Origin: Actinomycetota bacterium | GTDB lineage: Bacteria > Actinomycetota > CADDZG01 > JAHWKV01 | Assembly (NCBI GenBank): GCA_030447305.1 | Contig: JAUJPC010000005.1 | Span: 124,001 to 188,000 of the forward strand | Length of the DNA: 64,000 nucleotides | Direction of reading: 5' to 3' | Shown: positions 1 to 64,000 of the stretch, in pieces | How positions within the stretch are numbered: position 1 is the stretch's first letter | How the letters are laid out: each line of letters opens with the position of its first letter | Notes under the pieces: generated by a model | Seen by the model: the letters and a program-made list of their open reading frames with translations, nothing else | The model's database searches: none | Told to the model about the DNA's origin: nothing | Translations under genes and position numbers: made by a program

Positions 1-1
1 C

Positions 2-1006
2 GTCGCCGCCCGGGGCTGGCCCTCCCCGTGGCTGGTGCTCGCGACGCTCGTCGGCGGAAGCATGGCCGCCGGTTCGGCCAACTGCATCAACTGCTACCTG
101 GACCGGGACATCGACGAGAAGATGCAGCGCACCTCCATCCGGCCGTTGCCGAGCCACCAGGTCACCCCGTCCAATGCACTGCGGTTCGGAATCATCCTGG
201 GGGCCGTGAGCTTTGGATTCATGGCATGGACGATCAACATGCCGGCGGCGCTGCTGAGCTTGTCGGCCATCCTTTTCTACGTCTTCATCTACACCATCGG
301 CCTCAAGCGCTACACGCCCTCGAACATCGTGATCGGAGGCGCCGCCGGCGCCGCCCCTGCGTTGATCGGCTGGGCTGCGGTGACCCGGGACGTCGGCCGG
401 CCGGCCTGGGTGCTGTTCGCCATCATCTTCTACTGGACCCCGCCGCATTTCTGGGCCCTGGCACTGCGCTATTCGGACGAGTACAAGGCGGCGGGAGTCC
501 CCATGCTGCCGGTGGTCCGCGGGGTGCCGGAGACCACCCGGCAGATTGTGCTCTACTCAGTCGTTCTGTTCGCGGTGAGCCTGCTGATGTACCCGGTGGC
601 CGAGCTTGGCGTCCTGTATCTGGCAGCAGCCTCCGTTATGGGGCTGGCATTCATCTTCTATGCCTTCCGGCTGCGTTCCAAGCCCGACGGCAAGACAGCG
701 ATGAGCCTATTCCACTTCTCCATCAGCTACCTGGTGCTGGTGTTCGTTGCCCTGGCAGCCGATGTCCTGCTAAACGTTCCGGCGATCGAGTCGATCTACC
801 CGGTGGCGCTGGCTGCCGCGGCAACCATCTTCATCGTTTTTTCGGCAGCCATCCTGGTGGGGGTGGCAGGATACAAGCGTCCGGCCGGCGCTCCCGGCCG
901 CGTCAGGGTGCTGGCCGTGGAGGTCCTCTGGACGATGATCCCGCTGGTCATGATGACGGCGCTCTTCCTGCTGTCATGGGGGTCGGTGGCCCTGGCCTCA
1001 CACTGA
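2..1006 (+). CDS. ctaB: Protoheme IX farnesyltransferase, 5'-truncated by the window edge
   Basis: This is an integral membrane UbiA-family prenyltransferase that converts protoheme to heme O for cytochrome oxidase. The reading frame is open to the first base, so the N-terminus (first helix) is missing; the visible part is about 334 residues. The first Asp-rich motif N-x3-D-x3-D is visible as NCYLDRDID, followed by the conserved R-T-x-x-R-P-L. Further on come the TPPHFWALAL stretch and DEYKAAGVPMLP, both typical of CtaB. Several hydrophobic helices follow, ending near residue 330. It converges on the MFS gene, whose 3' end overlaps it by 9 bp. The GTG at 35 is internal and not the true start. 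Family assignment is secure. Confidence 0.93.
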   Translation, partial: VAARGWPSPWLVLATLVGGSMAAGSANCINCYLDRDIDEKMQRTSIRPLPSHQVTPSNALRFGIILGAVSFGFMAWTINMPAALLSLSAILFYVFIYTIGLKRYTPSNIVIGGAAGAAPALIGWAAVTRDVGRPAWVLFAIIFYWTPPHFWALALRYSDEYKAAGVPMLPVVRGVPETTRQIVLYSVVLFAVSLLMYPVAELGVLYLAAASVMGLAFIFYAFRLRSKPDGKTAMSLFHFSISYLVLVFVALAADVLLNVPAIESIYPVALAAAATIFIVFSAAILVGVAGYKRPAGAPGRVRVLAVEVLWTMIPLVMMTALFLLSWGSVALASH

Positions 1007-2254
1007 GGCTGTGGCCACCTTTCGCGATGTCGTCCACAGCCGTCGGGTGAAGAACGCAAAACCCAGCGCATAGACGATTTCAAGCCCCGCCAAGCCAGCC
1101 ATCACGATCCGGGGATCGGCCGTCTCCGCCAGGCGTCCTGCGGCCAGGGAGCTGAGGGAAAAGGTCAGCCCAACCAGTCCGAGATCGATGGCGAGGATCC
1201 TGCCCCTGACATAGTCGGGGACCATCCGCTGTAAACCGTAGGTGGACAGTACCCACTGAGCCCCTCCACCCATGTGAGCGATGACCGCCAGGGCCGCCGC
1301 GATGGCAAGGTTCGGCGCCACGGCAACCAGCAGATAGGTCAGCCCGTACAAGCCTATGGAGGATGCCAGCGCGAGCAGCAGGCGCCTGTCGCTGTCCCGT
1401 ACGTACCGCATAACCAGGAACGGGCCGAGCAGCGCCCCCAGCCCCCGGGCGGCAAACAGGACGCCGATCCCCTGATCCCCGGCGTGGAATACGTCGGTTG
1501 CCAGGAGGGGAAGAAGCGCGACTACGCCGACGCCCAGCCCAAAGCCGCCCTTGGACGCCAGGAGCGCCACAATCCGCGAGTCGGAGCGGGCGTGCTTCAA
1601 GCCCTCTAGCATGCTGTGACCCCGCCCGGCCCCGGCGATTGTCGTTGGCTCCGCCGGCTTGTGCGAGAAGTTCGCTTTGATCCCAAGAATCAGAAGGGCC
1701 GAGACCAGAAACGACAGCGCGTCGAGGAGGAAAGCTGCCTCCCGTCCCAGGGTGCCGGCGACCCAGCCTCCCAAGCCGGCCCCGACCGCCAGCATTGTGC
1801 CCCACGAGGCGGAGGCTAGCGAGTTTGCCGCCCCCAGCTCGTGCGGAGCCACGAGGTTGGGAAGGCTTGCTCCCGAGGCCGGCATGAAGAACGCGGCCAG
1901 GGTCGACATGCCGGCCAGGCAAACAATCCCTATCCATACCGTCTCCGGTGACCGCACCAGCAGCATGCCCAGCGCCAGGAACACCCGAAGCAGGTCGGTC
2001 GTGACCATGAGCCGCCGGCGGTCGAAGCGGTCGGCGAACGATCCGACTATCGGTGCGAGCACGAACGACGGGAGGATCGACGCCGCAAGGATGATCCCCG
2101 AGTTCAATGCAGAGCCCGTGAGCTCGAGCACAAGCCCGAGCAGTGCCACGGTGGTGAACCAGTCGCCGCAAAGCGAGACGAGCTGGGCCCCCCAAAGCTT
2201 GCGGAAGTCGGAGTTGGTCGCCAGCAGTCGGCGGATGTCGCCTTTGGTTCCCAC
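998..2254 (-). CDS. Major facilitator superfamily transporter (DHA3-like)
   Basis: A 12-helix MFS permease of about 418 residues; the substrate is unknown, with drug or metabolite efflux likely for this subfamily. The conserved loop after helix 2 reads GSFADRFDRRRLM, a form of the MFS motif A. I chose the GTG at 2252-2254 because it overlaps the TAG stop of the upstream transporter (TAGTG), which suggests translational coupling. The open frame reaches 2365, but those residues would lie inside the upstream gene and do not look like a transporter N-terminus. It forms a two-gene operon with the MFS gene at 2254-3624 and converges on ctaB. Confidence 0.8.
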   Translation of the reverse strand: MGTKGDIRRLLATNSDFRKLWGAQLVSLCGDWFTTVALLGLVLELTGSALNSGIILAASILPSFVLAPIVGSFADRFDRRRLMVTTDLLRVFLALGMLLVRSPETVWIGIVCLAGMSTLAAFFMPASGASLPNLVAPHELGAANSLASASWGTMLAVGAGLGGWVAGTLGREAAFLLDALSFLVSALLILGIKANFSHKPAEPTTIAGAGRGHSMLEGLKHARSDSRIVALLASKGGFGLGVGVVALLPLLATDVFHAGDQGIGVLFAARGLGALLGPFLVMRYVRDSDRRLLLALASSIGLYGLTYLLVAVAPNLAIAAALAVIAHMGGGAQWVLSTYGLQRMVPDYVRGRILAIDLGLVGLTFSLSSLAAGRLAETADPRIVMAGLAGLEIVYALGFAFFTRRLWTTSRKVATASV

Positions 2255-3624
2255 TACCGGCTCTCTGGTCCCGTCGGTGCCGCAGGGACCCCAGCCGGCT
2301 CGCCGGCAGATTCCAGGCTGGTGATGCTCTCGAGCTCTCTGCCGGCCGTCTCGGGCAGCTTCCACAGCATGACGGCGGCCGGGATGTTCATCAGTGCAAC
2401 CAGCGCGACGACGTTGCCCATGTTACCCAGCAGGGGCACGGAGGGGAAACGCTCGGCGTACTTGGCGGCGGAGAGGACTCCGACGACGATGGGTCCGGCG
2501 ATGCCCCCGATGGTGCCGAATATGGAGCGGACGAAAGCTACCGCCGTGGCCCTCAGAGCGGTTGGGAACAGCTCTGCCGCGATGGCGGCCAGGATCGGGT
2601 TGATGCCGAAGCCGAAGAAAACCGCAAGAACGAGGCTGGGGAACATCAACTTGGGGTCGGACACCTGGAACACCGTGATCCCGAAGATCAGCCCGGCGAA
2701 CAGAAAGAAGGTGCCGGTGCGTCTGCGTCCAAACCTGTCGGCCAAACGGCCCGCCAGGTAGTAACCGGTTACGCCCAGCGGATATGCGACTCCCAGCAAG
2801 AGCGCGATGGTGCCCTCGCCGTACTCCAGGTTCACGCCGGCGTGGAAAGGCCACCACGTGACCGCTCCGAGAAGGGCGAAGTGGCTGAAGAAGTAGAGGG
2901 CGCCGACCTTCAGCATGGTGGACTTGTGTCCCAGGTGGATCACCTGGCGAATCCGGTGCCGGCTCATGGCCGAACCATCCGCCTTGGCCGCGGTCCATCG
3001 CTCGGTCTCCTTCAGCTTCAGCCGGAGAAAGCCCACCGCAACCAGCGGAAGCAATCCCACCAGATAGAGGATGCGCCAGCCGAGGGCGGTGTCCTTTATC
3101 AGCAGGTGAAGCACGGCGACGATGGGCAGGCCCAGGGCTCCCAGAGCGGTCAGGATCCCGAGCGCCCGGCCGCGCCGCTCGGCGGGAAACTCCTCGGTGA
3201 CGATGGTGATTGCGGTGGCGTATTCGGCAAGGAGAAATGTCCGGGCGAAGAACTGAAAGACAACGAACATCGCCAGGTTCTGGGAGGTTGCAGTGAGGCC
3301 GGTGAAGATCGCGTAGAGAAACGTCGTGCCCACCAGCAGCGGCTTGCGCCCTATTCGGTCGCCGAGCATCGTCACCGCAAGGGCCCCGAACGCTCCCAGG
3401 CCGACTGGAATGAGTGGACCGGTTATCTGGTCCGTTGCATCCAGCGGTACACCGAACGACTGAGCCAGGTCTTTGAGGACGATAGCGGCGATCGCTGTGT
3501 CGAAGCCCTCGAAGAACGTGGCCGTGCCCAGGACTACCAGAAGCAAACGCAGGTAGGAGGGGCTCCTGGCGGTGGTTGTGGCGGTGGTATTCAGAGTCTC
3601 AATCTTAAGGTTGGGGGCCGGCAA
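2254..3624 (-). CDS. MFS transporter, sugar/metabolite-proton symporter type
   Basis: A 456-residue permease with 12 predicted helices. The first helix contains FFEGFDTAIAAI, resembling the GxxxDxxD region of the sugar porter and MHS groups. GDRIGRKPLL after helix 2 and AGRLADRFGRRRT after helix 8 are the duplicated motif-A loops. EFPAERRGRALG after helix 4 and ELFPTALRATAVAF late in the protein are typical of sugar-porter and aromatic-acid or niacin transporters. The substrate cannot be read from sequence. Translation of the following MFS gene appears coupled through a one-base stop/start overlap. Confidence 0.85.
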   Translation of the reverse strand: MPAPNLKIETLNTTATTTARSPSYLRLLLVVLGTATFFEGFDTAIAAIVLKDLAQSFGVPLDATDQITGPLIPVGLGAFGALAVTMLGDRIGRKPLLVGTTFLYAIFTGLTATSQNLAMFVVFQFFARTFLLAEYATAITIVTEEFPAERRGRALGILTALGALGLPIVAVLHLLIKDTALGWRILYLVGLLPLVAVGFLRLKLKETERWTAAKADGSAMSRHRIRQVIHLGHKSTMLKVGALYFFSHFALLGAVTWWPFHAGVNLEYGEGTIALLLGVAYPLGVTGYYLAGRLADRFGRRRTGTFFLFAGLIFGITVFQVSDPKLMFPSLVLAVFFGFGINPILAAIAAELFPTALRATAVAFVRSIFGTIGGIAGPIVVGVLSAAKYAERFPSVPLLGNMGNVVALVALMNIPAAVMLWKLPETAGRELESITSLESAGEPAGVPAAPTGPESR

Positions 3625-3661
3625 CGTACCGGTTGCTCATCTCGATGTGCCTAAGAGCCTC

Positions 3662-3745
3662 ATGGCACCAAATCTCGTCAGGCTCGCCCTAGTGGCATCG
3701 ACGTTTGCGGTGCTTGCCGCCTGCGGTGGCCCCGCCGGTGAGTAA
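3662..3745 (+). pseudogene. Lipoprotein signal-peptide stub (27 codons)
   Basis: The ATG at 3662 opens a 27-codon frame reading MAPNLVRLALV, then a hydrophobic stretch ending in the lipobox LAAC, GGPAGE and a TAA stop at 3743-3745. That is a complete lipoprotein leader with almost no mature protein. It lies between a divergent MFS gene and the PGPGW protein gene. It is either the 5' remnant of a lipoprotein gene whose body was deleted or a leader-type peptide. No clear ribosome binding site is visible, which favours a remnant. Confidence 0.4.
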
Positions 3746-3820
3746 GTTCGGGTGACGGCGCGAGCGTTACGGCCTCGAACGGGCTCATCTCCTGCGCCAA
3801 CGCCTGGCCGTCCGAAGAGG

Positions 3821-4114
3821 CTAGCTGCGGCGAGAACGGCTGCGCGAGGCGCGGACCTGCTTGAACCTGCTTTTGATGTTGAACATCAGGCGCTTCGCTG
3901 CGGGGTACTCCCAGGAGAGAACGGTCAGGCCCAGAAAGATCAGGGGCAGGGAGAACGGCCCGGGAAGCACGATAAGCGCCAGACCGGCGGCAATTAGGGT
4001 GAGGCCAAGTGCCAGAACGAACAGGCGCCTGCTCTGCTTGACCGCGGTTACGCGAGGCAGCTCGCGGGTTGGGGCCACTTCGAACTGGTGAGTGTCTTCG
4101 GACCTCATCATCAC
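3821..4114 (-). CDS. Small PGPGW-like transmembrane protein
   Basis: 97 residues with a hydrophilic N-terminus, one long hydrophobic hairpin (FVLALGLTLIAAGLALIVLPGP, interrupted by the Pro-Gly-Pro turn) and a second helix LIFLGLTVLSWEY. The tail is rich in Arg/Ser/Lys. The LPGPFSLPLIFLGL segment matches the actinobacterial PGPGW family of unknown function. The start is the second or third of three consecutive Met codons at 4106-4114; the choice is uncertain. It is divergent from glpX, whose start lies 92 bp away. Confidence 0.6.
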   Translation of the reverse strand: MMMRSEDTHQFEVAPTRELPRVTAVKQSRRLFVLALGLTLIAAGLALIVLPGPFSLPLIFLGLTVLSWEYPAAKRLMFNIKSRFKQVRASRSRSRRS

Positions 4115-4206
4115 AGTTTAGCCTCGTATCGTCGGAAGGGCTGCCGGCCGCCTGCGCCGCTGGGACGGAGCCGCCACCCAACCCGTTTCAAGTAAGATGA
4201 CCGCCT

Positions 4207-5214
4207 ATGAGCGAAAACGCCGAAGTGGTCAGCCTGACCTCCGGGGACCGCAACCTCGGGATGGAGCTCGTCCGCGTTACCGAGGCGGGGGCTATGGCTG
4301 CCGGCCGCTGGATGGGCCGGGGCGACAAGGAGGCGGCCGACGGGGCCGCCGTCGACGCCATGAGGCTAATGATTGCCACCTGCCAGATGGACGGCGTCAT
4401 CGTGATCGGTGAGGGTGAGAAGGACGACGCTCCCTGGCTCTCCAACGGAGAGCGGGTCGGCACCGGTGTGCCTCCCGAGGTCGACGTCGCAGTCGACCCG
4501 GTCGAAGGGACCACCATCACCTCCCGCGGGATGCCGGGCGGCATCTCGGTTATCGCGGTGGCCGGCCGGGGTGCCATGTGGGATCCGGGACCAGCCTTTT
4601 ACATGAAGAAGATCGCCACCGGACCGGAAGCGGCGGACGTGATCGAACTGGAGGCCCCGCCCGCCGACAACATCAAGGCGGTGGCAAAGGCGAAGGGCAT
4701 CGATGTCGCCGACGTCACCGTCATCCTCATGGATAAGCCCCGCCATCAGGGTCTGATCAACCAGATCCGGGAAGCCGGCGCCCGTATCCGTCTGATCACC
4801 GACGGAGACGTGGCTGCAGGCCTTTCCGCCGCAACCTCTCGCAGCGGCGTCGACCTTCTTCTTGGAACCGGTGGGACACCCGAGGGAGTCATCACGGCGG
4901 CGGCTATCAAAGCCCTGGCCGGCGCCATTCAAGGGCGCCTGGATCCTCAAAGCGATGAGGAGCGCCGGAACCTCATCGACGCCGGCTACGACCTGGACCG
5001 GGTTCTCGACCAGGACGACCTGGTTGTCGGAGATTGTTTTTTCGCCGCCACAGGGATCACCGGCGGGGACCTCCTACGGGCGGTCAACTACCGGGCGGAC
5101 GGTGCCACCACCCACTCGCTGGTGATGAGCTCCCGATCCGGCACCGTGCGGGAGATCATCGCCGACCACCACTGGCGCAAGCTGATGAAGTTCTCGGGGA
5201 TCCACTACGACTGA
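4207..5214 (+). CDS. glpX: Class II fructose-1,6-bisphosphatase GlpX
   Basis: Hydrolyses fructose 1,6-bisphosphate to fructose 6-phosphate, the committed gluconeogenic step, in the cytosol with a divalent metal. The protein is 335 residues, the usual GlpX length. Metal- and phosphate-binding motifs are visible: [11 protein letters not shown] near residue 66 and VDPVEGTT near residue 98. [11 protein letters not shown] near residue 220 and [10 protein letters not shown] near residue 298 are also diagnostic. Actinobacteria usually rely on GlpX as their main FBPase. The next gene, a 5'-3' exonuclease, begins so close that its reading frame overlaps the end of this one. Confidence 0.95.
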
Positions 5215-5230
5215 GGGTCGCACCGGCCTC

Positions 5231-6094
5231 ACGCTTCTCATCGACGCCGCAAGCCTGATCTACCGGGCGTTCTTCTCAACTCCAGAAACGGTCACCGCTC
5301 CCGGCGGCATGCCGGTCAATGCCGCCTACGGCTTTTTGAACATGCTGGCCCGCCTCGTGTCCGATCGCGACCCCGACTACCTGGTCTGCGCCGACGATGC
5401 CGACTGGCGGCCCCAGTGGCGGGTGGACCTCGTGCCGAGCTACAAGACGCATCGCGTCGGCGTGCCCCAGCCGGTCCTTGACGCCCAGATGCCGGTGATC
5501 GCGGAGGTACTTCAGGCTGCCGGGATCCCGGTTGCCGGCGTGGCGGACTGGGAGGCGGAGGATGTCATCGGGGCCCTGATTCCCCGCTGTCCCGGCCGGG
5601 TGGAGATCGTCTCCGGGGACCGCGACCTGTTTCAGCTCGTTCGCGATCCGGACGTGGTGGTGCTCTATCCTCTGCGGGGAGTTTCCGAGCTGTCGCTGAT
5701 CAACGAGAGGTACATCGAGCGAAAGTACGGCATCCCGGGCCGGACTTACGGCGATTACGCCATTCTGCGAGGCGACACCTCGGACGGATTGCCTGGGGTT
5801 CCGGGGATCGGGGAGAAAACCGCCCAGGCGCTGATCAGCAGGTACGGCAGTCTGAGCGCAGTGCTGGAGGCTGCCATGACGGGAGATGGGACCGGTGCTT
5901 TGGGCAAGGTGCGCAGAGGCCTCGACTACGTGGACCGGGCGACCCAGGTGGTGCTCATCTCCAACGAGGCACCTATCGGTGAGATCGATATGACGCGCCC
6001 TTCCGGCGAGGCGACGCCCGAGCTGATGGAGCTGGCCAACAAGTACGGGCTGAAGAGCCCGGTGGAGCGATTGCTGTCCGCGCTCAGACGGTAG
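5231..6094 (+). CDS. 5'-3' exonuclease (PolA N-terminal-domain family), start codon not canonical
   Basis: A stand-alone flap/5'-3' exonuclease. The family N-terminus is present as LLIDAASLIYRAFF, containing the first catalytic Asp, then PVNAAYGFLNML, the acidic cluster near WEAEDVIG and SGDRDLFQLV. A helix-3-turn-helix reads GDTSDGLPGVPGIGEKTAQAL. The homologous N-terminus lies upstream of the first usable ATG (5309), and the frame, open from 5189, contains no ATG, GTG or TTG before it. I place the start around the ACG at 5231 by homology. Starting at 5309 would delete the catalytic Asp. A GAGGG at 5213-5217 overlaps the glpX stop. The 3' end overlaps the convergent gene by 11 bp. Confidence 0.82.
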   Translation, partial: TLLIDAASLIYRAFFSTPETVTAPGGMPVNAAYGFLNMLARLVSDRDPDYLVCADDADWRPQWRVDLVPSYKTHRVGVPQPVLDAQMPVIAEVLQAAGIPVAGVADWEAEDVIGALIPRCPGRVEIVSGDRDLFQLVRDPDVVVLYPLRGVSELSLINERYIERKYGIPGRTYGDYAILRGDTSDGLPGVPGIGEKTAQALISRYGSLSAVLEAAMTGDGTGALGKVRRGLDYVDRATQVVLISNEAPIGEIDMTRPSGEATPELMELANKYGLKSPVERLLSALRR

Positions 6095-7097
6095 GGAAGC
6101 CCGCAGGGCCGATATCAGGCTGCACGTCGATCTCGGAAAACAGCTTTACCCGGGTCAGCTTGGGCTTGTTGCAGCTCTCAGGCCTCATCGGTCCCTCGGA
6201 TTCTTCCAACCGTATCGTGAACCGCCCGGCGTTGCCGCTGAAGGTCACCTGGTAGCGGCCCGGCGCCAGCTGACGTTGCTCCTCGGGAACCAGATCATCG
6301 ATGCCGGTGAGGCTGATCAGCCTGCGAACCAGATACTCCGCTGCCTGGGTGACCTCGTCGAATGACGACCGGCCGCGGTAGCCGTCCAGAACCACCCGTT
6401 CTTCCTGGTAGGCCTCGACAATCCGCCGGGCGTCATCCGGTTCCACGTGGCCGTAGAACAGCCCATGCGGGAATAGGGCAAGGTTGGCCGCAAAGCGGTG
6501 ACCTCCCTGGTGCGACGACTCCCACAAACCTTCCTGCAGGCGCTGCTCGTGGAACCCCAACCGGACCAGACGCCGGCCGTGTTCGGCACAGCAGGGATCC
6601 CGCCGCCCGTGGGTGCACACCGCCCAAAGTGGACCTGTGGTCTCGCCCAACCCCGGAGGATCCGGCCTGCTCAAGGCTTCTGGATCGACATCCAGAAGAG
6701 CCGCCGGGCTGTCCACATCCATGCGCTCCATCCAGGTCTGGCCCTGTGCCGACCGGACGAGGAAACAGCTTCGGGTATCACCGTCCGGCTTCCCGGCGCT
6801 GCGGCGAAGGAGGAGCACTCGAAACCCATGAGCCTTGGAACGGCGGCTGAGCTCCGCTGCAACCTCGGGAGGGATGGAGCTTTCCATCAGAGCATCCGCT
6901 CCCCAGGGCCCTTCGCTTTCGACCAGCATCCATGCACCAGAGGTAGGCGCCGTGCCGAAGAGCGGCTCCTCCGATTCCCGCGCTAGGGCCGAGCACCGCT
7001 GTTTGGGGATCGTGACGTTCACCGGCGCATTATCCCTGTATGGGGCCCGTTTCTCCTTGAGGTGGAGGGTGACCAAGGCAATGTAATCTTGTAACAT
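6084..7097 (-). CDS. Sucrase/ferredoxin-like family protein (thioredoxin-fold)
   Basis: About 338 residues with the hallmarks of the Suc/Fer-like family: RCSALARESEEPLFGTA near the N-terminus, CTHGRRDPCCAEHG in the middle, and SSHQGGHRFAANLALFPHG with the paired His residues. Family members are predicted to bind a [2Fe-2S] cluster through the Cys and His residues; their physiological role is unknown. The start is uncertain between ATG 7097 and TTG 7115; neither has a good ribosome binding site. The gene is divergent from lon and shares the short intergenic region carrying two GTTGC-N4-GCAAC palindromes, so it may be co-regulated with lon. Confidence 0.78.
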   Translation of the reverse strand: MLQDYIALVTLHLKEKRAPYRDNAPVNVTIPKQRCSALARESEEPLFGTAPTSGAWMLVESEGPWGADALMESSIPPEVAAELSRRSKAHGFRVLLLRRSAGKPDGDTRSCFLVRSAQGQTWMERMDVDSPAALLDVDPEALSRPDPPGLGETTGPLWAVCTHGRRDPCCAEHGRRLVRLGFHEQRLQEGLWESSHQGGHRFAANLALFPHGLFYGHVEPDDARRIVEAYQEERVVLDGYRGRSSFDEVTQAAEYLVRRLISLTGIDDLVPEEQRQLAPGRYQVTFSGNAGRFTIRLEESEGPMRPESCNKPKLTRVKLFSEIDVQPDIGPAGFPTV

Positions 7098-7120
7098 TGA
7101 TGGAGAGACACTCAAGTTTT

Positions 7121-7163
7121 GGTTGCGTTTGCAACCATCCTGGAATATAGTTGCACCAGCAAC
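7121..7163. promoter_or_regulatory. Two palindromic operators overlapping the lon promoter
   Basis: GGTTGC-GTTT-GCAACC at 7121-7136 and GTTGC-ACCA-GCAAC at 7150-7163 have perfect arms and centres 28 bp apart. A promoter-like pair sits in the same place: TTGCGT at 7123-7128 and TATAGT at 7146-7151 with 17 bp between them. Each palindrome therefore covers one promoter hexamer, as expected for repression. The same palindrome occurs at 10194-10207 beside a MarR gene, so a MarR-type dimer is the likely ligand (inference). Confidence 0.6.
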
Positions 7164-7198
7164 GTTTTACCTCTTAGAAGATCATAGAGAGGAACCCG

Positions 7199-9553
7199 AT
7201 GAGCGAAACGAAGACGCAAACTCTTCCCCTCCTGCCGTTGAAGGAGGGTGTGATCCTGCCTCATATGGTGGTGACCATCTCTGTTGATTCGGAGAGCAGC
7301 GACGAGTCTTTCGAGGCCATCGCGGCCGCTCGCCGGGCCGACGGACTGGTCCTGCTTGTGCCGAGAGTAGACGGCAAATACGCACGTATCGGTACCGTCG
7401 GCAAGCTCGAGGACAACGCCCCCCAGAGCGGCATGGCTGCGGGCGAAGAGGTTTACATCGTCCGAGGGCTCTACCGCGCCGTGGTGGGCCGCGGGGTCTC
7501 GGGCCTGGGCAACGCGACCTGGGTGGAGGCCGACGTGGCACAGGACCCCAACATCTACCCACAGGAGGTCCACGCGCTGGCCAAGGAGTACCGGGCCATC
7601 GTTGAGAACATCCTGGAGATGCGGGGCGAGCGCGGCGTTGCGCGGTTCCTCCGTGGAATCAACAACCCGGGCCATCTGGCCGACACCTCCGGTTACTCCC
7701 CGTACCTGACCTTCGACCAGAAGAAGGAGACGCTGGAGACCATCGACGTCAAGGAGAGGCTGGAGAAACTGCTGGTATGGAATCGGGAAACCCTGGCCGA
7801 CTTCTCCCTGAAGGACAAGATCCGCACGGATGTTGCCGAGGGGATGGAGAAGACCCAACGTGAGTTCCTGCTGCGCCAGCAGATGGAGGCGATCCGCAAG
7901 GAGCTGGGCGAGGAAGGTGACGACGTCGTCGCCGAGTACCGGGCCAGGTTCTCCAAGATCAACATGCCGGACGACATCCGCAAGGAGGTCAACAAGGAGC
8001 TGGACCGCCTGGAGCGGACGAGCGCACAGAATCCGGAGCAGGGCTACATCCGCAACTACCTGGACTGGATGGTCGAGCTGCCGTGGGACACCCGTTCCGA
8101 CGACAACTTCGACATCAATGAAGCTCGCGCCGTCCTCGACGCAGACCACACCGGTTTGGACGACGTTAAGGACCGGATCATCGAGTTCCTGGCGGTCAAG
8201 AAGCTGCGGGACGAGCGGGGCATGGGCGCCGTCCAGGGAAGGGGCCTCGGTGCCATCATCACGCTGGTCGGACCTCCGGGCGTCGGCAAGACCTCTCTCG
8301 GTGAGTCGGTCGCCAGAGCGATGGGCCGTAAGTTCGCCAGGGTATCCCTCGGCGGCATCCACGACGAGGCGGAGATCCGCGGGCACAGGCGCACCTACGT
8401 CGGAGCAATGCCCGGCCGCATCGTAAGGGCACTGAAGGAAGCCGGCACCAAGAACCCCGTGATCATGTTCGACGAGATCGACAAGGTCGGGGCGGACTGG
8501 AGGGGCGACCCCGCATCGGCTCTGCTCGAGGTGCTGGACCCGGCTCAGAACCACTCGTTCCGGGACCACTACCTGGACGTCGACCTGGACCTGTCCGAGG
8601 TGCTTTTCATCCCGACCGCCAACGTGGCGGAGACCATCCCCGGTCCGCTTCTGGACCGGATGGAGATAGTGCGGCTGGACGGCTACACCGAGCAGGAGAA
8701 GCTGGGCATCGCCAAGCATCACCTGCTCCGGCGCCAGATCGAGCGCAACGGCTTGAACGAGGGCGAGGTCCACCTGACCGACGCAGCATTGCTGAAGATC
8801 ATCGGTGACTACACCCGGGAGGCCGGGGTCCGGAACCTGGAGCGTGAGATCGGCAAGGTCCTGCGCAAGGCGGCCACCAAGATCGCTGCCGGGCAGGTTG
8901 CCACTCCGCTGACCATCGACGCCGGGGACGTCAAGGAGTACCTGGGACGCATCAAGTTCCATTTCGAGGCGGCCGAGCGGACCGGCGTTCCGGGAGTTTC
9001 CACCGGGCTGGCGGTCACCGGCCATGGCGGAGACGTGCTGTTCATCGAGGCCACCGAGATGGAAGGCAAGCCGGGCCTGACCCTGACCGGTCAGTTGGGT
9101 GACGTCATGAAGGAGTCGGCGCAGATTGCTCTTTCATACGTGCGCTCCCACGCCGAGCAGCTTGGAATCGCCGGTACCTTCGAGAACCGCAGCTTTCACC
9201 TGCACGTGCCGGCCGGTGCGGTACCAAAGGACGGTCCGTCTGCTGGAACTGCCATGACCACGGCTCTGGTGAGCCTGCTCACCGGACGTCCGGTCAAGGA
9301 GACGGTTGCGATGACCGGCGAGGTGACGCTTCAGGGCAACGTGCTGCCGATCGGTGGCGTGAAGCAGAAGCTGCTGGCGGCCCACCGGGCGGGAATGAAG
9401 GATGTCATCCTTCCCTACCGCAACGAGGCTGACCTGGACGACGTACCCGAAAGCGTGCTGAAGGAGCTGAACGTTCACCTGGCGAAGCGGATCGACGAGG
9501 TGCTCGCCATCGCCCTGGAGCCGAAGGAGGCTCTGGCGATAGAAGCAGCATAA
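7199..9553 (+). CDS. lon: ATP-dependent Lon protease
   Basis: A cytosolic AAA+ serine protease degrading misfolded and regulatory proteins; 784 residues, the normal length for LonA. The N-terminal substrate-binding domain starts TLPLLPLKEGVILPHMVV, followed by a coiled linker to about residue 320. Walker A is GPPGVGKTSLG near residue 357 and Walker B is VIMFDEIDKVG near residue 421. The catalytic Ser lies in PKDGPSAGTAM near residue 681 and the catalytic Lys in GGVKQKLLAAHRAG near residue 723. ATG 7199 is preceded by AGAGGA. The promoter appears overlapped by two MarR-like palindromes, which is unusual for lon. A strong hairpin follows the stop. Confidence 0.97.
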   Translation: MSETKTQTLPLLPLKEGVILPHMVVTISVDSESSDESFEAIAAARRADGLVLLVPRVDGKYARIGTVGKLEDNAPQSGMAAGEEVYIVRGLYRAVVGRGVSGLGNATWVEADVAQDPNIYPQEVHALAKEYRAIVENILEMRGERGVARFLRGINNPGHLADTSGYSPYLTFDQKKETLETIDVKERLEKLLVWNRETLADFSLKDKIRTDVAEGMEKTQREFLLRQQMEAIRKELGEEGDDVVAEYRARFSKINMPDDIRKEVNKELDRLERTSAQNPEQGYIRNYLDWMVELPWDTRSDDNFDINEARAVLDADHTGLDDVKDRIIEFLAVKKLRDERGMGAVQGRGLGAIITLVGPPGVGKTSLGESVARAMGRKFARVSLGGIHDEAEIRGHRRTYVGAMPGRIVRALKEAGTKNPVIMFDEIDKVGADWRGDPASALLEVLDPAQNHSFRDHYLDVDLDLSEVLFIPTANVAETIPGPLLDRMEIVRLDGYTEQEKLGIAKHHLLRRQIERNGLNEGEVHLTDAALLKIIGDYTREAGVRNLEREIGKVLRKAATKIAAGQVATPLTIDAGDVKEYLGRIKFHFEAAERTGVPGVSTGLAVTGHGGDVLFIEATEMEGKPGLTLTGQLGDVMKESAQIALSYVRSHAEQLGIAGTFENRSFHLHVPAGAVPKDGPSAGTAMTTALVSLLTGRPVKETVAMTGEVTLQGNVLPIGGVKQKLLAAHRAGMKDVILPYRNEADLDDVPESVLKELNVHLAKRIDEVLAIALEPKEALAIEAA

Positions 9554-9571
9554 GCAAGCAGTAGAAAACAA

Positions 9572-9606
9572 AATCCCCGGCCGGAACTGGGAACCGGCCG
9601 GGGATT
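9572..9606. terminator. Bidirectional terminator between lon and the MarR gene
   Basis: A 13-bp perfect stem (9572-9584 with 9594-9606) encloses a 9-nt loop between two convergent genes. Read on the minus strand the stem is followed by a T-rich run (TTTTGTTTTC), so it should terminate the MarR transcript best; on the plus strand the tail is weaker. Confidence 0.75.
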
Positions 9607-9679
9607 CTTGTGTCTGCATTGCCGGGGTGCTTGTCCACCCGCCCCGACCGGCGACCGGGTAACCAGGGCAGAGGCGCGG

Positions 9680-10171
9680 TTATGGTGCCTGTGAGACGGA
9701 AGCCCGGATCGACCGGACCTGCGGCTGGCCTGCCGCCAGGACCCGCCTGAGGGCTTTCGCCATGACCTGTGCCTCCTCGGCGGTGACGTGCTTCGCAAAG
9801 TACTCATCGACGCCCTGCGCCGTCACCGGTTGGGTAGCCCGCAGTATCGACAGCCCCCGACGGGTAAGGCCGGCGAAGCAGACCCGGCCGTCACGGGAGC
9901 AGGAATGGCGCTCGACGAGTCCCGAACTCTCCATTCGGTCGATCAGGCGCGTAATGCCACTCTTGCTAAGCATCACTTTGCCGGCAAGCTGCTGCATAGG
10001 CATCCGGCTGCCTTCGACGGAGCTCAACTGGGCCAGGACCTCGTACCAGGTGAGCTGGATGCCCACCGTAGTCTGCAATTGACGATCCAGGCGGTCGACC
10101 AGCATGGCGCAGGCTTTCAGAACTACGGGGAAGGCGGCGCGAGCTTCAGCGTGGTCGTCGTCGGTGGGCAC
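9680..10171 (-). CDS. MarR-family transcriptional regulator
   Basis: 163 residues. The winged helix-turn-helix is visible from residue 45 to 115: VLAQLSSVEGSRMPMQQLAG, the recognition region LSKSGITRLIDRMESSGLV, and the wing ERHSCSRDGR. MarR proteins bind palindromes as dimers and usually repress their own and neighbouring genes. The GTG start at 10171 lies 22 bp from a GTTGC-N4-GCAAC palindrome in the intergenic region with the divergent phosphatase gene. Two copies of that palindrome sit over the lon promoter, suggesting that lon and the divergent gene belong to its regulon (inference). The ligand is unknown. Confidence 0.88.
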   Translation of the reverse strand: MPTDDDHAEARAAFPVVLKACAMLVDRLDRQLQTTVGIQLTWYEVLAQLSSVEGSRMPMQQLAGKVMLSKSGITRLIDRMESSGLVERHSCSRDGRVCFAGLTRRGLSILRATQPVTAQGVDEYFAKHVTAEEAQVMAKALRRVLAAGQPQVRSIRASVSQAP

Positions 10172-10193
10172 TTTGCAATGATATGACCTGATA

Positions 10194-10207
10194 GTTGCTG
10201 AGGCAAC
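10194..10207. promoter_or_regulatory. Candidate MarR operator GTTGC-N4-GCAAC
   Basis: Perfect 5-bp arms GTTGC/GCAAC separated by TGAG, located between the divergent MarR and phosphatase genes. It shares arm sequence and spacing with the two palindromes at the lon promoter (7121-7136 and 7150-7163). Position and repetition suggest autoregulation by the MarR protein. Confidence 0.6.
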
Positions 10208-10277
10208 GAATTTCTGGGTGAAGGCTATAGCCCGTACCAGGTGGGATGCTGGACTCCAACAATTGAAAGAGGAGTCA

Positions 10278-11921
10278 ATGACGGTTTTCCTTCATGCCGT
10301 TGCCTCGTTCGACCCCACGGCCAGCTCGGTACTGTTGTGGACCCGATTGACCGGCGCTACGTCAGTCGACTGGGCGGTCGCGGCCGATCCGAACTTCAGC
10401 AAGGTACTGGCTCGCGGCAATGCACGCACCGGGCCCGAGCGTGACCACACAGTGGTCGTCGACGTTGATGGGCTCGAGCCGGCCACGACGTATTGGTACC
10501 GCTTCGAAGCATCCTCGGAGCGGTCAGTCGTGGGGCGCACTCGTACGCTGCCCGCCGGCCAGGTTTCGAGCTTCACCATGGGCATGGTGAGCTGCGCCCG
10601 ATACTCGGTGGCGCCTCTAACCGTTTACCGCACGGTGGGTCAGGCGGAGGTCGATCTGGTCCTCCACCTGGGCGACTACATTTACGACGACGCGGGGGAT
10701 AAAGGGCCCCGGTCGCACAATCCGCCACGAGAACTGATCAGTCTGGAGGACTACCGCCAGCGCCTGGCACAGATCCGTCGAGACTCGGATTGTCAGGCAC
10801 TCCATATGAGGCATCCGGTGATGTTCCTGTGGGACGACCACGACTTCGCAGACAACGCGTGGCTGGGCGGCGCAAAGAAGCACGATCCCGAAGAGCACGG
10901 CCCCTGGTCCCACCGCAGGGACGCTGCGGTACAGGCGCACCGGGAGTGGCTGCCTTGGAGGAAGGCGGACCCGTCCGAACCCCTATGTATCTACCGATCG
11001 ATCGGCATCGGAGACCTGGCGGAGCTAATCATTCTGGACACTCGCATTATCGGGCGGGACTGTCAGGCCTCATTTGCGGGCGCCAAGAAGCTTGACGACC
11101 GTACCCGCTCGCTTGTGGGCCGCCGCCAGCGGGATTGGTTGGAACAACGGCTTGCCGACAGCTCACGACCCTGGGCTTTGGTGGCTAACGGCGTGGTGGT
11201 AAATCCGATCCCGATGTCCCTGCCGCTGGCAAAGCTCACGCGACCTCTCCTTCCGGAAGGCTATGTAGGTCTGGATGATGGCCAGTTCCTCAGGGACGAT
11301 CAGTGGGACGGATACCCGGCAGAAAGGGACAGACTTTTGCAGCTCCTCGGCCGCCGGGCGGCTTCCGGATCAAGGACCGTGCTCCTGTCGGGGGACGTCC
11401 ACTCATCCTGGGCGTTCGAGGGTCCCACCGGCCCGGACGGTGTCCCTCTGGCGGTGGAGGTTACCGTTCCGTCCGTAGCCTCCGCGCCCATGGGCCGGAC
11501 GCGTCTGCCCGGCCTATGGCGCCTCCTCGATCGTGAGGCTCGCCGTATGGAGCACGTACGTTGGGCGGACGTCACTGAACGCGGGTTTACGGTGCTCCAG
11601 GTGAGCCCGGAGGAGGTGAAGGCGGGGTGGTGGTTTGTCGACCCGTACGACACCGATTCTCAGCCCGGCGCCGATCTGGGGGCAGCATTCCGCACCCGGC
11701 TGGACGCATGGCCGCCGCTATGGGAAGAGGTGACTGCTCCGCATGTACCTTCCGGCGGCGTTCAATCCCCCGACCTACCCCCTAGACCGGACGATCTCCG
11801 CGACATCCGTCGCTGGCATCTTCGGAGGCGGTTTGGCCTTCTGATCCTGGTGCTCGGCTGCGCGATCACGTTTGTCGTCGGGCTGGGCCGGCTGGCGAGG
11901 CCTCGGCGGGGCCGGCGCTAG
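10278..11921 (+). CDS. PhoD-like alkaline phosphatase/phosphodiesterase with C-terminal membrane helix
   Basis: A 547-residue metallophosphoesterase of the PhoD group. An N-terminal fibronectin-like domain (residues 1-95) includes LLWTRL and LEPATTYWYRFE. The catalytic domain follows, with metal-ligand motifs LHLGDYIYD, LWDDHDFADN, ANGVV and LSGDVHSSW. The start is the ATG at 10278, preceded by AAGAGGAG; the frame is open to 10218. Classical PhoD proteins are Tat-exported, but this one starts directly with the domain and shows no signal peptide. Instead it has a C-terminal hydrophobic helix (about residues 517-535) followed by Arg residues, so it may be tail-anchored facing the cytosol. It is divergent from the MarR gene and shares its operator region. 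Confidence 0.85.
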   Translation: MTVFLHAVASFDPTASSVLLWTRLTGATSVDWAVAADPNFSKVLARGNARTGPERDHTVVVDVDGLEPATTYWYRFEASSERSVVGRTRTLPAGQVSSFTMGMVSCARYSVAPLTVYRTVGQAEVDLVLHLGDYIYDDAGDKGPRSHNPPRELISLEDYRQRLAQIRRDSDCQALHMRHPVMFLWDDHDFADNAWLGGAKKHDPEEHGPWSHRRDAAVQAHREWLPWRKADPSEPLCIYRSIGIGDLAELIILDTRIIGRDCQASFAGAKKLDDRTRSLVGRRQRDWLEQRLADSSRPWALVANGVVVNPIPMSLPLAKLTRPLLPEGYVGLDDGQFLRDDQWDGYPAERDRLLQLLGRRAASGSRTVLLSGDVHSSWAFEGPTGPDGVPLAVEVTVPSVASAPMGRTRLPGLWRLLDREARRMEHVRWADVTERGFTVLQVSPEEVKAGWWFVDPYDTDSQPGADLGAAFRTRLDAWPPLWEEVTAPHVPSGGVQSPDLPPRPDDLRDIRRWHLRRRFGLLILVLGCAITFVVGLGRLARPRRGRR

Positions 11922-12681
11922 CTGCAGCCGGTTCCTGGCGGCCGTTCTCCTCCTGCCTCAACCGCCTGCCACATGGGTTCCGCACCGCGGGATCGCAGGT
12001 GTAGGTGTGGGCGGTCTTTTCGAAGGGCTGCCCGCAACCCTGACTGGTGAGGCTGTTCCAAGGCCCGCCCTGCGCGCGTGCCCAAAGGACTCCGGCAGTC
12101 AGGTAGGTGAGGTAGAAGCCGAGCTCACCGACTGCGGCGATGGTGCGGCTGTGCACCGCCTCGTGGCCGGCCAGTGCGTCGGACATGCATCGCTCTCCGT
12201 CAAAACAACGAGCCTGGCACCACGCGACCGCGCCGAGGGCCAGGGCGCTTCCTCCAGGTCCGACGTCGAGAAACAGCATGCCGCGTCGAAAGTCCACCGG
12301 CCTGTGCAGGAGCTTAACGGCGAGTGCCGCGAGGAGCCCGGCACTGGTGGTCAGCGGCGAGCGGACCCACTTGATGAGAAAGCTCGCCACCCAACGAGCG
12401 GGGAGGTCGGACTCATCGAGCGAGGGGGTCAGGGCCGCGCCCAGCATTCCGGCGCCCGCCATAACGCCGACGGCGGCCGGCAGAATCACAATCTCAAGGC
12501 CGGGAATCAGATTCATCAGCCACAGTGCCGAGGAGTACTCCGCCACCGACAGGGGGCCGCCGATAACGCCGGCCGCGACCCAAAGGGAGAGCTCGTCGGC
12601 GGTTTGGACCCGATTGGAGCGGGCACCCAGGAGCCCGAACAGCCCTCCGAGGAGGGCGGACGCCACGATGGCGCCGGTCAC
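11866..12681 (-). CDS. Polytopic membrane protein with an HEAVH motif, function unknown
   Basis: About 271 residues with roughly five to seven hydrophobic segments (TGAIVASALLGGLFGLLG at the N-terminus, then several Gly/Ala/Leu-rich helices). In the C-terminal third AGHEAVHSRTIAAVG precedes a helix and a QPFEKTAH segment. This HExxH plus PFExxA arrangement occurs in a family of uncharacterised membrane proteins; metal binding is possible but untested. The start is GTG 12681, overlapping the glycosylase stop (GTGA), so the two genes are translationally coupled. The tail is rich in Gln/Glu/Ala/Pro and overlaps the convergent phosphatase gene by 56 bp. The same frame upstream of 12681 is only a shadow of the glycosylase gene. 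Confidence 0.55.
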   Translation of the reverse strand: MTGAIVASALLGGLFGLLGARSNRVQTADELSLWVAAGVIGGPLSVAEYSSALWLMNLIPGLEIVILPAAVGVMAGAGMLGAALTPSLDESDLPARWVASFLIKWVRSPLTTSAGLLAALAVKLLHRPVDFRRGMLFLDVGPGGSALALGAVAWCQARCFDGERCMSDALAGHEAVHSRTIAAVGELGFYLTYLTAGVLWARAQGGPWNSLTSQGCGQPFEKTAHTYTCDPAVRNPCGRRLRQEENGRQEPAAASAGPAEASPAGPARRQT

Positions 12682-13571
12682 AGCTTCGCGATCGGAATGG
12701 GGTTGTAGCGGGGACCCCTGCGCGGCGCGGTAATTCCTGAGAGCTCCAGCAGCCGAACGGCCCGTCCCCTTTGACCCATGTACGGCTCCAAGAGCTTGAG
12801 CATGCGGGTGTCGCCGCCGCGAGGCTCGCCGGCGAGTGTCCAGCTGACCAGGTGGGGCAGATGCAGGTCTCCGACGCTGACGGCATCGGAATCTGCGAGC
12901 GCCACCCTGGCCACCTCGGCTGCCGTCCATGCACCGACACCGGGGATCTTCGTGAACAGCGATCTGGCGTCGGCGGGACGAATCCCCGTCGACGCCTCGA
13001 GCTTGGAGGCCCAGGCGCAAACGCGCAGGAGGGTGCCGGCCCGCCGCTTCTCGACGCCGAACGGATGCAGGTCGTAGTAGCCGAGCCGGGCCAAAACCGC
13101 CGGATCGGGCGGCAGCAGGAGCTTCGCCGGCCCGGGGGCGGGCTCCGAGTAGCGGAGGACGAGCTGGCGATACGCCCGCCAGGCTTCCATCCCGGTGACC
13201 CTCTGCTCGAGGACAGAGCCGATCATCGCTTCCACGACGGCACCGGTAGCGCCAAACCGCATCCCGGAGTGTCGCCGGTGAAGGTCTCGCAGCAACGGGT
13301 GCTGGGGGATGAAAGCCCCGGGAAGGTCGTTCAGGCCGATAAGATCGGGGGCCCGGTCGAGTAGCCACTCACCGCCGGGGCCCCAGGCGATCACCTCCAC
13401 CTCGGCTCCCGCGCGGCGAAAGTGGACGGTTCCCGGACCTGCGGGGGTGCGGGTTGCCCGCCAAACGTCATCAGTGGCAATTCTCATGGTGGGGTCGGCA
13501 ATGCCCCTTCGAAGGGGCCGCATCGTGCAGCTAAGATCGACAGGGTGTTCGGGGCGCAGAACTAGCCTCAT
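12678..13571 (-). CDS. DNA-3-methyladenine glycosylase (AlkA-like, HhH-GPD)
   Basis: Base-excision repair glycosylase removing alkylated purines; about 297 residues. The N-terminal AlkA-like sheet domain begins RLVLRPEHPVDLSCTM. The helix-hairpin-helix reads TKIPGVGAWTAAEVARVALADSD and the catalytic Asp of the GPD motif lies in VGDLHLP. AVVEAMIGSVLEQRVTG is also typical. The start is ATG 13571 or TTG 13577. It is followed by a membrane-protein gene with a 4-bp overlap and is divergent from the small gene at 13611. Confidence 0.85.
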   Translation of the reverse strand: MRLVLRPEHPVDLSCTMRPLRRGIADPTMRIATDDVWRATRTPAGPGTVHFRRAGAEVEVIAWGPGGEWLLDRAPDLIGLNDLPGAFIPQHPLLRDLHRRHSGMRFGATGAVVEAMIGSVLEQRVTGMEAWRAYRQLVLRYSEPAPGPAKLLLPPDPAVLARLGYYDLHPFGVEKRRAGTLLRVCAWASKLEASTGIRPADARSLFTKIPGVGAWTAAEVARVALADSDAVSVGDLHLPHLVSWTLAGEPRGGDTRMLKLLEPYMGQRGRAVRLLELSGITAPRRGPRYNPIPIAKL

Positions 13572-13610
13572 CAGCAATCCCGCACGCAGCCCGCAGAAAG
13601 CAGGTGCCCG

Positions 13611-13925
13611 ATGTTAGATGGACATGGTGAACCGCTCAGCGACGCAGAAGCGTTCGAAGCCCTTCCTGAGGAGGCCAAGGAGCAGATCAGAGCCGACGTA
13701 GCCCTGCTGCGCTCCAACCTTCCTCCCGGAGAGATCATGAACGACGAACCGGTTGGGATCGGCGCCACCTCCGCCGGATTGTTGGTAGTCAAGACTGCCC
13801 ATGCAGCTTACCAATTGCTAGAGGACGGATCGACGGTCAAGGTGAGCCGGGGACCGGACGGCATGATAATCCGCACCTACCGCTACGGCGAGCTGGTGGA
13901 GACCCCGCCCGACTTCAAGCCATGA
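13611..13925 (+). CDS. Conserved small protein of unknown function
   Basis: 104 residues, acidic, without membrane segments or a recognisable domain. It starts MLDGHGEPLSDAEAFEALP and has a C-terminal half of short strands (STVKVSRGPDG, MIIRTYRYGELVE) that may form a small beta sheet. Codon usage matches the neighbours, which supports a real gene. It is divergent from the glycosylase gene, with 39 bp between starts. Confidence 0.5.
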   Translation: MLDGHGEPLSDAEAFEALPEEAKEQIRADVALLRSNLPPGEIMNDEPVGIGATSAGLLVVKTAHAAYQLLEDGSTVKVSRGPDGMIIRTYRYGELVETPPDFKP

Positions 13926-14128
13926 CCACCCCCGAGCCGAGCCGGGACGGCAGTCCACGACTGCTCTAAAGCGTCTCACCAGCAGAAGAGGGCGGGATCC
14001 TTCATACCAGCGTTCGAGGCGAGCCTGCGCCTGGTGTCAACCCTGTTTAGGAGCGGACCCGCACCGGGTAGGACCGTGAGCCAACACCCGCTAGCTAGCC
14101 ACGCTAGCTACCAAGAAGGAGTCGCGGA

Positions 14129-14365
14129 ATGCCAGAAGACGAAGTAGGGACAAGTTCCGACGGGGGAAGCGCTGCGGTCGTCGAGTTGCGGGTGGCCACG
14201 CTGAGAACCCCTAACCACGATGAGTCAAAGATCCATTGGGAGCTGATGGAGGATGGGGAGCTGGTCAACATGGGCGAGTGGCAGATACCGAGAGATCGGG
14301 ACGAACCGGGTCCAAAGGCGTGGGAGGATCTCGTTTTGCACCTCGCTCCGAAACCGGCAGGTTAG
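14129..14365 (+). CDS. Hypothetical protein, 78 residues
   Basis: Starts at ATG 14129 behind AAGAAGGAG, a good ribosome binding site. The N-terminus is acidic and low-complexity; the core (VVELRVATLRTP, IHWELMEDGELVNMGEWQIPRD) looks like a small beta-rich fold. No family recognised. The upstream 203 bp hold no gene; around 14090-14110 there is a cluster of CTAG tetranucleotides in two overlapping palindromes (GCTAGCTAGC and GCTAGC). Confidence 0.5.
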   Translation: MPEDEVGTSSDGGSAAVVELRVATLRTPNHDESKIHWELMEDGELVNMGEWQIPRDRDEPGPKAWEDLVLHLAPKPAG

Positions 14366-14516
14366 CAAGATCAGTCCGGCGACTCCCCGGGTGGCAGTAC
14401 TGCGCCACCCTTGGACCGGCGCAGAGTGGCTCTTTCGCCTGGTCCCCGGGCGGGATTACGTCATGCTTGAGTAAGTATGATTACAGCGTTACAATCTTCG
14501 AGAAAAGGAGGTTGCG

Positions 14517-15029
14517 ATGGCTGTTGAAGACGAGATCGCAGGATGGTTCGCCGGCAGGATTCCCGACGGTCTTTATGACGGTGCACCAGAAATCACCTCG
14601 GATCGCGAGGAGGTACTCATCATCGGAACTATCGCCGAGCCTCAGCTTGGTGACGACGCATCTCCCGATGCTGCGGCCGCGGCCCGCTCCGGGCGGATCA
14701 ACCAGCACCGGGAGGACACGCGCCGGGAAAGAATGAAGATCGCCTCAGAGGCCGAGACCCGTTTCGGCAAGAAGATTTCGTGGGGGGTTCGGTGCGGTGA
14801 GGATCGGGTCCTTTTCACCAACCTGAGCATGCCGGTGATGACCCGGCTTCGGATGCCCGAGCGCCAGGTGCTGGACCGGCTGGTGGACGCAGGAGTCGCC
14901 AAGAGCCGCAGCCACGCCCTGGCGTGGTGCGTTCGGCTGGTGGGACAGAACCAGCAGGAGTGGCTCGACAACCTGAAGGACGCCCTCTCGCGCGTAGAGG
15001 AGGTGCGAGCCTCCGGGCCGACCCTCTGA
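14517..15029 (+). CDS. Conserved actinobacterial protein of unknown function
   Basis: 170 residues. The ATG at 14517 is preceded by AAAAGGAGG, the strongest ribosome binding site in this part of the window. The central region (EDTRRERMKIASEAETRFGKK) is helical and basic; the C-terminal half (PVMTRLRMPERQVLDRLVDA, GVAKSRSHALAWCVRLVGQ) resembles a ribbon-helix-helix-like or wHTH-like helical bundle. I recall similar proteins across actinobacteria, always uncharacterised. A DNA-binding role is a guess. Confidence 0.65.
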   Translation: MAVEDEIAGWFAGRIPDGLYDGAPEITSDREEVLIIGTIAEPQLGDDASPDAAAAARSGRINQHREDTRRERMKIASEAETRFGKKISWGVRCGEDRVLFTNLSMPVMTRLRMPERQVLDRLVDAGVAKSRSHALAWCVRLVGQNQQEWLDNLKDALSRVEEVRASGPTL

Positions 15030-15180
15030 CCTTCCCCCAAAAGGATCCGCAGAAGCTAACAGGCACCGGCGGGTCCTTTTCGCGATCAGCACTCTAGCCG
15101 GAAAACGCCGTCCTAACCTGAGTCAGCGAATATCCTTGTAGGAGGGCCCAAATTGGGCGGCGCCCTGGGGGACGCCACAC

Positions 15181-18100
15181 ATGCCAAAGCTGGACGATTC
15201 GAAATTCGGTCCCAACCTCTGGCTCATGCAGGAGATGCACGAGCGGTATCTGAGGCAACCGGATTCGGTCTCGGAGGCGTGGCGTGAGTTTTTTACCGAC
15301 TATTTTCCCGGCAAGCATCGTTCCCGCCCGCCGGCGCCTCAGGTTCCCGAGGACGACGAGTTGACGGAGCCACCGCCACCAGCGGGTGCCCTGCTCTCCA
15401 GCCCACCCCTCGCCGCTTCAGCCGGCGCCTCGTCCAACGGACACGAGGGCAGCCCGCTGTCCGGTGCCGACGCCGTTCTGGTGCAGCGTATGGAGGACAG
15501 CCTCAGCGTGCCGACCGCAACCTCGGTCCGGGTAATGCCGGCCAAGCTGCTGGAGGTCAATCGATACATCCTGAACAACCACCAGTCCCGGTCGAGAAGC
15601 AAGAGGGTGAGCTTCACTCATCTGCTCGGCTGGGCGGTCGTACGGGCGATCTCCAAGTTCCCCGGAATGAACACCTCCTATGGCGAACGGGCCGGCAAAC
15701 CTGCGGCAATCCACCACCCCGAGCTGAACCTGGGGCTGGCGGTGGACATTCAGCACGACGACGGCAGCCGCAGCCTTTGGGTGCCCAACATCAAAGCCAC
15801 CGACCGCCTGAGCTTCGCGCAGTTCTTCGCCGCTTACGAGGAAGTCATCCGCAAGGTTAGGGCCCGCCGCATCACGCCGGCCGACATGGATGGGACGACG
15901 GTGACGCTCACCAACCCCGGGATGCTCGGAACCGCCCAGTCGGTGCCGCGGCTCATGGAGGGCCAGGCGGCGATCATCGGCGTGGGCTCCATAGCTTTCC
16001 CGGCGGAGTACCAGGGGTCCGACCCCAGCATGCTTGCGGACATGGGCATCGGCAAGGTGGTCACGCTGACAAGCACCTACGACCACCGGGTGATCCAGGG
16101 AGCTCTGAGCGGCGAGTTCCTCGCCGAGATTGAGCGCCTGCTAATGGGCGAGGACGGCTTTTACGAGCAGATCTTTGCCAGCATGGGGGTGCCGTACGTG
16201 CCGGTGCAGTGGCGGGTGGACCGCAACCCCGCACGCAACAGCCAGGAGGCCGAATCAAAGCAGGCGAGAGCTCTCCAGCTCATCAACATCTACCGGGTAC
16301 GCGGACACCTGATCGCAGACCTGGACCCTTTGGACACGGATCCGCCCAAGATGCCGTCCGAGCTCGATCCCGCGACCTACGGGTTCACCATCTGGGACCT
16401 GGACCGCAAGTTCTCGACCGGGAGCCTGGCCAACGTGAGCGAGCTGAACAGGAGGGCCTCGGACTCCGGCCGGCCGGAGACGCTCGGCAACATCCTCAGG
16501 GTTCTTCGGGATGCCTACTGCCGGACGGTGGGAATCGAGTACATGCACATCTCCGCCCCGGAGGAGAAGCGCTGGATCCAGCGGCGGGTCGAGGGGGTCG
16601 AGATCCAGATGGCGCCGGAGGACCACGACCGCATCCTCGCCAAGCTCAACGAGGCGGAAGCGTTCGAGACCTTCCTCCACACCAAGTACGTCGGACACAA
16701 GCGGTTCAGCCTGGAGGGGGCCCTCAGCCTCATCCCCATGCTCGATGCGGTGCTCGACTCCGCAACGAAGGCTTCCATGGAGGAGGCTGTGATCGGCATG
16801 GCTCACCGGGGAAGGTTGAACGTCCTGGCCAACATCATCGGCAAGAGCTACACGCAGATTTTCAAGGAGTTCGAGGGTGACATCAATCCGGAAACCGTCC
16901 ACGGATCGGGGGATGTGAAGTACCACATCGGAGCCAGCGGCCGGTACGTGAATCCGCAGGGGGTGTCGATGGCGGTATCGGTGGTCTCCAACCCGAGCCA
17001 CCTCGAGTCGGTGGATCCCGTGGTCGAAGGCGTGGTGCGGGCCAAGCAGGACGCTCTCAACCGGCCCGACGACTTTCCGGTCCTGCCGGTCCTGATCCAC
17101 GGCGACGCCGCCTTTGCCGGACAGGGTGTGGTCGCTGAGACCCTCAATCTTTCCCAGTTGCGCGGCTACCGCACCGGGGGCACGGTCCACATCATCGTGA
17201 ACAATCAGGTCGGCTTCACCGCGACCGCCGGCGAGACCCGGTCCAGCACCTACGCCAGCGACGTGGCGAAGATGATTCAGGCGCCCATCTTCCACGTCAA
17301 CGGTGACGACCCGGAGGCGTGCGTCCGCGTGGCCCGCCTGGCGTTCGACTACCGCGAGGCGTTCCACAAGGACGTGGTCATCGACATGTGGTGCTACCGC
17401 AAGTGGGGCCACAACGAAGCGGACGAGCCTTTGTACACGCAGCCGCTCATGTACAAGCGCATCGCCTCTCGCCGGTCGGTGAGAAAGCTGTACACGGAGT
17501 CGCTGCTGTACAGAAACCACCTCAGCCTCGAGACAGCCGAGGGGGCGTTGGAGGACTTCCGGTCCAAGCTTCAGGGAGCCTTCAACGCGATGCATGAGGG
17601 AGGCGAGAAGAAGCTGGAGACGCCCTCTGAGCCGGCGATGGAACCGAAGCGGCAGGAGGTCGGCCTGGCGACGCTGAGCCAGGTGCTCGAGTCGATCAGC
17701 ACCGTGCCCCCGGCGTTCTCTCCTCATCCGAAACTGGTCAAGCTCCTGGAGGGACGCCGCCGGTCGCTGGTCAACGACCATGTCGACTGGCCGGTGGCCG
17801 AGTCCCTGGCCTTCGGCGCGCTTCTCACTAACGGGATCTCGATCCGGATGGCCGGACAGGACTCCCGCCGAGGGACGTTCAGCCAGCGCCACGCCGTCTT
17901 GATCGACCAGGAGACCGGAGCCGAGTACACGCCATTGCTCCGGGTGGGCCGCGACGGCGCCAAGTTCCTGATCTACGACAGCATGCTCTCGGAGTTTGCA
18001 GCCTTGGGATTTGAGTACGGCTACTCCACTGCCGCCGACAACACCCTGACGATCTGGGAGGCACAGTTCGGTGACTTCGCCAACGGTGCCCAGGTGATCA

Positions 18101-18813
18101 TCGACCAGTTCATTGCGGCCGGCGAGGACAAATGGGAACAGACGAGCAACCTCGTGATGCTCCTGCCTCACGGGTTCGAGGGCCAGGGGCCGGAGCACTC
18201 CAGCGCCCGGCTGGAGCGTTTCCTAGCCATGGGGGCCGCAGGCAACTACCGGGTGGCAATTCCTTCGTCCGCTGCCCAGTACTTTCACCTGCTGCTCATG
18301 CAGGGGTTCGACACAATCCGCAAGCCGCTGGTGGTCCTGACTCCCAAATCGCTCCTACGGCTGCCGGCTGCCGCCAGCGGTGTCATCGACCTGATCTCCG
18401 GGGCGTGGATGCCGGTGCTCTCCGACCCCACCCGCCCCAAACCCGATTCGGTGAGCCGGGTCATCCTCTGCTCCGGAAAGGTGTACTACGACCTTGTGGC
18501 GGCCCGGCAGAAGCAGGGAATCGAGGAGGGTCTGGCACTCGTTCGAGTTGAGCAGCTGTACCCCTTCCCGGCAGACGAGATCGCCGAGGAGCTGGCTCGC
18601 TATGATCCGGCGGAGGTTGTGTGGGTACAGGAGGAGCCGGAGAACATGGGAGCCTGGCGGTACATGCATACCAAGTTCTCCGACGAGTTTAAGGTCCCGC
18701 TGCTGCGGCGGACCCGCCGCGAGAGCGCCAGCCCGGCCACGGGCAGCGCCTCCACGCACGAGCGTGAGCAGGAGCAGCTGTTGAGCGCCGCCCTGGCGGG
18801 CCTCGCCGACTGA
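15181..18813 (+). CDS. kgd: Multifunctional 2-oxoglutarate dehydrogenase E1/E2 (Kgd/OdhA type)
   Basis: A 1210-residue actinobacterial fusion. A short N-terminal E1-type segment (GPNLWLMQEMHERYLRQP) and a Pro/Ala linker precede an E2 succinyltransferase catalytic domain (about residues 100-340), with the TLTNPGMLGT motif and catalytic His in STYDHRVIQGA. The thiamine-diphosphate E1 dehydrogenase domain (about 360-1200) shows GMAHRGRLNVLANI, GDAAFAGQGVVAETLN and NNQVGFT. There is no lipoyl domain, as usual for this family, so it should work with PDH-complex E2/E3 to make succinyl-CoA in the TCA cycle. Upstream (15146-15165) are overlapping short palindromes, GCCCA-AAT-TGGGC and GGGC-GGC-GCCC, which could be regulatory. 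Confidence 0.95.
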   Translation: MPKLDDSKFGPNLWLMQEMHERYLRQPDSVSEAWREFFTDYFPGKHRSRPPAPQVPEDDELTEPPPPAGALLSSPPLAASAGASSNGHEGSPLSGADAVLVQRMEDSLSVPTATSVRVMPAKLLEVNRYILNNHQSRSRSKRVSFTHLLGWAVVRAISKFPGMNTSYGERAGKPAAIHHPELNLGLAVDIQHDDGSRSLWVPNIKATDRLSFAQFFAAYEEVIRKVRARRITPADMDGTTVTLTNPGMLGTAQSVPRLMEGQAAIIGVGSIAFPAEYQGSDPSMLADMGIGKVVTLTSTYDHRVIQGALSGEFLAEIERLLMGEDGFYEQIFASMGVPYVPVQWRVDRNPARNSQEAESKQARALQLINIYRVRGHLIADLDPLDTDPPKMPSELDPATYGFTIWDLDRKFSTGSLANVSELNRRASDSGRPETLGNILRVLRDAYCRTVGIEYMHISAPEEKRWIQRRVEGVEIQMAPEDHDRILAKLNEAEAFETFLHTKYVGHKRFSLEGALSLIPMLDAVLDSATKASMEEAVIGMAHRGRLNVLANIIGKSYTQIFKEFEGDINPETVHGSGDVKYHIGASGRYVNPQGVSMAVSVVSNPSHLESVDPVVEGVVRAKQDALNRPDDFPVLPVLIHGDAAFAGQGVVAETLNLSQLRGYRTGGTVHIIVNNQVGFTATAGETRSSTYASDVAKMIQAPIFHVNGDDPEACVRVARLAFDYREAFHKDVVIDMWCYRKWGHNEADEPLYTQPLMYKRIASRRSVRKLYTESLLYRNHLSLETAEGALEDFRSKLQGAFNAMHEGGEKKLETPSEPAMEPKRQEVGLATLSQVLESISTVPPAFSPHPKLVKLLEGRRRSLVNDHVDWPVAESLAFGALLTNGISIRMAGQDSRRGTFSQRHAVLIDQETGAEYTPLLRVGRDGAKFLIYDSMLSEFAALGFEYGYSTAADNTLTIWEAQFGDFANGAQVIIDQFIAAGEDKWEQTSNLVMLLPHGFEGQGPEHSSARLERFLAMGAAGNYRVAIPSSAAQYFHLLLMQGFDTIRKPLVVLTPKSLLRLPAAASGVIDLISGAWMPVLSDPTRPKPDSVSRVILCSGKVYYDLVAARQKQGIEEGLALVRVEQLYPFPADEIAEELARYDPAEVVWVQEEPENMGAWRYMHTKFSDEFKVPLLRRTRRESASPATGSASTHEREQEQLLSAALAGLAD

Positions 18814-18834
18814 AATCGTCTCGAGGGCACCCCG

Positions 18835-19290
18835 ATAGCCGGCCTGAACCATTACCGGTTTCACTCCGAGTGGATGGTTCCCGCAAGCTACGACAAGGTT
18901 TACGCCGTCCTGAGGGATCTGCGGACCTATCCTGCCTGGTGGCCGGAGGTGAAAAGCGTACTTCCGGTCAACGAGGACCGGGCCGTGGTTCTGATCATGG
19001 GGGTTCTGCCGTACTCTCTGGAGTTCCTGATGGAGAGGGAGATAGATGACCCGCAGTCGGGGATCCTGCGCGCCGGCCTCAGCGGGGACCTGGAGGGTTT
19101 CTCGAGCTGGGCGGTCAAGCCGTCCGATGAGTGCTGTGACTTGATTTACGATCAGGAGGTCGTGGTGACCAAGAAGCTGGTGCGGGCCCTGGCGCCGGTG
19201 GCCCGGCCCGTTCTGCGGCTGAACCACTCGTTCATGATGGTGCGGGGGGAGCGGGGACTCCGCTCCTATCTGGCTTCATCGTCAGGGTGA
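18835..19290 (+). CDS. SRPBCC (START-like) domain protein, probable non-AUG start
   Basis: About 151 residues of the polyketide-cyclase/START-like SRPBCC fold, a hydrophobic-ligand pocket; ligand unknown. The family N-terminal strand HYRFHSEWMVPAS lies upstream of the first ATG (18874), and the frame from the kgd stop to that ATG has no ATG, GTG or TTG. Candidates are ATA 18835, seven bases after GAGGG, and CTG 18844, just before the conserved strand. Conserved features include DLRTYPAWWPEV and an amphipathic C-terminal helix. It follows kgd by 21 bp and overlaps the DoxX-like gene by GTGA, so the three probably form one operon. Confidence 0.65.
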   Translation: MAGLNHYRFHSEWMVPASYDKVYAVLRDLRTYPAWWPEVKSVLPVNEDRAVVLIMGVLPYSLEFLMEREIDDPQSGILRAGLSGDLEGFSSWAVKPSDECCDLIYDQEVVVTKKLVRALAPVARPVLRLNHSFMMVRGERGLRSYLASSSG

Positions 19291-19706
19291 GCACTCGCCG
19301 CAGAATCTCTCTGGCCGGATTGGTGGTCCTGATGGCCGGTTCGGGGCTGATGCACCTGCGCAAGCCGGAGCTTTACACCCCGATCGTGCCGCGGATCCTC
19401 GGGCACGCCGAGTTCCTCGTCTTCTGGAGCGGAGTGGTTCAGATAGCGGCCGGGCTGCTGCTGCTGATGCCGGGGAGCAGGCGGCTCGGTGCTTTGCTGA
19501 CCATTGCAATCCTGGTAGGGGTGTTTCCGGCCAACGTCAAGATGGCACTCGACGGTGGGCAGCCTGGTGGCGGTTGGTACTCTGGATCTTCTTTGATGCT
19601 CTGGCTGCGGCTGCCGGTGCAGCCCCTGCTGGTGTACTGGGCTTGGACGTTTGTCAGTGAATGCCCGGCGGGACGGACCCTTGCCGAGTCGGACGCTTCG
19701 CGGTGA
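19287..19706 (+). CDS. DoxX-like membrane protein (chimeric 3' end)
   Basis: 139 residues with four hydrophobic helices, resembling DoxX-family small membrane proteins of unclear, possibly redox-related function. The GTG start overlaps the upstream stop (GTGA). From 19478 onward the gene is repeated twice more (22522-22750 and 25566-25795). The last codons (after about 19690) coincide with foreign sequence: another frame there encodes the end of a glyoxalase-type protein. So the C-terminal four or five residues seem to come from the inserted cassette, whereas the native 3' end is probably the diverged copy at 25566-25795. Confidence 0.7.
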   Translation: MSTRRRISLAGLVVLMAGSGLMHLRKPELYTPIVPRILGHAEFLVFWSGVVQIAAGLLLLMPGSRRLGALLTIAILVGVFPANVKMALDGGQPGGGWYSGSSLMLWLRLPVQPLLVYWAWTFVSECPAGRTLAESDASR

Positions 19707-19762
19707 TCGCCGACCCGCAGGGCGCGGCGTTCGCGGTTTTCGATCGAGACATCGACTGCTAG
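19691..19762 (+). pseudogene. 3' remnant of a glyoxalase/VOC (CFP30-like) gene
   Basis: The frame reads GRFAVIADPQGAAFAVF, then DRDIDC and a TAG at 19760-19762. The pattern RFAVxxDPQGAAFxV is the usual C-terminal end of two-domain actinobacterial glyoxalase proteins. No upstream part of the gene exists, so this marks the left edge of the inserted cassette. The next 150 bp show no gene. A second copy lies at 22735-22806. Confidence 0.55.
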
Positions 19763-19912
19763 TAGCGCGGACAGCGGCGGTCGCGTGCTCCGGGGACGCG
19801 GAGGCGTAGACGCCGAGTCGGAGCGGCCCACGCGCAGGCGGTCCATCCCGAGCCGCTGCGCTCGCAGAGCCGGAGCACTGCGAGCGCTAGGATCTCGGGA
19901 GGGCAGTGGCGC

Positions 19913-20309
19913 TTAGCGGAGCTCGACGATGACGAGCTCTTTGCCGTCGGGGTCGCGGAAGGAGAACATCGGGGGGACGTATTCGCCCATCCGAGTGACC
20001 TCCCTCCGGGTCGGTGTCGGCGCCGCGGTGGTGCAGGTGCGCGTGGAGGGCGTCGGCGTCTGGAGTGCTGAGACGGATCCCGGTGTGGGCGCTCGCCGCC
20101 GTGCGCTGGTCGCCGCCGACGAGCGCGATCTCGGCCGTGCCGCCCGGCGGGGCCACGCTGACCCAGCGCCCGCCGCCGAATGGTGCATCGAGGCGCTTTT
20201 CGAAGCCGAGGATCTTCGTGTAGAACTCAAGGGCGCGATCCTGGTCGCTGACGGGGATGGCCACCGCGCTCACTTCGGTGATCCCCGCCGTGACGTCCTG
20301 GTTTCCCAT
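19913..20309 (-). pseudogene. VOC-family protein, frameshifted (copy 1)
   Basis: Glyoxalase/bleomycin-resistance fold protein. The ATG at 20309 follows AAGGAGG. The N-terminal two thirds (AIPVSDQDRALEFYTKILGF, GGGRWVSVAPPGG) are in one frame, and the C-terminal part (GEYVPPMFSFRDPDGKELVI) continues in another. The break near 20000-20008 is explained by a 4-bp tandem duplication (GGAG repeated, minus strand). Such VOC proteins commonly accompany ECF42-type sigma factors. The function is probably lost. Confidence 0.8.
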
Positions 20310-20388
20310 GGCTTCCTCCTTGGTGGGGGCACCCCCGGTGGGCGCCTTCACGAGGGAGTCGAAGCTGCGCCGGCTGGCTCGACATGCG

Positions 20389-21621
20389 TCAGGAGTGATT
20401 CCTGCGGCGCGGGCCTCGAGGTAGCGCCTCTCGGGAAGGCTGAGGGTGCGACGGGCGGCGAGCGTGAAGGCGTCGCGCGCGGCGGCCCGCTCCCCTGCCA
20501 GGTCGAGGAGGTGCGCACGAACGGCGGCCAGACGGTGGTGTCCTGCAAGCGGCGGGGTACGCCTCGACCTTCGCGAGCTCTCGCAGGCCGGCGTGCGGTC
20601 CGTGGACCATCGCGACGACCACGAGGCGGTTGAGGGTCACCATGGGACCGGGCGCGAGGGTCTCGAGCAGGTCATAGAGGCCGAGGATCTGCGACCAGTC
20701 TGTGTGCTCGACGTCCGGCGCCTCGGCGTGGACGGCGGCGATGGCGGCTTGAAGCTGGTATGGGCCGATCGGCGCGCGGGCGAGCGCGTGCGTGATCAGC
20801 GCGACGCCTTCTGCGATCATCCCCGCGTCCCAGTGGCTGCGGTCCTGCTCGGCTAAGGGGATCAGCGCGCCGTCGGGTCCTGTCCGTGCGAGTCGGCGCG
20901 CGTCGGTCAGCAGCATCAGCGCCAGCAAGCCGGTCACTTCGCCGTCGTGGGGGCGCTGCGCGTGCAGCTGCCGAGCCAGGCGGATGGCCTCCGCGGCCAG
21001 GTCGACGCGGTGCAGGCGCGCGCCAGCGCTTGCGGTGTAGCCCTCGTTGAAGATCAGGTAGAGGACTTGGAGGACCGCGGGAAGCCGCTCGACGAGCGAC
21101 CCCTCGTCGGGTGCCGGGAACGCTGCGCCATGCTGTTCGATCGTCCGCTTGGCGCGACTGATGCGCTGCGCGATCGTCGCCTCGGGAACAAGGAACCCGC
21201 GGGCGATCTCGGCCGTCGTGAGGCCACCGACGGCGCGCAGCGTGAGCGCCGTCTGCGACGCCGGCGTGAGGGCAGGATGGCAGCACAGGAGCAGCAGCTC
21301 GAGCGAGTCGTCCTCCTCGGCGACGGGCTCGGCGTCGCGTGGCGCGAGCGCGGCTGCTCGCTCCTCGCGCCGGCGCCGCGCCGTCTCGTTGCGCCACAGT
21401 TCCGTCCGGCGCCGCATCGCGACCGTGATAAGCCACCCGCGCGGGTGATCGGGCACCCCGTCGGCGGACCACTGCGCCGCGGCGGCCAGCAGCGCCTCCT
21501 GCACGGCGTCCTCGCAGAGCGCGAAGTCGCCGTAGCGCCGCATCAGCGCGCCGAGGACCTGCGGCGCGAGCTCGCGCAGCAGCGTCTCGATAGTGCGACG
21601 ACTGGCCGCCCTACAGCTCAA
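20389..21621 (-). pseudogene. ECF42-type sigma factor, 3' frameshift (copy 1)
   Basis: RNA polymerase sigma factor of the group with a long C-terminal TPR-like extension. Region 2 is visible (LRELAPQVLGALMRRYGDFALCEDAVQEALL), and region 4 as LLLCCHPALTPASQTALTLRA through EATIAQRISRAKRTI. The TPR-like part continues to about 20556. There a one-base insertion shifts the frame: the expected ending AGHHRLAAVRAHLLDL is found in another frame, while the open frame ends in an Arg/Pro-rich tail at 20389. The TTG start at 21621 overlaps the YCII gene. Sigma regions 2 and 4 are intact, so promoter recognition might survive. Confidence 0.78.
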
Positions 21622-21981
21622 AGCCGGCCAGGCTCATCACTGGGCGGACTTCGACGAGGCCAAGGGTGGCCTCGGGCACGCGAGCGGCGATCTGCACCGC
21701 TCGGTCAAGCGACTCGCATTCGACGAGATAGAAGCCCGCGAGCAGCTCCTTGGCCTCTGCGAAAGGACCGTCGGCGGTTACCACCTGTTCCCCGGTCACC
21801 GACACGCGCGTCGTCAGCGACGGGTCCGAGAGGCCTCGGTGACGATCAGCTCGCCCGACCGCTCGAGCTCCTCGTTGAGCGCCGCGTAGGCGGCCAGGCC
21901 GCTCGCGCGCTCGTCGGCGGACAACCGGTTCCACACTTCACGCGACGATGGATTGTTGTAGATGAGGATGAGGTACTTCAC
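21611..21981 (-). pseudogene. YCII (DGPF-domain) protein, frameshifted (copy 1)
   Basis: Starts at GTG 21981 (KYLILIYNNPSSREVWNRL). The first 50 residues are in one frame, ending in a stop after TEASRTRR; the rest (LTTRVSVTGEQVVTADGPFAEAKELL, with the family hallmark DGPFAE) is in another. Restoring one G near 21831-21838 rejoins the halves as TEGLSDPSLTTR. DGPF proteins are the conserved partners of ECF42-type sigma factors, usually as their targets. It overlaps the sigma gene by 11 bp. Confidence 0.8.
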
Positions 21982-22011
21982 GCAACGCCTCCGATCTCGC
22001 CTGCTTCGGCC

Positions 22012-22413
22012 TCACCGCTTGAGCTTGCGCCAGCCGCCGGCCCGGTTGTTGGCGATGATTTGTTCGAACATCGTCCGCAGCGCACGGCTGTTGATGGTCT
22101 CACCCTCATAGACGGAGATCATGCGCGCCGTCTTGTTCTCTTGCCCGCCGGTGATGATGCCCTCCGGATCGGAAACGATGCCGCCGTCATAGAGAAACAC
22201 GTTGACGTGGTCACGTGCGGCCAGCAGCGCGCAAATGTTCCCCTGCAGCACGAAGTACGGCTGTCTCGTGCGCTTGATCGTTTCTTCGACCTCCGGGTCG
22301 GCGGCGTGGACAAGCTCCCGAACGGTCCGGCAGATCTGACGTCAATCAGGCAGCGCCTCGATGTAGGCGTCGACGCGTGCGTCGCGTGACTTGGGCTCGA
22401 CCCGGTCAGACAT
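22012..22413 (-). pseudogene. DUF1801 protein with in-frame TGA (copy 1)
   Basis: ATG 22413 follows AAGGAGGAAG. The frame runs MSDRVEPKSRDARVDAYIEA-LPD, hits TGA at 22342-22344 (codon 24), then continues in the same frame with typical DUF1801 sequence (EVEETIKRTRQPYFVLQGN, ITGGQENKTARMISVYEGE) to 22012. Homologues usually have Trp after LPD, so TGG to TGA is the simplest explanation. An internal start (GTG 22251) could only make a truncated product. Confidence 0.8.
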
Positions 22414-22440
22414 TCTTCCTCCTTCGATCGGTCATGCCAT

Positions 22441-22468
22441 GATCGAAGCTGCGCCGCTTCTCTCGACA
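22441..22468 (-). promoter_or_regulatory. Candidate ECF42-type promoter before the cassette (copy 1)
   Basis: On the minus strand TGTCGA (22463-22468) is followed after 17 bp by CGATC (22441-22445), 28 bp upstream of the DUF1801 start. From memory, ECF42 promoters carry a TGTCGA -35 element and a short CG-containing -10 element; the -10 match here is imperfect. It would make the cassette autoregulated. The same pair occurs at 25485-25512. Confidence 0.4.
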
Positions 22469-22521
22469 TCGCGTCGCCACACAGGTCGCGAGCCTCGGAA
22501 TCCACGTCGAGGGGGCGACTC

Positions 22522-22750
22522 CAGGCGGCTCGGTGCGTTGCTTACCATAGCAATCCTGGTGGGGGTGTTTCCGGCCAACGTCAAGATGGCACTCGACGGT
22601 GGGCAGCCTGGTGGCGGTTGGTACTCTGGATCTTCTTTGATGCTCTGGCTGCGGCTGCCGGTGCAGCCCCTGCTGGTGTACTGGGCTTGGACGTTTGTCA
22701 GTGAATGCCCGGCGGGACGGACCCTTGCCGAGTCGGACGCTTCGCGGTGA
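22522..22750 (+). pseudogene. Hybrid DoxX-like 3' fragment (junction copy)
   Basis: Homologous to codons 64-139 of the DoxX-like gene at 19287-19706, without its 5' half. Bases up to 22561 match the diverged copy at 25566-25795 (for example GCGTTGCTTACCATAG), whereas bases from 22594 on match the first copy. The switch lies within 22562-22593, where all three copies agree. This is the recombination joint of the duplication. The open frame runs in from the cassette at 22391 but has no plausible start. Confidence 0.85.
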
Positions 22751-22956
22751 TCGCCGACCCGCAGGGCGCGGCGTTCGCGGTTTTCGATCGAGACATCGAC
22801 TGCTAGTAGCGCGGACAGCGGCGGTCGCGTGCTCCGGGGACGCGGAGGCGTAGACGCCGAGTCGGAGCGGCCCACGCGCAGGCGGTCCATCCCGAGCCGC
22901 TGCGCTCGCAGAGCCGGAGCACTGCGAGCGCTAGGATCTCGGGAGGGCAGTGGCGC

Positions 22957-23353
22957 TTAGCGGAGCTCGACGATGACGAGCTCTTTGCCGTCGGGGTCGC
23001 GGAAGGAGAACATCGGGGGGACGTATTCGCCCATCCGAGTGACCTCCCTCCGGGTCGGTGTCGGCGCCGCGGTGGTGCAGGTGCGCGTGGAGGGCGTCGG
23101 CGTCTGGAGTGCTGAGACGGATCCCGGTGTGGGCGCTCGCCGCCGTGCGCTGGTCGCCGCCGACGAGCGCGATCTCGGCCGTGCCGCCCGGCGGGGCCAC
23201 GCTGACCCAGCGCCCGCCGCCGAATGGTGCATCGAGGCGCTTTTCGAAGCCGAGGATCTTCGTGTAGAACTCAAGGGCGCGATCCTGGTCGCTGACGGGG
23301 ATGGCCACCGCGCTCACTTCGGTGATCCCCGCCGTGACGTCCTGGTTTCCCAT
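22957..23353 (-). pseudogene. VOC-family protein, frameshifted (copy 2)
   Basis: Identical copy of 19913-20309, including the 4-bp GGAG duplication that splits the reading frame (here near 23044-23052). Confidence 0.8.
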
Positions 23354-23432
23354 GGCTTCCTCCTTGGTGGGGGCACCCCCGGTGGGCGCCTTCACGAGGG
23401 AGTCGAAGCTGCGCCGGCTGGCTCGACATGCG

Positions 23433-24665
23433 TCAGGAGTGATTCCTGCGGCGCGGGCCTCGAGGTAGCGCCTCTCGGGAAGGCTGAGGGTGCGACGGGC
23501 GGCGAGCGTGAAGGCGTCGCGCGCGGCGGCCCGCTCCCCTGCCAGGTCGAGGAGGTGCGCACGAACGGCGGCCAGACGGTGGTGTCCTGCAAGCGGCGGG
23601 GTACGCCTCGACCTTCGCGAGCTCTCGCAGGCCGGCGTGCGGTCCGTGGACCATCGCGACGACCACGAGGCGGTTGAGGGTCACCATGGGACCGGGCGCG
23701 AGGGTCTCGAGCAGGTCATAGAGGCCGAGGATCTGCGACCAGTCTGTGTGCTCGACGTCCGGCGCCTCGGCGTGGACGGCGGCGATGGCGGCTTGAAGCT
23801 GGTATGGGCCGATCGGCGCGCGGGCGAGCGCGTGCGTGATCAGCGCGACGCCTTCTGCGATCATCCCCGCGTCCCAGTGGCTGCGGTCCTGCTCGGCTAA
23901 GGGGATCAGCGCGCCGTCGGGTCCTGTCCGTGCGAGTCGGCGCGCGTCGGTCAGCAGCATCAGCGCCAGCAAGCCGGTCACTTCGCCGTCGTGGGGGCGC
24001 TGCGCGTGCAGCTGCCGAGCCAGGCGGATGGCCTCCGCGGCCAGGTCGACGCGGTGCAGGCGCGCGCCAGCGCTTGCGGTGTAGCCCTCGTTGAAGATCA
24101 GGTAGAGGACTTGGAGGACCGCGGGAAGCCGCTCGACGAGCGACCCCTCGTCGGGTGCCGGGAACGCTGCGCCATGCTGTTCGATCGTCCGCTTGGCGCG
24201 ACTGATGCGCTGCGCGATCGTCGCCTCGGGAACAAGGAACCCGCGGGCGATCTCGGCCGTCGTGAGGCCACCGACGGCGCGCAGCGTGAGCGCCGTCTGC
24301 GACGCCGGCGTGAGGGCAGGATGGCAGCACAGGAGCAGCAGCTCGAGCGAGTCGTCCTCCTCGGCGACGGGCTCGGCGTCGCGTGGCGCGAGCGCGGCTG
24401 CTCGCTCCTCGCGCCGGCGCCGCGCCGTCTCGTTGCGCCACAGTTCCGTCCGGCGCCGCATCGCGACCGTGATAAGCCACCCGCGCGGGTGATCGGGCAC
24501 CCCGTCGGCGGACCACTGCGCCGCGGCGGCCAGCAGCGCCTCCTGCACGGCGTCCTCGCAGAGCGCGAAGTCGCCGTAGCGCCGCATCAGCGCGCCGAGG
24601 ACCTGCGGCGCGAGCTCGCGCAGCAGCGTCTCGATAGTGCGACGACTGGCCGCCCTACAGCTCAA
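23433..24665 (-). pseudogene. ECF42-type sigma factor, 3' frameshift (copy 2)
   Basis: Identical copy of 20389-21621, with intact sigma regions 2 and 4 and the same frame change near the C-terminus (about 23585-23600). Confidence 0.78.
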
Positions 24666-25025
24666 AGCCGGCCAGGCTCATCACTGGGCGGACTTCGACG
24701 AGGCCAAGGGTGGCCTCGGGCACGCGAGCGGCGATCTGCACCGCTCGGTCAAGCGACTCGCATTCGACGAGATAGAAGCCCGCGAGCAGCTCCTTGGCCT
24801 CTGCGAAAGGACCGTCGGCGGTTACCACCTGTTCCCCGGTCACCGACACGCGCGTCGTCAGCGACGGGTCCGAGAGGCCTCGGTGACGATCAGCTCGCCC
24901 GACCGCTCGAGCTCCTCGTTGAGCGCCGCGTAGGCGGCCAGGCCGCTCGCGCGCTCGTCGGCGGACAACCGGTTCCACACTTCACGCGACGATGGATTGT
25001 TGTAGATGAGGATGAGGTACTTCAC
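24655..25025 (-). pseudogene. YCII (DGPF-domain) protein, frameshifted (copy 2)
   Basis: Identical copy of 21611-21981 with the same single-base loss (near 24875-24882). It overlaps the sigma gene by 11 bp. Confidence 0.8.
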
Positions 25026-25055
25026 GCAACGCCTCCGATCTCGCCTGCTTCGGCC

Positions 25056-25457
25056 TCACCGCTTGAGCTTGCGCCAGCCGCCGGCCCGGTTGTTGGCGAT
25101 GATTTGTTCGAACATCGTCCGCAGCGCACGGCTGTTGATGGTCTCACCCTCATAGACGGAGATCATGCGCGCCGTCTTGTTCTCTTGCCCGCCGGTGATG
25201 ATGCCCTCCGGATCGGAAACGATGCCGCCGTCATAGAGAAACACGTTGACGTGGTCACGTGCGGCCAGCAGCGCGCAAATGTTCCCCTGCAGCACGAAGT
25301 ACGGCTGTCTCGTGCGCTTGATCGTTTCTTCGACCTCCGGGTCGGCGGCGTGGACAAGCTCCCGAACGGTCCGGCAGATCTGACGTCAATCAGGCAGCGC
25401 CTCGATGTAGGCGTCGACGCGTGCGTCGCGTGACTTGGGCTCGACCCGGTCAGACAT
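25056..25457 (-). pseudogene. DUF1801 protein with in-frame TGA (copy 2)
   Basis: Identical copy of 22012-22413; the TGA replacing the expected Trp codon is at 25386-25388. Confidence 0.8.
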
Positions 25458-25484
25458 TCTTCCTCCTTCGATCGGTCATGCCAT

Positions 25485-25512
25485 GATCGAAGCTGCGCCG
25501 CTTCTCTCGACA
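25485..25512 (-). promoter_or_regulatory. Candidate ECF42-type promoter before the cassette (copy 2)
   Basis: Same arrangement as at 22441-22468: TGTCGA and CGATC separated by 17 bp on the minus strand, upstream of the second DUF1801 copy. Confidence 0.4.
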
Positions 25513-25565
25513 TCGCGTCGCCACACAGGTCGCGAGCCTCGGAATCCACGTCGAGGGGGCGACTC

Positions 25566-25795
25566 CAGGCGGCTCGGTGCGTTGCTTACCATAGCAATCC
25601 TGGTGGGGGTGTTTCCGGCCAACGTCAAGATGGCACTAGACGGTGGGCAGCCTGGTGGCGGTTGGTACTCCGGATCTTCTTTGATGCTCTGGCTGCGACT
25701 GCCGGTGCCCCTGCTGGTCTACTGGGCTTGGACGTTTGTCAGGGAATGCCCGGGGGGACTCGGCCCTTGCCGAGTCGGAAGCGACCAGCCCTTAG
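25566..25795 (+). pseudogene. Diverged DoxX-like 3' fragment (probable native 3' end)
   Basis: Third copy of the DoxX 3' region, differing from copy 1 by about a dozen substitutions, a 3-bp deletion (one Gln codon) and a frame change after ECPGG. The ending in the frame of copy 1 would be AESEATSP before TAG 25793-25795. Unlike copies 1 and 2, the sequence past GAGTCGGA continues into ordinary chromosomal DNA rather than the glyoxalase remnant. It is therefore the right border of the insertion. Confidence 0.75.
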
Positions 25796-25962
25796 GGGGG
25801 AAGCACTATCGAAGCACTCTCGTTTGGTGAACCGTTCGCAAACTTTCGCCGGCGAACCAGGCGCCCGGTTAGGTGACGTTGCATCCTGGGAAAGTGTAGG
25901 CAGCACCACTGAACCACCATCGATTGACGCATTGCAGTACGGCAGCCGGACAGGAGGTAATC

Positions 25963-26217
25963 ATGAGTCGCAGGCGAACGAAGCTGAGCGTCGTGCCCGA
26001 CATCCAGCCGGCGAAAGGCCGCAAGGCGGCAGCGGCAGCCGCCGGCATCCTTCAGGGGCTGGTCGCCGGCTTTGCCACCGTCGCAGCCCTCAGGCACTTC
26101 CTCTCCTCCAGAAAGCGTGTGCGGAACAATTCCGACGATGTCGGCGTTTTGACTACAGAGGTACACAGCAACGGTCATTCGAAGGTCAAGCTGGGCAGCC
26201 TCGACTCGTTTTCCTAA
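25963..26217 (+). CDS. Small basic protein with one hydrophobic helix, unknown function
   Basis: 84 residues from ATG 25963, which follows GGACAGGAGG at good spacing (the frame is open to 25924, but those residues lack a ribosome binding site). The N-terminus is Arg/Lys-rich (MSRRRTKLSVVPD); one helix, AAAAAAGILQGLVAGFATVAA, could insert in the membrane. The C-terminus is polar. No family recognised. It precedes msrB by 16 bp and may be co-transcribed with it. Confidence 0.55.
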   Translation: MSRRRTKLSVVPDIQPAKGRKAAAAAAGILQGLVAGFATVAALRHFLSSRKRVRNNSDDVGVLTTEVHSNGHSKVKLGSLDSFS

Positions 26218-26233
26218 CGGCTGAGGAGGCAAC

Positions 26234-26632
26234 TTGGAGAAGGTAGTTAAGACAGAAGACCAGTGGCGGGCGGAGCTTACGCCCGAGCAGTTCCGCGTAC
26301 TGCGCGAGAAGGGGACGGAGCGACCCTTCACCGGCGCCTACGTCCACAACAAGAAGGCCGGCATGTATCAATGCGGTGCCTGCGGCGCCGACCTGTTCAG
26401 CTCGGACGTGAAATTTGACTCGGGCACCGGATGGCCCAGCTTCACCGAGCCGGTGGCAGAGGGAAGGGTGGAGCTGAAGCCCGACAACAGCCTGTTCATG
26501 CGGCGGACCGAAGTTCTATGCGGCGCCTGCGGATCGCACCTGGGTCACGTCTTCCCTGACGGGCCCGGGCCGACAGGAAAGAGATACTGCATAAACTCGT
26601 GTTCCCTGAGCTTCAGGGAAGAGCCTGAATGA
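26234..26632 (+). CDS. msrB: Peptide-methionine (R)-S-oxide reductase MsrB
   Basis: Repairs methionine-R-sulfoxide in proteins, using a thiol reductant. 132 residues, the normal single-domain length. Zinc-binding pairs CGAC (near residue 47) and CGAC (near residue 96) are present, with [24 protein letters not shown] and the catalytic Cys in [13 protein letters not shown]. The extra Cys three residues after Asn is unusual; most homologues have Ala or Leu there. The TTG start at 26234 is supported by GAGGAGG seven bases upstream. A hairpin with a T-run follows, inside the convergent tatD gene. Confidence 0.95.
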
Positions 26633-26635
26633 AGG

Positions 26636-27400
26636 CTAAGCCGGGAGCCTGAGCGCCCTTTGGGCGTTTTCTGTGGTGGCCTGAGCGATCTGGTCGACCG
26701 TTATCGATGTGGCGGCCGCCACTGCGGCCCCCACGTCGACCACGTTGCGGGGCTCATTCGGCTTTCCCCTATGGGGAAGTGGTGACAGGTACGGGGAGTC
26801 CGTTTCCACCAGCAGGCGGTCCAAAGGCACAACCCTCGCCGCGTCTCGCAGGCTATGGGCGTTCTTGTAGCTAACGTTGCCGGCGAACGAGACGTAGCCG
26901 CCCATCTCCACGGCCACCGCTGCCTCCGCCGAGCCTCCGGAAAAGCAGTGAAAGATCAGCGTCTCCGGCGGCCCGGCCTCCTGAAGCTGGGCGATGACCT
27001 GCGGGAAAGCGTCCCGGATATGCATGATCATCGGCTTATTCAACCGCTTGGCGAGCTCGATCTGTGCCGCGAACGCCCGATGCTGGGCCTCGGGCGTGGC
27101 GTGCTCCCGGTAGAAGTCCAGGCCGACCTCGCCGACGGCGACCACCCGGTCGTCCGCAGCCAGTCGCTCGATCTCCGCGCCGACAAGCTCGTCGAAATCG
27201 TCGGCGTCGTGGGGATGAATCCCGACCGTTGCATAGACCCCTTTGTGTTGTGTCGCCAGCCTGACCGCCTCGCGGCTGCTGGGAAGATCGGTTCCGATGG
27301 TGATCACTGCCGTCACGCCGGCACCGGCCGCCCGCTGCAGCGCCTCGTCCAGGTCGCACTCTAGAGAGTCGAGATGGCAGTGGGAGTCGATCCAGTTCAA
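26636..27400 (-). CDS. tatD: TatD-family metal-dependent DNase
   Basis: A 254-residue TIM-barrel metallohydrolase with the full TatD motif set: DSHCHLDS, TVGIHPHDA, GEVGLDFYRE, HIRDAFP, FHCFSGG and ETDSPYLSPLPHRG. TatD proteins act as 3'-5' exonucleases or deoxyribonucleases and take part in DNA repair. The TTG start overlaps the metG stop (TTGA). The metG-tatD order, often followed by rsmA, is widespread in bacteria and supports an operon. Confidence 0.93.
   Translation of the reverse strand: MNWIDSHCHLDSLECDLDEALQRAAGAGVTAVITIGTDLPSSREAVRLATQHKGVYATVGIHPHDADDFDELVGAEIERLAADDRVVAVGEVGLDFYREHATPEAQHRAFAAQIELAKRLNKPMIMHIRDAFPQVIAQLQEAGPPETLIFHCFSGGSAEAAVAVEMGGYVSFAGNVSYKNAHSLRDAARVVPLDRLLVETDSPYLSPLPHRGKPNEPRNVVDVGAAVAAATSITVDQIAQATTENAQRALRLPA
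26654..26670 (+). terminator. Terminator of msrB inside the tatD 3' end
   Basis: CGCCC-TTT-GGGCG (26654-26666) followed by TTTT. It lies 22 bp after the msrB stop and overlaps the last codons of the convergent tatD gene. Confidence 0.55.
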
Positions 27401-29019
27401 TCGGTCTTCTCGACCTCCACCCGGGGGAAGATCGACGTTCCCTTGGTGACCTTCTTCCCGACAAGGCTGGTCCCGGCCGGCAGCGACTCGGACAGAGGTC
27501 TTTCATCGACGGGATCGATCCCCAGCTGTTCGCGTATCCGCCTGGACGCCGAGGGCATGGCGGGCGAGATCAGTATGGAGATCTGGCGGATGGCCTCGCA
27601 GACCCCCTGGAGAACCGTCGCCAGCCTTTCCCTCTGGTCGGGCTCTTTCGCAAGTTTCCAGGGAGCGGTGTCGTCGATGTAGTGGTTGACCGCCCGGACG
27701 AAATCGAACACCGCGGCCAGGGCTCCGGCGGGATCGAGCTTGCGGACTCGGGCTTCCATCTCAGCCGCCGCTCGGGTAGCCGCCGCACGCAGGTCCTCCT
27801 CCAGCTGAGTCGGCTCGCCCGGGTGCGGCACGACCGCATCGAAGTTCTTGGTCGTCATCGCCAGCGACCGGCTGACCAGGTTGCCCAGGTCGTTCGCCAG
27901 GTCGGCGTTGTAGCGGGCGGCCATCGCCTCCCACGAGAACGCTCCGTCCTGGCCGAAGGTCCCCTCACGAAGGAAGTGGTACCGGTAGCCGTCCGACCCG
28001 AAGGTGTCGACCAGAGTGTGCGGCGAAATGCCGGTCAGGTTGGTCTTGGACATCTTCTTGCCCCCGACGGTCAGAAAGCCGTGGGCAAACACCGTTTTGG
28101 GGAGGTCCAGCCCGGCGGCCATGAGCATGGCCGGCCAGATGACGGCGTGCTGGCGGAGGATATCCTTGCCGATCAGGTGCAGATCGGCCGGCCAGGTTCG
28201 TGCGAACCGCTCCGGATCCCGTCCGTGGCCCACCGCGGTGGTGTAGTTCTGAAGTGCGTCTATCCACACGTACATGACGTGCTTGGGATCCCAGGGGATC
28301 GGCACGCCCCAGGAGAACGACGTCCGGGAGATCGACAGGTCCTGCAGGCCCCCTTTGACGAAGCTGAACACCTCGTTTCGACGGATCTCGGGCTCCACGA
28401 ACTCGGGGTGGGTCTGGTACAGCTCGATCAGACGGTCCGCGTATGCCGAGAGTCGGAAGAAGTAGTTCTGCTCCTCCAGCCACTCGACCGGCCGTTCGTG
28501 GATGGGACACAGGTTGTCGATGATCTCGCTCGGCTGGTAAAAGGCCTCGCAGGCCACGCAGTAGGGGCCGGTGTAGGTGTCGAGGTAGATGTCTCCCTGA
28601 TCGTACAGCCGCTGGACCAGCTCCTGAACCGGTCTGGTGTGCCGCTCCTCGGTGGTGCGGATGAAGTCGTCGTAGGAGATCTCCAACCGCTCCCAGACAT
28701 CGCGCCAGCGGGGGACCATCTGATCGGCCCACTCGATGGGACTGACTCCGTTGACCTCCGCCGTCTGGGCTATCTTCTGGCCGTGTTCGTCGGTTCCGGT
28801 CAGAAAGAAAACGTTCTCTCCAACAAGTCTGTGGAATCTGACCAGGAAGTCGGCGTTGACCGTTGTATAAGCGTGTCCGATGTGGGGGACATCGTTGACG
28901 TAGTAGATCGGGGTGGTGACGTAGAAGATGTCTTTCGACGGGTTGCCGTCTTTGCCTGCATCCCTATCCGTGTCTCGGGAAATGTCTTTGTCCGGGTAGC
29001 TGGTAATGTCTATATTCAT
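27397..29019 (-). CDS. metG: Methionyl-tRNA synthetase
   Basis: Class I synthetase charging tRNA-Met. The HIGH motif appears as PHIGHAY near residue 45 and KMSKS as KKMSKTN near residue 320. The zinc knot region has C-x2-C and C-x2-H pairs (YCVACEAF and LCPIHER). The 540-residue protein lacks the C-terminal Trbp111-like dimerisation domain. It carries an unusual N-terminal extension of about 29 residues rich in Asp/Lys (DITSYPDKDISRDTDRDAGK) before the conserved FYVTTPIYYVND. It is divergent from the AbrB gene with only 39 bp between starts. Confidence 0.95.
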   Translation of the reverse strand: MNIDITSYPDKDISRDTDRDAGKDGNPSKDIFYVTTPIYYVNDVPHIGHAYTTVNADFLVRFHRLVGENVFFLTGTDEHGQKIAQTAEVNGVSPIEWADQMVPRWRDVWERLEISYDDFIRTTEERHTRPVQELVQRLYDQGDIYLDTYTGPYCVACEAFYQPSEIIDNLCPIHERPVEWLEEQNYFFRLSAYADRLIELYQTHPEFVEPEIRRNEVFSFVKGGLQDLSISRTSFSWGVPIPWDPKHVMYVWIDALQNYTTAVGHGRDPERFARTWPADLHLIGKDILRQHAVIWPAMLMAAGLDLPKTVFAHGFLTVGGKKMSKTNLTGISPHTLVDTFGSDGYRYHFLREGTFGQDGAFSWEAMAARYNADLANDLGNLVSRSLAMTTKNFDAVVPHPGEPTQLEEDLRAAATRAAAEMEARVRKLDPAGALAAVFDFVRAVNHYIDDTAPWKLAKEPDQRERLATVLQGVCEAIRQISILISPAMPSASRRIREQLGIDPVDERPLSESLPAGTSLVGKKVTKGTSIFPRVEVEKTD

Positions 29020-29058
29020 AGGGATGGTGACTTTCTAGACTCTCTAAAAAGGAGAGTA

Positions 29059-29364
29059 ATGGCGAAAAGAGCGTCTGGAGGTGGCGGATCCGAAGTGGGG
29101 ATCCTATCTAACGGCATCAAAAACACCGGCATGAACCGCAAATTGGACGTGCTCGGTCGAATCGTTATTCCCGCCGAGATCCGCAAGTCGCTCGACCTCA
29201 AAGAAGGCGGAGTGCTCGATATTTCCCTCGACGAGGACCGAATCATTTTGACCCCCCGCCAGGACGCCTGCGTGTTTTGTGGCGGACGCTCTGAGCTCAA
29301 GGGATACGGTGGCCGGATGATCTGCTCCTCTTGCCTGGCTGGATTGGACTCCCTAAGAGCGTAG
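29059..29364 (+). CDS. AbrB-family transcriptional regulator with C-terminal zinc ribbon
   Basis: 101 residues. ATG 29059 follows AAAAAGGAGAG. After a Gly/Ser-rich arm the swapped-hairpin AbrB/SpoVT DNA-binding domain is visible: NRKLDVLGRIVIPAEIRKSL then LKEGGVLDISLDEDRIIL. A C-terminal zinc-ribbon-like module has C-x2-C pairs (CVFCGG and CSSC). The combination is typical of transition-state regulators in Gram-positive bacteria; a relative lies beside metG in Bacillus (AbrB), so synteny supports the call. An internal ATG at 29131 could give a form lacking the arm. Confidence 0.85.
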   Translation: MAKRASGGGGSEVGILSNGIKNTGMNRKLDVLGRIVIPAEIRKSLDLKEGGVLDISLDEDRIILTPRQDACVFCGGRSELKGYGGRMICSSCLAGLDSLRA

Positions 29365-29393
29365 CGGTAGTTCATCAACTCAGGCTTGAGCTC

Positions 29394-30215
29394 TCAAGGC
29401 TGCGATGATAGCAAGCCTTCGTAGACCGACCGTCTGGGTGCACCCAGCGTTGATGCTGCCTTTGCGGCGGCTTTTGACTTCGTCATGCCGTCGTCGATGA
29501 GGCCCCGAGCCATCTCAACGGCTGCCTCTAGGTTTGCCGCTTCCTTGGCAGCTCCTTCAATCACAATGACGACCTCACCTCGGAGGTCCTCATCGAGGCC
29601 GCTGAGGACCGCAGCTATGCTGTCCCGCACGACCTCCTCATGCATCTTGGTCAACTCGCGGGCGAGGGCCATCCGGCGGTCGCCGAGTACTTCGAGCATG
29701 TCCTCCAGCGTCGCCCGTACGCGCCCCGGGGCCTCGAAGAAGACCAGGGTACGCTCATCGTCCGCCAGTCCCTGGAGCCTGGTTCGTTTTTCGCCCTGTG
29801 GCTTGGGCAGAAATCCCTCAAAGACGAATCGCGCGGTCGGAAGGCCGGAAAGGACCAGGGCACTCAGCGCCGCGGAGGGTCCGGGAATGACCTCCACAGG
29901 CACGCCCTCCTTGATGCACGCCCGAACGAGCAGATAGCCGGGATCCGAGATGGCCGGCATCCCCCCGTCGCTGACCAGTGCCAGGCGAGTACCCTGCTTC
30001 AATCTCCCAAGCAGATATCGGACCTGGTTGTGCTCGTTTGCCTGATGGTAGGCGATCAGATGAGCTTGCACTCCGTGGGAGGTTAGGAGCTTGCGCGTGC
30101 GCCGGGTGTCCTCAGCCGCCACCAGGTCCACCTCGCTCAGAATCCTCAGCAGCCGCAGGGAGACGTCCTCCAGGTTACCGATGGGAGTAGCGCACACGTA
30201 GAGACGTCCGCTCAA
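29394..30215 (-). CDS. rsmI: 16S rRNA 2'-O-ribose C1402 methyltransferase RsmI
   Basis: 273 residues of the tetrapyrrole-methylase fold that 2'-O-methylates C1402 of 16S rRNA. Motifs: LYVCATPIGNLEDVSLR at the N-terminus, AAEDTRRTRKLL, LVSDGGMPAISDPG and EVIPGPSAAL, followed by LPTARFVFEGFLP and ELTKMHEEV. The C-terminal helix cluster (DGMTKSKAAAKAAST) is the usual RsmI tail. The TTG start at 30215 overlaps the stop of the DUF192 gene (TTGA). Confidence 0.93.
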   Translation of the reverse strand: MSGRLYVCATPIGNLEDVSLRLLRILSEVDLVAAEDTRRTRKLLTSHGVQAHLIAYHQANEHNQVRYLLGRLKQGTRLALVSDGGMPAISDPGYLLVRACIKEGVPVEVIPGPSAALSALVLSGLPTARFVFEGFLPKPQGEKRTRLQGLADDERTLVFFEAPGRVRATLEDMLEVLGDRRMALARELTKMHEEVVRDSIAAVLSGLDEDLRGEVVIVIEGAAKEAANLEAAVEMARGLIDDGMTKSKAAAKAASTLGAPRRSVYEGLLSSQP

Positions 30216-30547
30216 GGCTGTTTAACCAGCTTTCCGCCGACCCGGATCCCCAGCCGCCGAGCTTCGCCCCCGTCCAGCTCCAGAACCCAACGGGCGCCAA
30301 GGATGAACGCGCCGATCCTGCCGGGCTGCATGGTCCTCACCCTGATGACTTCTCCCTTGCGGTTAATGTGGACCACATCGATCGGAAAGATCATGCCTAC
30401 CGTGTGCACTTGCTTGGCCCTGAGCAGGAAACCCCGCCCGGAACCGAGGCCGGTACTCCCGAGCAGCCCCCGAGCCCGGCCGAAGAGCCCGAAGGGCTGC
30501 CGGATCTCCACGCAGATCCGGGGGTTCTCGGGGTCCAACAGAAACAA
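30212..30547 (-). CDS. DUF192 family protein
   Basis: About 111 residues. I chose TTG 30547 because AAGGAGA lies six bases upstream; the frame is open to 30700, but the upstream part is not DUF192-like. Core motifs are ARGLLGSTGLGSGRGFLLR, VHTVGMIFPIDVVHINRKGEV and VLELDGGEARRLGI. DUF192 proteins are small, often secreted or cytosolic, and functionally undefined. No signal peptide here. Coupled to rsmI by a 4-bp overlap. Confidence 0.75.
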   Translation of the reverse strand: MFLLDPENPRICVEIRQPFGLFGRARGLLGSTGLGSGRGFLLRAKQVHTVGMIFPIDVVHINRKGEVIRVRTMQPGRIGAFILGARWVLELDGGEARRLGIRVGGKLVKQP

Positions 30548-30745
30548 ACGATCTCTCCTTGAGGATGATGTGAGCGTCCCTATACTGACCCAAATCCGGC
30601 TACCAGGAGAACCAGGATCGAATCGATAGGAACACCCCCCGTCGCCGGCTCGGCGGTTGTTGAGGCTCATGTCGAACCACCGGCTTCGTCGTCGCGGCAA
30701 GCCGGCAAACGGTCCGGCGGGCGTTGGTGGAACCGCCGCTACATC

Positions 30746-32191
30746 GTGTTCGTCCTGCTGGTCTTCGCCGCGGTCATCCGCCTGGTCAGGCTGGCCGAGC
30801 CGGAAGATCTGGTCTTCGACGAAACTTACTACGCCAAGGACGCCTGTATATATCTGGGGTACGAGCCGGACACCTGCGGCCTAACCGCAAGGTCCGAGCA
30901 GAGCTACGTGCATCCGCCGCTCGGCAAGTGGCTCATTGCCGGGGGAATCAAGGTATTCGGCCACAACTCCTTCGGCTGGCGCATCAGCGCCGTGGTGGCT
31001 GGTGTCGCTCTCGTTTGGGTGGCTTACCTTCTGGCCGGCCGGCTGTTCAAGAACCGCTGGATCGCCCTGGTTTCCGGATTGCTGGTAGCCACCGACTTCT
31101 TGCTGTTCGTGCAGAGCCGTATCGCCATGCTGGACATCTTTCTGGCATTGTTCGTGACACTCGGCTTTTTGTTCGTGGCTATCGACCGCGAGAGCGCTTC
31201 TGCGGTCAAGCATCATCTGGAGTCGGCGGGCGCGGGTCCTCCGCCGGTGCGCCGGCCGGAAGCTCGCCTGGCGGCCGGCCTGGCCCTTGGACTGGCGATG
31301 TCGGTCAAGTGGTCTGCGGTCTACGCCCTCGCCACCGCGGCGTTGCTTGGATTTATCTGGTCCGTGGGGATCGTTCGAGAGCGCCGCCGGATAGACGCAG
31401 ACGATCAACAGGGCCACTGGCCCGCGGTGACGAAGGACGCGCTTTTCACGTGCGTCGCATTCGGGCTGGTCCCCTTGCTGGTATACCTCGGCTCTTACTC
31501 GAGCTGGTTCGCCCGTGTCCTCGCGCAGGACTGCTCGTACACGGTTCCCGCTGCCTCCAACGAACGAGTGTTCAGCGCCGGGTTCTACGGCCTGGTGGCG
31601 GGGGAGTGCGTGAAGGGCCTGCCGGGCGCCACGCTCAACTTTGCAGACCTTCATGACCAGGTGGCGGACTACCATCTGCAGCTCGACGCGAAGCATCCCT
31701 ACCAGTCGAAGGCGTGGACCTGGCCCCTGGTCCTGCGTCCGGTGGCGTACTTCTGGGAGAGGGAAACCGGCCAATCGGCCCACATTCTCGGCATGGGCAA
31801 CGTCGTCATCTGGGGCGCGGCCGTACCGGCGGGGATCTGGCTGATTTGGCGCAGCCGGAGGAGTTGGAGTCCGGAGCGAGTGATCCTGGCGGCGTGGGCG
31901 GCGCAGTACCTGCCGTGGCTGTTGGTTCGCAGACCTCTGTTCCTTTTTTATAATATGACACCCACAGTGCCCTTCATGATGATCGGCCTGGCGGCAGCGC
32001 TCAACGCCATCCGGCAAGCCGGCGAAATTCCCCGCCGGCTCGTAGCAGCATTTCTTGTCCTCGGGGTGGGCGTGATGCTCGTGATCTTTTTCCCGATTCT
32101 CACGGCAATCGAAATTGACTACGACCTCTGGCGCCGTCTCATGTGGATCCCCCAGTTCGACTGTGGCGGTTTGAAATGCGGATGGATCTAA
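30746..32191 (+). CDS. Dolichyl-phosphate-mannose-protein mannosyltransferase family (PMT)
   Basis: A polytopic membrane glycosyltransferase that moves mannose from polyprenyl-phosphate-mannose to exported proteins, as Pmt does in actinobacteria. 481 residues from GTG 30746, with about ten helices. The catalytic Asp-Glu is in VFDETYYAKDA, and HPPLGKWLIAGG and MSVKWSAVYAL are conserved. GTG 30746 has no ribosome binding site and begins inside the first helix. The open frame upstream encodes a basic arm (GGRWWNRRYIV) and contains no ATG, GTG or TTG, but has an ATC at 30617 six bases after AGGAGA. The real protein may therefore start at 30617 with about 43 more residues. Confidence 0.87.
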   Translation: MFVLLVFAAVIRLVRLAEPEDLVFDETYYAKDACIYLGYEPDTCGLTARSEQSYVHPPLGKWLIAGGIKVFGHNSFGWRISAVVAGVALVWVAYLLAGRLFKNRWIALVSGLLVATDFLLFVQSRIAMLDIFLALFVTLGFLFVAIDRESASAVKHHLESAGAGPPPVRRPEARLAAGLALGLAMSVKWSAVYALATAALLGFIWSVGIVRERRRIDADDQQGHWPAVTKDALFTCVAFGLVPLLVYLGSYSSWFARVLAQDCSYTVPAASNERVFSAGFYGLVAGECVKGLPGATLNFADLHDQVADYHLQLDAKHPYQSKAWTWPLVLRPVAYFWERETGQSAHILGMGNVVIWGAAVPAGIWLIWRSRRSWSPERVILAAWAAQYLPWLLVRRPLFLFYNMTPTVPFMMIGLAAALNAIRQAGEIPRRLVAAFLVLGVGVMLVIFFPILTAIEIDYDLWRRLMWIPQFDCGGLKCGWI

Positions 32192-32217
32192 CCGGCCGGG
32201 CATCGTGCTGTTTCGGG

Positions 32218-33075
32218 CTAGGAAGCCGATCCGAAGTCCAGCGCCTTTACGTCCGACCGGGTCAGCTGTGCTGGGTAAGGACCTTTCCCGGTGGCCACCG
32301 CAGCCCCGCACCGGGCGGCGAGCTGCACCGCCTGTTCCGGTGCAAGGCCTGAGCCGAGGGCGAAGGTCAGGCCTGCGGCGAAGCTGTCTCCGCAGCCGTA
32401 AGTGTCCACGACCGGTCCGGGCAGGGGCATGGCACCGTACTTCCGCTCGGGCTCTCCGGCCACCTGAAAGGTCCCACCCGCCGGACCCGCCGTCCTCACC
32501 ACGAGCTTGGGACGGGGTACCAGGTCGCCGTCCCGGTACTGTTCGGACGGGTCGAGGCGGCTGCCCACCAGTGCATCCAGCTCCACAGCGGCCCGGGACA
32601 AAAGCGGTAGGACCCTGGAGGTGGCGACCAGAACCTTTGCCCGCCGGGCCAGGCGCACGGTTTGCGGGTCGGCGGCGGTTACGAAGACGGCGTCGCACTC
32701 CTCGAGCTCGGACCATGGGAGGGGATCGTCCGCCGAGGGCGAGGAGCGCACCCCGAGGACGGTAATGGAGCGCTCGCCCGAATCGACGATGTAGGTGATC
32801 GCACGCCTCTGCGCCTCCGGCCGCGTTCCGGCGTGGACGTTCAGTCCCAGCACCACCAACTCTCGATAGGCCCTGCGGCCGAGGTCGTCGTCGCCCAGTG
32901 CCGTATAGAAGCTGCATTCTCCGGCGAGCTTGACCAGCTGAACCGCCGCCACGGCTCCTCCTCCGCCCGGCGAATCCCAGGCATCAAGGGCGTGAACGAT
33001 CTCGCCCGGGCCCGGCATCTGGGGTACCCGGATGAAGTCGATCCACTCGGTGTGGCCAAGGACGGCTACGCGCAT
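32218..33075 (-). CDS. PfkB-family carbohydrate kinase
   Basis: 285 residues from ATG 33075 (RVAVLGHTEWIDF); the frame is open to 33144. Ribokinase-fold motifs are present: the N-terminal glycine-rich SPGGGGAVAAVQLVKLAG and the C-terminal DTYGCGDSFAAGLTFAL, with the catalytic Asp in GCGDS. The usual DTTGAGD is altered to DTYGCGD. The sugar substrate cannot be read. It is convergent with the PMT gene and divergent from the aminopeptidase gene. Confidence 0.87.
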   Translation of the reverse strand: MRVAVLGHTEWIDFIRVPQMPGPGEIVHALDAWDSPGGGGAVAAVQLVKLAGECSFYTALGDDDLGRRAYRELVVLGLNVHAGTRPEAQRRAITYIVDSGERSITVLGVRSSPSADDPLPWSELEECDAVFVTAADPQTVRLARRAKVLVATSRVLPLLSRAAVELDALVGSRLDPSEQYRDGDLVPRPKLVVRTAGPAGGTFQVAGEPERKYGAMPLPGPVVDTYGCGDSFAAGLTFALGSGLAPEQAVQLAARCGAAVATGKGPYPAQLTRSDVKALDFGSAS

Positions 33076-33173
33076 TCGCCTCAAGGCTAGCTCAGCTTGT
33101 GAGCGATCCCCAGGGGGTGGCAGCGGCCGCAGAGGGCAGGTCAACTCCGCAGGGGCGAGATAGGCTCTTGGGC

Positions 33174-35726
33174 ATGGATGCAGACCGGTACCGGCTTCCC
33201 CGCAATGTCGTTCCCTCTAGCTATGAGCTGACTCTGGAACCGGACCTTGAAGCAGCCCGGTTTTCGGGGGACGTGGCGATCCGGATCGATGTGCGGGACC
33301 CCGTCCGGGAGGTGGTGCTGAATACGCTCGAGCTCGAGATCGATCAGGCGTGGTTGGAGCGGGACGGAACCCGGCTGGAGGCAAACCCGTCCTTTGAGGA
33401 AGAAACCGAGCGCTGCCGCCTGCTGCTTGACGGCACCGCCGATCCGGGGGCCTGGACGCTTCGGTGCAACTTTCGGGGGGTTCTCAACGACCGTCTGGAG
33501 GGGTTCTACCGCTCCAGCCTCAAAGACGACAGCGGAACCGAACACGTAATAGCCACCACCCAGTTCGAGTCGACCCACGCCCGTATGGCTTTTCCCTGCT
33601 GGGACGAGCCGGACCTCAAGGCCACCTTTGCGGTCACCCTCGTTGTCCCGGACGGCGTGCTTGCACTCTCCAACGGGTCCGAGGTCTCCAGCGAGCCGAC
33701 CGGAGACGGCCGCCGGAGGGTGGTGTACGCCGAGACCATGAAGATGTCGACCTACCTGGTGGCCTTTGTCGTGGGGCCCCTCGGCATCACGAAACCGGTC
33801 GATGCCGCGGGCACGCCCCTCAGGGTGGCGTACCCACCGGGGAGGGATACCTTGACCGAATTCGCCCTGGAGTCGGGCGCCTTTGCTCTGCAGTATTTCT
33901 CGGACTACTACGGAATCGGTTACCCGGCCGGCAAGCTTGACCTGGTGGCCATCCCGGACTTTGCTTCCGGAGCCATGGAGAACCTGGGGTGCATCACCTT
34001 TCGGGAGACCGCACTGCTGGTTGACCCGGAACGCGCGACGCAGCAGGAGCTGCAACGTGTGGCCGATGTGGTGCACCACGAGATCGCCCACATGTGGTTC
34101 GGTGACCTGGTCACCATGCGCTGGTGGAACGGCCTGTGGCTGAATGAAGCATTCGCCACCTTCATGGAGATGAAGTGCACCGACGCATTCCGGCCCGAGT
34201 GGAAGCGCTGGGCGGACTTCGGGCTCTCCCGAACGGCGGCCTTTGAGGTCGACTCTCTTGACAGCACCCGGCCGATCGAGTACGAGGTGGTCTCGCCCAA
34301 GGACTCGGCCGGGATGTTTGACATCCTTACCTACGAGAAGGGCGCCGCGGTTCTACGGATGCTGGAGCAGTATCTGGGCGAGGACGGCTTCCGGGACGGA
34401 GTGCGGCACTACCTGACCACCCACGCCTACGGCAACACCGAAACCACGGATCTGTGGGACTCGCTGGAAGAGACAACCGCCGCCCCGGTCCGGCGCCTCA
34501 TGGACGGCTGGATATTTCGCGGAGGCTATCCGCTGGTATCTGGCGAGCTCACCGGCTCTGAGGACTTTCCCAAGCTGAAGCTGAGCCAGAAAAGGTTCTC
34601 CTACCACTCCGATGCTCCTGCAGTTCAGGGCCAGGGGTGGATAATTCCGGTGATCATCAAGTACGGCTGGGACGAGTACCAGAGCAGCGCCAAGCTGATT
34701 CTGGATTCGGCTGAGAACACCTTCGACCTGTCCTTCAAGCCGGACTGGCTGGTGATCAACTCCGGCGCCACTGGATTCTTCCGGGTGAACTATTCAGCCG
34801 AGCTGTTGGAGGCGCTGCTGACTCGGGGGCTCAACGCGATGAGCCCATCGGAGCGCTACGGGCTGGTGGACGACCGTTACGCCTCCATGGTCGCAGGCGA
34901 GGTGTCGGCTAACCAGTTCGTGGATTTGCTGGGGCAGCTCTCCTCCGAGACGGACCTCTCCGTCTGGCAGCGGATGTGCGGCACGCTTGCCGCGCTGGAC
35001 CGGATAGTCGACGAGCCGGTCCGCCCCGCCTACCAGGTGGTGGTTCGGGAGCTGATCCGGCCGGCGCTGGACCGGTTGGGGATCGAGCCATCCGAGGGCG
35101 AGGACGAGCGGACCGCGCAGCTTCGGGGAACACTGCTGGAGACACTGGGATCGATTGGGGCCGACCCCGAAATCATCGCCCGGGCACGCTCGATCCACGA
35201 GGCTTTTGTCGCGGATGCCTCAGCCGTCGACCCCGCGCTGGCTGCGGCTTCCATCGGTGTTATCGCCGACACCGGCGGTCCTGCGGAGTTCGACCTGTTC
35301 TGGCAGCGGCACAAGGACGCGGCTAGCCCTCAGCTTTCCGTTCGGTACCTGCACTCCCTCGGCCGGTTTCGAGATCCGGCCTTGACATCCCGCCTGCTCG
35401 ACCTGACCGTCGGCGAGGTGAGAACCCAGGACGCTCCGTTCACCCTGGGACGGGCTCTCACCAACCGGTCGACCGGCCGGATGGTATGGGACTTCATGGC
35501 CGAGAACTGGGATCTGCTGCTCGAACGCTTCCCGGCCAACAGCATTGTGCGCATGGTGGCCGGCCTGGCCACGATCACCGACCGAAGGTGGGCGGAGGAG
35601 GTGGAGGAGTTCTTTTCCGGCCATCCGGTTCCGCAGGGCGAGAAGACCCTCTCCCAGAACATCGAGCGGATGTGGAATATCGTCAGGCTCAAGGAACGAG
35701 AATCGGAAAGGTTCCCGTCCAGCTGA
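33174..35726 (+). CDS. M1-family aminopeptidase (PepN-like)
   Basis: A zinc aminopeptidase of about 850 residues. The exopeptidase motif GAMEN is in FASGAMENLG, and the zinc site HExxH-x18-E is in VHHEIAHMWFGDLV with the distant Glu in LWLNEAF. The catalytic Tyr region is TYEKGAAVLRML. An ERAP1-type C-terminal helical domain (from about residue 520) is present, as in full-length M1 enzymes. I chose ATG 33174 because MDADRYRLPRNVVPSSYEL is the usual N-terminus; GTG 33099 would add 25 low-complexity residues. Confidence 0.93.
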   Translation: MDADRYRLPRNVVPSSYELTLEPDLEAARFSGDVAIRIDVRDPVREVVLNTLELEIDQAWLERDGTRLEANPSFEEETERCRLLLDGTADPGAWTLRCNFRGVLNDRLEGFYRSSLKDDSGTEHVIATTQFESTHARMAFPCWDEPDLKATFAVTLVVPDGVLALSNGSEVSSEPTGDGRRRVVYAETMKMSTYLVAFVVGPLGITKPVDAAGTPLRVAYPPGRDTLTEFALESGAFALQYFSDYYGIGYPAGKLDLVAIPDFASGAMENLGCITFRETALLVDPERATQQELQRVADVVHHEIAHMWFGDLVTMRWWNGLWLNEAFATFMEMKCTDAFRPEWKRWADFGLSRTAAFEVDSLDSTRPIEYEVVSPKDSAGMFDILTYEKGAAVLRMLEQYLGEDGFRDGVRHYLTTHAYGNTETTDLWDSLEETTAAPVRRLMDGWIFRGGYPLVSGELTGSEDFPKLKLSQKRFSYHSDAPAVQGQGWIIPVIIKYGWDEYQSSAKLILDSAENTFDLSFKPDWLVINSGATGFFRVNYSAELLEALLTRGLNAMSPSERYGLVDDRYASMVAGEVSANQFVDLLGQLSSETDLSVWQRMCGTLAALDRIVDEPVRPAYQVVVRELIRPALDRLGIEPSEGEDERTAQLRGTLLETLGSIGADPEIIARARSIHEAFVADASAVDPALAAASIGVIADTGGPAEFDLFWQRHKDAASPQLSVRYLHSLGRFRDPALTSRLLDLTVGEVRTQDAPFTLGRALTNRSTGRMVWDFMAENWDLLLERFPANSIVRMVAGLATITDRRWAEEVEEFFSGHPVPQGEKTLSQNIERMWNIVRLKERESERFPSS

Positions 35727-35745
35727 GTTGAAGATTGCCCTCCGG

Positions 35746-35762
35746 CGCCGGACTCTCCGGCG
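35746..35762. terminator. Short hairpin between pepN-like and DUF916-like genes
   Basis: CGCCGGA-CTC-TCCGGCG, a 7-bp perfect stem between two convergent stops. No T-run on either side, so termination efficiency is uncertain. Confidence 0.35.
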
Positions 35763-36764
35763 TTACGGTCGGGGGTTGGCAGACTCCAAAGAGCTGCTCT
35801 TCCGTCGACGCAGCAGGAAGATCAGCAAGCCGACCAGTAGAAGAGCACCGATGCCGGCTATGAGCGGCACTATACCGCCGGAGCTTCCCGACCTCACGGG
35901 TACCGCCGGACCGGAACGACCGGCCTCAGGAAAGGTGATCTCGGCCGATGCCGAGCGCTCCAACGTACCGGACTTCAAGATCAGGTTGGCCTGCCAGGGT
36001 CCGTTGGGTAGCTGCTTGTCCAGGGCCACCGTCACCGGGGCAACCGCTGCGACCCCCAAAGTGGTCCCCAGCTCGGCGGAGAAGGGACCTCCGCTGAGGC
36101 CTCCGGGCCCGTCGGTCAGCCTCAGCTCGCCCGCCAGATCCAGGGCGCGGCCACCGGTGTTGCGCACCTCAGCCGTTACTACCGGCGTACCGTCAGGGTT
36201 CTTCTTTGCCGTGAGGCTGGTAATAGAGAAGTCGCTCGCCGGCTCCCCGCCGGGTCCCACGGATAGATAGATCCGGACTCCCACCCGGTTGACCTGGGTC
36301 ACGCCTCTGGCATCGGGCGCGGAGGAGAGCTGGGCCCAGACGACGCCGTAGCGCTCGCCGGGGGAGGCATCATCGGGAATCGCGATCGTGACGTTTGCCG
36401 AGGCCCTCTGTCCGGGCGCCAGGTCCACTGCGGAAGGGCCGACCTTCGTCCATGTGGTCAGCTCGTTGGATTCAGTTTCCTCAAGGGGCTGAAACGTTCC
36501 GTCCTTCAGTTCTGCGCCTCCGGCATAGACCTTGATGCTGACCGGCCGGGAGGTGCCGTTGGACACCTCAACCCTGCGGGTGATGGTCTTGCCAGGAATA
36601 ACGTGATCGATGATGTAGCTCCGCGCCCGGGGATCCTCTCTGCGGTCGGAGGGGGCTTCGAGTAGCCGGATGCCGATGCCGGGCTCGTTCACTGCAGCCC
36701 TCGCTCCGGTGGCGGCTACCAGGACCGCAGAGGCCACCAGCAGGAACGTTAGAACTGGGCGCAT
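35763..36764 (-). CDS. DUF916-like (WxL-interacting) membrane-anchored surface protein
   Basis: 333 residues. N-terminal signal peptide (PVLTFLLVASAVLVAATGARA), then two Ig-like domains. The first (IIDHVIPGKTITRRVEVSN, WTKVGPSAVDLAPGQRASANV, ASPGERYGVVWAQL, VGVRIYLSVGPGG) has the layout of DUF916/WxL-interacting proteins. A C-terminal helix (GIVPLIAGIGALLLVGLLIFLL) and RRRK anchor it in the membrane. It follows the WxL-like gene on the same strand after a 162-bp spacer containing two hairpins. The pair resembles Firmicutes WxL surface systems, in which DUF916 proteins bind WxL proteins and peptidoglycan. Confidence 0.7.
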   Translation of the reverse strand: MRPVLTFLLVASAVLVAATGARAAVNEPGIGIRLLEAPSDRREDPRARSYIIDHVIPGKTITRRVEVSNGTSRPVSIKVYAGGAELKDGTFQPLEETESNELTTWTKVGPSAVDLAPGQRASANVTIAIPDDASPGERYGVVWAQLSSAPDARGVTQVNRVGVRIYLSVGPGGEPASDFSITSLTAKKNPDGTPVVTAEVRNTGGRALDLAGELRLTDGPGGLSGGPFSAELGTTLGVAAVAPVTVALDKQLPNGPWQANLILKSGTLERSASAEITFPEAGRSGPAVPVRSGSSGGIVPLIAGIGALLLVGLLIFLLRRRKSSSLESANPRP

Positions 36765-36814
36765 GTGATCAAACCTACCTGGTAGCCGACGGAATGGGTG
36801 ATGGCGCCGTGTTT

Positions 36815-36883
36815 ACGCGCCAGGGGATTTTTGGGGCGGGTCACTGGCGCGTGAATGCCGGGGTTTTCGACCCCGGCTTTCAC
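36815..36883 (-). promoter_or_regulatory. Two overlapping hairpins between the WxL-like and DUF916-like genes
   Basis: Hairpin B pairs 36851-36863 with 36871-36883 (13 bp, one mismatch, 7-nt loop). Hairpin A pairs ACGCGCCAG at 36815-36823 with CTGGCGCGT at 36844-36852 (9 bp perfect). The two stems share bases 36851-36852 and so partly exclude each other. They could act as a partial terminator, an attenuator or an mRNA stabiliser setting the ratio of the two proteins. Confidence 0.5.
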
Positions 36884-36926
36884 GAGTAGAACGTAAGAGC
36901 CGACGCATTGAGCGCCAAACCCACGC

Positions 36927-37496
36927 CTAGGAGACCGAGTGGGTGATGGTTCCGGAGTAGTTCCCGGCGAGGGCGTTGGAGGGCAGGTTAACCCTGAGGG
37001 TCGGTGCCCAGGATACGGTGTTGTTGCCCTCAACCACCGTTCCAGTGAAGGCGGTTACGGGACTGCCCATGGCCGTCGGAGTCGCTGCACCGGAGGTCGC
37101 GACGACCGTTCCGCTGGTGGTCGCGAGACCGGTGCTGTAGTCAACCGCTGAGTTGGCTATGACGCTCAGGCCTGTTCCGGTGAAGCTGCTCGAAGTCGCA
37201 CTGGCGGACCAGCCGGCGGTGCCACCCCGCGCGTCGGTGACCTGGACGGTTCCCAGGGAGCCGCTCAAGGTCGTAGAGCCGGTTGCCGCGCTTGAGAGCG
37301 CCGCCGACGAGGGGGCACTGACGCTCAGGCCTCCGGCCGTCAAGCTAAACGTGGTCGTCGTATCCGCAGCGTGAGCGGTCGGCGCCAACGCAACCAGGCT
37401 AAGCATGGCGCCGCTCATGATCACTGCTACGACCCTTCCACGAGCCCGTCCAGTTGCGCTGCGGGTGCGCTTTGCCGTCTCGACACTATTTCCCAT
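36927..37496 (-). CDS. Secreted WxL-domain-like protein
   Basis: 189 residues. A basic N-region and signal peptide (VVAVIMSGAMLSLVALAPTAHA) precede a Ser/Thr/Gly/Ala-rich beta protein with almost no charged residues. TFSLTAGGLSVSAP, LGTVQVTDARGGTAGWSASA and the ending NYSGTITHSVS follow the pattern of WxL-type surface proteins found in actinobacteria. ATG 37496 follows AAGGAG. The downstream DUF916-like gene supplies the expected partner. A signal-peptide-bearing, uncharged surface protein implies a cell-wall or extracellular role. Confidence 0.65.
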   Translation of the reverse strand: MGNSVETAKRTRSATGRARGRVVAVIMSGAMLSLVALAPTAHAADTTTTFSLTAGGLSVSAPSSAALSSAATGSTTLSGSLGTVQVTDARGGTAGWSASATSSSFTGTGLSVIANSAVDYSTGLATTSGTVVATSGAATPTAMGSPVTAFTGTVVEGNNTVSWAPTLRVNLPSNALAGNYSGTITHSVS

Positions 37497-37514
37497 GCAT
37501 TCTCCTTATCCCGA

Positions 37515-37540
37515 GTGCATACGCACAACTGCGTAGTTGT
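37515..37540. promoter_or_regulatory. Adjoining palindromes upstream of the WxL-like gene
   Basis: ACAACT-GCGT-AGTTGT (37525-37540, perfect 6-bp arms) is joined to GTGC-ATAC-GCAC (37515-37526). They lie 19-44 bp upstream of the WxL-like start, within the 5' untranslated region or promoter. The 242-bp spacer also holds inverted arms CTGCCGGCCG (37630-37639) and CGGCCGGCAG (37697-37706) and a GAAGC-6-GCTTC stem. No gene is seen in the spacer. Confidence 0.4.
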
Positions 37541-37738
37541 TTCCTCTCTATCGGCATAAAGCGCGCCCGGGTTAAAGGAAATGGGTCATTGATGGGTTGT
37601 AACGTCGAAATGCGCTCAGAAAGTACTCACTGCCGGCCGTCAAGCGACGCGAGCGACCCCAGGACGGTTCGTGTATTCAGCGAAGCGCTGCAGCTTCGGC
37701 CGGCAGAGCGGTGAAGCCCCTCACATTAGGCATCCGAC

Positions 37739-38242
37739 TCAGACTGCCGGGACTCCGGGGTCCTGGGCCAGTGACGGATCGGCCGCCTCCTTGGGGTTGT
37801 AGCTCACTACCAAAGTGGGTACCGCTGCATGCCTCATCACTCGCTCAAATATGCTTCCCCGCACCCAGCGCTCTGGTGCGTGAGCCCACCACCGTCCCAT
37901 GACAACCAGGTCTGGTTTCCAGTCCTTTATCTCGGCCAGGATTTCTTCGGCAGGCGATCCAAAACGATGTGTCAACTCAACCTTATGGCCTGCCTCCTCG
38001 AAGACCCGACGAGGCTGCGCCAACGAGCGCTCAACCAGCTCTGTTACATTGCGCACGTATTGAGGGAGTGCGGAGTCGAGCTCGCCCGTCGGGCCGTAGG
38101 GGTATGGATAGAGCTCGGGCGACATTACATACAAGAGTCTGACCTCCGTATCGCCCGGGGCAAGCAAGCGAGCGCATGACCGGCATGCGCGCAACGCGGG
38201 CAACGATCCTCTGGTAGGAACCAAGACCTTCAATCTATCCAT
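37739..38242 (-). CDS. Universal stress protein (UspA family)
   Basis: 167 residues from ATG 38242 behind AAAGGAGA; the frame is open to 38356. The fold is read from LKVLVPTRGSLPALRACRS at the N-terminus, FGSPAEEILAEIKDWKPDLVVMG in the middle and RGSIFERVMRHAAVPTLVVS near the end. The ATP-binding G-x2-G-x9-G-S/T appears only in altered form (GRWWAHAPERWVRGS), so nucleotide binding is uncertain. It is divergent from the CBS-domain gene, and an inverted repeat lies between them. USP and CBS genes are often paired in actinobacterial hypoxia or dormancy regulons. Confidence 0.8.
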   Translation of the reverse strand: MDRLKVLVPTRGSLPALRACRSCARLLAPGDTEVRLLYVMSPELYPYPYGPTGELDSALPQYVRNVTELVERSLAQPRRVFEEAGHKVELTHRFGSPAEEILAEIKDWKPDLVVMGRWWAHAPERWVRGSIFERVMRHAAVPTLVVSYNPKEAADPSLAQDPGVPAV

Positions 38243-38263
38243 TGCATCTCCTTTCCCGGTGGG

Positions 38264-38315
38264 CTCGGGGACGGGCGACTTGGCGCGCTGCGCCTCTACC
38301 CGGTAGGTCCCCGAG
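38264..38315. promoter_or_regulatory. Inverted repeat between the USP and CBS genes
   Basis: CTCGGGGAC (38264-38272) and GTCCCCGAG (38307-38315) form 9-bp perfect arms 34 bp apart in the divergent promoter region. Each half contains GGGAC/GTCCC, the core also found in DosR-type boxes, but the full DosR consensus is not matched. Confidence 0.35.
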
Positions 38316-38359
38316 GCGTACACTTTGTGGACCGAGACTTCTTGTAAGGGAGGCACCCA

Positions 38360-38800
38360 ATGAGAGTTGAAACGATCCTGCTCGCCAAAGGCAGCCAGGT
38401 CGAAACCATTGATCCTGAAGCCACTGTTGCGAGGGTCATCGAAAAGCTCCTATATCGGGGAGTGGGAGCCATTGTCGTCTCGGGGGACGGCAAGAGAGTT
38501 AACGGAGTCATCTCCGAACGTGACGTCGTGCAGGGACTCCACATGTTCGGTGCATCGGTAACAGAGATGCGGGCCCGCCAAGTAATGTCCAAGAACGTCC
38601 CAGTCTGCTCTCCCGACGACTCCATAACACGAGTGATGGTGCAGATGACCCGCAACCGCAGCCGCCACCTGCCGGTGGTTAGGGACGGAATCCTCTGTGG
38701 AATCGTGAGTGTGGGGGACGTGGTCAAGCATCGCCTGGAAGAGCTCGAACTTGAAACCAGCGTCCTGAGAGACCATTACATCGCCGCCCATCGGCCGTAG
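38360..38800 (+). CDS. CBS-domain pair protein
   Basis: 146 residues consisting of two CBS motifs only: VETIDPEATVARVIEKLLYRGVGAIVV with GVISERDVVQGL, and VPVCSPDDSITRVMVQMTRNRSRHLPVV with GIVSVGDVVKHRLEELE. Such stand-alone Bateman modules bind adenosine nucleotides; hypoxic-response protein Hrp1 is one example. ATG 38360 follows AAGGGAGG. It shares a divergent promoter region with the USP gene. Confidence 0.88.
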   Translation: MRVETILLAKGSQVETIDPEATVARVIEKLLYRGVGAIVVSGDGKRVNGVISERDVVQGLHMFGASVTEMRARQVMSKNVPVCSPDDSITRVMVQMTRNRSRHLPVVRDGILCGIVSVGDVVKHRLEELELETSVLRDHYIAAHRP

Positions 38801-38966
38801 CTCCGTGCTCCGTCTTAGTTGGAGTTTACTCCTCGCGCGCGACCATAGAATTGACCGAAGGAGCTCTCAGAGCAACTCACCCGGGTCGGATGAATCCGGG
38901 ATAGCTGCCCCTGGTTAGGTAGTCAAAGGCAGGTGTCAAGTATCACCCGAAACGGCTGATGTGGCG

Positions 38967-40457
38967 CTACGTGAGGTAAGGCCTGAGGAGGTCCTCGAGC
39001 TTGCGCCGGTGATCTTCGGTTTCAAATTGGTGCAGGGCCTCCGAGGACAAAAGATGTTCTTCCACCCGTCCCGACCTGCGAAGGTACACCGCGGGATGTA
39101 TGTCGCCGGAGGCGTCGGTTTCCACGGACACCGCGACCGCATCGGAACCGGATGAGTCGACAAACCAGGCCAGCGGCAGGATGCCCTCGTCGATTATGCC
39201 GCCCTCATCGAAGGAGACGACTCGTGCCAGATAAGAGCGCTGATTCCAGAGCTCGGGCGCCCGGGTGGCTTCCGCCAGCAAGTGCGAAACGAGGTCGGCC
39301 GCCTGAACGGTTCTGTGACCGGTCCTTATGCCGAAGTGCTCGGCCGCGATATGCTCCGCCATTACCCGGGCGTTGTAGCGAAAGCCCTGGACGGCGGCCG
39401 AGTTGGCGGGGATGCCGTACTTGTTCAGCCCCGTTGCGGCCTGCGTGGTGGAGCCTGCGAAGTAGATGCGAGGCACGGAGACACTTTCCCAAAAAGGGGT
39501 CAACGCAGGGAGCCGGCCCTGGCTGAACACTGCAACGCCCATCTTCGGCAGGTCCAGCATCGGCGTGGTGAAGCCCGTGGCGGCGATCGCGTCGTCCACC
39601 TCGAATACGGAAGTACGCTTGCTTTTGGCCCCGGTGGCAGTTATGCGGTAACCGGAGTCGAGTCGTTCCACCAGGTCTATGGCAACGTCGAGCAGGACAT
39701 TGCCGCCTCCGAACACATGATCTTCGTATGGTTGCAGGTAGCGGGCTCGGGCACCAACGGCAGCATGCTCCACTACCGAGATCCGCGCCGGGCTGGGGGA
39801 GCCCAGGATGATCCGGCGAGCTACCGGCAAAAGGGCGTCCGCAAGCTCAAAGCCTGAATTGCGCTTTCCGACTATGAAGACCTCCTTGTTCCGATACTCG
39901 TTCAGGGGCTTCGTGTCGGCGTAATGAGGGACAAGTTCGAGTCCTGGGTTGGGAGGCTTCCATGGAGTCGTTGTTCCAATCGCAAAGACGATCACCTTGC
40001 AGCGGTACTCCCCTTCCGAAGTGCCGAGCACGAAGCTGCCCTCCTGCTCAGCAGTGCTCTCCCAGCGGCAGTTGTAGCGCACCTTGATTCCTGCTCGCGC
40101 CACGAAGGCGTTCAGGCCCATCTGCATCTCGGCCCGGGAGGGAAAGTAGAAGCTTCCATCCATGAATTCGGCAACCGTGGCCTGATGCCCCGGCTCGTCT
40201 CCCAACAGGCTGTTCCAGTCGTACCATTCGTACTCACGCGACCCGCGCTCGGCCGGAGCGTATGGCTTCGTCCAGGAGATCAACCGCTGAAAGTATGGAA
40301 AGCGCTGAAACATGCCCCCAGGGACAGGATCGGCGGAGATCACTGCATGAGGGAGGCCCAGGCGGGAAAGTGTATAGCTGGTCTGCAGGCCGCCGGGGCC
40401 GCTTCCCACCACGACCAAAGGGTAATCCCCTGGTGGGAAGGGCTGGAGGTCTACCAC
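38967..40457 (-). CDS. FAD/NAD(P)-dependent monooxygenase-like oxidoreductase
   Basis: 496 residues. FAD-binding Rossmann motif near the N-terminus (LVVVGSGPGGLQTSYTLSRLG), a second dinucleotide motif near residue 195 (EVFIVGKRNSGFELADALL) in which the usual GxGxSG is altered, and IAATGFTTPM near residue 290. The layout resembles class B flavin monooxygenases and YpdA/ferredoxin-reductase-like proteins. The last 100 residues have no assignment. The gene overlaps the upstream cyclic-nucleotide-binding gene by 7 bp, so the two are translationally coupled. Substrate unknown; a redox role under cyclic-nucleotide control is an inference. Confidence 0.72.
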   Translation of the reverse strand: MVDLQPFPPGDYPLVVVGSGPGGLQTSYTLSRLGLPHAVISADPVPGGMFQRFPYFQRLISWTKPYAPAERGSREYEWYDWNSLLGDEPGHQATVAEFMDGSFYFPSRAEMQMGLNAFVARAGIKVRYNCRWESTAEQEGSFVLGTSEGEYRCKVIVFAIGTTTPWKPPNPGLELVPHYADTKPLNEYRNKEVFIVGKRNSGFELADALLPVARRIILGSPSPARISVVEHAAVGARARYLQPYEDHVFGGGNVLLDVAIDLVERLDSGYRITATGAKSKRTSVFEVDDAIAATGFTTPMLDLPKMGVAVFSQGRLPALTPFWESVSVPRIYFAGSTTQAATGLNKYGIPANSAAVQGFRYNARVMAEHIAAEHFGIRTGHRTVQAADLVSHLLAEATRAPELWNQRSYLARVVSFDEGGIIDEGILPLAWFVDSSGSDAVAVSVETDASGDIHPAVYLRRSGRVEEHLLSSEALHQFETEDHRRKLEDLLRPYLT

Positions 40458-40879
40458 CGAAGGGCGTTACGCAACCGCATTGCCTCCGCCTGAAGGAGGC
40501 GGAACATCACCTTGGGGTTTGTTTCGAGGAAAGACTTAGTGGCGGGGCCTGGCAGCACGAGGCAGCGAAGCGGGCCGAGCGCCACTACATCCGCCGTGGG
40601 CGGCTCATCCAAAAGGATCGATATCTCGCCGAAGAAGTCACCGCGTGCCAGCTTGGCGATTTCCTTGCCATTGAGACGGACAGCCGCATCCCCATCGGCG
40701 ATCACATAGAAGCCAGTGCCGGTAAATCCCTGCCTCAAGATTCGCTGGTCTTTAGAGAACCACTCCTCGGAGAACGTGTGCGCGACCGCTTCCAGCTCGG
40801 GATGTGATAAATCGGCAAACAGCGAGAGGCCACCCAGCATCTGGGCCAGATCGTGCCGCTCTTCCAAGTGTCCCTCCAT
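40451..40879 (-). CDS. Stand-alone cyclic-nucleotide-binding domain protein
   Basis: 142 residues containing only a Crp-type cNMP-binding beta-roll: LADLSHPELEAVAHTF-like N-terminal helices, ILRQGFTGTGFYVIADGDAAV, then the phosphate-binding cassette FFGEISILLDEPPTADVVA. In Crp the cassette reads FGELALxxxxPRxA; here the Arg contacting the phosphate is replaced (PPTADV), so affinity or ligand may differ. There is no DNA-binding domain. It should act by protein contact, most simply on the flavoprotein encoded 7 bp inside its end. The cyclase genes lie divergently 186 bp away. Confidence 0.8.
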   Translation of the reverse strand: MEGHLEERHDLAQMLGGLSLFADLSHPELEAVAHTFSEEWFSKDQRILRQGFTGTGFYVIADGDAAVRLNGKEIAKLARGDFFGEISILLDEPPTADVVALGPLRCLVLPGPATKSFLETNPKVMFRLLQAEAMRLRNALRW

Positions 40880-41065
40880 AATGTGAGTCGACGCAGTTTA
40901 TAACTGTTGAAAGACGGCGACCTTTAGTTGCCCATGCGTCCTCGGTGCGGCGACCGCCTGCCAGATATTTCTGGACTGAGTGGACACTTCGTAAGGGTGT
41001 CTGGCGGCTTGTCGCGGTCGGTGAGAAGATAAAGGCCCGGTGTCGGCGACAAAGAGGTGAGAAAG

Positions 41066-43021
41066 GTGAGCCAGGCACTCGAAGAATCTTTGGTACAGGC
41101 TGCAAGAAGCGCAATACATCGCAACGCCTGGCACGAGGCCTTCGACCTATACAGACAGGCAGCCGAGACCGAGTCCCTCGATCCCGAGGATTTAGAGGAG
41201 CTTGCCAACGCAGCCTGGTGGACCGGAAGGCTCGAGGAGAACCTGGCCTTCCGCCAGCAGGCCTACACCGGCTATCTCCAGACGAACCAGCCCGGCAAAG
41301 CGGCTAGAACGGCCGCCTCAATAGCCCGAGACTATATGGGGAATCTGGCCGAGGCCATGGCGAACGGCTGGATCGGCCGAGCGGAACGTCTGCTGGAGAA
41401 TCAGCCCGACAGCCCGGAGCATGGGCAGCTGCTGTTCTTGAAGTGTTTTCAGTCCTTCCACAGCGGTGACTTTGAGACCACCCTCAAACACGCCAGGAAA
41501 CTTCTCGAGCTGGGTTCCCGTTTCGGAGATCGGGATCTGCAGGCTTTTGGGGTTTTGTTCGAAGGACGCGTCTACGTGGCGCTCGGAGAGGTTGAGAGAG
41601 GTCTGGGGCTGCTGGACGAAGCCACCGTTGCCGCGGTCAGCGGGGAGCTTGGTCCTCAGGTCACGGGCTTCGTTTACTGCATGGCCATCACTTCGACCTC
41701 TAGCCTTAGGGACTACCGGCGGGCGGGCGAGTGGACAGACGCCGCCAAGCGCTGGTGCGAGCGCCAATCCATCTCGGGATTCCCAGGCCACTGCAGGGTA
41801 CTTCGGGCCGAGATCATGCAGCTCAAGGGGATGTGGACAGATGCGGAGAGGGACATCCGCGTAGCTCTCAGTGAGCTAAAGGATTTCAACCTGTACCTGG
41901 CGAGTGAGGGCTTCTACGAGCTCGGGGAGATTCGCCGGCGCATGGGTGACCTGAGAGGGGCGGAGGAGGCTTTCCACCAGGCCGACGAGCTTGGGTGGGA
42001 GCCACAACCGGGAATGGCCCTTCTGCGGCTAAGTGAGGGGAACGTGGCCGCCGCATTGGGAGGGGTCAAGCGGGCGCTGGCCGATGACGTTAGGGGACCG
42101 CTCCATCGTTTTCCACTGCTCGCTGCTCAGGCGGAGATTGCGATCGTGGCGGGGGATCTGGCGTTGGCGCAGATCTCCGTCGGTGAGGTGGACGATATCG
42201 CGAGGATTTACGGGACCTCGGCGTTGAAGGCTTCCGCTTGCTATGTGAGAGGAGCACTGCAGGTTGCAGAGGGTGAGGCCGCCGAAGCACTGGAAACATT
42301 ACGTCAAGCTCTACGGCTGTGGAAGAACGCCGACGTGCCCTACGAGGTGGCAAGGACCCGGGTCATGCTCGCTCAGGCCTACACCGCAACTCGAGAAACC
42401 GATTCTGCTGAGCTGGAGTTGCAAAGTGCCGCCTCAACGTTCCAGCGGCTCGGGGCAACCCTTGACCTGCGTAAAGCAAATGAGCTGATGGGCGAGCAGA
42501 CCCAGGCGGTGAGGGCAGCGGCCCGGGTGACCAAGACCTTTATGTTCACCGACATCGTCAAATCCACCAATCTCGTTGAAGCGATGGGGGATGAAGCATG
42601 GGGAGACCTGCTGGAGTGGCATGACCGGACGATGCGCAGCACGTTCCTGGCCCACGGTGGTGAGGAGATAAAACAGGTGGGAGACGGCTTCTTTGTCGCT
42701 TTCGACCGCCCCGATGACGCCATGGACTGTGCCGTTGCCATTCAACGAACGTTGACAGATCATCGCCGTGCCCACGGATTTTCACCAAAGGTCCGTATCG
42801 GACTTCACTGTGGCGATGCCACCCGCAGAGGAGCGGACTACGAGGGGGGACAGGTGCACCTCGCGGCCCGCATTGGGGCAATTGCGGAGGGTGACGAGAT
42901 TCTTTTGAGTCGTACCTCCTGCACCGAAAGCAAGCGGCGTCACGAGGTCTCCGACCCACGTCTGGTGAGCTTGAAGGGAATCGCCGAGCCGGTGGAGGTC
43001 GTTTCACTGATCTGGCATTAG
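41066..43021 (+). CDS. TPR-repeat protein with C-terminal class III nucleotide cyclase domain
   Basis: 651 residues. Residues 1-480 form tetratricopeptide-like helical pairs (for example AWHEAFDLYRQAAE, GDFETTLKHARKLLELG). Residues 490-651 are a class III cyclase domain. Metal Asp residues are in FMFTDIVKST and VGDGFFVAF, the purine-specifying Lys is in EEIKQVGDG and the second specificity Asp in GADYEGG. The transition-state Arg is in VHLAARI, but the usual Asn is His. GTG 41066 is favoured over GTG 41057 by AAAGAGG eight bases upstream. The TPR part probably senses a protein partner. It is divergent from the cNMP-binding gene. Confidence 0.85.
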   Translation: MSQALEESLVQAARSAIHRNAWHEAFDLYRQAAETESLDPEDLEELANAAWWTGRLEENLAFRQQAYTGYLQTNQPGKAARTAASIARDYMGNLAEAMANGWIGRAERLLENQPDSPEHGQLLFLKCFQSFHSGDFETTLKHARKLLELGSRFGDRDLQAFGVLFEGRVYVALGEVERGLGLLDEATVAAVSGELGPQVTGFVYCMAITSTSSLRDYRRAGEWTDAAKRWCERQSISGFPGHCRVLRAEIMQLKGMWTDAERDIRVALSELKDFNLYLASEGFYELGEIRRRMGDLRGAEEAFHQADELGWEPQPGMALLRLSEGNVAAALGGVKRALADDVRGPLHRFPLLAAQAEIAIVAGDLALAQISVGEVDDIARIYGTSALKASACYVRGALQVAEGEAAEALETLRQALRLWKNADVPYEVARTRVMLAQAYTATRETDSAELELQSAASTFQRLGATLDLRKANELMGEQTQAVRAAARVTKTFMFTDIVKSTNLVEAMGDEAWGDLLEWHDRTMRSTFLAHGGEEIKQVGDGFFVAFDRPDDAMDCAVAIQRTLTDHRRAHGFSPKVRIGLHCGDATRRGADYEGGQVHLAARIGAIAEGDEILLSRTSCTESKRRHEVSDPRLVSLKGIAEPVEVVSLIWH

Positions 43022-43143
43022 GATCTGCGGTCCCCGAGCAGGCTGTTGGGACGGCGGACGGCCTCTAGCGGCGGCCCGGACAACCCGGAATAATAGTTGA
43101 TCGATCGATACTCCGTCCGCGCCAGCTTCCGGAGACAGGTTTC

Positions 43144-46100
43144 ATGTACGACTCTGCCGGCGTTTCTACCGATTCCTTCACAATGCCGCCTCTTTCCCCG
43201 CTGGCGCTTCAGATGCGAAGGGTCAGTGGGTCGGTTGTGGGACGACCGGCTGAGCTGGCAACCGCTGAGAAGGAGCTGGCAGTCGCAAGGACGGGGCAGC
43301 TGGCCGCACTCACGTTTGAGGGAGAGCCGGGCATCGGCAAAACCCGTCTGTTGGTTGCAGTATCCGAGCTGGCCGCCGCCAATGGCTTCCTGCAGGTTGC
43401 GGTAACCGCCGATGAGGAGATCAGAGGCCCCTTTCTCCTCGCTCGAGCTATCTTCGGCTCGCTTGGCAGCCAGGCGATCGATGGCGCCGCCGTCCAGGAG
43501 GAGATAAGGGCGGTCACCGAGGCCCTCTCGGGACGGCAGGAGCCGGGGCTCGAGCGGCTGGCCTTGGATCAAAAGTTACTCAGGGTTCTCGATATGGCGG
43601 CTCAGGCCATTCGAAATATTGCCGCACGCCAGCCACTGGCTCTTTTGATCGACGATCTGCAGTGGGCCGACATCGACAGCCTTCGACTGCTGCGCTACAT
43701 GGTTCGTTCTGCCGCCGACCTTCCCATCTTCCTGGCGCTCGCGGTCCGGCCGGAGGAGATGGCCCTGGTCACCGAGGCGGAAACATTGCTGGCCGACATG
43801 GAGCGAATGGGGATGGTCCGGCGCCTGAAGCTATCAAGGTTCACTCAAATGGAGACCGCAGAGCTCCTGAGGCAGGCTCTGGGGGGCGCGGTGAACAAAA
43901 CGAGCGCAGCCACCATGCACGTTCAGGCCGAGGGTGTGCCCTTCATCATCGAGGAGCTGGCCCGCACTTACAGGGGCGCCGGGATGATCCAGGAGATAGA
44001 CGGCGTCTGGACGCTTGCGCAAAACGCTGGACGACTGGTGCCCTCGGCCGTGCGCACGCTTATCGAACGACGGGCGGCCCGTCTGCCGGAGGATACCAAG
44101 AGCGCTCTTGCCGAGGCGGCTATCCTCGGAAGGACATTCAGCCTGAGGGACCTGGGTGCGGTGAAGCAACGTCTCGGCGACGACGATGAATGCTGCAGTG
44201 CAACAGTGCTCGCCGAGGAGCTGGCCCCCGCGGTCAAGGCCGGGCTTCTGGTCGAGCTCCCCGAGACCTCGGCGGGCGACTACAGATTCGGCCATGACCA
44301 GGTGAAAGACTTCGCCGCGGAGGCCCTCACTGCCGCTCGCAGGCGAGACATTCACGGCGCGGTTGTGGACATGCTTACTGCCGATGGAGAGCCGGATCCG
44401 GCAAGCCTCTCGCTGTTGGCTCGTCATGCTTTGGCTGCGGGACAGACGGAGAAAGCGGCACGCTTTTCGATAGACGCAGCGAAAGTCGCCCTGTCCTCCC
44501 ATGCACCGGAGGAGGTGCTGCGAATTGTAGACCAGGCTCTGGCCGCCGCCTCCAGCCCCCTCGATCGAGTGGACCTTCTCTCCGCCAAAGATGAGGCTCT
44601 GGAGATGCTCCGACGCTCGACCGAGCGCCTGGAAGGCCTGGCCGAGCTTGCCGCCCTTGCCGTAGCCCTCGGTGATCCCCACCTCGAGCTCGAGATCATG
44701 CTCCGGCGGGCCGCAGCATTCCGGCTGTCCGACGACCCCGAGCGGGCAATCCAGGTCTCACGAGAGGTCAGAAGGCTTGCGGAAGAAGGCGGGGACCGGC
44801 GGGCCGAGCTCGCGGCCTGTCTGGAGCTGGGACAGGCTTTTTTCCGAACTCCACTTGGTGAGTCGTTTTCTCCGACCGCCAGTGAGGTGGACCTGGAAAG
44901 CGCCGGGGAGGCATACGAGCGGGCCAGCGTACTGGCGGAGGAGCTGGGGGATCTCCCGGCCCTCGCTGCGGCCAGCAGGGAGCTGGGCGTGATTGAGGTT
45001 GGGCACCTTCGCGCCTGGTTCGTCGAAGGGATAAAGCTGGGAGAACATTTGCCCATGATGCAAAGAATCGCCCAGGGCGAGCCCATGGATCCCATGTTGG
45101 CGGAACTGCCAATTGCTCCCCAGCGCCGCAAGGCCGAGGCCTACTACGAACGTGCCATCGAGCTGTTCGATAAGGTCGGAGACCGTCGCGGGGTCATGTC
45201 CTCCATTATCGCCATGGCTTACATGAACTTCGCGATCGACATCCACCTCCTCGGTTCTGCCAAGAGGATAGAGGAAATCCGGCGGCTGGCAGCCAGGATG
45301 AAGTCGCTTACCCGGCAGAGCGAGATGGGAATGGCCGAGGCCCAGATGCTCTACGGGGCTCACGTATTTGCTCGCGAGAAAGTGGTACCCGATCTTGCCC
45401 TTTCCCGAGGAGAAGAGGCGTACCAACAGGCCCGGATTCTGGGGGACCGGTCCCTCGAGTTTGCCACTGCCGGCGGCGTAGCCCTCGTTCACCTGGACCT
45501 CGGAGAGATCGAGAAGGCTGAGCGGTGGCTCAACAAAGCTGCCGCCGTGGCCGCTGCCGTGCCGACGCCTCTTCGTGCACGCCAAATCGCGCTTTGGCGA
45601 GGCATGGCACGGGCGAGGGCGGGAGACGCGGTCGGTATGCGCACCCACCTGGAGCGCGCGGTGCGGCTGACAACCGACCAGGGGAGGCCTGCGGCTCGAT
45701 GTGAGGCTCTGGCTCGTCTGGCGCTCGAGGCTGCCCGGCTTGGAGCGGAGACAGGTGACGAGGAGCTTCTCGCTATTGCGGAGGAGTCGGCCGGCGAGGT
45801 AAACAAACTCATCAAGCTGCTTCCCGGGCGGCCCCTTTGGGGAGCGCAGGCCGACGCCGGGGTGGCTTTGGTCGCGATGGCGAGGGGAGAGCCGGAAGTG
45901 GCCCTGGATGCTGCCCGATCGGCGCTCAACACTGTCCATGCCGCCCAGCGTGAGGATCCCAACCTGGACATCGTTCTGCCGGTGGCGAGGGCAATGCTCC
46001 TTAGTCCAAACGAAAGTGAGCGGGAGTCCATCCGTGAGCTGCTTCGGATGACGCTGGCGTTGATAGCCCAAAGAACCATTGACGAGGATGTCCGTGTGCG

Positions 46101-46419
46101 ATGGTTCCGGGGACCGGTCGGTCGGGAGCTCGCAGAGCTCGCCGGGGCGCCCGAGGAGGCATCGGTAGAAGCAGGGGAAGAAGAGGGGTTACCGGAACCG
46201 GAGTCGATCGGTCCCAAGGGGACAATGCCGGAGCTGTCGAAAGGGGAAACTCAACTCCTGTGGCTGCTGATCGAGGGTCGGACCAACCGGGACATCGCCC
46301 AGATTCTGGGCGTGAGCGATGAGGTGGTCGTTCGCAGACTTGCTCGAATGTACGGAAGAATTGGGGTTTCCTCACGAGGAGAGGCCACGGCCGCCGCGTT
46401 CAGAGAGCGGGTCGTGTAG
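43144..46419 (+). CDS. LuxR-family ATPase regulator (LAL-type, AAA/TPR/HTH)
   Basis: 1091 residues in the layout of large ATP-binding LuxR regulators. The N-terminal NTPase has Walker A (GEPGIGKTRLLV) near residue 62 and Walker B (LLIDDLQWAD) near residue 170. A long TPR-like helical sensor follows from about 430 to 980, and a C-terminal LuxR helix-turn-helix (LSKGETQLLWLLIEGRTNRD, IAQILGVSDEVVVRRLARMY) from 1020. In the C-terminal helix the usual T-V-x-x-H-L is VVRRL. It lies between two cyclase genes on the same strand; gaps are 122 and 43 bp. Its target promoters are unknown. Confidence 0.87.
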   Translation: MYDSAGVSTDSFTMPPLSPLALQMRRVSGSVVGRPAELATAEKELAVARTGQLAALTFEGEPGIGKTRLLVAVSELAAANGFLQVAVTADEEIRGPFLLARAIFGSLGSQAIDGAAVQEEIRAVTEALSGRQEPGLERLALDQKLLRVLDMAAQAIRNIAARQPLALLIDDLQWADIDSLRLLRYMVRSAADLPIFLALAVRPEEMALVTEAETLLADMERMGMVRRLKLSRFTQMETAELLRQALGGAVNKTSAATMHVQAEGVPFIIEELARTYRGAGMIQEIDGVWTLAQNAGRLVPSAVRTLIERRAARLPEDTKSALAEAAILGRTFSLRDLGAVKQRLGDDDECCSATVLAEELAPAVKAGLLVELPETSAGDYRFGHDQVKDFAAEALTAARRRDIHGAVVDMLTADGEPDPASLSLLARHALAAGQTEKAARFSIDAAKVALSSHAPEEVLRIVDQALAAASSPLDRVDLLSAKDEALEMLRRSTERLEGLAELAALAVALGDPHLELEIMLRRAAAFRLSDDPERAIQVSREVRRLAEEGGDRRAELAACLELGQAFFRTPLGESFSPTASEVDLESAGEAYERASVLAEELGDLPALAAASRELGVIEVGHLRAWFVEGIKLGEHLPMMQRIAQGEPMDPMLAELPIAPQRRKAEAYYERAIELFDKVGDRRGVMSSIIAMAYMNFAIDIHLLGSAKRIEEIRRLAARMKSLTRQSEMGMAEAQMLYGAHVFAREKVVPDLALSRGEEAYQQARILGDRSLEFATAGGVALVHLDLGEIEKAERWLNKAAAVAAAVPTPLRARQIALWRGMARARAGDAVGMRTHLERAVRLTTDQGRPAARCEALARLALEAARLGAETGDEELLAIAEESAGEVNKLIKLLPGRPLWGAQADAGVALVAMARGEPEVALDAARSALNTVHAAQREDPNLDIVLPVARAMLLSPNESERESIRELLRMTLALIAQRTIDEDVRVRWFRGPVGRELAELAGAPEEASVEAGEEEGLPEPESIGPKGTMPELSKGETQLLWLLIEGRTNRDIAQILGVSDEVVVRRLARMYGRIGVSSRGEATAAAFRERVV

Positions 46420-46462
46420 GAAATGGATAGCGTCAAGTGATGGCTCGAAGGGGGGTTTAGAG

Positions 46463-47200
46463 ATTCTTCGTGTCAGAGTGGACCGCCATCGGTGCATAGG
46501 TGCAGGCAACTGCATCAACATCGCTCCGACGGCATTCGATTGGCTGAAGGGCGACCTTCTCAAGGCGGACGTGGTCGATCCCGCCAGCGTGGAGGAGGAT
46601 CTGCTCAGGGACGCGGCGCTTTCCTGCCCAACCCAGGCGATCGAGATCGAGGAGGTCGGAGAGCTGCTCCCCTGGCAGCTTCGAGGCAGGGGAGGGGTCG
46701 GCCGTCGAGTGATGAAGACGTTTATGTTCACCGACATCGTGAAGTCGACAAACCTGGTGGAGGTGCTTGGAGACGAGGCGTGGACCGACTTGCTCCGCTG
46801 GCACGATGAAGTCCTCCGTTCGACTTTCGCCGCTCACCAGGGCGAGGAGGTGGTCGCCACAGGCGACGGCTTCTTCGTCGGGTTTGACAGCCCAGAAACG
46901 GCGATAGCGTGCGCGGTCGCAATCCAGCGCAAGCTGGCCGACCACCGAAAGCGGCACGGTTTTGCCCCCCAGGTTCGCATTGGAATACACGCTTCAGAGG
47001 CTGCCCAGATAGGCCGAAACTTCAGTGGCAAGGGCGTGCACGAGGCTGCCCGCATCGCCGCACTGGCTGAGGGCAGCGAAATACTTGCAAGCAAGGCGAC
47101 CGTGGGGGCCGACTCCAGCTATTCAGTGTCCGAGCCGCGAGAAGTCGTTCTCAGAGGCATCTCCGAGCCCATCGAGGTCGTCGCGATTGGCTGGCGCTAG
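46463..47200 (+). CDS. Ferredoxin ([3Fe-4S]-type) fused to a class III nucleotide cyclase
   Basis: About 245 residues in one continuous frame. Residues 5-65 are a short ferredoxin like those serving P450s: RCIGAGNCINIAPTAF with C-x5-C (no middle Cys, suggesting [3Fe-4S]) and a third Cys in ALSCPTQAIEI. After a linker (LPWQLRGRGGVGRR) comes a cyclase domain closely similar to the TPR-cyclase at 41066: FMFTDIVKSTNLVE and TGDGFFVGF keep both metal Asp residues, and VHEAARI keeps the Arg. The purine-specifying Lys is Val (EEVVATGDG) and the specificity Asp is Asn. No ATG/GTG/TTG precedes the ferredoxin; ATT 46463 lies seven bases after AAGGGGGG, and GTG 46478 is the first canonical codon. Confidence 0.8.
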   Translation: MLRVRVDRHRCIGAGNCINIAPTAFDWLKGDLLKADVVDPASVEEDLLRDAALSCPTQAIEIEEVGELLPWQLRGRGGVGRRVMKTFMFTDIVKSTNLVEVLGDEAWTDLLRWHDEVLRSTFAAHQGEEVVATGDGFFVGFDSPETAIACAVAIQRKLADHRKRHGFAPQVRIGIHASEAAQIGRNFSGKGVHEAARIAALAEGSEILASKATVGADSSYSVSEPREVVLRGISEPIEVVAIGWR

Positions 47201-47214
47201 GACCTGTCATGAGG

Positions 47215-47880
47215 TCAGTCGAGCCAGCCGGGGCGGGCGAGGCCGGATTCAAAGGCAAAGACGACCAGCTGCGCCCAGTCCCGTGCGCCCAGCTTCACCA
47301 TGGCACGGCTCACGTGCGTTTTCGCCGTGGCCGGGCTGACGACGAGCCGCTTAGCGATCTCATCGTTGGAGAGTCCTTCCGCCACCAGTCCCATGACCTC
47401 GCGCTCTCTTTCCGTAAGCGTTTCGAGGGCGGGGGTCGGTCCAGGGCGTCTGGCTCGCTCGGCGAACTCCGCTACCAGGCGTTTTGTCACCCCCGGGGAT
47501 AGCAGTGCGGCGCCCCCAGCCACCACGCGAACTGCGTGGATCAGTTCCGCTGGCTCAGTGCTTTTCACGAGGAACCCGCTCGCTCCGACTCGCAGTGCCT
47601 CGAAAACGTACTCATCGAGATCGAACGTAGTAAGGATGACCACGCGCACATCGACGAGAGCGTCGTCGGCTGCGATCCCGGCGGTTGCCCGCAGCCCGTC
47701 CATCCCCGGCATGCGGATGTCCATAAGCACGACATCGGGCTTGAGGCTGTGCGCCAGATGTACAGCCTCTCCGCCGTCGTCTGCCTCGCCGACGACCTCT
47801 ATGTCGTTCTCCGCGTCGAGCAGCGCTCTGAATCCCGCACGCACGAGGGCCTGATCGTCGGCGATCAGCACACGGATCAC
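47215..47880 (-). CDS. NarL/LuxR-family response regulator
   Basis: 221 residues. The receiver domain has the acidic pair in IADDQ, phospho-acceptor Asp54 in VVLMDIRMPGMDG and the Lys in GFLVKSTEPAEL. The LuxR helix-turn-helix reads LTEREREVMGLVAEGLSNDE, IAKRLVVSPATAKTHV. The start overlaps the stop of the sensor kinase by 4 bp, so the pair is co-translated. It is convergent with the ferredoxin-cyclase gene. Confidence 0.94.
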   Translation of the reverse strand: MIRVLIADDQALVRAGFRALLDAENDIEVVGEADDGGEAVHLAHSLKPDVVLMDIRMPGMDGLRATAGIAADDALVDVRVVILTTFDLDEYVFEALRVGASGFLVKSTEPAELIHAVRVVAGGAALLSPGVTKRLVAEFAERARRPGPTPALETLTEREREVMGLVAEGLSNDEIAKRLVVSPATAKTHVSRAMVKLGARDWAQLVVFAFESGLARPGWLD

Positions 47881-49055
47881 GTTGCGACCTTCGATCCACC
47901 GGCTAGCGGCAAACGGGCTCGGACGCGAAAGCCGCCACCGGGACGGGGACCTGCGTCGAGATCACCATCAAGGGCTGCTGCGCGCTCCCGCATGCCCGAG
48001 ATGCCCTTCCCGCCACCCGATGAAGAATCTGATGCCGGCCCCCGACCGTCATCATCAATTTGGACTGTGAGAGCGTCTTCGCTGTACTTGATGGCGACCG
48101 TGACCTGTGCGTCTCCAGCATGACGGGTCACGTTGGTCAGCGCCTCCTGCACGATGCGAAACGCGGCGAGGTCGACCTTTGGCGGTAAGGGTCCGGGAGT
48201 GCCCTCCACGTCCGTAGTTACCCGCAGTCCCGCGGCTTTGGTCCTGGCCACCAGCTCGTCGAGACGGGCAAGCCCGGATGTAGGCGAGCGCGGTGGGGAC
48301 TCGTGACCCTCCCGAAGTATGTCGAGGACCGATCGGAGCTCACCCAGCGCCTCGTTGCTCGCCTGTTTTATGGCAGTCAACGCCGTTCGCGCCTGTTCCG
48401 GGCGGTCATCCATCAGATGGAGTGCGACACCCGCCTGGACGTTGATGAGCGAGATGTTATGGGCTAGGACATCGTGAAGCTCGCGGGCGATACGAAGGCG
48501 CTCTTCCCCTGCACGACGTCTGGCCTCTTCCGCCTGTGTATGGGCGCGCTCTAATGCATGCTCCCGCCTCGACCGGACGATTTCCGCTCCGCCGAGCAAC
48601 ACGAGCAGCCAGGCGGCCAGACCCAGAGCCTCACCCGGGCTGGGCGGCGGTTCGGTCCCCGCAACATACGGCAGCCACAGGAATGTCGGGTAGCCGACGA
48701 GCAGGGATACGACCGCTGCGACCCGGTGACCGGACATCGCAGCCGTCAGAAATGCGACGATCAAGGCCAGGAAGATGGGACCCCTCGGATAGTCCAGCAA
48801 GGAGTAAGCGACTGTAGTCGTGAGCACGAACGCCAGCACCGGTACCGGATAGCGGCGCCGGACCACCAGTGCGGCCGGGCCGGCAGCCAACAAGATGACG
48901 CCCAGGCCATCCATATCGATGTGTCCGCTACCGTGTCGCGCAGCAAACTTCGTCCCGATTGCCTGGATGGCTCCGATTGCCAGTGGCAGCAGAAGACTCC
49001 TGGCGCCAAACGGGCCGCGTCGACCGTCTCGCCATGGCATCTGGTCGATAGGCAC
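47877..49055 (-). CDS. Sensor histidine kinase (NarL partner type, HisKA_3)
   Basis: 392 residues. About five to six N-terminal hydrophobic helices (SLLLPLAIGAIQAIG to GLAAWLLVLLGGAEIV) form the membrane sensor. A coiled segment leads to the HisKA_3 dimerisation helix with the phospho-acceptor His in RIARELHDVLAHNISLINVQ. The HATPase region has IVQEALTNVTRHA and GKGISGMRERA. No extracellular domain, so it probably senses the membrane state, as LiaS/DesK-type kinases do. Divergent from the SHOCT protein gene, a plausible target. Confidence 0.92.
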   Translation of the reverse strand: MPIDQMPWRDGRRGPFGARSLLLPLAIGAIQAIGTKFAARHGSGHIDMDGLGVILLAAGPAALVVRRRYPVPVLAFVLTTTVAYSLLDYPRGPIFLALIVAFLTAAMSGHRVAAVVSLLVGYPTFLWLPYVAGTEPPPSPGEALGLAAWLLVLLGGAEIVRSRREHALERAHTQAEEARRRAGEERLRIARELHDVLAHNISLINVQAGVALHLMDDRPEQARTALTAIKQASNEALGELRSVLDILREGHESPPRSPTSGLARLDELVARTKAAGLRVTTDVEGTPGPLPPKVDLAAFRIVQEALTNVTRHAGDAQVTVAIKYSEDALTVQIDDDGRGPASDSSSGGGKGISGMRERAAALDGDLDAGPRPGGGFRVRARLPLAGGSKVAT

Positions 49056-49286
49056 GTTCCAACTGTATGCGCGGATCCACTGCCTGTCGTCATCGGCAGG
49101 GAGGCTTCCCGACTACTCCCGGTGGAGCAGGAAAGGGGTGGCACACCGGGGATCTGCGCCGATTGATGTATCGAAAGAGCATCCGTCGGGGCGACGACTT
49201 GCGGCGCTCAATTCGCCACCATTGAGACCTGATGCAAACCGGGGCCGGGCAAACGCCGGGCCCATCCGAGCAAGGAGGCGATGGTA

Positions 49287-49565
49287 ATGACGGCAGTGAC
49301 GATGGCCGGTGAGGTTCTTGCCCGTGGTGTTGGGCACCAAGGGGGGTGGATCTTCTTCCCCTTCTTTTGGCTCCTGCTGGGACTGCTGATCTTCACCCTT
49401 ATCCGGGCGGGGCGCGGCTGGCACCACGGTCAGTCCGCTCAGAGCGTTCTTGCCGAGCGTTACGCACGCGGCGAGATCGCCGAAGCCGAGTACAGGGAGC
49501 GGCTGAATGTACTGAAGAGATCTCGTAGGCGTCCGGGGCCGGGTGGAGGGTCTGAAGCAGGCTAG
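49287..49565 (+). CDS. SHOCT-domain small membrane protein
   Basis: 92 residues. I chose ATG 49287 because AAGGAGG ends eight bases upstream; ATG 49281 is too close. One hydrophobic helix (WIFFPFFWLLLGLLIFTLI) is followed by a C-terminal SHOCT motif (AERYARGEIAEAEYRERLNVL). SHOCT helices mediate oligomerisation or membrane association. It lies divergently from the histidine kinase gene, with 231 bp between starts. Confidence 0.75.
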   Translation: MTAVTMAGEVLARGVGHQGGWIFFPFFWLLLGLLIFTLIRAGRGWHHGQSAQSVLAERYARGEIAEAEYRERLNVLKRSRRRPGPGGGSEAG

Positions 49566-49622
49566 ATCCGCCTAAGCGCGCCTTCGATGTCCGGTGCCGC
49601 GACGAAAACAGGACCACTCCAG

Positions 49623-49660
49623 CGAATCCCTCGGGCGGCTTGTGAAGCCCGAGGGATTCG
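49623..49660. terminator. Long hairpin after the SHOCT gene
   Basis: A 14-bp perfect stem (49623-49636 with 49647-49660) and a 10-nt loop, 57 bp after the SHOCT stop. No T-run follows on either strand, so it may terminate weakly or protect the 3' end. Confidence 0.5.
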
Positions 49661-49762
49661 ACTTATGGATACCTTTCCTGGCGAAACGGGTCTTGTTGGC
49701 GTGGGGAGGCCTTGGGATTTCCTCCCCGGGTCGTACGAAGTTTCGCGTGCTAGGGTCCGCTA

Positions 49763-49945
49763 ATGAACAACAATAGGATGGTTTATGGAGCGGGTTTCGT
49801 GCTGGCGGGTTTTGGCGCCGGCATGCTTGTTGAAGAGCTGATGGATGACAGCGGCAGAAACTTTTCCATTCCCCTGATTCTTCTGGTGCTTGCCGTCGTC
49901 TAGCTGATCTGGGGCAGCTCCTTAAGGAAAAAAGATCAATAGATG
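49763..49945 (+). pseudogene. Two-helix mini membrane protein interrupted by TAG
   Basis: ATG 49763 opens a frame with two helices: GAGFVLAGFGAGMLVEE and FSIPLILLVLAVV. A TAG stops it at 49901-49903, in the middle of the second helix. The same frame continues LIWGSSLRKKDQ to a TAA/TAG-class stop near 49940, which would be a natural basic C-terminal end after the helix. So the gene is probably a 58-60-residue protein broken by one nonsense change, or it ends early at 46 residues. No family recognised; no strong ribosome binding site. Confidence 0.4.
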
Positions 49946-50032
49946 CGAGTAATCGCGGGCTTCACATGGGCCGAGGTCTGTCGTTATCAACTACACAAAC
50001 AGATCCGGTTTGGACTCTTTGCACAGCGAGGT

Positions 50033-50476
50033 CTACTTCTCTACCGTTGACTCAATTGGCCTCGGCGAGGTTATGGGGTCGGCATGACGATGCACTAGCT
50101 TCCAGGCCCCGTCTTCAAGGCGAAAAAGGCTCGTTACCCGAAGGTTCGCTCGAGACATGTCTCCCGTTCCGGCAAGCTTCAGGTTGGTGCGTTGTACTTC
50201 GACAATGCACATAAGGTCAGCAGGACCATATGTAGCGATGCGGTCAAAGCCGATCACCTCGCCATCAATGTTTGATGCCCCAAGCTCCATCGTCTCAACA
50301 ACCTGGCTCCATCCACTTGAGACAGGACCAAAGGGAGCAAGAGGGTTGGCGAGAGTTACGTCCTCTCGATGCGACCACACCTTTTTCTGGGGCTCCGGGT
50401 TTCCTTTCACGAAGTCCCGCACCGACTGGTGATACTGCTCCACTGCTTGCTCAAAATCTGAGTCAACCATCTGCAC
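50033..50476 (-). CDS. SnoaL-like/NTF2-fold protein
   Basis: 147 residues of the cone-shaped NTF2-like fold (DUF4440/SnoaL group): an N-terminal helix FEQAVEQYHQSVRDFVKGN, the small-domain stretch VTLANPLAPFGPVSSGWSQV, and C-terminal strands ANLRVTSLFRLEDGAWKLV-HRHAD. Such proteins are isomerases, hydrolases or ligand binders; specific function unknown. The reading frame starts at 50476. Confidence 0.72.
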   Translation of the reverse strand: MQMVDSDFEQAVEQYHQSVRDFVKGNPEPQKKVWSHREDVTLANPLAPFGPVSSGWSQVVETMELGASNIDGEVIGFDRIATYGPADLMCIVEVQRTNLKLAGTGDMSRANLRVTSLFRLEDGAWKLVHRHADPITSPRPIESTVEK

Positions 50477-50637
50477 ATCGCCTCCATAGTTGTGCCGGAA
50501 CTTCTCAACCGAGCAGGCTAGTACCTAACTCACTGCCGCCCAGGAGCCGAAGCCGGGTCGCAACGTGAGACAGAGGTGCCGGAGCCATAGTGCGACAGAG
50601 GCGCCGAACTCTCACAAGTAACACGACATTCTGTAGG

Positions 50638-50710
50638 TGGAGCCGAGGGGATTCGAACCCCTGGCCTCTGCATTGCGAACGCAGCGCTCTACCGGCTGAG
50701 CTACGGCCCC
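50638..50710 (-). tRNA. tRNA-Ala (anticodon CGC)
   Basis: Read on the minus strand, the cloverleaf is complete: acceptor arm GGGGCCG/CGGCTCC with discriminator A and the alanine identity pair G3-U70, D-arm with AGCTCAGCCGGTAGAGC, anticodon loop TTCGCAA between CTGCG and TGCAG, and T-arm with GGTTCGAATCC. The CCA end is not encoded. The upstream 160 bp (50477-50637) have no gene but contain an imperfect 25-bp tandem repeat at 50565-50614. Confidence 0.95.
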
Positions 50711-50733
50711 AGTACGGCAATTGTAGCCGGGGC

Positions 50734-51360
50734 TCATGCCCGGTCGTGCCTCATCTCCTCCAGGGCAGTCTTCAGACCGTGCTGGATGATGGTGGTCGAC
50801 AGGTCGCCGCGGGTTCTCTCGATGATCGAGCGGGCCACGTCGGTGGTCCTGCGCAAGCCGCCGGTCATGGCGTCCGGGTAGTCCATCGTGATGAGCAGAT
50901 AGTAGATCTCGTCCATGGCGTCCATCAGCTGTTCGGAGCGCTCCAGGTCCCCGCGCCGCATTAAGTCCAGAAGGTGCCGGCGAATCTCGCCGATGGCTTC
51001 CCCCATGCCGTTGAGGTATGCCGCTGCCTCCACTCGTACGTCTTCCGGAGTAGGTAGCTGGCGGTCGAAGACCAGTGCGTGGGTTAGACGGGCCTCGGCG
51101 TGCTCCTTGGAAGCATCGTGGTAGAACCCGGCGTAGAGGATGTCGGGGTGATCCGCCATAACCGCGGCCGCCTCATCCAGGAGGAGACGCCCTTCGCTCA
51201 GGAGGCGCTCTGCTTCCTGGCCGTCCCCTCGGTGAATCGCTCGAATGGAGTTTGCCGACAGCCGGATGGCCTTGCGGCACTGAGCTAGCCCCTGCTCCCT
51301 GGAGTCGTACTTGGCGTCTAGATTGCTTCGTAACGAGCTACGTATGGAGTCCAGGTTCAT
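50734..51360 (-). CDS. Translin-family protein (prokaryotic)
   Basis: 208 residues, all-helical. It matches the translin fold in order: an N-terminal helix of RSSLRSNLDAKYDSREQGLA, repeated helices with RLLSEGRLLLDEAAAVMADH, YAGFYHDASKEHAEARLTHAL, YLNGMGEAIGEIRRHLLDLM and MDEIYYLLITMDYPDAMTGG ending with RTRGDLSTTI. Eukaryotic translins bind RNA/ssDNA and, with TRAX, act in tRNA processing and RNAi; bacterial members are uncharacterised. It lies 23 bp from the tRNA-Ala gene on the same strand. Confidence 0.72.
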   Translation of the reverse strand: MNLDSIRSSLRSNLDAKYDSREQGLAQCRKAIRLSANSIRAIHRGDGQEAERLLSEGRLLLDEAAAVMADHPDILYAGFYHDASKEHAEARLTHALVFDRQLPTPEDVRVEAAAYLNGMGEAIGEIRRHLLDLMRRGDLERSEQLMDAMDEIYYLLITMDYPDAMTGGLRRTTDVARSIIERTRGDLSTTIIQHGLKTALEEMRHDRA

Positions 51361-51410
51361 ACCTGAAGGTTATCAACACCCGGCAGGTCTGGAGTCAGGT
51401 TGCGGCGATT

Positions 51411-52004
51411 TCAGTAGCGGCCGGCCTGCGCCCATCCCAGCTCGGTAAGACCGTCATCGTCGGCGAGGACCTCGTCCTCGATGAGGTAGACCGGACGCGA
51501 GCCGTTGTGGAGTATGCGGACCGGCGGATTGGGATCACGCAGCACCGACGGGATGTCGTCGATCCGGTGCCTCGGCACCTCTGGCCCCCTGGTCCCTTCG
51601 ACCCCGACGGGCCGGTACAGGCGCTTCTTCTTCTCGGAGATCAGAAAGGACGTGAAGCCGGCGAGCCCGATGGCAAGCATCACGCTGACCCAAAGCAGGA
51701 ACCTCAGCCCGGGAACCAGGCTGGCGGGAAGAGCAAAGGCAAGCCCTGCCAGCATGCCGCAGAAAATACGGCGACGCTTCAAGATGACCTCGCTTGGAGA
51801 AGGCTCGTCCAAAGGCGTGCGGGGAGTCAGCACCCACCGTCCCCCCAGGTTCGGCTGCTCATGGTTCGAGCCGAGGGCTCGCATGCTGCGGTTGAAGGTC
51901 CCAACGCTCACCGAGACCGACGAGTTTTCTTTTGCTCGCAGCAGAACCGGCAACAGAACGACTGCCCACAGAACAGCAAGCAGAGCTACGAGTACCCCAG
52001 TCAT
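51411..52004 (-). CDS. SepX/GlpR-like actinobacterial divisome membrane protein
   Basis: 197 residues. An N-terminal helix (VLVALLAVLWAVVLLPVLL) leads into a conserved motif VSVGTFNRSMRALGS, then a linker and a central hairpin of two helices (IFCGMLAGLAFALPASLV and FLLWVSVMLAIGLAGFTSFL), with a basic and acidic C-terminal tail. The LPVLLR...FxRxxRxLG pattern and the location near galU and moaC match the SepX family (called GlpR in corynebacteria), which links cell division to a MoeA-like partner. No moeA homologue lies in this window. An inverted repeat sits 26 bp upstream of the start. Confidence 0.5.
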   Translation of the reverse strand: MTGVLVALLAVLWAVVLLPVLLRAKENSSVSVSVGTFNRSMRALGSNHEQPNLGGRWVLTPRTPLDEPSPSEVILKRRRIFCGMLAGLAFALPASLVPGLRFLLWVSVMLAIGLAGFTSFLISEKKKRLYRPVGVEGTRGPEVPRHRIDDIPSVLRDPNPPVRILHNGSRPVYLIEDEVLADDDGLTELGWAQAGRY

Positions 52005-52479
52005 CGCTCAACCCCAGTCTGTGCTCGTACACAACATCTGCGGACAGCCGGAAAATAACACTGCAGATGTTGTGGTCTGCGGATTTCTTTGGACCTTTTT
52101 CTGTTGCGAGCGAAGAAAAAATTACAAAAGTGTAATTTCCCCTCTTTGGAGCGGTCCTGAACGGAAAGAACCAAAACGCCCGAAGCAGATTTGGAGACAG
52201 ACCTCGGTTGTGTCGAGTGGGTGCTCCTGGTCCGCATGTCATGCCTTTCGCCAGGGGGAAGTGGCGAAGAAAGGGGCCTGCGGGGAAGCTGCGTTTGATC
52301 TGAGGCACCTTATCAATGTCCCAGCGGCTGAATAAAGCGCAAGAGGACCAAAGCGGGAACAAAGTTTTCGACCTCGCGAAACAATCTGGCAAGCCCGCGA
52401 AAACCGGTCTTCCGGGCCTGAAGCTTGGGTGCCGGGGATAGACTCTGGTCATCCAAAACTGAGCGGACGAAAGGTTGCA
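52005..52479. other. 475-bp intergenic region with inverted repeats, no gene seen
   Basis: The region separates the divergent SepX-like and aminopeptidase genes and is visibly more AT-rich than its surroundings. It carries ACAACATCTGC (52030-52040) with GCAGATGTTGT (52062-52072), an 11-bp perfect inverted repeat, and AAATTACA-AAAG-TGTAATTT (52119-52138), an 8-bp stem. TCTGCGGA also occurs twice as a direct repeat near 52036 and 52075. Open frames that cross it look non-coding. It should hold both promoters. Confidence 0.5.
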
Positions 52480-53949
52480 GTGCCAACGATTGAGCCCGGA
52501 TCTACCGGCTCCACGGTTGTTCAGGCCGACCTGCTTGTGGTGGCGGCAACCAAGGACAACAAACTCACCCACGCTGCAGCCCAGGTGGATGCCGCCATGG
52601 ACGGAACCTTACTCGCCCATCTTGCAAAGACTGCACCGGTTGGCGGGTCGGGGGTCTTCGAGGGGAAGGCAGGGCAGGTGGCCATTTTGCCCTCCTTCGG
52701 ACGAATCGGTGCCGGAGCTGTGATGGTGGTCGGGCTGGGAGAAGCCGATGATGTGGACGGCGAGACGGTTCGACGGGCAGCCGGCGTCGCCGCCCGGCTC
52801 TCCGGCGGCTTCAGGTCGGTTGCACTAGATATCGGAGGCGGCATCGACGGTGCCGGAAGGGCAGCTGCCGAGGGCTTCGCGCTCGGCGCGTACTCGTTTG
52901 ACCGCTATCTTTCCGAAAAGCCGAAGCAGCCGGATCACGCCACGGTAACCGGTGCAACCGAGGAGGAGATCAGGCGAGCGGCCGTTTACTGCGAGGCCAC
53001 GATCTGGGCCAGGGACCTCGTCAACGAGCCTCCCAGCGATCGGGGGCCCCAGGTGGTCGCCGATCGGGCCGCGGGGCGGGCGATCGAGGCCGGCCTGAAG
53101 GTAGAGGTCTTCGATGAGGCCGCCATGGCGAAGGAGGGGATGAACGGCGTCCTCACGGTCGGCAAGGGCAGCGACTCTCCGCCCCGGTTCCTGGTTCTCA
53201 CCTATGAGCCGGAGGGCGCAGAGGGATTCCTTGGTCTGATCGGAAAAGGCATCACCTTCGACTCCGGCGGCCTGTCGATCAAAACCAGCGAGGGCATGGA
53301 GACCATGAAGATGGACTGCTCCGGAGGGGCTGCTGTCATCGCTGCCATGACGGCTCTACCCGCACTCGCGACGAAGACCCGGGTCGTGGCAGCGGTTGCT
53401 CTGGCGGAGAACATGTCCGGGGGCGGGGCGGTCAAACCCGGCGACATCATCCGCCATTACGGGGGCCGCACGTCGGAGGTACTGAATACCGACGCCGAGG
53501 GGAGGCTGGTGCTGGCCGACGCCCTGGCCTGGATGGCGGAGCGGGAGCCCGATGCGATGGTCGACGTCGCCACTTTGACGGGAGCCATGAGGGTGGCGCT
53601 CGGGACGAAAGTGGCCGGAGTTCTGACCAATAGAAAGGACCTTTGTTCGGAACTGCTCGACGCCTCGGCCCGGACGGGGGAGCCGCTATGGGCAATGCCT
53701 TTGGTGGATGATTACCGGAGCATGATCTCCAGCCCGGTGGCCGACGTGAAGAACGTTTCGGGGACGCGTTACGGGGGAGCGATCGTGGCGGCCCTGTTCT
53801 TGAAGGACTTCGTGGGCGATACGCCCTGGGCCCATCTGGATATCGCCGGGCCGGCCTGGGTAGACAAACCGGAGCACTATCTGTCCGCGGGCGCCAGCGG
53901 CTACGGCACCCGTCTTCTTCTCGACTGGATCACCAACCGGACCGGCTGA
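52480..53949 (+). CDS. pepA: Leucyl aminopeptidase (M17)
   Basis: About 489 residues; a hexameric dizinc exopeptidase acting on N-terminal amino acids. The N-terminal macro-like domain (QADLLVVAATKDNKL) and the C-terminal catalytic domain show the family signatures: LIGKGITFDSGGLSIKTSEG, MKMDCSGGAAV, and NTDAEGRLVLADAL with the catalytic residues. The signature NTDAEGRL is exact. GTG 52480 follows GAAAGG; the frame is open to GTG 52429, which would add 17 residues. Confidence 0.95.
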   Translation: MPTIEPGSTGSTVVQADLLVVAATKDNKLTHAAAQVDAAMDGTLLAHLAKTAPVGGSGVFEGKAGQVAILPSFGRIGAGAVMVVGLGEADDVDGETVRRAAGVAARLSGGFRSVALDIGGGIDGAGRAAAEGFALGAYSFDRYLSEKPKQPDHATVTGATEEEIRRAAVYCEATIWARDLVNEPPSDRGPQVVADRAAGRAIEAGLKVEVFDEAAMAKEGMNGVLTVGKGSDSPPRFLVLTYEPEGAEGFLGLIGKGITFDSGGLSIKTSEGMETMKMDCSGGAAVIAAMTALPALATKTRVVAAVALAENMSGGGAVKPGDIIRHYGGRTSEVLNTDAEGRLVLADALAWMAEREPDAMVDVATLTGAMRVALGTKVAGVLTNRKDLCSELLDASARTGEPLWAMPLVDDYRSMISSPVADVKNVSGTRYGGAIVAALFLKDFVGDTPWAHLDIAGPAWVDKPEHYLSAGASGYGTRLLLDWITNRTG

Positions 53950-54053
53950 TCCCCATGGAAATCTGGAGGGCTGAAATGGGGGTCGATGGCCACCCGAGGC
54001 AGATCTGGTGACGACCATCCTCACCGTCCGACCAGGCTAACGAAAGGACCGAG

Positions 54054-54215
54054 ATGACGAAGTGGGAGTACGCATCGGTGCCCCTCATTCCCCATGTGGC
54101 CAAGGAGATTCTCGACAACTGGGGTGACGACGGATGGGAGCTGATCACCGTCTTCAGCCCGCCCGACGTCGGGGGTGTGGTCGCCTACTTCAAGCGGGAG
54201 AAGCCGCAGGGATAA
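54054..54215 (+). CDS. DUF4177-like small protein
   Basis: 53 residues from ATG 54054 behind GAAAGGA. It reads MTKWEYASVPLIPHVAKEIL, DNWGDDGWELITVF, then VAYFKREKPQG. The WEYAxV...LDxWGxDGWELVxV...AYFKR pattern is a conserved actinobacterial family, related to DUF4177. Function unknown. Convergent with moaC. Confidence 0.75.
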   Translation: MTKWEYASVPLIPHVAKEILDNWGDDGWELITVFSPPDVGGVVAYFKREKPQG

Positions 54216-54219
54216 GAGC

Positions 54220-54705
54220 TTACTCCCGGCGGGTCCATCCCCCGCTTTTACCCCCCACTTTGTTGACCAGCTCCACGAACTCGATGCGGATGCCCTTGTC
54301 CACGGCCTTGCACATGTCGTAGACGGTAAGCGCCGCCACCGAGGTGGCGACCAGAGCCTCCATCTCCACCCCTGTGCGGTCGGCTGTTTTAACCTCTGAC
54401 CTGATCCGGACGCCGCCATCTTCGAGCGTCAGGTCCACCTTTATCCCGGTGATCGCCAGCGGATGACACAACGGAATCAGGTCCCAGGTCTTCTTCGCCG
54501 CCATAATGCCGGCAAGCTTGGCGGCTCCCAGCGCGTCGCCTTTGGCCAGACCCCCGTCCCGGACGATCTGCACCGTCTCGGGGGTCATGGCGACGAACGC
54601 GGTGGCGGTGGCTTCGCGAACCGTGGCGCTCTTCGCTGAGACGTCGACCATCGCCGCCTTGCCTTCCGCATCGACGTGGGAAAGTTTCTTGACCGGGTCA
54701 GGCAT
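54220..54705 (-). CDS. moaC: Cyclic pyranopterin monophosphate synthase MoaC
   Basis: 161 residues; second step of molybdenum cofactor biosynthesis. Signatures: [25 protein letters not shown] at the N-terminus, [18 protein letters not shown] in the middle and [24 protein letters not shown]. The Lys and His active-site residues are visible. ATG 54705 overlaps the galU stop by 8 bp. The C-terminus ([14 protein letters not shown]) is complete. It is the only Moco gene in the window. Confidence 0.94.
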
Positions 54706-55576
54706 GGGTTGAGACCATTTGGATCTGTTCGAGATACGCGCGGAAGTCCGGCCCGAGCTCCGGGTGGTCGAACGCAAGCGCAGCGGTCGCCTGAAGGTAG
54801 CCGAGCTTGGTGCCGGCATCCCACCGGCGGCCCCGGTAGCGTTGAGCCACCAGGACGCCCCGCTCGGCTAGCACCGCCAGGGCATCCGTGAGCTGGATCT
54901 CCCCGCCGCTTCCCGGCTTCACACTTTCCAGGATGTTCATCACCTCGGGCGCCAGGACGTAGCGGCCTATGACGGCCAGGTCGGAGGGGGCGACCGAAGG
55001 GTCCGGCTTCTCGACAAGTGCCTTCACCCGCATTGAGTCGCCGGTTCCTGGCTCCGGGTCGATCGATCCGTAGGAGCTGATCGACTCATGGGGCACCTCG
55101 TCGACTGCGATGACGCTGGTGGACGTGCTCTTGTAGGTGGCGATCATTTCGGCCAGGAAGTTCTCGCTCGGGTCCAGCAGCTCATCTGGGAGCAGAACGA
55201 CGAACGGGTCGTCCTGAATGTGCTCCCTTGCGACCCAGACTGCGTGGCCGAGACCGAGTGGCTCGTTTTGGGTCACCGAGTAGATGTCGGCCAGCCCATT
55301 CAGCTTAAGCATCTCCTCCAGAAGATCGTGCTTGTTCTTCTCCCGAAGTGCAGTCTCGAGCTTGGTGTTGGAGGTGAAGTGGTGTGTCACCGCCTCCTTT
55401 CCCTCGGAGGTCACGATGCAGATGTTGGTGATTCCTGCGCGTACGAGCTCCTCGACCGCGTACTGGATGATGGGGCGGTCCACCACCGTGACCAGCTCCT
55501 TGGGTACTACCTTCGAAGCTGGAAGAAACCTCGTTCCCATCCCGGCTGCGGGGATGATCGCTGTGTGTACGGGCAC
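54698..55576 (-). CDS. galU: UTP-glucose-1-phosphate uridylyltransferase
   Basis: 292 residues making UDP-glucose for cell-envelope polysaccharides and trehalose. The nucleotidyltransferase motif is [23 protein letters not shown], followed by [34 protein letters not shown] and [19 protein letters not shown]. Length is typical. The galU-moaC overlap implies an operon, and nearby sepX-like and moa genes match the synteny of the actinobacterial galU region. Confidence 0.95.
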
Positions 55577-55605
55577 GTGAGGATCCTATCCGAGTATTCC
55601 GATTG

Positions 55606-56811
55606 TTACTCGGGTCGGTGACCTACCACCCGGTTTTTACCCTGCCCCTTTGCCTTCAGCAGGGCGAGGTCCGCAGCCTTGAAGATGCTCGCAAAGTCGG
55701 TGCCCGCCGAAGGGTACGAGGCGACCCCGGCGGAGATGGTGACGTTCAGCGGCTCCGGTGTCATCTCCGACTCGAACGGCGTGGCCGCTATGACCTGCCG
55801 GATCTTCTCGGCGGCGTTGAGGCCGCCGGCGGCATCTGTTTCGGAGAGCAGCAGCTCGAACTCCTCGCCCCCATAGCGGGCGAACATGTCGACGTCGCGG
55901 ATGGTGGACCTAATGCGCTGGGCCAGCTCTATCAGGACGTAATCGCCGATCTGGTGGCCGTAGGTGTTGTTGAACAGCCGAAAGTCGTCGATGTCCAGAA
56001 TGATCATGGAGAAAGGGCGTCCGAACCGCTGAGCCCGGTCGACTTCTCGAGCGAACTGGATCTGGAACCACCGATGGTTCCAGATGCCGGTCTTGCCGTC
56101 CATGATCGCCATGCGCTCGGCTTCCTGGTGCAGCAGCACGTTTTCGATGGCTACGCCGGCCTGGTCGGTGAGCGACAGGATCGTGCGGAGGTCGGTTTCG
56201 CTGAACACCCCACCCTGCTTGTCATAAAAGTTCAAAACCGCCAGAACCCGGTCGTGAGGGATCAATGGGACCGAGAGCTGGCTGGGGAAGTTCGGCTCCT
56301 TCTCGTGCCGGACGGGGGGATCGGCTGAACCGGGAAGAACGATGGGCTTACCGGTGGAGGCAACGTGGCCGGCGATGCCCTGGCCGACCTGCAGCTTAAA
56401 GGGCCGGATGTCCAGATTGCGCGACACCCCACCGACCAACGTCCCGGAACCCTTTCTCAGCATCAGTAGACCGCTGCCGGCTTGGACGGCCTCCATGCCG
56501 GTCTCGAGGGCGATCTCAAGCATCCGCTCCAGGTTGTGGGTGGCCCTTAGAGCCTCACCGAAGCGGGTGTGGGCTCTTTCGAGCGCCTCGTTGTACTCCC
56601 GCAGCTGGTTGATCTGCGTCCGCAGCGTCGCCGATATCTGATTCAGAGCTCCCGCAAGGCGCCTGAGATCAGCGGATTCCGGCACGTCGACCGGCCGGTC
56701 GTACACGCCGGCGGCAATCGCTTCGGCGTCGTCGGCCAGCCTTTTGAGCTCGACCGAAGGATCGGTATCAGGAACCGAGCTCTCTATCGGCTTACCATCG
56801 GCGGGCGTCAT
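55606..56811 (-). CDS. GAF-GGDEF diguanylate cyclase
   Basis: About 401 residues from ATG 56811; the frame is open to 57084. An N-terminal HAMP-like helical region (LKRLADDAEAIAAGVYDRPV) precedes a GAF domain (residues 80-240, NLERMLEIALETGMEAVQAG to TDQAGVAIENVLLH). The GGDEF domain (from 250) has DIDDFRLFNNTYGHQIGD and the active site YGGEEFELLL. An inhibitory-site RxxD (RDVD) lies five residues before GGEEF, so product feedback is expected. No membrane segment. It makes cyclic-di-GMP in the cytosol. Divergent from the FmdB gene. Confidence 0.92.
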   Translation of the reverse strand: MTPADGKPIESSVPDTDPSVELKRLADDAEAIAAGVYDRPVDVPESADLRRLAGALNQISATLRTQINQLREYNEALERAHTRFGEALRATHNLERMLEIALETGMEAVQAGSGLLMLRKGSGTLVGGVSRNLDIRPFKLQVGQGIAGHVASTGKPIVLPGSADPPVRHEKEPNFPSQLSVPLIPHDRVLAVLNFYDKQGGVFSETDLRTILSLTDQAGVAIENVLLHQEAERMAIMDGKTGIWNHRWFQIQFAREVDRAQRFGRPFSMIILDIDDFRLFNNTYGHQIGDYVLIELAQRIRSTIRDVDMFARYGGEEFELLLSETDAAGGLNAAEKIRQVIAATPFESEMTPEPLNVTISAGVASYPSAGTDFASIFKAADLALLKAKGQGKNRVVGHRPE

Positions 56812-56941
56812 GGCGATGAGCGAACTCCTCCGGGCGGTGAACGGCTGCCTCCAGTTTGACCAGATTCGCCTTTCCTGGCCTCCCGGAGGCTCTGCCATAC
56901 TATTGAAACTGCAGCCCACCTCAACGAGAAACTGGATTCCA

Positions 56942-57301
56942 ATGCCCACGTACGAATACCTCTGTATGGAGTGTGGCAACCGCAACGAGGTTGTCCAGTC
57001 CTTCACGGATGACCCGCTAACGACCTGCGAGGTGTGCGGAGGCAAGCTGAGGAAGGTGATCCACCCCGTCGGCATCCAGTTCAAGGGTTCGGGGTTCTAC
57101 TCCACCGACCGGCGGGCCAGCCAGCCGGTGTCCCGAAACAACAACCAGGAGAAGGACTCCAAGACCGACTCGACCTCCGACTCGAAGTCGGAGAGCAAAT
57201 CCGAGGCGAAGTCGGAGACCAAGGCGGAGTCCAAGTCGGACTCCTCCACCAAGAGCGACTCGGGATCCACTAAAACCAAGACTGCCGAAAAGTCCGCCTA
57301 G
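56942..57301 (+). CDS. FmdB-family zinc-ribbon protein with low-complexity tail
   Basis: 119 residues. The N-terminal 45 residues form the FmdB zinc ribbon (PTYEYLCMECGNRNEVVQSF with C-x2-C, then CEVCGGKLRKVI with the second C-x2-C). GSGFYSTD follows. The last 50 residues are a repetitive Ser/Lys/Glu/Asp tract (KSESKSEAKSETKAESKSD) typical of actinobacterial FmdB proteins. Function is unresolved; gene expression roles have been suggested. The tract is imperfectly repetitive at DNA level and prone to length change. Confidence 0.88.
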   Translation: MPTYEYLCMECGNRNEVVQSFTDDPLTTCEVCGGKLRKVIHPVGIQFKGSGFYSTDRRASQPVSRNNNQEKDSKTDSTSDSKSESKSEAKSETKAESKSDSSTKSDSGSTKTKTAEKSA

Positions 57302-57396
57302 GAACCCCTTCTCAGCAGTTCGCCCGTCCACTAGACTCCGTCTTACTTCCCTCCACTTCCCCGACCTTCACTACGTCGATTCCGAAGGGGGCCGGG

Positions 57397-58086
57397 ATGA
57401 CCACTCTTGTTCTCAACCGTCGAAGAACCTCCCGGTGGAGCCTGCTCGCGCTCCTCGCGGCAGTTGTCACCGGACTCGCCGTGTACTCCTATCTCGCCTC
57501 CCTGCGGGACCAGATTCCGGTCGCCGGACGGATGGTGCCCATGGTGGTCGCCTCGACCGACATCGACTCGGGAATGGTTGTCACGGAAGCGATGCTTGAG
57601 CTGGTCAATCATCCGGAAAGGTACCTCCCCGAGCAGGTGCTGCGGGACGCGGACCTGGCCGTGGGACGAGTGGCGACCATACCGATTCTCAAGGGCGAGC
57701 CTGTGACCGCTCGCAAGATCGGCCGCAACGGAGGTTCCTCCTCGGTGGTCCCAGACGGCATGCGCGCCTACTCGCTCAGCCCTCAGACGCTGGAGGGCCT
57801 GACTCTTGAGCCGAAGTCCGGTGACCGGGTGGACGTCATGGCCACCTTCCCCCGGGATGGGGGAAGCGCGGAGACCGTCACCGTCATAAGAGCGGCAAAG
57901 GTCGCCTCGCTGGGGGGCTCCACGAGCGGCGACTCCAAAGTTGCTTCCCAGCTGGGTGTGGACGGCCCAGGCGCCACGCGCGGAATCGCTCTGTTCTTGA
58001 CTCCGGAGCAGGCGGAGGCGCTGGCTCAGGCGGAGGCTTTGGGAAAGATAGCTGTGGTGCTGGCCCCCAACGCCGGCCAAAGCTAG
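57397..58086 (+). CDS. CpaB/RcpC-like Flp pilus assembly protein (SAF domain)
   Basis: 229 residues. An N-terminal membrane helix (SLLALLAAVVTGLAVYSYLA) precedes a SAF domain (MVVASTDIDSGMVVTEAML, LRDADLAVGRVATIPILKGEPVT) and an RcpC-type C-terminal part (AYSLSPQTLEGL, KSGDRVDVMATFP, LFLTPEQAEALAQAEALGKI). CpaB homologues belong to Flp/Tad pilus clusters, but no other pilus genes are in the window. It is convergent with the lipoprotein gene, overlapping by 4 bp. Confidence 0.82.
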   Translation: MTTLVLNRRRTSRWSLLALLAAVVTGLAVYSYLASLRDQIPVAGRMVPMVVASTDIDSGMVVTEAMLELVNHPERYLPEQVLRDADLAVGRVATIPILKGEPVTARKIGRNGGSSSVVPDGMRAYSLSPQTLEGLTLEPKSGDRVDVMATFPRDGGSAETVTVIRAAKVASLGGSTSGDSKVASQLGVDGPGATRGIALFLTPEQAEALAQAEALGKIAVVLAPNAGQS

Positions 58087-58733
58087 CTATCCGGCTCGAC
58101 GCCCCGGTTGATGGCGGCTGGGTTCTCCTGCACCGGAATCCGAGCCGGGTCTTCTTGCGGGGTAGCGGGGGCTGAAGTCGAATCCTCCAGCGGCTTAAGC
58201 TCGCGGATGCTCGCCGAGACCTGCTCCAGCACCTTCTGGTTCTTCTCGAAGTTGGAGGCAAGGCTCCACGTGACGACCTTGAGAAACCGATCCGGAGTCT
58301 CTACGAAGGTGTAGAGGTAAACGACCTCGACCGAGTTGGCAAACCCCTTGAGCTGGTACTGCACTGCTTCCTTGCCGTTGACGGTGACCTTCTTCGGGCC
58401 GGTTAAGTCGGCCAGCCCAACCCTCGTTACGAGCTGATGCATCTCCTGGTCGGCAAACTTTGCGAGGTCCAGGGAGGAGAAGGCCTTCCGAGGATCCTCG
58501 ATTACGACTCCGTAAGCCTCGTTGTTGCGATCCCCGGCTTGAAGGGTCGCCACCTGGTTGAGGTCGGTCTGGCTCGACCAGGAGCTGGGCACCTCGAACT
58601 GGAGGGCTCCGTCGACGCTAGTGATGGTCTTGGTGCCGCCGGGAGACGCCACGTCGCTTCCGCTGTTACACGCGCCCATTAGCGCCAACAAGAGCAGGCC
58701 GGCCAGCGCCTGGCCGCGTGGGTCGGGGATCAA
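58083..58733 (-). CDS. Lipoprotein with PsbP/LpqN-like domain, start uncertain
   Basis: About 216 residues from TTG 58733, which gives a short signal peptide ALAGLLLLALMGAC with a lipobox Cys; the open frame extends to 58826 without a better start. The mature part (DGALQFEVPSSWSSQTDL, YGVVIEDPRKAFSSLDLAKFADQ, YLYTFVETPDRFLKVVTWSL) looks like the PsbP/LpqN/DcrB type of extracytoplasmic ligand-binding fold. The tail is Pro/Ala-rich. It should be anchored outside the cytoplasmic membrane. Function unknown. Confidence 0.62.
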   Translation of the reverse strand: MIPDPRGQALAGLLLLALMGACNSGSDVASPGGTKTITSVDGALQFEVPSSWSSQTDLNQVATLQAGDRNNEAYGVVIEDPRKAFSSLDLAKFADQEMHQLVTRVGLADLTGPKKVTVNGKEAVQYQLKGFANSVEVVYLYTFVETPDRFLKVVTWSLASNFEKNQKVLEQVSASIRELKPLEDSTSAPATPQEDPARIPVQENPAAINRGVEPDS

Positions 58734-58927
58734 GGGAGGATGCCGGCCATGGGGTAACGCTCCTGCGGGGAGTTTTTCCCATCTTAACAACAGCATTGAA
58801 TCTGGGCCGGCGAGCTGGGATCTCACCCGGAGGTGAGTGCAAAGGGTACATCTATAACTGATACTTATGCGATCTATAAATAGTTCGTGATATGATACGC
58901 CTTAACCGAGATTCGAAAGGGGATTTC

Positions 58928-59125
58928 ATGGCGCTTAAGTACAGCTGCGCATCTGCAGGAGCCGACTCTTGTGGCTTCTCCACCACCGCAACCGACAAGG
59001 CGGACCTGGCGAGGCAGCTCGCCGACCACCTTTCCAGGGTGCACGCGGTGACGACGCCCACGCAGACCATCCTGCGTTACCTCGTCAAGTGCGCCGAGGA
59101 CAGGGGAAGCTTGGCCAACGCCTAA
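58928..59125 (+). CDS. DUF1059 family small protein
   Basis: 65 residues from ATG 58928 behind GAAAGGGG. Family features are KYSCASAGADSCGFSTTATD with paired Cys residues and LADHLSRVHAV followed by LRYLVKCAED. DUF1059 proteins are small, possibly metal-binding, of unknown role. The upstream region is AT-rich for this genome and probably holds the promoter. A strong hairpin follows. Confidence 0.75.
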   Translation: MALKYSCASAGADSCGFSTTATDKADLARQLADHLSRVHAVTTPTQTILRYLVKCAEDRGSLANA

Positions 59126-59147
59126 AGAAAGCTGGCGCTGTGGCTCA

Positions 59148-59169
59148 AGGCCCCCCTGTTGGGGGGCCT
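59148..59169 (+). terminator. Terminator-like hairpin after DUF1059
   Basis: AGGCCCCCC-TGTT-GGGGGGCCT, a perfect 9-bp GC stem with a 4-nt loop, 23 bp after the stop codon. It lacks a T-run. Confidence 0.6.
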
Positions 59170-59244
59170 CCTCGCGTCTGGACACGACCCGAGGCCGGGA
59201 TACCATTAGGTCCGAATTCGATAGGTACTTCTCAGGGAGATGCC

Positions 59245-60192
59245 TTGGCCCCACTTACCATCCCGGCTTTAAGGGGTTTCGTAAAGCTTGTGGACGAGGG
59301 CAGCTTCTCGGCGGCAGCCAAGCGGCTCGGTGTCACTCAGCCTGCCATCAGCGCGCAGATCCGCACGCTTGAGGACCACTTCGGAACCAAGCTGATAGTC
59401 CGCTCGGGACGCTCGTGGGTACCAACCGCAGCAGGGGAGCAGCTCTACGCCCACGCCGGCGAGCTGGCTACTGCAGCGGAGCGGCTGGAAGAGTCAATGT
59501 CAACCTTCGGCACGCTTCCGGCTGGGCGTCTCAACGTCGGAGCCAGCACGGTTCCCGGGGAATTCTTGCTTCCGAAGATTCTTGGCCCCTACTGCGAGAA
59601 GTACCCGGCCGTGCGGGTATGCGTCCAGGTGGGCGACACCGCCCACATCGCCGACCAATTGCTGCTCCGTCGGGTCGATATGGCGGTCATCGGGGCGGCC
59701 GTAGCGGTCGATCGCCTGGAGCTGATCCCGTTTGCGACCGATGAGCTGGTCCTGATCGCATCCACGGACAACCCGCTGGTGAACAAGAGATCCATCCACC
59801 GGGATGACCTGATCTTTCACCCTTGGGTCCTGCGAGAGCAGGGGTCGGGAACCCGGACGATGGTTAGCGAGGCGATGGCCGCAGTTGGACTGGATCCCGA
59901 GCGTCTAGGGGTGGTCCTGGAGTTGGGCACCACCGAGTCGGTCAAGCGGGCGGTAAAGGCGAACGTGGGCCTGTCCTTCATCTCCACCTATGCACTCGAG
60001 CCGGGAGAGACCAGCGGAAAGGGGGACCTCAGAGTGTTGAACGTGCCGGGTCTCAAGGCTCAAAGGACCCTTTACATTGCCGTCGAGCGGGGCCGGACGC
60101 GGAGGAACTCCGTGGATGCCCTTCTGGATTTCCTGAGCTCAAAGGAGGTCGCCGACCAGCTCAAGAAACTCAAGTTCAAGCCCGGGAGATAG
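59245..60192 (+). CDS. LysR-family transcriptional regulator
   Basis: 315 residues from TTG 59245, five bases after AGGGAGA. N-terminal winged HTH: LRGFVKLVDEGSFSAAAKRL, GVTQPAISAQIRTLEDHFG. The periplasmic-binding-like effector domain follows (GRLNVGASTVPGEFLLPKIL, VDMAVIGAAVAVDRLELIPF). The effector-domain layout is close to CysL/CbbR-like regulators that respond to small anions or phosphorylated metabolites. No divergent target gene is adjacent, so the regulon cannot be inferred. Confidence 0.92.
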   Translation: MAPLTIPALRGFVKLVDEGSFSAAAKRLGVTQPAISAQIRTLEDHFGTKLIVRSGRSWVPTAAGEQLYAHAGELATAAERLEESMSTFGTLPAGRLNVGASTVPGEFLLPKILGPYCEKYPAVRVCVQVGDTAHIADQLLLRRVDMAVIGAAVAVDRLELIPFATDELVLIASTDNPLVNKRSIHRDDLIFHPWVLREQGSGTRTMVSEAMAAVGLDPERLGVVLELGTTESVKRAVKANVGLSFISTYALEPGETSGKGDLRVLNVPGLKAQRTLYIAVERGRTRRNSVDALLDFLSSKEVADQLKKLKFKPGR

Positions 60193-60318
60193 CGGCTCCG
60201 GCTGGCAGCACACAGCGGGCAGGCGCTTTGTGCTTCCGAACTTTCCTAACTTGCCGCAGAAGTGTCGCTAGGGGAGTAGATTCCGCCTATCGGAGTGGCG
60301 GACGAATTGAGGGAGACG

Positions 60319-60456
60319 ATGAAGCTGACGGTAAATCGAATCATGTTCGGGCTGGCTGCGCTGTGCTTTCTTCTGGCGCTTCTCGGAGTGGCGTTGGGAA
60401 CCTTCAACCTGGTAACGCTGGGACTGCTGTTCCTCGCGCTGGGCTTGGCCCTGTAA
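60319..60456 (+). CDS. Two-helix mini membrane protein
   Basis: 45 residues from ATG 60319 behind GAGGGAGA. It is nearly all hydrophobic: MKLTVNRIMFGLAALCFLLA, then a turn GTFNLVTLG and a second helix ending in TAA. No family recognised. It precedes the VOC gene by 7 bp and is likely co-transcribed with it. Confidence 0.6.
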   Translation: MKLTVNRIMFGLAALCFLLALLGVALGTFNLVTLGLLFLALGLAL

Positions 60457-60463
60457 GCAAATC

Positions 60464-60844
60464 GTGGGGCGGATCCAGCATGTGACGGTCACCGTTCCGT
60501 CGGAGGGCCTGATCCGAGCGGCGGAGGCGTTTTACCGGATGCTCGGTGGGATTCCCCTGGAGCGGCCCCCAATGCTGGCGGCCGACACTCCCGGTTGCTG
60601 GCTTGGCTTCGGCGACACGCAAGTTCATGTGATTGTCGGTGAAGCCGAGCCGGGACCGGCGCATTTCGCGCTGGACATCGGGCGGGACTACGACCCAGTC
60701 CTCGACCGGCTCACCAAGGCGGAGGTGGGCCGCCGGGATGCCCGGAGGCTGTGGGGAGCCCGGCGCTGTTTCGTGCAGGACCCGGCCGGAAATCGGATAG
60801 AGCTATTCGAGTGGCCTCCCGAGTCGGTTCCCGAAAGCGGCTGA
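60464..60844 (+). CDS. VOC-family protein
   Basis: 126 residues of the glyoxalase/bleomycin-resistance fold: RIQHVTVTVPSEGLIRAAEA, FYRMLGGIPLERPP, GCWLGFGDTQVHVIV, then CFVQDPAGNRIELFEW. The metal-site pattern (His near the start, His after QV, Glu in RIELFEW) is visible. Substrate unknown. The GTG start is 7 bp after the mini-protein stop. Unrelated in sequence to the broken VOC genes of the duplicated cassette. Confidence 0.82.
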   Translation: MGRIQHVTVTVPSEGLIRAAEAFYRMLGGIPLERPPMLAADTPGCWLGFGDTQVHVIVGEAEPGPAHFALDIGRDYDPVLDRLTKAEVGRRDARRLWGARRCFVQDPAGNRIELFEWPPESVPESG

Positions 60845-60846
60845 CT

Positions 60847-61125
60847 TCAGTCCGGGATAAGGCCCTCTTCGGTCAGCAGCTCACGAATGTCCTCAAGGGT
60901 GGAGTCGGGGCCCGGCAACAGCAGGTCCGAAGGGCCCAGATAGTCGTCGGGCATCGGTTTTCCCAACCGCTGCACCGCCTCAAGTACCTTCACCAAACCG
61001 GCGTGAAGCGCAGCCTCATCGTGCTGCTCAACCGGGCCGGTGAGGGCATCGTCCAGCGCGTTGAGCTCCTCCATGGAGTCATCGGGAACCTCGAACTGGC
61101 CGACTCCGAGAACCCTGATGATCAC
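60847..61125 (-). CDS. pspAA: PspA-associated protein PspAA
   Basis: 92 residues with the PspAA layout: MIIRVLGVGQFEVPDDSMEE, LNALDDALTGPV, LGKPMPDDYLGPSDLLLPGP and LEDIRELLTEEGLIPD at the end. It partners PspA in actinobacteria and archaea. The start overlaps the pspA stop by 4 bp. It is the last gene of the TPM/pspA/pspAA operon. Confidence 0.88.
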   Translation of the reverse strand: MIIRVLGVGQFEVPDDSMEELNALDDALTGPVEQHDEAALHAGLVKVLEAVQRLGKPMPDDYLGPSDLLLPGPDSTLEDIRELLTEEGLIPD

Positions 61126-61868
61126 TTTCCATTCTCCCCGGCGCTCTTCGACTCAATGGCGGGAGCTTGCTTGTACCCGATCTCCTGCTTCAACCGCTCC
61201 AGCTCCAGCTCAACTCCGGTGGTGCGGTTGTAGCTGTCGAGCTGCGCCTGGATCGGGTCGGAGGGAGCCGATAAGTCCTCCAGCGCTCCGGAGCTGATCA
61301 TCTCGTCCAGTGCGCCCGCCCGGGCCTGCATCTGCTCGGTCCGGTCCTGGGCCCTCTGCATTGCCATGCCGACGTCGCCCATCTCCTCGGAGATGCCGGT
61401 GACCGCCTCGCTGATCTTGGTCTGAGCCTCGGCAGCGGTGTAGGTCGCCTTGATGGTCTCCTTCTTGATGCGGAAAGCATCAACCTTCGCCTGCAGCCTC
61501 CGGGAGGCCTCGGACAACTTCTCCTCCTCCGCCTTCAGCTGGTCGTGCTGGGCCTTCAGCTCGGTCAGCTGGGTGAGGATGGTGGTTCGGCGAGCAACCG
61601 CCTCCCGGGCGAGATCCTCCCGCTTGTGGGAAAGGGCCTGGCGGGCCTGGTCTTCCAGCTTCTCGCCGGATTCACGCAGCTGTTGCGCCTGCAGCTCCAC
61701 CCGCTTGCGGGAGGTGGCCACGTCGGACAGCCCCCGACGGACCTTCTGCAGCAGATCCAGCTGCCGCTGGTAGCTGTAGTCGAGAGTCTCCCGGGGGTCC
61801 TCCGCCCGATCGAGGGCCTTGGAAGTCTTAGCTTTGAAAATTGTTGAGATGCGCTGCGCAATTCCCAT
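61122..61868 (-). CDS. pspA: PspA/IM30-family membrane stress protein
   Basis: 248 residues, almost entirely coiled coil, of the ESCRT-III-related PspA family that binds and stabilises stressed membranes. N-terminus GIAQRISTIFKAKTSKALDR, then DPRETLDYSYQRQLDLL and long Glu/Gln/Arg-rich helices. ATG 61868 is supported by GGAGG eight bases upstream; the frame is open to 61883. It lies 30 bp downstream of the TPM-domain gene. Confidence 0.92.
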   Translation of the reverse strand: MGIAQRISTIFKAKTSKALDRAEDPRETLDYSYQRQLDLLQKVRRGLSDVATSRKRVELQAQQLRESGEKLEDQARQALSHKREDLAREAVARRTTILTQLTELKAQHDQLKAEEEKLSEASRRLQAKVDAFRIKKETIKATYTAAEAQTKISEAVTGISEEMGDVGMAMQRAQDRTEQMQARAGALDEMISSGALEDLSAPSDPIQAQLDSYNRTTGVELELERLKQEIGYKQAPAIESKSAGENGK

Positions 61869-61898
61869 CGATACTGCCTCCAATCTGCGAAAAAGTCC

Positions 61899-63245
61899 TT
61901 AGCCGAAGTCGCCCCCGCCGAAGTCCCCAAACCCTCCGCCGCCCCCGAAGTCTCCGCCCCCGAAGTCGCCGAAGTCTCCCCCCCCGAAGTCTCCGCCCTC
62001 GAAGCCGCCGCCCATGTCCTGGCCGAATCCTCCGCCCCAGCCGCCGCCCCAGCCCCCTCCGAACATGGAGCCGAGAAGGAAGCCCTGCAGAAGCCCGTAT
62101 CCGCCGAATCCGCCGAACCAGCCTCCGGCCCACGGTCCGTAGTATCCGGGCGCATCCCAGTACGGCATGCGCTCTCCCCGGACCGTGATCTCCCGCGAGT
62201 GAGGGGACTCGCCCTGGGCAATTAGCTGGGCGTCGGCAGCACAGGCGGGAACCTTGCGGGGGGATCCGCCATCGGGTGCCCAGGTCACATCTTCTACCGA
62301 GGGACCGTGCCGGGGGTCGAAGAAGCACGGGGCCCGCCGTGCCGGCAGCTGACGTCCCTCCAGAATGGCCTTCGCCGCTTCCATCGAGTAACGGCCGTCG
62401 GCGAGGGCCTCGGTTACCTGCTGCAGGTCCTGAGGACGCTTGGCCCGGTCGAGGTTCTGGGTGGCCGTTTCGTAGGCGCCGAGGGCTTTGACGTACTCCT
62501 CTTTCGCGCGGGGATCCGAACTGGGCATCTCAACCTGCAGGTCCAGGGCCCGCAGATCGTCGCCCAGGGCGACCAGGTCCTGGAGCGCAACCTCCTTGAC
62601 CTCCTCGAGCTGCCGGCGCTCCTCCGCCTCCATTCGTTTCTTGTTGCGCCTGAAGGAAAACGCCACCGCTCCTCCGCCGATCGCCAGCAGAGCGATTGGA
62701 AGGACGCCAAAACCTCCGCCTCCGGAGGAATCCTCGGAGGTCCTGCCTCCGCCTCGGGCCGCCTCGTCCAGCCGTTCAACGAAGTCGGTGAGTACCCCCG
62801 CCGCCCCGCCTCCAGAGTTGTTTTTGACCGCTTCATTAGCAATTTCAGGAACAACGCCACTCTCGAACTCGGTGCTGCCCGCACGCAGCTCGCTGCCCAC
62901 CACCACGGCGTAGGTGCCCCGGCGGCCTACCGCTTCTGCAATTTCGGTGAGGACCGCTGCCGTGCTGCCCCCGGCCTCGTTGCGAGCACGCTCCGGCAGC
63001 ACCGCGATGTAGGTGGGACCGGCGTCGGAGCTGCCTATCTGCTGCCGCAAGTTCTCGGCTTCCTCTGCCGAAAGAGCGGAAGAGGCGTCGGGATCGACGT
63101 AAACCGGATCAGAGCGCAGCCCCTCGACTGCGCGCTCCACCGCAGACGCGGTTGTGGTCTGCGCACCCGCCGGGATCATCTGAAATGCCAGGAGGCCGCA
63201 GACAGCGACCGCAAAGAGAAGGAACCGTCCGATGCTTCGGCGCAC
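61899..63245 (-). CDS. TPM-domain membrane protein with Gly/Phe/Asp repeats
   Basis: About 448 residues. A signal peptide (RFLLFAVAVCGLLAFQMIPAGA) leads to a TPM-like domain (DPVYVDPDASSALSAEEAEN, RQQIGSSDAGPTYIAVLPER, GTYAVVVGSELRAG). A Gly-rich linker and membrane helix (GVLPIALLAIGGGAVAFSF) follow, then a cytosolic coiled region (RMEAEERRQLEEVKEVALQD) and a C-terminal low-complexity tail of GGDFG/GGGFG repeats. GTG 63245 fits the ribosome binding site GGAAGG (nine bases); ATG 63254 is adjacent to it. TPM proteins are common partners of PspA, and the operon order supports an envelope-stress role. Confidence 0.8.
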   Translation of the reverse strand: MRRSIGRFLLFAVAVCGLLAFQMIPAGAQTTTASAVERAVEGLRSDPVYVDPDASSALSAEEAENLRQQIGSSDAGPTYIAVLPERARNEAGGSTAAVLTEIAEAVGRRGTYAVVVGSELRAGSTEFESGVVPEIANEAVKNNSGGGAAGVLTDFVERLDEAARGGGRTSEDSSGGGGFGVLPIALLAIGGGAVAFSFRRNKKRMEAEERRQLEEVKEVALQDLVALGDDLRALDLQVEMPSSDPRAKEEYVKALGAYETATQNLDRAKRPQDLQQVTEALADGRYSMEAAKAILEGRQLPARRAPCFFDPRHGPSVEDVTWAPDGGSPRKVPACAADAQLIAQGESPHSREITVRGERMPYWDAPGYYGPWAGGWFGGFGGYGLLQGFLLGSMFGGGWGGGWGGGFGQDMGGGFEGGDFGGGDFGDFGGGDFGGGGGFGDFGGGDFG

Positions 63246-63365
63246 GATGCACATCCTTCCGGTAGGGAATTTTAGTTTACGGGCTCCCCGAACTTTACAA
63301 ACGGGATCTGGGTGAAGGGTTCCCTTTCGCCCCGCTGTTGACACGCCCGGTGGGAAACTGGCCCG

Positions 63366-63776
63366 ATGGAGGACGCCGGGAAAGGCAGGACCACGAAGCA
63401 GTGGTGGATCGGAACGCCGGTGCTCGCCGCTTACAGCTGGTGGGCCACCGCCCTGCAGCCGTTCACTGCCCCGGCCCTGGTGGTGACCCTCGCAACGGGC
63501 CTGGCTGTGATGGTCGCCGGCAGCTGCATGCGGCAGCGGCGGGGGCGGCCCGCGACCCTTCGACCGGCGGAGTCTGTCTGGAGCGCGGGGCTGGCGGCTT
63601 GGGGGATCCTTCTCATTGGGCTGGCCGTCTGGGAGCTGGCGGCTTTCCTCCAGCTGCCCCGGTCGGAGCACCCCACGCTCAGCTCTCTCGCCAACTCGGT
63701 ATTCGATAGCCATCCGGTGCGGACGTTGGCCTTCGGGGCGTGGGTTGCGGCTGGGTTCGGGATCGCACGGCGGTGA
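63366..63776 (+). CDS. Membrane protein of unknown function
   Basis: 136 residues with about four hydrophobic helices (TPVLAAYSWWATALQPFTAP, ALVVTLATGLAVMVAGS, AGLAAWGILLIGLAVWELAA and a last short one). N-terminal arm is charged. It overlaps the next gene by GTGA and resembles the first member of the DUF6186 pair in actinobacteria, but I do not assign a family. Confidence 0.6.
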   Translation: MEDAGKGRTTKQWWIGTPVLAAYSWWATALQPFTAPALVVTLATGLAVMVAGSCMRQRRGRPATLRPAESVWSAGLAAWGILLIGLAVWELAAFLQLPRSEHPTLSSLANSVFDSHPVRTLAFGAWVAAGFGIARR

Positions 63777-63979
63777 GCCGGGACCTCACGATGGCGGGCT
63801 ATCTTCTGATAGCGGTTGCCTGCTTGGCGATGGAGGTTGCCGGCCGCCTGAGCCGGCGATTCCCTGCGATGGGCGACGCGGTGGCCATCTTCAGCCGGTT
63901 CCGCTTCGGGCGTCCGCTGATGCTCGCTGCTTGGCTATGGGCAGGCTGGCACTTCTTCGTTCGGGCCAACTGGGTTTAG
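63773..63979 (+). CDS. DUF6186-like small membrane protein
   Basis: 68 residues from GTG 63773, overlapping the upstream stop (GTGA). It begins MSRDLTMAGYLLIAVACLAM, EVAGRLSRRFPAMGDAV, with a second helix LMLAAWLWAGWHFFVRANWV. The [LI]-A-G-Y-L...E-V-A-R...W-L-W-x-G-W-H-x-F pattern recalls DUF6186. Function unknown. Confidence 0.6.
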   Translation: MSRDLTMAGYLLIAVACLAMEVAGRLSRRFPAMGDAVAIFSRFRFGRPLMLAAWLWAGWHFFVRANWV

Positions 63980-64000
63980 ATCGTCTCGGCTCGCTTAGGA

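Follow-up and report, generated by a model that had tools for sequence, protein, structure and literature searches.

A ferredoxin-class III cyclase fusion encoded next to an AAA-TPR-LuxR regulator gene in Actinomycetota and Chloroflexota

The ferredoxin of the known six-transmembrane ferredoxin-cyclases is of the [2Fe-2S] type. These proteobacterial proteins, typified by Q132R4 of R. palustris, are class IIIb cyclases in which a cytochrome-b-like anchor of six transmembrane segments is combined with a cytosolic ferredoxin, and a redox input has been proposed for them (PMC4821796). They are the ferredoxin-cyclases described in the open-access literature, where our searches turned up no account of a class III cyclase carrying a fused ferredoxin of [3Fe-4S] type, and the terms sought were absent from the text of a survey of actinobacterial cyclases (PMC2447327); the architecture examined here is as unfamiliar as a preliminary description of the locus had supposed. 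Cyclases combined with transcriptional regulators are represented by the mycobacterial Mclx proteins (Rv0386, Rv1358 and Rv2488c), which carry a cyclase, an AAA/NB-ARC domain and a LuxR domain on one chain (PMC4452763). The fusion studied here may bear on the coupling between redox state and second messengers in the largely uncultured lineages that carry it.

One frame from ferredoxin to cyclase

The window, meaning the whole 64,000 nt stretch of an Actinomycetota genome that was analysed, contains at 46463-47200 (plus strand) a gene of 245 codons plus stop (P0001) for a ferredoxin-cyclase fusion, with counterparts at 16 further loci. The frame is open without interruption over 46319-47200, and its part from 46463 to 47197 gives 245 residues without a stop. 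Pfam matches follow one another from the N- to the C-terminus as Fer4_13 (39.3 bits; cut-off 24.5), Fer4_15 (32.3; cut-off 22.4) and Guanylate_cyc (32.1; cut-off 21.9). They divide the chain into a [3Fe-4S]-type single-cluster ferredoxin domain (46463-46654), a linker with a conserved ELLPWQLR-type motif seen in the alignments (46655-46708), and a class III nucleotide cyclase domain (46709-47197), all on the plus strand. The preliminary description had proposed just this, one frame joining a P450-type [3Fe-4S] ferredoxin (C-x5-C and CP) to a cyclase, and both the arrangement and the coordinates proved right, the codon at 46463 being ATT. The ATT at 46463 is the likely start, since the aligned start in complete orthologues is mostly ATG, within 0 to 2 codons (GTG at the aligned place in L066 and one codon later in L069), and since a Shine-Dalgarno-like sequence, AAGGGGGG (46448-46455, plus strand), lies 7 nt ahead of it. 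The chain begins with the ferredoxin, and no hydrophobic membrane segment was found anywhere in its 245 amino acids. No named NCBIfam family corresponds to the fusion, LipJ and others scoring far under their cut-offs. Between 42900 and 47400, no sigma-70-type promoter was found, and terminator-like matches were mostly intragenic, none of them falling between the fusion gene and the gene preceding it.

Cysteine codons at 46493, 46511 and 46625 specify C11, C17 and C55, the last followed by Pro56, and the resulting C11-x5-C17-x37-C55-P spacing is that of Cys10, Cys16 and Cys54 in M. tuberculosis FdxE, a crystallographically proven [3Fe-4S] ferredoxin (PMC9868604). The place of the fourth ligand is taken by alanine (A14) instead of cysteine, which is the basis of the [3Fe-4S]-type assignment, and this residue and the three cysteines are unvarying in all 15 complete fusions. 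A domain-only structure model matched single-cluster ferredoxins in a Foldseek search, including those of [3Fe-4S] type (4ov1, 8amp and 4id8); AlphaFold confidence for this domain is low, with pLDDT at about 65, for which reason the fold assignment leans mainly on the sequence profiles. By motif and predicted fold the domain is a member of the [3Fe-4S] P450-type ferredoxin class, and we infer that the cluster formed in the cell is [3Fe-4S].

Recurrence of the fusion and its partner gene

Four full-length relatives, 64-75% identical, were recovered by a scan of GTDB contigs, and profile searches of genomes sampled from two phyla, that of the window and that of L027, brought the number of fusion loci to 17, counting the window. 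The carriers are Actinomycetota and Chloroflexota MAGs, and 14 of the 16 further genomes have a complete gene; L073 is interrupted by Ns and L074 is cut by a contig end, leaving 15 complete fusions for residue counts. Because independent assemblies yielded the same full-length architecture, at 63-76% identity, a sequencing error, a frameshift or two adjacent separate genes could be ruled out as its source. In a maximum-likelihood tree, for which bootstrapping stopped short of full convergence, the cyclase domains of the fusions group as a single clade (support 100/99) amid the cyclase domains of TPR-cyclase proteins, so that the fusion probably arose once. Both domains are under strong purifying selection, with dN/dS of about 0.02-0.24 in ferredoxin and cyclase alike for close pairs; between L071 and L072, for example, dN is 0.012 (ferredoxin) and 0.014 (cyclase) against dS of 0.58 and 0.43, respectively.

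Immediately upstream of the fusion gene, and ending 43 nt before it, lies a gene for a 1091 aa regulator with AAA_16, TPR and LuxR (GerE) domains identified by Pfam (43144-46419, plus strand), on which the preliminary description was silent. A regulator of this kind occupies the same position and strand in 17 of 17 fusion loci, those of the other loci being about 50-60% identical to that of the window, and its stop codon either abuts the start of the fusion or is separated from it by a few tens of bases. Separate searches with a profile of the ferredoxin and one of the regulator C-terminus, covering nearly identical sets of 394-397 genomes, converged on one set of 13 among about 395, and the ferredoxin profile did so with a wide score gap (131 bits against 57 for the next-best ferredoxin). 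Twelve of these 13 genomes have the fusion. In the thirteenth, G046, the domains have been shuffled: cyclase, AAA, TPR and LuxR parts are on one chain, and the ferredoxin, about 78 residues long, is encoded by a gene of its own that follows, its GTG overlapping the stop codon of the longer gene (L035, G046:C80, 5341-9368, minus strand). This free-standing ferredoxin keeps the Pro-Trp of the linker motif, and the G046 cyclase sits on another branch of the tree than the fused domains. That ferredoxin, cyclase and regulator have been joined in two ways, a Rosetta-stone pattern, implies that the three work together, and with the adjacency at every locus the re-sorted parts make the fusion and regulator genes look like one functional module.

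A 654 aa protein in which a TPR region precedes a class III cyclase domain (Pfam) is encoded at 41057-43021 (plus strand), and it is to proteins of this type that the fused cyclase domain is closest in sequence (55% identity between the two domains in the window). As had been noted earlier, this paralogue keeps the purine-specifying Lys and Asp (in EEIKQVGDGFF and GADYEGG); it also has His at the place of the transition-state Asn (VHLAAR). It is an optional neighbour: in the sampled phylum, a strong-scoring TPR-cyclase was found in four of the 12 fusion genomes (G000, G004, G101 and G179), and one adjoins the fusion in the window only. Many other TPR-cyclases of this lineage (L010, L011, L012, L047, L049 and L052) have Asp at the Lys place and a conserved VHxAAR for VNxAAR, and form a putative specificity group.

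On the other side of the TPR-cyclase gene, and divergent from it, is a gene for a free-standing cyclic-nucleotide-binding (CNB) protein of 142 aa (40451-40879, minus strand; PF00027, 58.9 bits), which overlaps by 7 bp a gene for an FAD/NAD(P) oxidoreductase (38967-40457, minus strand; Pyr_redox_3, 91.2 bits). The same pair follows a TPR-cyclase in G011 (L009). The CNB proteins of L009 and of the window (region 38967-43021) have a phosphate-binding cassette without the usual Arg (FFGEISILLDEPPTADVVA), so their ligand may be unusual. At L104 (G397:C27), a class III cyclase scoring 204 bits to PF00211 adjoins a homologue of the oxidoreductase. CNB genes directly flank the fusion module at four of the 17 loci, as a convergent neighbour in L028 (G150), downstream on the same strand in L068 (G267), upstream in L069 (G111), and in L067 (G179) as a gene directly downstream of the fusion (7534-8793, plus strand) for an ion channel (Ion_trans_2, TLGYGD) with a C-terminal CNB domain; in G297 and the window a CNB gene lies within about 6 kb of the module. 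Over the 17 loci this amounts to four adjacent CNB genes where 0.14 would be expected (P about 8e-6) and six at a distance of 6 kb or less where 1.1 would be expected (P about 3.5e-4), figures that assume random placement at the measured number of CNB genes per genome and about 1000 genes per Mb, are uncorrected for short contigs, and come from a test picked after the first matches were seen. Fusion genomes are rich in cyclases and in CNB genes alike, and most fusion loci are without a nearby CNB gene. The excess of CNB genes near the module favours a live cyclase.

Cyclase residues and possible modes of action

Membership of the fused domain in class III is indicated by its Guanylate_cyc match and by a Foldseek match to Ma1120 (E 1.5e-17), and the catalytic domains of Ma1120 and Rv1900c are its nearest solved relatives (36-39% identity). 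The metal-binding Asp residues, D91 and D135, and the Arg, R197 (codons at 46733, 46865 and 47051), are present in 15 of 15 fusions, in keeping with the preliminary description. That account was also right in reading Val131 (46853) for the canonical Lys and Asn186 (47018) for the canonical Asp, but incomplete, as it missed His193 (47039), which stands at the place of the transition-state Asn in all 15. Position 131 is Val in five fusions, Ser in four, and Thr, Ala and Asp in two each, and never Lys; position 186 is Asn in 11, Asp in two and Ser in two. The Lys/Asp pair of canonical adenylyl cyclases is thus wholly gone from 13 of the 15, the other two having Asp without Lys. Loss of the Lys is common among related cyclases as well, so the changes are not the special feature of the fusion for which they had been taken. 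Ma1120 has Ala at the transition-state Asn place and is active, and an A164N change abolishes its activity (PMC4215837), so His at this position need not be fatal. Among the Mclx proteins, Rv1358 and Rv2488c also seem to be without substrate residues, and Rv0386, which is active, is reported to select its substrate in a novel way (title of a study cited in PMC4452763). With Ala tolerated in Ma1120, the Lys widely lost and Rv0386 active, the residues of the fusion foretell neither a dead enzyme nor a given product. Without the usual Lys to read the base, the domain probably has relaxed or differently arranged selectivity.

The reading that best fits these observations, to which we give about one chance in two, is that the fusion is a redox-responsive cyclase acting with the LuxR regulator as a two-gene signalling module. 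The [3Fe-4S]-type cluster would act as sensor for redox state or, alternatively, for O2, NO or the supply of electrons by a ferredoxin reductase, and the change would pass through the ELLPWQLR linker to the dimeric cyclase domain, altering its activity or conformation and with it the synthesis of a cyclic nucleotide. The fusion would work with, and probably bind, the regulator encoded upstream, which would convert the cyclase signal, or direct contact, into control of transcription. Here we infer catalysis, redox gating and complex formation, and as to catalysis on its own, an odd product included, the balance tilts somewhat towards an active domain. A bolder form, which takes up the redox gating and the non-cAMP product suggested in the preliminary description and in which the ferredoxin gates a cyclase freed of the Lys/Asp purine code (its product possibly not cAMP) with the AAA-TPR-LuxR protein as obligate partner, one redox event yielding both messenger and transcription, can be put forward only tentatively.

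Loss of the purine pair, together with His for Asn in all fusions, means that the cyclase domain could instead be a non-catalytic nucleotide binder. It would make no cyclic nucleotide, would retain binding of metal and NTP phosphates, and would serve as a dimerisation and nucleotide-sensing module linking the redox state of the ferredoxin to the regulator. Positions 131 and 186 have drifted while D91, D135 and R197 stayed fixed, as this reading would have it, and both G046 and the mycobacterial Mclx proteins have a cyclase in cis with such a regulator; among the Mclx proteins, Mclx2 and Mclx3, without catalytic or substrate residues, have been proposed to be nucleotide binders (PMC4452763). 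The complete retention of both metal Asp residues and the Arg, the strong purifying selection and the excess of CNB neighbours all speak against it, and we regard it as a possible but doubtful account. The domain might also be an active enzyme whose product is not a purine nucleotide or is a mixture (cUMP, cCMP or several), with the CNB proteins next door as its readers. This would suit the absence of Lys from every fusion, those CNB neighbours, and the finding that the remote sequence matches include a uridylate cyclase of solved structure (8jsz). It is nevertheless improbable, since loss of the Lys, being common in related cyclases, is not in itself a sign that pyrimidines are used, and since models of Pycsar cyclases score at most 18 bits. 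Membership in Pycsar (PycC) was rejected on these scores, the adjoining gene being a LuxR regulator with no Pycsar-type effector adjacent.

Two further explanations have very little probability. The fusion might pair with the upstream TPR-cyclase as the catalytically incomplete half of a redox-controlled heterodimer; the two share a neighbourhood in the window and 55% domain identity, the fusion keeping the metal Asp residues and the paralogue Lys and Asp. The preliminary description had raised a dead partner of this kind, but the idea is weakened by the patchy occurrence of the paralogue (four of 12 fusion genomes, adjacent once) and by the many TPR-cyclases that themselves lack the Lys; as a general rule, such a heterodimer was rejected on co-occurrence. 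Equally remote is an ordinary electron carrier, serving a P450 or the nearby FAD oxidoreductase, with the cyclase attached incidentally. There are P450 ferredoxins among the solved relatives, and the oxidoreductase gene lies 6 kb upstream in the window, but the remaining fusion loci showed no comparable oxidoreductase in their vicinity, and the ferredoxin is sharply separate in profile score (>130 bits versus 57) and follows the LuxR regulator everywhere.

Under the favoured reading, in which the ferredoxin gates a working cyclase, the fusion would add to the inputs of class III cyclases and provide engineers with a cyclase that is redox-controlled by nature. Were the cyclase inactive, its fold would have been re-used as a nucleotide and redox sensor for a STAND-type regulator, which would bear on the unexplained mycobacterial Mclx proteins. 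The protein is soluble, holds ferredoxin and cyclase on one chain and has a constant regulator partner, and at about 245 residues it is small enough for direct purification and testing.

Comparison with known systems

Like the Q132R4 type, the fusion has a ferredoxin directly N-terminal to a class III cyclase, but it is without a membrane anchor in place of the six transmembrane segments, its ferredoxin has the [3Fe-4S]-type single-cluster fold, its cyclase is of another lineage, and its partner is a LuxR regulator. With the [3Fe-4S] ferredoxins of P450 systems (Fdx and FdxE of M. tuberculosis; 4ov1 and 4id8 of R. palustris HaA2) it shares the fold and the C-xx-?-xx-C...CP motif, but here the ferredoxin is fused to a cyclase and adjoins an AAA-TPR-LuxR gene instead of a P450. 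The metal Asp residues and Arg are as in Ma1120 of M. avium and Rv1900c of M. tuberculosis, and Ma1120 is likewise without the transition-state Asn; Lys101 and Asp157 of Ma1120, in contrast, correspond to Val and Asn in the fusion, and Ma1120 has no ferredoxin. The TPR-cyclase paralogues, closest to the fused cyclase domain, have TPR where the fusion has ferredoxin and are unlinked to the AAA-TPR-LuxR gene outside the window. The Mclx proteins resemble the module in bringing together cyclase, AAA ATPase and LuxR DNA-binding functions, and altered catalytic or substrate residues are common to both. They have no ferredoxin, whereas the cyclase of the fusion is joined to one and would act in trans, the three functions being divided between two genes in the window and united on one chain in G046.
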